Both the position numbers and the translations under genes were made by a program. Of a stretch of 15,952 nt of DNA, positions 1 through 15,952 are shown piece by piece. The DNA is from Candidatus Eiseniibacteriota bacterium (GTDB lineage: Bacteria > Arandabacterota > Arandabacteria > JAGLYR01). The notes under the pieces were generated by a model, which did no database searches, was not told the origin of the DNA, and worked only from the letters and a program-made list of their open reading frames with translations. The first letter of the stretch is position 1. The number at the start of each line of letters is the position of its first letter. The stretch is taken from positions 1-15,952 of the forward strand of contig JAGLYR010000064.1 in the NCBI GenBank assembly GCA_023132135.1, in the 5' to 3' direction.

Positions 1-2
1 TG

Positions 3-23
3 TAGCCTGAATAACCCAGGCTA
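3..23 (-). terminator. Hairpin/repeat copy at the trxB stop codon
   Basis: A perfect 7-bp inverted repeat (TAGCCTG at 3-9 and CAGGCTA at 17-23, loop AATAACC) begins exactly at the trxB stop codon, so TAG is the first base triplet of the stem on the minus strand. There is no U-tract, so a role as an intrinsic terminator is uncertain. The minus-strand reading CTAGCCTGGGTTATTCA is identical over 17 nt to the sequence at the stop of the last gene (15894-15910), which makes this a member of the dispersed repeat family. Confidence 0.6.
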
Positions 24-968
24 GGGTTGATCACCTGGATAGACGCGATCCTCCATCTCCGCGAGAAACTTGTCCGCTTCCAGGGCGGCCATGCATCCGG
101 AGGCTGCCGCCGTCACTGCCTGCTGGTACACGGAGTCCTGCACATCGCCGCCGGCGAAGACCCCGCGGGCGGTTGTTCGTTGGCGTTCGTCCGTCTTGAC
201 GTATCCGGCTCTGTCCAGGTCCAGGTGACCCTTGAAGACCGCCGTGTTGGGTTCATGGCCGATTGCGCCAAAGAGCCCGTCGATCTCCAACTCCGATATC
301 TTCCCGGTGGGAAGATGCTTGAGCCTGATTCCGGTCACACCTTTCTCGTCATTGCCAAGGATTTCTTCGGTGACGGATTCCATGACCGGGTGGATATTGT
401 CAATGGCCTCGACGCGGGCCTGCAGGGCCGGTCCGCTTCGAAACCGGTCTCTCCGATGGATGAGATGGACGGAGGTGGCCACTTTGGCGAGAATACTCGC
501 TTCTTCCAGGGCCGAATCGCCGCCACCCACCACTGCCACACGGCGGCCCCGGTAGAAGAAAGCATCGCAGGTCGCGCAGTACGAAACGCCTTTCCCGGTG
601 AATTCGGATTCACCCTTAACACCGAGCTTCCTTGCGCTTGCGCCCGTCGCGACGATCACGGTTTTGGCCTGGTATGCTCCGGCCGCGGTTTTGACCGTCA
701 GGGGGTGGTTCCGGAAGTCCACCTCGGTTACCTGCTCCGTGATAATCCTGGTCCCGAAGCGTTCGCACTGCTTTTTCATGAGCGTCATCAGCTCGGGCCC
801 GAGAATGCCCTCGGGAAACCCGGGGAAGTTCTCCACCTTGTCGGTGATGGTCAGCTGCCCGCCCATCTGCAGTCCTGTAAAGAGCACGGGTTCGAGGTCG
901 GCGCGGGCAGCGTAGATGGCAGCCGTGTAACCGGCGGGGCCGCTGCCGATGATGATGACGGAATGCAT
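21..968 (-). CDS. trxB: Thioredoxin reductase (NADPH-dependent flavoprotein)
   Basis: This enzyme transfers electrons from NADPH through FAD and a redox disulfide to thioredoxin in the cytoplasm. The N-terminus carries the FAD dinucleotide-binding motif GSGPAG (residues 8-13). The redox-active CATC motif has its cysteines at 131 and 134, and is followed by the NADPH-binding glycine motif VVGGGDSALEEA and by HRRDRFR, the arginine pattern typical of NADPH preference. The C-terminal GGDVQDSVYQQAVTAAASGC is the second FAD-binding block. The length (315 aa) is normal for the low-molecular-weight bacterial enzyme. An in-frame TTG lies two codons upstream at 974, but the ATG at 968 is preferred because AGGAGG lies 8 nt before it. 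The gene directly follows a purine permease, and its Shine-Dalgarno overlaps that gene's stop codon, so the two are probably co-transcribed. Its stop TAG lies inside a 7-bp hairpin repeat. Assignment is firm; whether it reduces thioredoxin or a related partner cannot be read from sequence. Confidence 0.96.
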   Translation of the reverse strand: MHSVIIIGSGPAGYTAAIYAARADLEPVLFTGLQMGGQLTITDKVENFPGFPEGILGPELMTLMKKQCERFGTRIITEQVTEVDFRNHPLTVKTAAGAYQAKTVIVATGASARKLGVKGESEFTGKGVSYCATCDAFFYRGRRVAVVGGGDSALEEASILAKVATSVHLIHRRDRFRSGPALQARVEAIDNIHPVMESVTEEILGNDEKGVTGIRLKHLPTGKISELEIDGLFGAIGHEPNTAVFKGHLDLDRAGYVKTDERQRTTARGVFAGGDVQDSVYQQAVTAAASGCMAALEADKFLAEMEDRVYPGDQP

Positions 969-976
969 TTGCAAAA

Positions 977-982
977 CCTCCT
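977..982 (-). promoter_or_regulatory. trxB ribosome binding site overlapping the permease stop
   Basis: On the minus strand AGGAGG (982 down to 977) sits 8 nt before the ATG at 968 and overlaps the last bases of the upstream permease stop codon (TAG, 983-981). This decides the trxB start over the TTG at 974 and indicates translational coupling in a two-gene operon. Confidence 0.8.
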
Positions 983-2303
983 ATCCAAGGAATGCGTACC
1001 TCAGTGCGAAGAGCACAGCCAGGACATAGATGAGTGGACTCACCTTCCTGCCCTGCCCGGAAAAAAGCTTGAGAATAGCGTATGAAACAAGTCCCAGTGC
1101 CAGCCCGTCCGAGATACTGAAGAACAGGGGCATACCCAGCATGGTGAGAAACGCCGGGATTGCCTCGCTCGGATCGTCCAGCGGTATGTTGCGGATGCTC
1201 TTCAGCATGAGACTCCCCACAATGATCAGCACCGGTGCGGTAACCGGATAGAGAACAGTCCCGGGAGCAATCTCCGTTCCTCCCCCGATCATACTGACCA
1301 GGGGATGGAAGAAGAGCGCAATCAGGAACAGCGCGCCCGTCACGAGGTTGGAGAGCCCGGTGCGGCTGCCCTGGGCCACCCCTGCCGCGCTCTCGATGTA
1401 GCTCGTGACTGTCGAGGTGCCCAGGAGTGCACCGACCGTTGTCCCTGTGGCGTCGGCGAAGAGCGCCCGCTCCGAACGGGGAAGTTCCCCATCCTTCATC
1501 AGCCCGGCCTGGTGCGCCACCCCGACCAGTGTCCCCACCGTGTCGAAGATGTCCAGGTACAGGAACACGATGACAACCGTGATGAGTTCCAGGCTGAAGA
1601 GACCTGAGAAATCGAGTTGCAGGAATGTCGGAGACAGGGAAGGCGGCGCGGAGGCGATTCCCTGGAATCGAACCAGGCCCAGGACCACTGCGCCGATGGC
1701 CGTGAAGAGGATGCCGATGAGCAACGCTCCCTGCACGCCGAGGACAAGGAGAACAGAGGTCGCGAGCAAGCCGGCGAGACTGAGTAGCACAGGGCGGCTG
1801 GAAAGGTCACCCAGTGTGACGAGAGTTCCGGGAGCGTCCACAACCAGCCCGGCCCACTGAAGCCCCACAAAGGCGATGAGGAGGCCGATCCCGACGGCAA
1901 TTGCGCTCTGGAGCGAGCGGGGAATGACAGAGAGGATGATGGACCGGAAACGGAACACCGACAGGACCATGAAAATGGCTCCGGCTACAAACACCGCGGC
2001 CAGCGCTTTTTGCCACGGAACTCCCATGGCCACACAGACGGTGAAGGTGAAGTAGAAGTTGTGCCCCATGGCCGGAGCCAGGGCCACGGGGTAATTGGCC
2101 AGAAACGCCATGGCGAAGCAGGCGACTGCGCTGGAGATGCAGGTGGCGACCATCACCGCGCCGAAGTCCATTCCGGCAGCCGAGAGGACGGCGGGCTGGA
2201 CGAAGATGATGTATGCCATGGTCGCGAAGGTGGTGGATCCGCCCACCACCTCCGAGCGAATGTCGGTTCCGTTCTCGCTCAGTTTGAAGAGTCGTTCCAG
2301 CAT
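981..2303 (-). CDS. NCS2-family purine permease (AzgA/GhxP-like)
   Basis: This is a 440-aa polytopic inner-membrane protein of the nucleobase-cation symporter 2 family, most like the AzgA/PbuG branch (adenine, hypoxanthine or guanine uptake by proton symport). Recognisable blocks are GGSTTFATMAYIIFVQPAVL near residues 21-40, the TM3 motif ANYPVALAPAMGHNFYF at about 69-85, FLYLDIFDTVGTLVGVAHQAG, and ADATGTTVGALLGTSTVTSYIESAAGV, the family signature around the substrate site. The TM3 motif departs from the better-known ALAPGMGLNAYF form, so substrate specificity should not be assumed. The ATG at 2303 has GGAGG about 8 nt upstream. The gene is first in an operon with trxB and diverges from the flavodiiron gene. 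No purine-riboswitch-like fold was recognised in the short leader. Family assignment is confident; substrate is inference. Confidence 0.92.
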   Translation of the reverse strand: MLERLFKLSENGTDIRSEVVGGSTTFATMAYIIFVQPAVLSAAGMDFGAVMVATCISSAVACFAMAFLANYPVALAPAMGHNFYFTFTVCVAMGVPWQKALAAVFVAGAIFMVLSVFRFRSIILSVIPRSLQSAIAVGIGLLIAFVGLQWAGLVVDAPGTLVTLGDLSSRPVLLSLAGLLATSVLLVLGVQGALLIGILFTAIGAVVLGLVRFQGIASAPPSLSPTFLQLDFSGLFSLELITVVIVFLYLDIFDTVGTLVGVAHQAGLMKDGELPRSERALFADATGTTVGALLGTSTVTSYIESAAGVAQGSRTGLSNLVTGALFLIALFFHPLVSMIGGGTEIAPGTVLYPVTAPVLIIVGSLMLKSIRNIPLDDPSEAIPAFLTMLGMPLFFSISDGLALGLVSYAILKLFSGQGRKVSPLIYVLAVLFALRYAFLG

Positions 2304-2345
2304 GGAAGGTTCCCTCCTTGGCGATCTTCTGGATGCCAGGAGAAC

Positions 2346-2375
2346 ACTCTAGCAGAGGGTGGGGGACACCGACAA
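2346..2375 (-). promoter_or_regulatory. Putative promoter of the permease-trxB operon
   Basis: On the minus strand TTGTCG (2375-2370) and TAGAGT (2351-2346) are separated by 18 bp, about 42 nt upstream of the permease ATG. The -35 matches TTGACA at 4 of 6 positions and the -10 matches TATAAT at 4 of 6. The call is helped by the same TAGAGT -10 occurring with a perfect -35 upstream of the ABC operon. It remains a weak call from sequence only. Confidence 0.35.
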
Positions 2376-2410
2376 GCGCTTCCTAGGCCACCTTTCGCTT
2401 GTTTGCGCGC

Positions 2411-2439
2411 TTGCACCGGGTCTCTGGGCGGGGTAGAGT
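2411..2439 (+). promoter_or_regulatory. Putative promoter of the flavodiiron-phosphatase operon
   Basis: TTGCAC (2411-2416), a 17-bp spacer and TAGAGT (2434-2439) lie 47 nt before the flavodiiron ATG. The -35 is poor (3 of 6), but the spacing is ideal and the -10 hexamer is the same as in two other candidate promoters here. Inference only. Confidence 0.3.
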
Positions 2440-2486
2440 AAGAAACGGAACGTTGCCGATTGATATGGCAGGGGAAGGAGACAATC

Positions 2487-3656
2487 ATGAAGGCGAGACG
2501 GATCTGCAGTGGAGTCCGGTGGATGGGCGCAGTGGACTGGAATCGACGCTTGTTCGATGCACTGATCCCTCTGCCGGACGGAACGAGCTATAACGCCTAC
2601 CTCGTCAAGGGGTCGGAGAAAACCGCCCTTCTGGATACGGTCGACCCAACTATGGAAAACGTGCTGATGCAGCAGTTGAGCGATGTGGAGACCATCGACT
2701 ACATCGTCGCTCATCACGCCGAGCAGGACCACTCAGGCACGATTCCAGCCGTACTGCGGAAATACCCCCACGCCAGGCTCGTGTGCTCACAAAAAGCCAA
2801 GGCCATGCTTGTGGATCATCTTCACGTCCCGCCGGAGAACATCCAGACGGTTAAAGATGGAGAAACCCTTTCGCTGGGGAACAAGACACTGCAGTTCGTT
2901 TACACACCGTGGGTCCATTGGCCCGAGACCATGGTGACGCACCTCCCGGAGGACAAGATCCTGTTCACCTGTGATTTCTTTGGATCTCATCTGGCCACTT
3001 CCGGGCTCTACGCGGGTGATAATCCATATGTGTACGAGGCGGCGAAGCGGTACTACGGCGAGATCATGATGCCGTTTCGCAAGGCGATTCAGAACAACCT
3101 GACGAAGATCGCAGATCTCGAGTTTGACCTGATTGCTCCAAGCCATGGTCCAATCCACGACAAACCCGCCCGCATTCTCGATGCATACAGAGACTGGGTG
3201 TCGGATAGCGTGTCGAATCTTGTCGTCATCCCCTACATCTCGATGCACGGAAGTACCGAAACCATGGTGGACTATCTCGTGAGCGCATTGGCAGAGCGTG
3301 GTGTCAATGTCCAGACATTCAATCTGGAGGTAACCGACATCGGCAAACTGGCAATATCGCTGGTAGACGCTGCCACGATTGTGATCGGCACCCCGACAGT
3401 CCACATGGGGCCGCATCCGGCAGTCTTCTCCGCCACCCATTTGGCAAACGCGCTGCGGCCCAAATTGAAATATGCCGCCATCATCGGTTCGTACGGGTGG
3501 GGCACCAAGGTGGTGGAACAGATCTCCGGCCTGATTCCGAATCTCAAAGTCGAGATCCTTGGCGCGGTGCTGTGCAAGGGTCTCCCGCGGCCGGAAGATT
3601 TCACCGCTCTGGACGGTCTTGCGGACACGATCAAGGAGAAACACTCACAGGTTTGA
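2487..3656 (+). CDS. A-type flavodiiron protein (O2/NO reductase)
   Basis: Flavodiiron proteins reduce O2 to water and/or NO to N2O at a non-haem diiron site, with FMN relaying electrons, usually from rubredoxin. The N-terminal metallo-beta-lactamase-like domain (about residues 1-240) keeps every expected iron ligand: H77, E79, D81 and H82 in HHAEQDH, then H144 (WVHWPETM), D163 (FTCDFFGSH) and H220 (APSHGPIH). The C-terminal flavodoxin domain (about 245-389) has the FMN phosphate loop SMHGSTETM plus GTPTVHMGPHP and SYGWGTK. There is no extra rubredoxin or flavin-reductase domain, so this is the short class A, 389 aa. An upstream in-frame TTG at 2460 is less likely than the ATG at 2487, which has GGAAGGAG six bases before it. 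No rubredoxin gene is in the window; trxB lies on the divergent side. The phosphatase gene follows after 25 nt. The choice of O2 versus NO cannot be made from sequence. Confidence 0.95.
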   Translation: MKARRICSGVRWMGAVDWNRRLFDALIPLPDGTSYNAYLVKGSEKTALLDTVDPTMENVLMQQLSDVETIDYIVAHHAEQDHSGTIPAVLRKYPHARLVCSQKAKAMLVDHLHVPPENIQTVKDGETLSLGNKTLQFVYTPWVHWPETMVTHLPEDKILFTCDFFGSHLATSGLYAGDNPYVYEAAKRYYGEIMMPFRKAIQNNLTKIADLEFDLIAPSHGPIHDKPARILDAYRDWVSDSVSNLVVIPYISMHGSTETMVDYLVSALAERGVNVQTFNLEVTDIGKLAISLVDAATIVIGTPTVHMGPHPAVFSATHLANALRPKLKYAAIIGSYGWGTKVVEQISGLIPNLKVEILGAVLCKGLPRPEDFTALDGLADTIKEKHSQV

Positions 3657-3681
3657 ACGTCCCCTGGGGGGCGATAGCCGC

Positions 3682-6345
3682 ATGCGCTACTTTCTCACAA
3701 GGAATATTCTTCTTGCCTGGCTGGGGATGGTCATCTGGCTGGTAGCGGTCCGGGTGGGCGGGGTCCCGGCCCTCCGGTGGGGCACGGAGATTCTCTACCT
3801 GGTCTTCATCTCCTGGATGTTCTACCAGTCCAGGGAGGTGTTCCTGTGGAGTGACGAGCTTCCCATTCGCCGGAGACTGGCGGGGCTTGGGCAGATCAGT
3901 GGGCTGCTCATTGTCACGGCGGCTCTCCTCGTTGTGCAGATGAGCAAGGAAGCGGGCGAGGCCGCTGCCGCCCAGGCGGCTTCTTCTTTCGGCTCGCAGC
4001 TGGCCTTCGGCGTTCTGCAGGGTGTCCTGCTTTTGCTCATCGGTTGCGCGGCCGTGATTCTCGCCAGTCTGGTGTTTCATGAAGCGGGAACGGCCTGGAA
4101 AGTGATCTCTGGTGTCATGTGCGGGGTGCTGCTTCTCGGCAGCTGCCTGCTGTCGAGCGGCGATGGGTGGATGTGGCTCATTGTCCTGGCTCTTGTGCCG
4201 TCGTTCCGGACGTCTTGGACGGAGGACTTTTCCGCAAAGCTCAAGACAGCAATCTTCTTCTTCGGATTCGTCATCTTTTTTCTCCTTGCTCTCTTTCAGG
4301 CCAAGGTCACGTGGAGTGGGGTGGAACAGTATCTCCTTCCCGTTCTCGAGGTCGAGATGGGGCGGTTCCCGGCAGGTCTGACGCGGGCCGTCCTCCTTCT
4401 GCTCGTGGCCCACGTGGTCCTGTTCCAGCTGAAGATGATCTTCTCCCCCATGACGCGGGTCGCTGCCTTGCGCGGGGGACTCCGAACCAAGCTCATCCTT
4501 TTCTATGTGGCCGCCGGAGCCATTCCGCTGATTCTCATGGTTCTCATTCTGTCCATCGGGTTCTACATTGTGCTTGGTGGCTACCGGGCTTCACTGGCCA
4601 AGAAGCTGGCTGCGGATTATGCGGAGACGTGTCTCGACCTGAGCGAGCGGGTGGCGCGGGATCCCGGCATCCTCCGCTGGGCCCGTACGGTCCCGCTGGA
4701 GCCTGGCGCCGTTGCTACGGACCAGGAAATCTCGGAGCAGCTGTCGGCTTGGGTTGCCGAGGAGGAACTGGGTGCGGGTGTGGGGTATGTCCTGGTCCAG
4801 GTCCAGGCCGACTCCTCGAGGCTTGTGGCGCGAAGCGACGGGACGCCGGCGCAGCGCGCGCCGGGCTACTGGATCCCCGATTGGTCGGTGGACGCTTCCC
4901 GCGCCGGGTTGGTGCCCGCGCTGGAAAACGTGTGGGGCCGCGGTGTGACCGGGTTGGCTCTTGGAGACCGGCGGTTGCTGGTGGAGGTCGGCGTTGCCCT
5001 GGACCTGGTGTTTCTCGATAGGATGAAGCGTCTCACCGGGGTGGACTTCGAACTCAGCAACGGATACTGGTTGCACCTGACGGTCGCGCGGGGGCAGGTC
5101 ACAGCGCACCGGGGTGAGGCGCCTGAAGGCCTGGAGGTGAAACCGGAGTGGAGGAGCATTTCCACCATGGCTCCGGACGACCCGCGGTCCGAGAGTTTCC
5201 TCGACCGGCGGCTCTACTTCGGAGGCGCGTTCCTGCCCGAGATCGACTGGACCACTGGGGAAACGGTCGAGAAGATCGCGGGCATGCTGCTCATCCGGAC
5301 ATCCATCCGGAATCTGTACAAGGTGCTCTTTGCTCCCGAGAACACAATTAACATGTTGCTCCTGGTCGTGGTCGGGATTCTGGCCGTGCTGTTCCTCGTG
5401 ATCACCCTGGTTGCCGCGGGCGTTGGAGTGCGCGTTGTCCGTAATATCACCCGATCTGTGGGGGCTCTGAAAAAAGGAACGCAGCGGGTGCGAGCGGGGG
5501 ATTTCGACTACCGGATTCACCTGACCTCCCGGGATGAATTCGAGGATCTTGCGGAGTCGTTCAACGTGATGAGCGCCGAGGTCCGGCGGATGCTGATCGC
5601 CGTTCAGGAAAAGGAGAAACTGGAGGCGGAGCTCCGGATTGCCCGGAGCATCCAGGAGAGACTCCTTCCCCAGGAGCAACCCCGGCTTCCGGGCTTTGAA
5701 GTGCTTGGCAGCTCAATGTCCGCCCGGGAGGTGGGTGGGGACTACTTCGATTTCATTAGTTTTGATGCCGGTTCCTGGGGCGTAGCCGTGGGGGATGTCT
5801 CCGGCAAGGGTGTGACGGCTGCGCTCCTCATGGCGAATCTTCAGGCGGGCCTGAGGGCATTCGCCAGCAAACCGTCACAGATTGCGGGAGTGATGGAACG
5901 GCTCAACCTGCAGCTGCTCCGGACCACGGCCGCGGAGATGTACGCCACCTTTTTCTACGGGGTTCTGGATAGCAGGACCCGGGTTTTTTCTTTTTCGAAC
6001 GCGGGGCACAATCCCCCTCTACTGGTACGGGCCAACGGCACGACCGAGCTTCTGGACGCCGGGGGGCTTCCCCTGGGGATGATGGAAGGATTCCCGTACG
6101 AGGAGGCGAAGGTGGAGATGGCCCCCGGCGACCTCCTGGTCCTGTACACCGATGGCGTGACAGAGGCGGAGAATGCCCAGGGCGACCAGCTGGGGGACGA
6201 TGGTTTCCTGGAGGTCGTAGTGTCCTCGAGAGGCGAGGGCGTCCAGGCAGTCCAGGAACGGATTCACGAGGCGGTCAGGGAGTTCGCCGCGGGGCATGAG
6301 CAGTCGGATGACCTGACGCTGGTCATCGTGAAATGTACCGTGTAG
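3682..6345 (+). CDS. Membrane-anchored PP2C/SpoIIE phosphatase with HAMP
   Basis: This is an 887-aa sensor phosphatase of the RsbU/SpoIIE (PPM) family. Such enzymes usually dephosphorylate anti-sigma antagonists in partner-switching pathways. Roughly nine hydrophobic segments fill residues 1-310, the last (LRTKLILFYVAAGAIPLILM onward) being reminiscent of NtrY-type sensors. A soluble, presumably periplasmic stretch covers about 315-550 and matches nothing I recognise. A further TM segment lies at about 555-585, then HAMP (about 585-637, ending DEFEDLAESFNVM), a short helical linker (EKEKLEAELRIARSIQERLLP), and the catalytic domain to the C-terminus. The metal-binding aspartates are present: D687 in GGDYFD, D705 in GDVSGKG, D824 in YTDGVTEA and D876/D877 in SDDLTL. 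The ATG at 3682 is chosen because homology-like hydrophobic sequence starts there; the upstream in-frame extension overlaps the flavodiiron gene. Only a weak G-rich ribosome site precedes it. No anti-sigma kinase or STAS partner lies in the window. Confidence 0.93.
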   Translation: MRYFLTRNILLAWLGMVIWLVAVRVGGVPALRWGTEILYLVFISWMFYQSREVFLWSDELPIRRRLAGLGQISGLLIVTAALLVVQMSKEAGEAAAAQAASSFGSQLAFGVLQGVLLLLIGCAAVILASLVFHEAGTAWKVISGVMCGVLLLGSCLLSSGDGWMWLIVLALVPSFRTSWTEDFSAKLKTAIFFFGFVIFFLLALFQAKVTWSGVEQYLLPVLEVEMGRFPAGLTRAVLLLLVAHVVLFQLKMIFSPMTRVAALRGGLRTKLILFYVAAGAIPLILMVLILSIGFYIVLGGYRASLAKKLAADYAETCLDLSERVARDPGILRWARTVPLEPGAVATDQEISEQLSAWVAEEELGAGVGYVLVQVQADSSRLVARSDGTPAQRAPGYWIPDWSVDASRAGLVPALENVWGRGVTGLALGDRRLLVEVGVALDLVFLDRMKRLTGVDFELSNGYWLHLTVARGQVTAHRGEAPEGLEVKPEWRSISTMAPDDPRSESFLDRRLYFGGAFLPEIDWTTGETVEKIAGMLLIRTSIRNLYKVLFAPENTINMLLLVVVGILAVLFLVITLVAAGVGVRVVRNITRSVGALKKGTQRVRAGDFDYRIHLTSRDEFEDLAESFNVMSAEVRRMLIAVQEKEKLEAELRIARSIQERLLPQEQPRLPGFEVLGSSMSAREVGGDYFDFISFDAGSWGVAVGDVSGKGVTAALLMANLQAGLRAFASKPSQIAGVMERLNLQLLRTTAAEMYATFFYGVLDSRTRVFSFSNAGHNPPLLVRANGTTELLDAGGLPLGMMEGFPYEEAKVEMAPGDLLVLYTDGVTEAENAQGDQLGDDGFLEVVVSSRGEGVQAVQERIHEAVREFAAGHEQSDDLTLVIVKCTV

Positions 6346-6360
6346 CCCCCTCCGGGGGCT
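6344..6360 (+). terminator. GC hairpin at the phosphatase stop codon
   Basis: AGCCCCC (6344-6350), loop TCC, and GGGGGCT (6354-6360) form a perfect 7-bp stem that starts within the phosphatase TAG stop. It is followed by a pyrimidine-rich stretch with short T runs (to 6386) rather than a clean U-tract. It may end transcription of the flavodiiron-phosphatase operon. Like other gene ends here, the sequence reads TAGCC from the stop codon and runs into TTCA. Confidence 0.5.
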
Positions 6361-6372
6361 TCAACCCCTCCA

Positions 6373-6421
6373 ATGCCCTTTTCCTTGGACTAGGGACTAG
6401 GGACTACGCACTAGGGACTTG
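6373..6421. repeat. Leader 15-mer plus five-unit heptamer array
   Basis: The 15-mer ATGCCCTTTTCCTTG (6373-6387) runs into five consecutive 7-bp units: GGACTAG, GGACTAG, GGACTAC, GCACTAG, GGACTTG (6387-6421). The array lies between the convergent phosphatase and ABC permease genes. The 15-mer recurs identically at 10222-10236, again directly before a heptamer array of different sequence, and the tail CTAGGGACTTGTTCT (6411-6425) recurs with one change at 10206-10220. Confidence 0.85.
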
Positions 6422-6436
6422 TTCTGCGGCAGGTCT

Positions 6437-7306
6437 CTACCTGACCCGACTCCGTGGGTCGAATACTCCCCGCAGCCCTTCTCCCAGCAGGTTGAACCCG
6501 ATCACGGTGATTACTACCGCGAGTCCGGGGAATGTGGAAATCCACCAGGCGTCAAGGAGTGTGGCGCGGCCGTCGGCAATCATGTTCCCCCAGCTGGCCG
6601 TGGGAGGCTGGACGCCGAATCCCAGGAAGCTGAGCCCGGCCTCCATCAGAATGGTATCTGCAATGGCGAGGGTCGCGGCTACGATGATGGGGCCGGTGGC
6701 ATTGGGCAGGATGTGACGGAGGAGGATTCTCCCCCGGCTGAATCCCAGAGCCCTGGCGGCCTCAATGAAGGTCTGTTCCCGGAGAGAGAGGACCTGGCCG
6801 CGGACCAGGCGCGAGACCCCCATCCATCCCGTCAGTCCCAGGACAAGAACGAGGAGCAGTGTAGAGGGGTTGAAGACGGCGGCCAGCGCGAGGAGGAGAA
6901 CCAGCCGGGGAAAGGCCAGCAGCATGTCCACGCCGCGCATGAGCATCGTGTCCAGCCGCCCGCCCCAGTAGCCTGCCACAGCGCCAACCGCTGTTCCCAG
7001 AGTGATGGCGATGGCCACAGAAGCGACGGCGATCCCCAGGGAAATCCTCGCGCCGTGGAGAACGCGGGAAAAGATATCCCGCCCGAACCTGTCGGTGCCC
7101 ATTGGATGATCGCCGGATGGCGACGCGTAGCGATTGGTAACAATGTCGACTTGAGCCGTGGGATCGTAGGGAGCGAGAAGGGGCGCAAGGATGGCGGTCA
7201 GGCAGAGGGCGGCGACCAGGCCCACACCCACCCGGCCCGCCGCGCTCCCCGCGATCCTGCGAAGCGCGCCGCTACGGCCGCGAAACATGCTGTGGTTCTC
7301 TCCCAT
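6437..7306 (-). CDS. Peptide-type ABC transporter permease (DppC/OppC-like)
   Basis: This inner-membrane subunit of a dipeptide/oligopeptide-type importer pairs with the DppB-like permease encoded just upstream. The 289-aa protein has an N-terminal TM, then HPMGTDRFGRDIFSRVLHGARISL (about residues 67-90), which is diagnostic for the DppC/OppC branch. Further membrane helices follow, and the cytoplasmic EAA loop that docks on the ATPase is at about 182-201 (EAARALGFSRGRILLRHILP). An alternative ATG at 7288 (MFRGRSG) has GGGAGAG about 9 nt upstream and may be the real start; the 7306 ATG has only AAAGG immediately before it. It lies 12 nt after the DppB-like gene and is the last gene of the operon before the convergent phosphatase gene. 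No ATPase gene follows. Family is certain, substrate is not. Confidence 0.93.
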   Translation of the reverse strand: MGENHSMFRGRSGALRRIAGSAAGRVGVGLVAALCLTAILAPLLAPYDPTAQVDIVTNRYASPSGDHPMGTDRFGRDIFSRVLHGARISLGIAVASVAIAITLGTAVGAVAGYWGGRLDTMLMRGVDMLLAFPRLVLLLALAAVFNPSTLLLVLVLGLTGWMGVSRLVRGQVLSLREQTFIEAARALGFSRGRILLRHILPNATGPIIVAATLAIADTILMEAGLSFLGFGVQPPTASWGNMIADGRATLLDAWWISTFPGLAVVITVIGFNLLGEGLRGVFDPRSRVR

Positions 7307-7318
7307 ACCTTTTCCCGG

Positions 7319-8296
7319 CTACGTCAGCCTGCGTGCGTACCGGATCCTCGGATCCACAAGGCAGTACAGCACGTCGGCCAGCAGGTTTCCCAAGAGGACC
7401 ATCACGCCAAAGAGAAAAGTGTTGGCCATTACCACGGGATAATCCCGCTGAAGAATTGCGGTTACGATGACCCGCCCCATTCCCGGCCAGGAGAACACCG
7501 TTTCCACCAGCACAGCCCCGCTGAAAAGGAACGGCAGGTACAGGCCGAGGAGTGTTATTACCGGGATGAGGGCGTTCCGGAGTGCGTGTCTGCAGATCAC
7601 GGTTCGCTCGGGTAATCCCTTGGCTCTGGCGGTTCGGATGTAGTCCTGGCTCAGGGCCTCCAGCATGCTTCCGCGCGCGAACCTCGCAATGCCGGCAGCG
7701 CCGCCGAGGCCCAGCGCGAGACTGGGCAAAATCAGGTGACGGAAACGGTCGACGACGCGGCCCCACAGCGAGAGCGAATCGTAGTTGATGGACATAGCCT
7801 GGGCGGACGGCAGCACCGGCAGGATCTCCGAGAAAAGCAGGATAAACATCAGGGCCAGCCAGAAAGTCGGGACGGAGTAGAAAAAGAGGGTCACGATCGT
7901 AGTCACATGGTCCGTGACGCCGTGTTGCCGGACAGCGGAAATCGTGCCCGTCACGATGCCCAAGCCGAAGATGATTACCAGAGAGGCGAGGGACAGGATC
8001 AGTGTGTGAGGCAGGGCGGAAGCCAGAATACTGGAGACCGGGCGGTGCTGTGTCAGGGAATAGCCGAAATCGCCTGTCAGGAAGGACCCCAACCACCGCA
8101 GGTATTGCAGGTGGATCGGCTGGTCCAGTCCCAGGTTGTGGCGGATCTGGTCCTGGAGTTGCTGGTCGATGTCCGGGTTGAGATAGATCTGAGTCGGGTC
8201 TCCGGGAGCCAGGTGGAGGACGATGAAGACGATCGTGGACACTCCAAGAATGAGAGGGATGGCCACAAGAAACCGTCTCAGTAGATAGGACACCAT
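7319..8296 (-). CDS. Peptide-type ABC transporter permease (DppB/OppB-like)
   Basis: This 325-aa inner-membrane permease forms the translocation pore together with the DppC-like subunit. It opens with the classical branch signature LLRRFLVAIPLILGVSTIVF and LHLAPGDP (residues about 5-34), followed by a periplasmic stretch (LGLDQPIHLQYLRWLGSFLTGDFGYS), several TM helices, and the EAA loop at about 220-245 (YIRTARAKGLPERTVICRHALRN). Length and architecture are normal for the family. The ATG at 8296 has GAGGAA about 9 nt upstream. The gene is separated from the binding-protein gene by 79 nt containing a palindromic repeat copy, which could lower expression of the permeases relative to the binding protein. 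Confidence 0.95.
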   Translation of the reverse strand: MVSYLLRRFLVAIPLILGVSTIVFIVLHLAPGDPTQIYLNPDIDQQLQDQIRHNLGLDQPIHLQYLRWLGSFLTGDFGYSLTQHRPVSSILASALPHTLILSLASLVIIFGLGIVTGTISAVRQHGVTDHVTTIVTLFFYSVPTFWLALMFILLFSEILPVLPSAQAMSINYDSLSLWGRVVDRFRHLILPSLALGLGGAAGIARFARGSMLEALSQDYIRTARAKGLPERTVICRHALRNALIPVITLLGLYLPFLFSGAVLVETVFSWPGMGRVIVTAILQRDYPVVMANTFLFGVMVLLGNLLADVLYCLVDPRIRYARRLT

Positions 8297-8345
8297 GGGC
8301 TAAGCGTTCCTCTGAGGCAATGCTGCAACGTTGCCGTCCACGGTG

Positions 8346-8374
8346 GCCCGGCTATTCATGAACAATCCGGGCTG
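8346..8374. repeat. Palindromic repeat copy inside the ABC operon
   Basis: GCCCGG (8346-8351) and CCGGGC (8367-8372) form a 6-bp GC stem around a 15-nt loop that contains the palindrome TTCATGAA (8355-8362). The segment TTCATGAACAATCCGGGCTG (8355-8374) matches the window-wide repeat consensus TTCATGMATAAYNNAGGCTA with three differences. It begins 1 nt past the TGA stop of the binding-protein gene on the minus strand. A stabilising 3' hairpin between the binding-protein and permease cistrons is a plausible effect. Confidence 0.7.
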
Positions 8375-8375
8375 A

Positions 8376-10004
8376 TCACCAGTCCGGATACCGCTGCTCT
8401 CCGGTGGGAACCCACCAGCGGCAGAGATTGTAGTCCCAGGAGTAGGTTGTCGGTCGGACATTCCGGACCCTCCCATCGACAGCAACGACCTCATCGGTCA
8501 CGAACAGGAATGTGTAGGGGGCATCGTCCACGATGATCTGCTGTGCCCGGCCCCACAGATCCCGGGCCGTCTCCCGGTCCAGTTCCACGCGGGCGTGATC
8601 GATGAGGGAATCAACCCCCGGGTTCGCGTAGTGCCCGATGTTGTACTTGTCCATGATGGATCTGGAGTGCCAGATGGTAGTGAGATCCACCTTGATTGCC
8701 GAAACCCACGCGGAGACGGCGGCCTGGAAATCCTTCTTCCTCGTCAGCCTTTCGACAAAGACGGTCCATTCGACCAGGCGGGGGACCACCTTGATCCCAA
8801 TCTTCCGGAGATCCTCCTGCAGAACCACCGTGATGTCCGCGCGGATCTGGTTGTCCCCGTTGGTGATGATCTCGAACTCGAACGGTTGCCCGTCCCGGTC
8901 CAGCCATCCGTCGCCGTCCCGATCAACCCACCCTTCCCGGGCGAGGAGTTCCACGGCTTGCTGAGGATCGAAGGGAATCTGTTTCAGATCCGGATTGTGT
9001 GCCCATAAGAAAGAGGGAATCGGCCCCATCGCCGGCCGGCCCATGCCGTCCAGGAGCGAGTCGATGATCTTTTGCCGGTCGATGGCCATGGAGAGGGCGC
9101 GACGGACGCTCCGGTCGGAGAACAGGGGGTCGGCGATGTTCCAGCAGACATAATGGTACACACGGGAGGGATAACTGTGGACGTTGATATTCGGCAGTTC
9201 TCTGACCCGGACTTTCTGGGCGGAGGGAACAACGGGCCACAGGTCGATTTGCCCGTTGCCGAGCTGGGTCGCAAGGCTCGTGGCATCGGGAATCACCTTC
9301 CAGACCAGGCGGTCGAGAAACGGGCGGCCCTCGAAGTACCCGTCGTAGGCGGCAAGTTCAATTCTCTGCTGGGGTATCCAGCTGATGAACCTGAAGGGCC
9401 CGTTGCCAATGGGTTGTCGATTGAAGTCCGCTGTCCGCATCGCGTCCAGAGACACGTTCTGCAGGATGTGGCGGGGCAATGGCCGGAAGATCCATGCGTC
9501 GAAAAACTGGTCCGGGTAAGCCTGGCGGAAGTCGAAGCGCACGGCAAAAGAATCCACGGCCGTGACCGACTCGATGTCCTCCAGCCAGCGAATGGTTTTC
9601 CATCCGATCTCCTCGCTGGAATAGAGGTCGAAGGAAAACACGACGTCGTGCGCGCTGAACTTCTCCCCGTCGTGCCAGGTGACATCGTCTCTCAGTTGAA
9701 ATGTCAAGGTCCTGCGATCCGGCGAGAATTCCCACCGGGTGGCCAGCCAGGGCTCAAAATCCTTCATGTCGGGCTTGATCCGGGCCAGCTGGCAGAACAG
9801 CTGCCCGTAGACGTCGGAGCCGGTGTTGGCGACGGAAACAAGGGGATTCAGCGCGTCGGCATCGGCTTCCGTGCCGATCACAAGGACATCGCCGTACGCA
9901 GGGTTATCCGTGTCCTCGGGGGACCCGGCCCGGTCGCTGGTGTTCTGGCAGGAGGAGAAAAGGACGACGAGTACAACTAGAGCGGCAATTCGCAAACGCT
10001 CCAC
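8376..10004 (-). CDS. Family 5 extracellular solute-binding lipoprotein
   Basis: This is the substrate-capturing component of a peptide/nickel/opine-type ABC importer (SBP_bac_5 family), 542 aa. The N-terminus is a lipoprotein signal: Arg at 3 and 5, a hydrophobic core, and a lipobox ending FSSC at Cys19. The mature protein shows family landmarks: GTEADADALNPLVS, then LATRWEFSPDRRTLTFQLRDDVTWHDGEKFSAHDVVFSFDLY, then GNGPFRFISW, then RRALSMAIDRQKII, and the calcium-loop-like RDGDGWLDRDGQPF. The start is GTG at 10004 with GGAGG four bases upstream. It is the first gene of the three-gene operon and has a strong candidate promoter about 58 bp upstream. The substrate cannot be assigned; family members bind peptides, nickel, opines and oligosaccharides. 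Confidence 0.94.
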   Translation of the reverse strand: MERLRIAALVVLVVLFSSCQNTSDRAGSPEDTDNPAYGDVLVIGTEADADALNPLVSVANTGSDVYGQLFCQLARIKPDMKDFEPWLATRWEFSPDRRTLTFQLRDDVTWHDGEKFSAHDVVFSFDLYSSEEIGWKTIRWLEDIESVTAVDSFAVRFDFRQAYPDQFFDAWIFRPLPRHILQNVSLDAMRTADFNRQPIGNGPFRFISWIPQQRIELAAYDGYFEGRPFLDRLVWKVIPDATSLATQLGNGQIDLWPVVPSAQKVRVRELPNINVHSYPSRVYHYVCWNIADPLFSDRSVRRALSMAIDRQKIIDSLLDGMGRPAMGPIPSFLWAHNPDLKQIPFDPQQAVELLAREGWVDRDGDGWLDRDGQPFEFEIITNGDNQIRADITVVLQEDLRKIGIKVVPRLVEWTVFVERLTRKKDFQAAVSAWVSAIKVDLTTIWHSRSIMDKYNIGHYANPGVDSLIDHARVELDRETARDLWGRAQQIIVDDAPYTFLFVTDEVVAVDGRVRNVRPTTYSWDYNLCRWWVPTGEQRYPDW

Positions 10005-10061
10005 AATGCCTCCAACAGGGCGAGAGGGTATTCTTCAGCGGTCCATCGCCTGTGCTGACGG

Positions 10062-10090
10062 ACTCTATCACCCGCGCGATGGAGTGTCAA
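10062..10090 (-). promoter_or_regulatory. Sigma70-type promoter of the ABC importer operon
   Basis: On the minus strand a perfect TTGACA (10090-10085), a 17-bp spacer and TAGAGT (10067-10062) sit 57 nt upstream of the GTG start. This is the best promoter candidate in the window, and it gives weight to the other TAGAGT -10 boxes near 2346 and 2434. Confidence 0.65.
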
Positions 10091-10170
10091 GGGTGGGGCG
10101 TGACAGTGCTCCGTGCAAGGAAGACTGCGTCTCACCCATCCGGGGTTCCGCGGTTCAGCCTTCTTGCCTG

Positions 10171-10200
10171 TTGAGTCTCAGGCCGAGGTTCATGCATAAT
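10171..10200 (+). promoter_or_regulatory. Putative promoter of queH using the repeat as -10
   Basis: TTGAGT (10171-10176), an 18-bp spacer and CATAAT (10195-10200) resemble a sigma70 promoter (4 of 6 and 5 of 6 matches). The -10 lies inside the repeat copy at 10189-10208. Tentative. Confidence 0.3.
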
Positions 10201-10208
10201 GCAGGCTA
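10189..10208 (+). repeat. Dispersed repeat copy upstream of queH
   Basis: TTCATGCATAATGCAGGCTA fits the window-wide consensus TTCATGMATAAYNNAGGCTA exactly. It faces the queH gene, and its CAGGCTAG end (10202-10209) is the exact inverted complement of CTAGCCTG at 10850-10857 just after queH, so the gene is bracketed by inverted 8-mers. Confidence 0.75.
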
Positions 10209-10264
10209 GGGACTGGTTCTCATGCCCTTTTCCTTGCACGAAGCACGAGGTACGAAGCACGAAG
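10206..10264. repeat. Shared flank, leader 15-mer and four-unit heptamer array
   Basis: CTAGGGACTGGTTCT (10206-10220) and ATGCCCTTTTCCTTG (10222-10236) are shared with the 6373-6425 repeat. They are followed by four 7-bp units: CACGAAG, CACGAGG, TACGAAG, CACGAAG (10237-10264). The last unit, with the next bases, forms the AAGGAG ribosome site of queH. An apparent in-frame ATG at 10222 belongs to the repeat and is not the likely gene start. Confidence 0.85.
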
Positions 10265-10278
10265 GAGCGATACAGTCC

Positions 10279-10830
10279 ATGGAGCGAAGGAAACCATCTG
10301 TCCTGTTACACGTTTGCTGCGGCCCGTGCTCCACGGCTGTGATTGAGCGGCTGCGCGGGAAGTTCGACCTCACTCTCTTCTTCGCCAACGCGAATCTCCA
10401 TCCCCGGGAGGAGTATGAGCGGCGTCTCGAGGCGGCCCGCCATGTCGCGGCCCGCTACGAGATTCCCCTCGTCGTTGCCGATGACGATCACGGCGCGTGG
10501 CTCGAAGCCGTGCAGGGTCTTGAATGGGAGAAAGAGGGTGGCGCCCGGTGCGACATCTGTTTCCAGGTCCGGTTGGAGGAGACAGCCAGAGAAGCGGAGT
10601 CGCGGGGGATGGACTGGTTCACCACCACGCTCTCCATCAGCCCGCACAAGAACGCGAAGAGGATCAGTGAGATAGGCAGGCGCGCGACCATGAACCGGAA
10701 AGTCAGGTTTCTGGATGAGAATTTCAGAAAGAGGGAAGGATTCCGCAGATCGGTGAAGCTCAGCCGCGAGATGGGGCTGTACCGGCAGGACTACTGTGGC
10801 TGCGAATTCAGCATGAACCGATTGTCTTGA
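10279..10830 (+). CDS. queH: Epoxyqueuosine reductase QueH
   Basis: QueH reduces epoxyqueuosine to queuosine in the wobble position of GUN-anticodon tRNAs. It is the non-cobalamin, iron-sulfur alternative to QueG. The 183-aa protein has the family cysteines: CCGPC (C13, C14, C17) near the N-terminus, CDIC (C91, C94) in the middle and YCGCEFS (C173, C175) at the C-terminus. The PP-loop-like core VLLHVCCGPCS and the block TTLSISPHKN are also typical. I place the start at the ATG at 10279, with AAGGAG 11 nt upstream. An earlier in-frame ATG at 10222 would add 19 residues that merely translate the heptamer repeat. No other queuosine-pathway gene is nearby. The gene is bracketed by inverted repeat ends (10202-10209 and 10850-10857). 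Confidence 0.93.
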   Translation: MERRKPSVLLHVCCGPCSTAVIERLRGKFDLTLFFANANLHPREEYERRLEAARHVAARYEIPLVVADDDHGAWLEAVQGLEWEKEGGARCDICFQVRLEETAREAESRGMDWFTTTLSISPHKNAKRISEIGRRATMNRKVRFLDENFRKREGFRRSVKLSREMGLYRQDYCGCEFSMNRLS

Positions 10831-10840
10831 CCCCCGGGGG
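10831..10840. repeat. Short GC palindrome after queH
   Basis: CCCCCGGGGG directly follows the queH TGA stop and is a perfect 10-bp palindrome. It has no loop, so it is a poor intrinsic terminator by itself, although it precedes the large hairpin at 10853. Confidence 0.35.
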
Positions 10841-10852
10841 CGGTGATTGCTA

Positions 10853-10898
10853 GCCTGGACTATACACAAATCCGGGAGGATTTGTACACAGTCCAGGC
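10853..10898. repeat. Long imperfect hairpin downstream of queH
   Basis: Two 21-nt arms (10853-10873 and 10878-10898) around the tetraloop-like GGGA are complementary at 18 of 21 positions. The outer 9 bp (GCCTGGACT with AGTCCAGGC) and the inner 8 bp (CAAATCC side) are uninterrupted; the three mismatches are clustered in the middle. It is preceded by CTAG, giving CTAGCCTGG as at other repeat ends. It may act as a 3' stabilising or terminating structure, or be a repeat in its own right. Confidence 0.8.
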
Positions 10899-10901
10899 AG
10901 A

Positions 10902-11000
10902 GCAATAGAGAAGTAGACAATAGAAAATAGATCCCGGACAAGAGCATTATAGAAACACCTTTACACTTCTCTATTGCGGTCTATTCTCTATTGTCTATTC
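10902..11000. repeat. Facing heptamer arrays forming crossed inverted repeats
   Basis: The left array has degenerate AATAGA-type units (10903-10931). The right array has TCTATTG, then after CGG the units TCTATTC, TCTATTG, TCTATTC (10970-11000), which is the complementary heptamer. GCAATAGAGAAGT (10902-10914) pairs perfectly with ACTTCTCTATTGC (10965-10977), and AGACAATAGAAAATAG (10915-10930) pairs with 10981-10996 at 15 of 16 positions. The order is A, B, A-prime, B-prime, so both pairings cannot nest in one simple hairpin. The right array ends in TTCTCATGCCC (10998-11008), an 11-mer also found before the queH array (10217-10227). Confidence 0.8.
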
Positions 11001-11040
11001 TCATGCCCGGCAACGCACCAGCACATCGTGGGCATACCCA

Positions 11041-11060
11041 TTCATGCATAATCTAGGCTA
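11041..11060 (+). repeat. Dispersed repeat copy upstream of pyrE
   Basis: TTCATGCATAATCTAGGCTA fits the window-wide consensus exactly and lies 21 nt before the pyrE start. Its end also forms a small hairpin, GGCTA-GAG-TAGCC (11056-11068), just upstream of the GGAGG ribosome site, so it could influence pyrE translation. Confidence 0.75.
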
Positions 11061-11081
11061 GAGTAGCCTGTCGGAGGAAAC

Positions 11082-11633
11082 GTGGGCAATACGAGAGCCA
11101 GATTACTGCACGTGTTGAGAGAAAGATCACTCTTCTGGGGCGAGTTCCAGCTTTCGGCGGGTGGAACAAGCAAGTACTACATCGACGGCAAGCGCACGCT
11201 CATGGACCCGGAGGGGGCTCTTCTCATCGCACAGCACCTGTTCGAGATGATCCGGAACACAGGTGCGAACGCCGTCGGCGGTCCGTCCATCGGGGCGGAT
11301 TTCATTGTTCCGGTGGTGGCGGCCTGGAGCTTCCAGCAGGGCTGTCCGCTGGATGCCTTCGTTGTTCGCAAGGAACCCAAGAAACACGGCCAGAGGAAGC
11401 TCATCGAAGGGAACCTGCCCGATGATGCCAGCGCCATTCTAGTGGATGATGTGATCACGACTGGAGGATCCGTAATCCGGGCCATCCATGCAGTGGAGGA
11501 AGAAGGCGGGAAAGTTCTCAAGGTCCTCTGTCTCGTGGACCGTAGGGAGGGAGGGGATGAGAACCTGGCGGCGGAGGGGATTCCCCTGGAGGCCATTTTC
11601 ACCATCGACGAAGTTCTCGGGATTTCTGGATAG
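11082..11633 (+). CDS. pyrE: Orotate phosphoribosyltransferase
   Basis: PyrE condenses orotate with PRPP to give orotidine 5'-monophosphate in pyrimidine synthesis. The 183-aa sequence contains SKYYIDGKRTLMDPEG (about residues 28-43) and GGPSIGADFIVP. It also has the PRPP-binding signature ILVDDVITTGGS at 119-130, with the acidic pair D122/D123. The length is normal for a bacterial single-domain enzyme. The start is GTG at 11082 with GGAGG four bases upstream; no later start would keep the N-terminal substrate region. It lies between the repeat-filled gap and the cyclase gene, 24 nt before the preferred cyclase start. Its TAG stop begins the perfect palindrome TAGCCCGGGCTA. Co-transcription with the cyclase is possible but has no obvious metabolic logic. 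Confidence 0.95.
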   Translation: MGNTRARLLHVLRERSLFWGEFQLSAGGTSKYYIDGKRTLMDPEGALLIAQHLFEMIRNTGANAVGGPSIGADFIVPVVAAWSFQQGCPLDAFVVRKEPKKHGQRKLIEGNLPDDASAILVDDVITTGGSVIRAIHAVEEEGGKVLKVLCLVDRREGGDENLAAEGIPLEAIFTIDEVLGISG

Positions 11634-11642
11634 CCCGGGCTA
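11631..11642. repeat. 12-bp palindrome spanning the pyrE stop codon
   Basis: TAGCCCGGGCTA is a perfect palindrome whose first triplet is the pyrE stop. It ends just before the AGGTGG ribosome site of the cyclase. It resembles the TAGCC ends found at the stops of trxB, the phosphatase and the last gene. Without a loop or U-tract it is not a convincing terminator. Confidence 0.55.
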
Positions 11643-11657
11643 CAGGTGGTAATGGGT

Positions 11658-13862
11658 ATGCGGAAATCCTCCTCAGGCTATCGTGCTCTGATCGGTGTGC
11701 TCATCGGGATTGCGGCCGCGGTCGCGGTCATTATCCTCACCGAGCACCTTTTCCTCAAGTCCACTTTCGATGGGTTCGAAGCAGGGAGTTACGACCTCCG
11801 TTTCCGGTACCGGGCCGAGCGGTTCAAGATCCACTCTATCGATGACGTCATCATCATCGATATTGATCAGCGCAGTCTCTACAATCTGGGGCGCATCTAC
11901 CAGTGGCCCCGATGGTACCACGCACAGGTGATAGACTTCGTGGCCTCCGGCGGGGCCAGCGCCATTGGCTTCGACATTATCTTCGACCCGGACCGCGAGC
12001 GCACGGCCGACGATCTCCTTATCGAATCCACCCGTGCCGCAGGTATTGTCCATCATGCGATTTCCCTCTCCCCGGCCGATTCCCTCAACTGGCTCCCACG
12101 GATGGAATCGGAGCCGGAGGGCCTGGAAGTCGGATCCCGCGTCTATGACTTCCCGCCTCAGGTACGAGAGCATTTCCTGACCCTCGAACGATTCGACAAT
12201 GAATTGGTCGACTTGCTGAATGCCTCCCGGGGTACTGGTTTTGTCAATGTTGAGCCCGATCCGGACGGGGTGGTTCGCCGGATGAGGCTCTTCATCAATT
12301 TCAATGATCACACCTACCCGAGTCTGGGTTTCGGAATTGCACTGGCTCGGCTGGGAGTCGATCCAGCCGACCTGGAAGTCAACCCCGGCAAGGGTGTTTC
12401 GTTCTGGGCGACGGACCCCGGCGATTCGGTGAGGACGCGGTACTGCATCCCGATCGACGACGAAGGCCGGGTGTACATCGATTACCAGGGCAAGTTCAAC
12501 ACGTTCCGCTACATTCCATACTACGACGTTTACAAGAAGCGGTTGCCGGCGGAGATCTTCAAAGACAAGATCGTGCTGGTGGGGTCCAGCCTTCACGCTC
12601 TGGCGGATCTCAAATCCGTCCCGGTTCAGGAGCTGTTCCCGGGAGTGGAGATTCAGGCCAACCTCATCTACAGCATCCTTCACCGGAGCTCTGTCCGGGT
12701 AGTGGGTGGGGTGGGGTCGGTGGCTCTCGTCCTGGGGTTGGGTCTGTTGGTGGGCGTTGTGTGCCTGACCGAGCGGTTCCGCTCCCTGATCGTGTCGAGT
12801 TTGTTCTTGACGGTGGTTATGACCGGGTACATCCTGATTGCCTTCAGGCTTTTCCTCGGGTGGAGTATCCCGTCTCTGGGTATTCTCGGGGAGCCGGGAA
12901 TGACCATCCCGATGGTGAGACCGCTGGTCACGATGGGCCTCGCCTTCCTGATGGTGGTCAGCTACCGGTACCAGACGGAGGAACGCGCCAAGAGGCAAAT
13001 GAGGGGCTACTTCGCCCAGTACGTCGATGAGAAAGTGGTCGACGAGATCACGCGCTCGCCGGGAAAAATCCGGTTGGGCGGTGAGAAGCGGGAGGTGACC
13101 CTCCTGTTTTCCGACATTCGCTATTTCACGACCATGTCGGAGAGGATGCCTCCAGAGGAAGTGGCCCGGTTTCTAAACAGATATCTGACCGTCATGACCA
13201 GCATCGTCACGCACCATGGCGGGATGCTGGACAAGTACATTGGTGATGCCATAGTTGCGGTGTTCGGCGCCCCGCTGCCCAACCCTAATCATGCGAGGGA
13301 TGCCTGCCTGGCCGGAGTGGAGATGATCGAGAAGCTGGAAGAGCTCCGGGACGGGGAGGAGCCTCCGTGGAACCGTCTCAACATTGGAATTGGAATCAAC
13401 ACGGGGGAAGCCACCGTCGGCAATATGGGGTCGGACTACCTGTTTGACTATACCGCGATCGGCGACAATGTGAATCTGGCTTCCCGGCTGGAAGGACTGA
13501 ACAAGTTCTACGAGACGCAGGTGCTTGTCAGCGAGCGGACCTACCGCTCTGCCGGCGAGGGGATTAGTGCCCGCGAACTGGACTTGATTGCGGTCAAGGG
13601 GCGCCAGGCCAGCGTGCGGGTTTACCAGCTGCTGGCGGGGAAACGGACAAGAGAGGGAACCGGGGCCACCGCGTCGATGTTCCACAATGGTCTGGAGGCA
13701 TACCGGCGCAGGGAGTGGGACATAGCGGTTTCTGAATTCGAGAAGGTCCTGGACATCGAAGGTGGCGGACCCTCGCGGGTTCTCTTCAGCCGGTGCCGGG
13801 TGTTCAGGGAGAATCCTCCGGAGGACGACTGGGATGGCAGCTGGAGGATGGACGAGAAATAG
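11658..13862 (+). CDS. CHASE2-domain adenylate cyclase (class III)
   Basis: This is a membrane sensor that likely makes cAMP from ATP. After one N-terminal TM (about residues 12-30), the extracytoplasmic CHASE2 domain spans about 35-340 (YDLRFRYRAERF, VIIIDIDQRSL, FVASGGASAIGFDIIFD, VPVQELFPGVEIQANLIYSIL). Three TM helices follow (about 350-445), then a short linker and the cyclase domain (about 470-655). All class III catalytic residues are seen: metal-binding D486 (FSDIRYF) and D530 (YIGDAIVAVFG), adenine-selecting K526 and D597 (FDYTAIGD), and transition-state N606 and R610 (NLASRLEG). The C-terminal AYRRREWDIAVSEFEKVLDIE resembles one TPR-like helix pair. I prefer the ATG at 11658, 8 nt after AGGTGG; GTG 11646 and ATG 11652 are in frame but badly spaced. 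The next gene, an envelope FecR/barrel protein, begins 37 nt after the stop. Adenylate specificity is inferred from K526/D597. Confidence 0.94.
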   Translation: MRKSSSGYRALIGVLIGIAAAVAVIILTEHLFLKSTFDGFEAGSYDLRFRYRAERFKIHSIDDVIIIDIDQRSLYNLGRIYQWPRWYHAQVIDFVASGGASAIGFDIIFDPDRERTADDLLIESTRAAGIVHHAISLSPADSLNWLPRMESEPEGLEVGSRVYDFPPQVREHFLTLERFDNELVDLLNASRGTGFVNVEPDPDGVVRRMRLFINFNDHTYPSLGFGIALARLGVDPADLEVNPGKGVSFWATDPGDSVRTRYCIPIDDEGRVYIDYQGKFNTFRYIPYYDVYKKRLPAEIFKDKIVLVGSSLHALADLKSVPVQELFPGVEIQANLIYSILHRSSVRVVGGVGSVALVLGLGLLVGVVCLTERFRSLIVSSLFLTVVMTGYILIAFRLFLGWSIPSLGILGEPGMTIPMVRPLVTMGLAFLMVVSYRYQTEERAKRQMRGYFAQYVDEKVVDEITRSPGKIRLGGEKREVTLLFSDIRYFTTMSERMPPEEVARFLNRYLTVMTSIVTHHGGMLDKYIGDAIVAVFGAPLPNPNHARDACLAGVEMIEKLEELRDGEEPPWNRLNIGIGINTGEATVGNMGSDYLFDYTAIGDNVNLASRLEGLNKFYETQVLVSERTYRSAGEGISARELDLIAVKGRQASVRVYQLLAGKRTREGTGATASMFHNGLEAYRRREWDIAVSEFEKVLDIEGGGPSRVLFSRCRVFRENPPEDDWDGSWRMDEK

Positions 13863-13899
13863 CAGACACGTGGGACTCACGCTACCGGGGAGGCGTACA

Positions 13900-15897
13900 A
13901 TGCGGATGCTCATGATGTGGTCGTTGTTGCTCGTGTGTGGGCTGGTCACAGTCTCGACGGCGCATGCGGCCCGGACGGCGACGGTGGAATTCTACATAGG
14001 GGATCTGCACTACGCTGTTGCGCCGGACACGGTTTTCGCCCGGACGACGCTTGGTCAGGCACTTGACGAGGGCATGTTCCTCAGGACCGGGTCGGAATCC
14101 CGGGCCGAGGTCCGGTTGGATGACGGCACTCTTCTCCGGATGCAGGAGAATACCCTGATCCAGCTCTATACGATGGTTCCCGACACGCTGCAGGCGGCGG
14201 TGACAGCCGTGGGACTGGAGCAGGGTTCCCTCTACGTGATCAAGGGCCGCGTTCTGACAGGCGACGAGTTCCAGGTTCGCACACCCATCGCCGTGGCGGC
14301 CATCCGGGGGACCGAGTTCATGGACACCTTCCGGGCCGGCGCCAACGAGGTGCAGGTTCTGAGGGGCGAGGTCGATTTCCGGTCGCTCATCGACGGGCGC
14401 ACAATCCGGATCCTGCGGGGCCAGGCAGCCCGGATCAAGGGCGCATTCGCGCCTGCCCTGAGGGAACTGACGAACCAGGAGCTGAGTGATCTCCTGAGCG
14501 CATCGGAAACCGAGTCGTTCCAGCAGGAGAAACCTCCTGTGGAACCGGAAGGCGGCCCCGTAGAGGGCGAAGGCGGAGAAGGCGAGACGGGTGAAGAGAC
14601 GGGCAAGGTGGAGGCCCCGGAGCGGTACGAATCCCGCACGGGAAAGGCCGGGAAGAGCTATGGCGCCAGCATTGGGGCGGTTGTGATCGACGGCCAACTG
14701 GTTAATATGATTGGGTTCCGCCCCGAATTCACCATTGGCAAGGTGGGAATTGGTCTCGATCTGTCTCTGTATCTGGATGCGGACGGGGATATCCTCGATC
14801 GGTACTGGGACGATCCCCAGGACTACATCGACAAGATCTATTACCTGCGGTACGCACAGAAGGGAGAACCTTTCTACCTCCGGGCGGGAGCGCTCGAGGA
14901 GGTCTGCCTCGGCTATGGCCTGATCATGAGAGACTACTCCAATATCATGGAGTATCCGAGCACCATCCGGGTGGGAGCGGAACTGGGCCTCAACCGGAAC
15001 CAGTTTGTCCTGGAAGCCATGTTTGCCAACTTCCGGGAGCTCGATGAGCCCGGTGTGTTCGGTGGACGGCTGGCGTATCGCCCGCTGGTCATGAGCGACC
15101 TGCCGTTGCTCAAGAACCTGGAGGTCGGCGCAATTGCCGTGATGGACGGCAACCAGTATGCAGCGTTGGAGGATGGTCTGGGAGAGGAGTTGCCGGATTC
15201 GTCATACCACGACCGGGGGGCGTTGGTCTGGGGATTGGACGCGGGAATGCCGCTCCTGCGGGGCGGCTTCGTGGACATCGATCTGTACGCACAGTTTGCC
15301 CAGATTAACGAATACGGTCATGGTCTCACAATCCCGGGGTTCCGGGCGTCCGCCGGACCGCTCAGGGCTGAGTTCGAGTATTGCATCTTCGGCAAGCAGT
15401 TTGTCTCAGACTATTTCAACCGGACGTACGATATCGAGCGGGCCCGGCGGAATCCCGCTGTGCCGGATCCCTACGCAGAGAAGGGATATATTACCAAGAA
15501 AGATTTCCTGGAGGATCCCCAGTTCCAGGAGAGCAAGCAAGGTTGGTACGGCGGTCTGGGCCTCAACCTGCTGAACCTCCTCGACATCTGGGGAAGCATT
15601 CAGCTCCTTGGCTCGGGAGATACGGCCGACGAGTCCGGCTATCTTGAAGGCGTTCTGGATACCTCGTGGATCCCGCGGATCTCGCATCTCTCGGCTTATG
15701 CCCAGCAGACCCATGTCAGGGATCTGTTTGAGTTCGAGAGAGGGCCTTCGACTGCCTATGGAGTCAACCTGGGCTACGAAATCGCTCCCGGAGCGTCCAT
15801 CATCGTGGGCATGCGGGGAACCTACGCCGACACCGATGGCGACGGCGTGTTCGAATTGGTGCGGACAACACAGATCGAGACAATGGTGACTTTCTAG
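13900..15897 (+). CDS. FecR-domain protein fused to an outer-membrane beta-barrel
   Basis: This 665-aa exported protein has a cleavable signal peptide (residues 1-23, ending THA before ARTATVEF). A FecR-type beta domain lies at about 27-190, with GMFLRTGSESRAEVRLDDGTLLRMQENTLIQL and VRTPIAVAAIRGTEFMDTF as its recognisable blocks. An acidic Gly/Glu/Pro linker covers about 210-240. The C-terminal region from about 250 has alternating amphipathic strands rich in Tyr and Gly, ends in ETMVTF, and carries the terminal Phe typical of BAM-inserted outer-membrane barrels. FecR domains are usually the periplasmic part of sigma-factor regulators; here there is no cytoplasmic or TM region, so a structural or ligand-binding periplasmic role is more likely. 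The ATG at 13900 has GGGGAGG six bases upstream; a longer in-frame extension overlaps the cyclase and lacks a signal peptide. I do not recognise the barrel family. Confidence 0.85.
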   Translation: MRMLMMWSLLLVCGLVTVSTAHAARTATVEFYIGDLHYAVAPDTVFARTTLGQALDEGMFLRTGSESRAEVRLDDGTLLRMQENTLIQLYTMVPDTLQAAVTAVGLEQGSLYVIKGRVLTGDEFQVRTPIAVAAIRGTEFMDTFRAGANEVQVLRGEVDFRSLIDGRTIRILRGQAARIKGAFAPALRELTNQELSDLLSASETESFQQEKPPVEPEGGPVEGEGGEGETGEETGKVEAPERYESRTGKAGKSYGASIGAVVIDGQLVNMIGFRPEFTIGKVGIGLDLSLYLDADGDILDRYWDDPQDYIDKIYYLRYAQKGEPFYLRAGALEEVCLGYGLIMRDYSNIMEYPSTIRVGAELGLNRNQFVLEAMFANFRELDEPGVFGGRLAYRPLVMSDLPLLKNLEVGAIAVMDGNQYAALEDGLGEELPDSSYHDRGALVWGLDAGMPLLRGGFVDIDLYAQFAQINEYGHGLTIPGFRASAGPLRAEFEYCIFGKQFVSDYFNRTYDIERARRNPAVPDPYAEKGYITKKDFLEDPQFQESKQGWYGGLGLNLLNLLDIWGSIQLLGSGDTADESGYLEGVLDTSWIPRISHLSAYAQQTHVRDLFEFERGPSTAYGVNLGYEIAPGASIIVGMRGTYADTDGDGVFELVRTTQIETMVTF

Positions 15898-15916
15898 CCT
15901 GGGTTATTCATGAATC
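15894..15916 (+). repeat. Dispersed repeat copy containing the last gene's stop codon
   Basis: CTAGCCTGGGTTATTCA (15894-15910) includes the TAG stop at 15895-15897 and is identical over 17 nt to the minus-strand sequence at the trxB stop. Read on the minus strand, 15914-15895 gives TTCATGAATAACCCAGGCTA, an exact fit to the window consensus. Its centre ATTCATGAAT is a 10-bp palindrome. It has no U-tract. The remaining 36 bases of the window show no gene. Confidence 0.75.
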
Positions 15917-15952
15917 CCTGCTGCGAAGGGCGCAGGATGTGTCTGGACTGCG

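Follow-up and report, generated by a model that had tools for sequence, protein, structure and literature searches.

Gene-flanking inverted repeats in a Candidatus Eiseniibacteriota genome are the termini of MITEs with IS1380-type ends that often lie on stop codons

The short repeat that appears to bracket genes in the window (the whole 15,952-nt stretch of contig JAGLYR010000064.1 analysed here) is the terminal inverted repeat (TIR) of a MITE, and not a gene bracket. An initial annotation of the sequence had described the repeats as inverted 'bookends' around genes, a pattern that is very probably explained by a MITE family with IS1380-type ends, a YTAR target and stop-preserving insertion. 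MITEs are a known kind of element; this family has a broad distribution and an unusual relation to stop codons.

Every repeat site quoted in the initial annotation is present where it had been placed, and the copy number lies far beyond chance. At up to 3 mismatches, the 20-mer occurs five times in the window, at 4-23, 8355-8374, 10189-10208 and 11041-11060 on the plus strand and, as an exact TIR, at 15895-15914 on the minus strand; shuffles expect 0.01 matches, and none of 200 window shuffles gave five. In the 3.4-Mb source genome, 270 copies were found at the same threshold, 135 on each strand, versus 3 (2+1 by strand) for the reversed-pattern control. Many copies are located near contig ends, where an assembly-breaking repeat would be expected, and the window itself both begins and finishes within motif copies. 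A contig scan of other genomes detected the exact motif in more than 10 phyla among the matches listed, often as paired TIRs with differing interiors, and six other genomes contain 24-238 copies each with 0 control matches. In the plasmid collection, only 18-nt partial motif matches were found, in Persicobacter, and the one plasmid record examined for genes (L170) yielded no IS1380 gene. The motif represents a family of dispersed palindromic repeats whose abundance greatly exceeds chance and whose placement relative to genes is non-random.

Copies occur as minus-then-plus TIR pairs with the layout TAGCC..TTCATGAA-interior-TTCATGAA..GGCTA. Complete copies are 21-210 nt long, contain neither a transposase gene nor any other gene, and form a size ladder of about 180, 53-68, 32 and 21 nt. 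Most members of the longest class (155-190 nt) have a common interior; in the 53-68 nt forms both ends are fused at varying points, the 32-nt forms are palindromes whose two ends have TTCATGAA in common, and the 21-nt class, TAGCCTGRRTTATTCAGGCTA, comprises about 25 copies among the matches listed for the source genome. The short forms presumably originated by internal deletion. Element tips in the source genome are always TAG...CTA with variable outer bases, and, taken together, sequences fitting TAGCC-N0-14-GGCTA are no commoner there than those fitting its reversed control. A 181-nt copy is predicted to form a single long hairpin (-95.4 kcal/mol, z -8.3). No Rfam family matched in the window above the gathering score, the sole Rfam match being a tRNA in L017, outside the element. 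A length below about 500 bp, the lack of a transposase gene, the presence of TIRs and a high dispersed copy number characterize MITEs, and all are found here. The sequence YRACC..GGTGATTGATGGAGAGCG, which adjoins many 21-mers, was considered as an extension of the element and more probably represents the left terminus of a different but related element in a tip-to-tip stack. Such stacks (GGCTA followed by YRACC..GGTGATTGATGGAGAGCG) are seen at gene ends in L231, L237, L244, L249, L250, L263 and others, which suggests repeated insertion in one place.

In the window, several size classes are represented. At the left margin, the initial annotation had reported a 16/20 match at 4-23 beside trxB; the site exists, but it is not a diverged 20-mer, being instead an exact member of the 21-nt class of the source genome (TAGCCTGAATAACCCAGGCTA, 3-23, plus strand). 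The trxB ORF (21-974, minus strand) ends on the last three bases of this element, its TAG stop being read as CTA at 21-23. The copy described as diverged at 8355-8374 does match with 3 mismatches, but it is part of a degenerate 32-nt palindromic form at 8344-8374, in which two TIRs share TTCATGAA and one base is lost; this palindrome is located one base past the end of the solute-binding-protein gene, which has its own TGA stop (8376-8378). Upstream of queH lies a solo right-hand TIR, TTCATGCATAATGCAGGCTA (10189-10208, plus strand, exact match), for which no left partner was found nearby at up to 7 mismatches. Between queH and pyrE there is a 210-nt, non-coding MITE-type element with paired TIRs (10851-11060), comprised of the left tip TAGCCTGGACTATACACAAATCC, a heptad-repeat interior and the right tip TTCATGCATAATCTAGGCTA, the right-hand TIR being an exact plus-strand match at 11041-11060. 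Its RNA fold has a z of -7.5, positions 10902-11060 are 91% identical to L029 and 10908-11060 are 90% identical to L005, and a short palindrome (inverted repeat I20, arms 86% complementary) is nested at its left end (10851-10898). What had been taken at 10850, after queH, for a truncated copy (CTAGCCTG) is the left tip of this element.

The other supposedly truncated copy, after pyrE, is the 12-nt palindrome TAGCCCGGGCTA at 11631-11642, which contains the pyrE stop codon (11631-11633) according to the sequence and the ORF end. It may possibly be an element remnant, not distinguishable from chance, since it is too short to assign and its pattern class does not exceed the reversed control. At the right margin, the reversed copy at 15895 is exact, as annotated, and proves in addition to be the left end of a full-length MITE of ~180 nt (15895-15952, minus strand) that is broken by the contig end; it is 98% identical to L010 over 58 nt and 93-98% identical to other copies, and a FecR-domain gene stops at its TAG (15895-15897). 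The window also carries 7-nt tandem arrays at 6373-6419, 10222-10264, 10904-10931 and 10980-11002 (units GGACTAG, GCACGAA, AATAGAA and TCTATTC), the first two of which are preceded by a common ATGCCCTTTTCCTTG leader and are seen again close to other elements of the source genome. The longest queH ORF begins within the repeated ATGCCCTTTTCCTTG block (10222-10279); as the QueH domain starts from residue 27, the ATG at 10279 is the more likely start of queH.

The arrangement around queH had also raised the idea that the repeats are the ends of mobilisable single-gene cassettes, with genes such as queH moving as units. Genes do sit between tips, and exact inverted 8-mers do stand on either side of queH; these 8-mers, however, are tips of two different elements. 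They face outward from their own elements, so a transposase would move the elements and not queH, and what lies between the partner tips at 10851 and 11060 is a 210-nt non-coding stretch. Moreover, complete units contain no gene, queH lies outside them, and about 83% of the sequences directly outside tips (96/115) occur in one place only, all of which makes cassettes extremely improbable. The initial annotation had further argued from an orientation that follows gene direction. Placement is indeed non-random, but the orientation is automatic for a symmetrical intergenic inverted-repeat element, because inverted tips always present TAGCC to the preceding gene and GGCTA to the following one; orientation alone is therefore uninformative. 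The informative signal is the tip TAG as an in-frame stop codon.

A REP-like nature had been put forward as well. In a REP/BIME reading, the repeats would be short palindromes that a RAYT (Y1_Tnp) transposase propagates as single-stranded hairpins and that are retained because of post-transcriptional functions. This description captures the abundant short palindromic forms (21-68 nt) at gene 3' ends, their strong predicted hairpins, and the fact that most source-genome copies have no visible target duplication. However, the only Y1_Tnp match in the source genome is a 62-position fragment with no motif beside it, TIRs and a conserved interior are present in the longest forms, other genomes show 4-bp duplications, and the motif TIR flanks DDE transposases. 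The palindromes and the predicted RNA folding thus stand, but TIRs, the duplications in other genomes and the IS1380 link identify the elements as MITEs, and a REP/BIME origin is regarded as very unlikely.

With regard to the source of mobility, insertion sequences of the IS1380 family (DDE_Tnp_1_4) have ends that match the MITE ends. A filamentous cyanobacterium (L048) has a DDE_Tnp_1_4 transposase gene (449 aa, 2e-129) as the only gene between two tips, which match the motif with 1 and 2 substitutions relative to TTCATGAATAATCCGGGYTA, and in L172 TIRs lie on either side of a DDE_Tnp_1_4 transposase. When tips were sought within 450 bp of IS1380-family loci found by the Pfam model, ten outward-facing TIRs were detected at 8 of 19 loci and none the wrong way, with 0.115 expected. 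Most of the 8 TIR-bearing transposases are higher-scoring family members; the motif TIR was absent from lower-scoring PF13701 genes, which restricts the association to part of the family. The match of the ends makes it most likely that transposases of the IS1380 type move the MITEs in trans. Nitrospira elements (L035, L044, L055 and other loci) often have one tip that starts with GTCATG rather than TTCATG, and in a Nitrospiraceae genome (L205) the tip beside an IS1380 gene starts with GTCGTG, a similarity that suggests a matched parent.

In the fragmented source assembly, no IS1380 transposase with exactly the motif TIR was found. One intact IS1380 gene is present, on C139 (476-aa frame), and its right end, GGTGAGAAATGCGGGCTA, is related to the motif TIR (16/20) and is the TIR of a second MITE family. 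This C139 element (L148, L150) directly adjoins an IS3-like element, which is why its left end was not found. The second family (TIR GGTGAGAAATGCRGGCTA) has 213 copies in the source genome against 1 in the control, mostly 181-182 nt long, for example C190:9212-9392 (L308). It too is found at stop codons, with ORF frames at its tips of 15, 3 and 4 (15/22 in the stop frame). In many copies, TAGCCACGGCTA recurs ~60 nt inside the TIR.

Target duplications are evident in other phyla. Identical tetramers flank 38 of 45 complete elements there (CTAG 28, CTAA 5, TTAG 4, TTAA 1), and 6 of 9 in a further small set, so that the duplicated target in these phyla is a 4-bp YTAR, mostly CTAG. A TA-only duplication had been entertained and was replaced by the 4-bp YTAR after pairs from other genomes were tabulated. 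Of 39 elements in the source genome, only 8 have matching flanking tetramers; Y and R are not the only outer bases there, and no offset gives a convincing target duplication (largest Z 2.7 in 100 tests); in a relative of the same class (G006), tetramers matched at 1 of 9 pairs. Later shuffling among the hundreds of copies could account for the missing duplications, as could a second way of spreading that leaves none.

The relation to stop codons was assessed by taking, for each tip, the frame of the longest ORF of at least 100 codons entering it, the ORF calls being mechanical and not curated. In the source genome, 56 of 70 such ORFs use the tip TAG as an in-frame stop (6 and 8 in the other frames). 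A codon-usage-filtered version of the test gave 25, 1 and 1 (25/27 in the stop frame). TAGCC sites outside elements favour another frame (23/128 in frame 0). In other phyla, 39 of 62 long ORFs entering tips stop on the tip TAG, and a further small set gave frames of 9, 2 and 4; no frame bias was seen among 8 ORFs in G006. Three genes of the window end on a tip TAG, namely trxB, the FecR-domain gene and pyrE, the pyrE element being only a possible 12-nt remnant. The C-termini of TrxB and PyrE are natural when compared with solved structures. Single elements whose two tips both stop convergent ORFs were observed in L071 (1696-1860), L078 (2044-2075) and L242 (1475-1495).

Target preference by itself might produce such a pattern, if the transposase likes CTAG, often a stop in GC-rich genomes, and selection adds nothing. 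The duplications are mostly CTAG, and CTAG sites outside elements are themselves in-frame stops in 14-17% of cases. The tips nevertheless exceed this background, with in-frame stops at 46% of tips versus 17% of CTAG sites outside elements in the source genome (p 7e-6) and 27% versus 14% in other genomes (p 6e-4), and it is therefore rather unlikely that preference alone is responsible.

An occupied and an empty version of one site were compared in Nitrospira, where 29 genomes of the genus were searched with the flanks of the L088 element fused across a single TA. Four genomes (L344, L345, L346 and L348) have empty sites, in which the gene ends ...GGCCAACCGGTG-TAA, followed by similar downstream DNA and no element. 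In four others (L342, L347, L352 and L356), the gene ends GTC-TAG with the element immediately after it, and at the far end of the L088 source copy GGG-CTAG leads into the downstream sequence. The two versions and the far-end CTAG thus show insertion at the stop codon, with duplication of CTAG and no change to the end of the protein. All four occupied genomes may descend from a single insertion event.

These observations can be accommodated in the following scheme for the MITE family. It would consist of non-autonomous elements, ~180 bp at full length and 53-68, 32 or 21 nt after internal deletion, moved in trans by IS1380-type (DDE_Tnp_1_4) transposases. The transposase would select a YTAR tetranucleotide, mostly CTAG, and duplicate it. 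Since the element proper begins with CC, directly after the duplicated YTAR, a gene hit at its TAG or TAA stop would keep an in-frame TAG or TAA at that very codon and encode an unaltered protein. Insertions at gene ends would accumulate, as CTAG sites are often stop codons and insertions within genes are probably purged by selection. The preceding gene would accordingly meet TAGCC... at its stop and the following gene ...GGCTA before its start, which are the 'bookends'. More tentatively, and with somewhat less than even confidence, it is proposed that mini-elements mobilised by IS1380 use stop codons as a safe harbour, and that in the source genome tiny TAG...CTA hairpins have been amplified without duplication; if so, a noticeable share of source-genome genes ends on transposon-supplied stop codons.

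Landing on and restoring a stop codon would provide a sequence reason for hundreds of transposon copies in compact bacterial genomes. A repeat found in many metagenome-assembled genomes is now tied to a transposase family, and the MITE reading accounts for both the contig breaks and the apparent gene 'brackets'. Neither this family nor the restoration of a stop codon is described in the open-access literature searched, which also contained no report of IS5 or piggyBac occupying stop codons.

Among known systems, IS1380-family insertion sequences have the same TIR in the same orientation, with intact copies in L048, L172 and others, whereas the window elements have no transposase gene. IS5, with its CTAG target (PMC10379815), and eukaryotic piggyBac, with its TTAA target (PMC10813416, in which IS1380 is taken as the prokaryotic outgroup for piggyBac), likewise duplicate a 4-bp target of YTAR form at insertion but have different termini. 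REP/BIME elements are also small palindromes at gene ends, but here no RAYT gene is linked, and there are TIRs, plus target duplications in other genomes. Bacterial MITEs, including QMITE2, Chunjie, ERIC, RUP and others, have been reviewed (PMC10969869), and the present elements resemble them in being short, non-coding, TIR-bounded, multicopy and mostly intergenic, with stable RNA hairpins and truncated forms that resemble REPs. QMITE2 of Coxiella burnetii is similarly found mostly in 3' untranslated regions, and one of its copies alters the 3' end of enhC (PMC5896051); that insertion adds 33 residues to the protein, whereas here the stop position is kept. Unlike the reviewed bacterial MITEs, the family described here has an IS1380-type TIR that is common to many phyla with different interiors, and its tips often form the stop codon of the preceding gene.

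Follow-up and report, generated by a model that had tools for sequence, protein, structure and literature searches.

Two neighbouring genes of a Candidatus Eiseniibacteriota bacterium encode an adenylate cyclase with a CHASE2 domain (P0001) and a FecR-domain protein with a putative outer-membrane barrel (P0002). Their arrangement raises the question of whether the state of an outer-membrane protein is read by an inner-membrane cyclase and converted into cAMP. The pair lies near the end of the window, the whole stretch of 15,952 nucleotides analysed here, and its features are collected in Table 1.

The gene pair and its products

The earlier note on this DNA described a CHASE2 cyclase gene followed after 37 nt by a FecR/barrel gene. 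Pfam confirms the pair (PF05226, PF00211 and PF04773) and the spacing is exact, with the P0001 stop codon at 13860-13862, the P0002 ATG at 13900 and a GGGGAGG motif just 5' of this ATG. The contig ends 55 nt 3' of the FecR-barrel gene, cutting off the downstream side of the pair. The genome (G000) has two CHASE2 genes and a single FecR gene; the second CHASE2 protein (L247 / L002, G000:C86:27998-28972) is fused to a SpoIIE phosphatase and has no FecR gene nearby. Elsewhere in the window, a multi-TM HAMP-SpoIIE phosphatase of 890 residues (3673-6345) adjoins a flavodiiron-like protein (2460-3656).

Table 1. Features of the cyclase and FecR-barrel genes (nucleotide positions of the window, or residues of the protein)
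Feature	Position	Strand	Basis
CHASE2-class III adenylate cyclase P0001, 734 aa	11658..13862	+	Pfam, AlphaFold2, fold match
P0001 TM1	aa 5-29		AlphaFold2 helices, our reading
P0001 periplasmic CHASE2	about aa 30-350		AlphaFold2 model
P0001 three later TM helices	about aa 351-369, 377-400, 420-453		our reading of model helices
P0001 cyclase domain	aa 472-660, then C-terminal helices		model
P0001 catalytic residues D486, K526, D530, T599, N606, R610	13113..13487	+	read from sequence
Intergenic gap, 37 nt, with GGGGAGG ribosome-binding site	13863..13899	+	sequence
FecR-barrel protein P0002, 665 aa	13900..15897	+	Pfam FecR; full-length homologue in G153; barrel-only homologues
P0002 signal peptide	about aa 1-24		
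P0002 FecR domain core, equivalent to PupR CJM subdomain (aa 56-180)	14065..14439	+	AlphaFold2, structure match
P0002 linker, acidic, Pro/Gly/Glu-rich	about aa 200-245		
P0002 C-terminal OM-barrel-like region, ends in Phe	aa 250-665		

P0001 matches essentially the whole CHASE2 profile (PF05226, residues 24-365, E 4.6e-52) and, further on, Guanylate_cyc (PF00211, residues 477-658, E 3.3e-24). Its AlphaFold2 model has a mean pLDDT of 90.9 and places transmembrane helices on both sides of CHASE2; because the domain lies between TM1 and the three later helices, it is predicted to be periplasmic, and the last of these helices continues into a signalling helix. The model thus bears out the proposed inner-membrane cyclase with an extracytoplasmic sensor domain, and in place of the 'empty sensor slot' ascribed to it we find a complete, confidently folded CHASE2 domain. 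Structure searches with the full model returned cyclases only, with a match to Pseudomonas aeruginosa CyaB (3r5g, Z 26.6) that covers the cyclase and not CHASE2. The class III cyclase domain retains an intact set of six catalytic residues, of which five are invariant across 50 CHASE2 cyclases and T599 is nearly so. We take D486 and D530 to be the metal ligands, K526 and T599 to select adenine (class IIIb type), and N606 and R610 to serve the transition state. With the metal Asp pair, the adenine-selecting Lys/Thr and the transition-state Asn/Arg all present, P0001 should, judging from its sequence, make cAMP.

The only Pfam domain of P0002 is FecR (PF04773, residues 61-158, E 8.6e-15). Sequence comparison found no solved structure that matches the protein, and residues 25-180 are confidently folded by AlphaFold2, the FecR core at a pLDDT of about 95. 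By structure comparison, this core superimposes on residues 111-230 of PupR (6ovk_R; Z 16.6, 1.7 Å over 118 residues). PupR consists in this region of a juxtamembrane CJM subdomain (residues 110-238) and an STN subdomain (residues 250-324); its contact with the signalling domain of the receptor is made by the linker together with C-terminal elements, and binding requires both subdomains (PMC7186176). The match to PupR ends at residue 230 and Pfam detects no STN domain in P0002, so the model indicates a protein that keeps the piece of PupR beside the inner membrane and is devoid of the STN part. The N-terminal cytoplasmic anti-sigma domain and transmembrane helix of classical FecR regulators are also absent, since P0002 begins with a signal peptide and carries no further Pfam domain. 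The missing anti-sigma part had been recognised from the start; the analogy drawn with classical FecR systems is not supported, as the piece retained is the CJM subdomain and the barrel-facing STN part is gone (PMC7186176). We infer, as a refinement of the earlier model, that a contact part of the STN type is dispensable in P0002 because its barrel is covalently attached.

Pfam has no entry for the family of the C-terminal half of P0002. This family stands alone in G058 (best segment 52% identical), G024, G045, G052 and G046 and is fused to FecR in the window, G024, G085, G153 and G154. Its description as an outer-membrane barrel has some support. The family profile displays alternating hydrophobicity, the signal of amphipathic strands (z = 3.5), and most members, P0002 included, end in Phe; on the other side, the single-sequence strand test gives z = 1.0 for P0002, a crude test that is uninformative for several barrels including this one, and AlphaFold2, run with FecR relatives only, folded the FecR domain and left the barrel half unfolded. 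An outer-membrane barrel is the best reading of this half, short of proof.

Recurrence of FecR genes beside CHASE2 genes

The earlier note named recurrent adjacency as a support for its model. In an unbiased census, the surroundings of CHASE2 matches were scanned for FecR in 154 diverse genomes, nearly all from different families. CHASE2 is present in 78 of these genomes, in 144 ORFs. Matches to our own FecR model below 60 bits, several of which Pfam does not confirm, were left out. A FecR gene adjoins 19 of the 144 CHASE2 ORFs and lies within three genes of 33; counted by position, FecR occupies 19 of 281 neighbouring positions versus 0 of 323 at a distance of 4-5 genes (p=3e-7). An independent set, the CHASE2-cyclases of named genomes, gives FecR adjacent to 20 of 86 ORFs (20 of 165 adjacent positions versus 2 of 225, p=1.5e-6). 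These p-values ignore shared ancestry; the linkage was also gained and lost often on a tree of 220 CHASE2 domains (43 changes versus 49.9 in shuffles). Across many families the linkage of FecR with CHASE2 departs strongly from randomness, and the recurrent adjacency that the earlier note asked for is borne out.

The pairs vary in composition. Among adjacent same-strand pairs FecR comes first in 29 and CHASE2 in 4, so that the cyclase-first order of the window is the minority form; in annotated plasmid relatives (Paracoccus, Shinella and two Ruegeria), the FecR gene is directly upstream in all four inspected. The barrel is optional, as the FecR proteins adjacent to CHASE2 in the census are mostly 200-415 residues long and probably barrel-less. 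According to motifs or profiles, the CHASE2 outputs beside FecR are cyclases, SpoIIE phosphatases and one kinase. No fusion of FecR and CHASE2 was found among the ORFs searched, and FecR is missing from the three-gene surroundings of about three quarters of CHASE2 genes. As separate observations, the gene ahead of a CHASE2-SpoIIE gene in the relative G001 encodes a weakly FecR-like protein for which Pfam gives no confirmation, and the FecR/CHASE2-cyclase pair of a Shinella plasmid (L007, 7011-11977) is found immediately upstream of a cluster for NHLP bacteriocin export.

FecR-barrels homologous to P0002 along its length adjoin CHASE2-cyclases in G153 (L170), G154 (L317) and G085 (L166). The first two are sister genera of one family, distinct from that of the window, and the last is a third lineage; the G153 homologue is 27% identical over 621 residues. 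A different order, in which FecR (about 225 residues) is followed by a secreted protein of ~800 residues ending in Phe and then by the CHASE2-cyclase, occurs in five genomes of five different families (L158, L187, L197, L213 and L222), and in all of these except L158 a secreted protein of 350-400 residues also precedes FecR. The ~800-residue proteins have no Pfam domain and may be barrels; what is fused in P0002 may be split in these loci.

Proposed coupling across the envelope and rival explanations

We consider it probable that the two genes form a trans-envelope receptor of the NsrA/CyaK type, in which signals run from barrel to FecR to CHASE2 to cAMP. The C-terminal half of P0002, seated in the outer membrane, would take up a surface or envelope signal, presumably a ligand. 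Tied to the barrel by the flexible acidic linker, the FecR domain would reside in the periplasm and pass the state of the barrel on to CHASE2, by what we infer to be direct contact and with a stimulating or inhibiting effect on the inner-membrane cyclase. Under CHASE2 control, P0001 would then make cAMP inside the cell for a presumed receptor. The trans-envelope model of the earlier note survives in this form, sustained by the recurrent linkage and by the experimental precedent of NsrA/CyaK, in which an outer-membrane protein controls a CHASE2 cyclase (PMC7529298, PMC13001267); it is not new, and its classical-FecR analogy is without support.

Even with the threshold relaxed to E 10, no cNMP-binding domain (PF00027) came up in G000, a genome that is 96% complete, and a control search was positive in 10-12 of 14 genomes. 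Either the gene for the cAMP receptor falls in the missing few percent of the genome, or a different receptor is used. In its genome, and among the eight genomes of the phylum that were searched, P0001 is the sole class III cyclase; the relative G001 has PF00027 and no class III cyclase.

The two proteins could also serve one pathway without touching each other, with the FecR-barrel protein as a regulated target or co-promoter component of the envelope (a porin, for example) and CHASE2 sensing a periplasmic ligand of its own. The Sinorhizobium meliloti FecR-domain protein SMc02177 fits such a role, being encoded by a gene that the cAMP regulator Clr targets and being dispensable for signal perception (PMC5498481), as do the lability of the linkage and the many CHASE2 genes that have no FecR gene nearby. 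Yet NsrA, described as an outer-membrane β-barrel receptor of S. meliloti, is needed for signal-dependent activation through CyaK, upstream of it in signal perception (PMC7529298, PMC13001267); moreover, the FecR partners vary in everything except the FecR domain, the pattern expected of a shared connector. We regard this arrangement as unlikely. Still less probable, in our view, is that FecR is an attachment domain for the envelope or cell wall, CHASE2 senses strain or the state of the wall, and the barrel is merely an anchor. The Burkholderia partner of a CHASE2 kinase is indeed a peptidoglycan-binding LysM-FecR protein (PMC5192318) and many of the FecR proteins beside CHASE2 are small and without a barrel, but Pfam finds no peptidoglycan-binding domain in P0002, and NsrA shows a response when a protein ligand is added (PMC7529298).

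That the genes are neighbours by coincidence, with no functional link, seems very improbable. The nearest genomes of the same phylum, which lack the pair and have neither a cyclase nor a P0002 match, would agree with it. Against it, the only FecR gene of the genome stands beside one of its two CHASE2 genes, which makes chance adjacency unlikely; FecR is also in strong excess beside CHASE2 elsewhere, and homologous FecR-barrels adjoin CHASE2-cyclases in unrelated families.

Beyond the receptor proposed for this locus, FecR-CHASE2 might be a general trans-envelope coupling unit in many phyla, with a cAMP receptor outside the PF00027 class in this organism; we hold this wider reading possible, though on balance doubtful. 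If true, the FecR fold would be the constant connector, with the outer part (fused barrel, separate secreted or barrel protein, TPR-barrel, LysM or small periplasmic protein) and the inner output (cyclase, SpoIIE phosphatase or kinase) swapped around it. CHASE2 sensor domains are common in bacteria, and for the Burkholderia operon the factors recognised by its CHASE2 domains are not known, according to its authors (PMC5192318). Were FecR proteins the usual partners, the question of what CHASE2 senses would become testable; for many CHASE2 receptors the input may then be the state of a FecR-tagged protein of the outer envelope and not a free ligand.

Comparison with known systems

The closest counterpart is the NsrA-CyaK (CyaD1/D2)-Clr system of S. 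meliloti, where the gene of a FecR-domain protein, there an outer-membrane β-barrel, likewise adjoins that of a CHASE2 class III cyclase; at the window the two genes are 37 nt apart on the same strand. We identified the NsrA ORF on pSymB, whose record is without annotation, by its length and its location ahead of cyaK. It encodes 1219 residues with PF04773 (2.3e-15), TPRs and a C-terminal Phe, and overlaps cyaK, whose product contains PF05226 and PF00211; the length fits the published NsrA barrel, given as residues 600-1200. Only the FecR domain aligns between NsrA and P0002, since NsrA has TPR repeats and a different barrel. Furthermore, the FecR gene comes first in S. meliloti and the cyclase gene in the window, and S. 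meliloti has the cAMP receptor Clr, whereas the window genome appears to be without one.

The CHASE2 cyclase genes of Campylobacterota mostly lie in clusters with the gene of a FecR outer-membrane protein, and the two proteins have been proposed to act in one horizontally spread pathway (PMC9239204). That cluster includes a cAMP phosphodiesterase and a TPR gene, neither of which is seen beside the window pair, whose downstream side is truncated. The Burkholderia BiofilmReg operon also places a FecR protein gene beside a CHASE2 receptor gene (PMC5192318), but with a LysM protein and a histidine kinase output in place of the barrel and cyclase. The classical cell-surface signalling systems FecA-FecR-FecI and PupB-PupR share with the model proposed for the window pair a FecR-fold domain between an outer-membrane protein and an inner-membrane signal output; they differ in that FecR is fused to an inner-membrane protein, and to the barrel in the window, where P0002 has neither an anti-sigma domain nor an STN subdomain and no TonB-dependent receptor is present. 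In magnetotactic bacteria, a gene for a CHASE2 cyclase follows that of MtxA (PMC4439547). In our data, CHASE2 is adjoined by an MtxA-like protein that carries DUF7354 (L267, 7231-8259), and a true FecR protein (L213, 2721-3389) is also matched by DUF7354; to judge from these profile matches, DUF7354 may be a FecR relative, linking MtxA to the FecR-CHASE2 module.

The trans-envelope cyclase switch is not new, because publications on S. meliloti and on Campylobacterota (PMC9239204) already describe the arrangement. The census goes beyond these cases and that of Burkholderia by reaching many unrelated families, and it suggests compact systems for testing. Given the published NsrA/CyaK, Campylobacterota and Burkholderia examples, the window pair is very likely a further example of the NsrA/CyaK receptor type known from Sinorhizobium meliloti.
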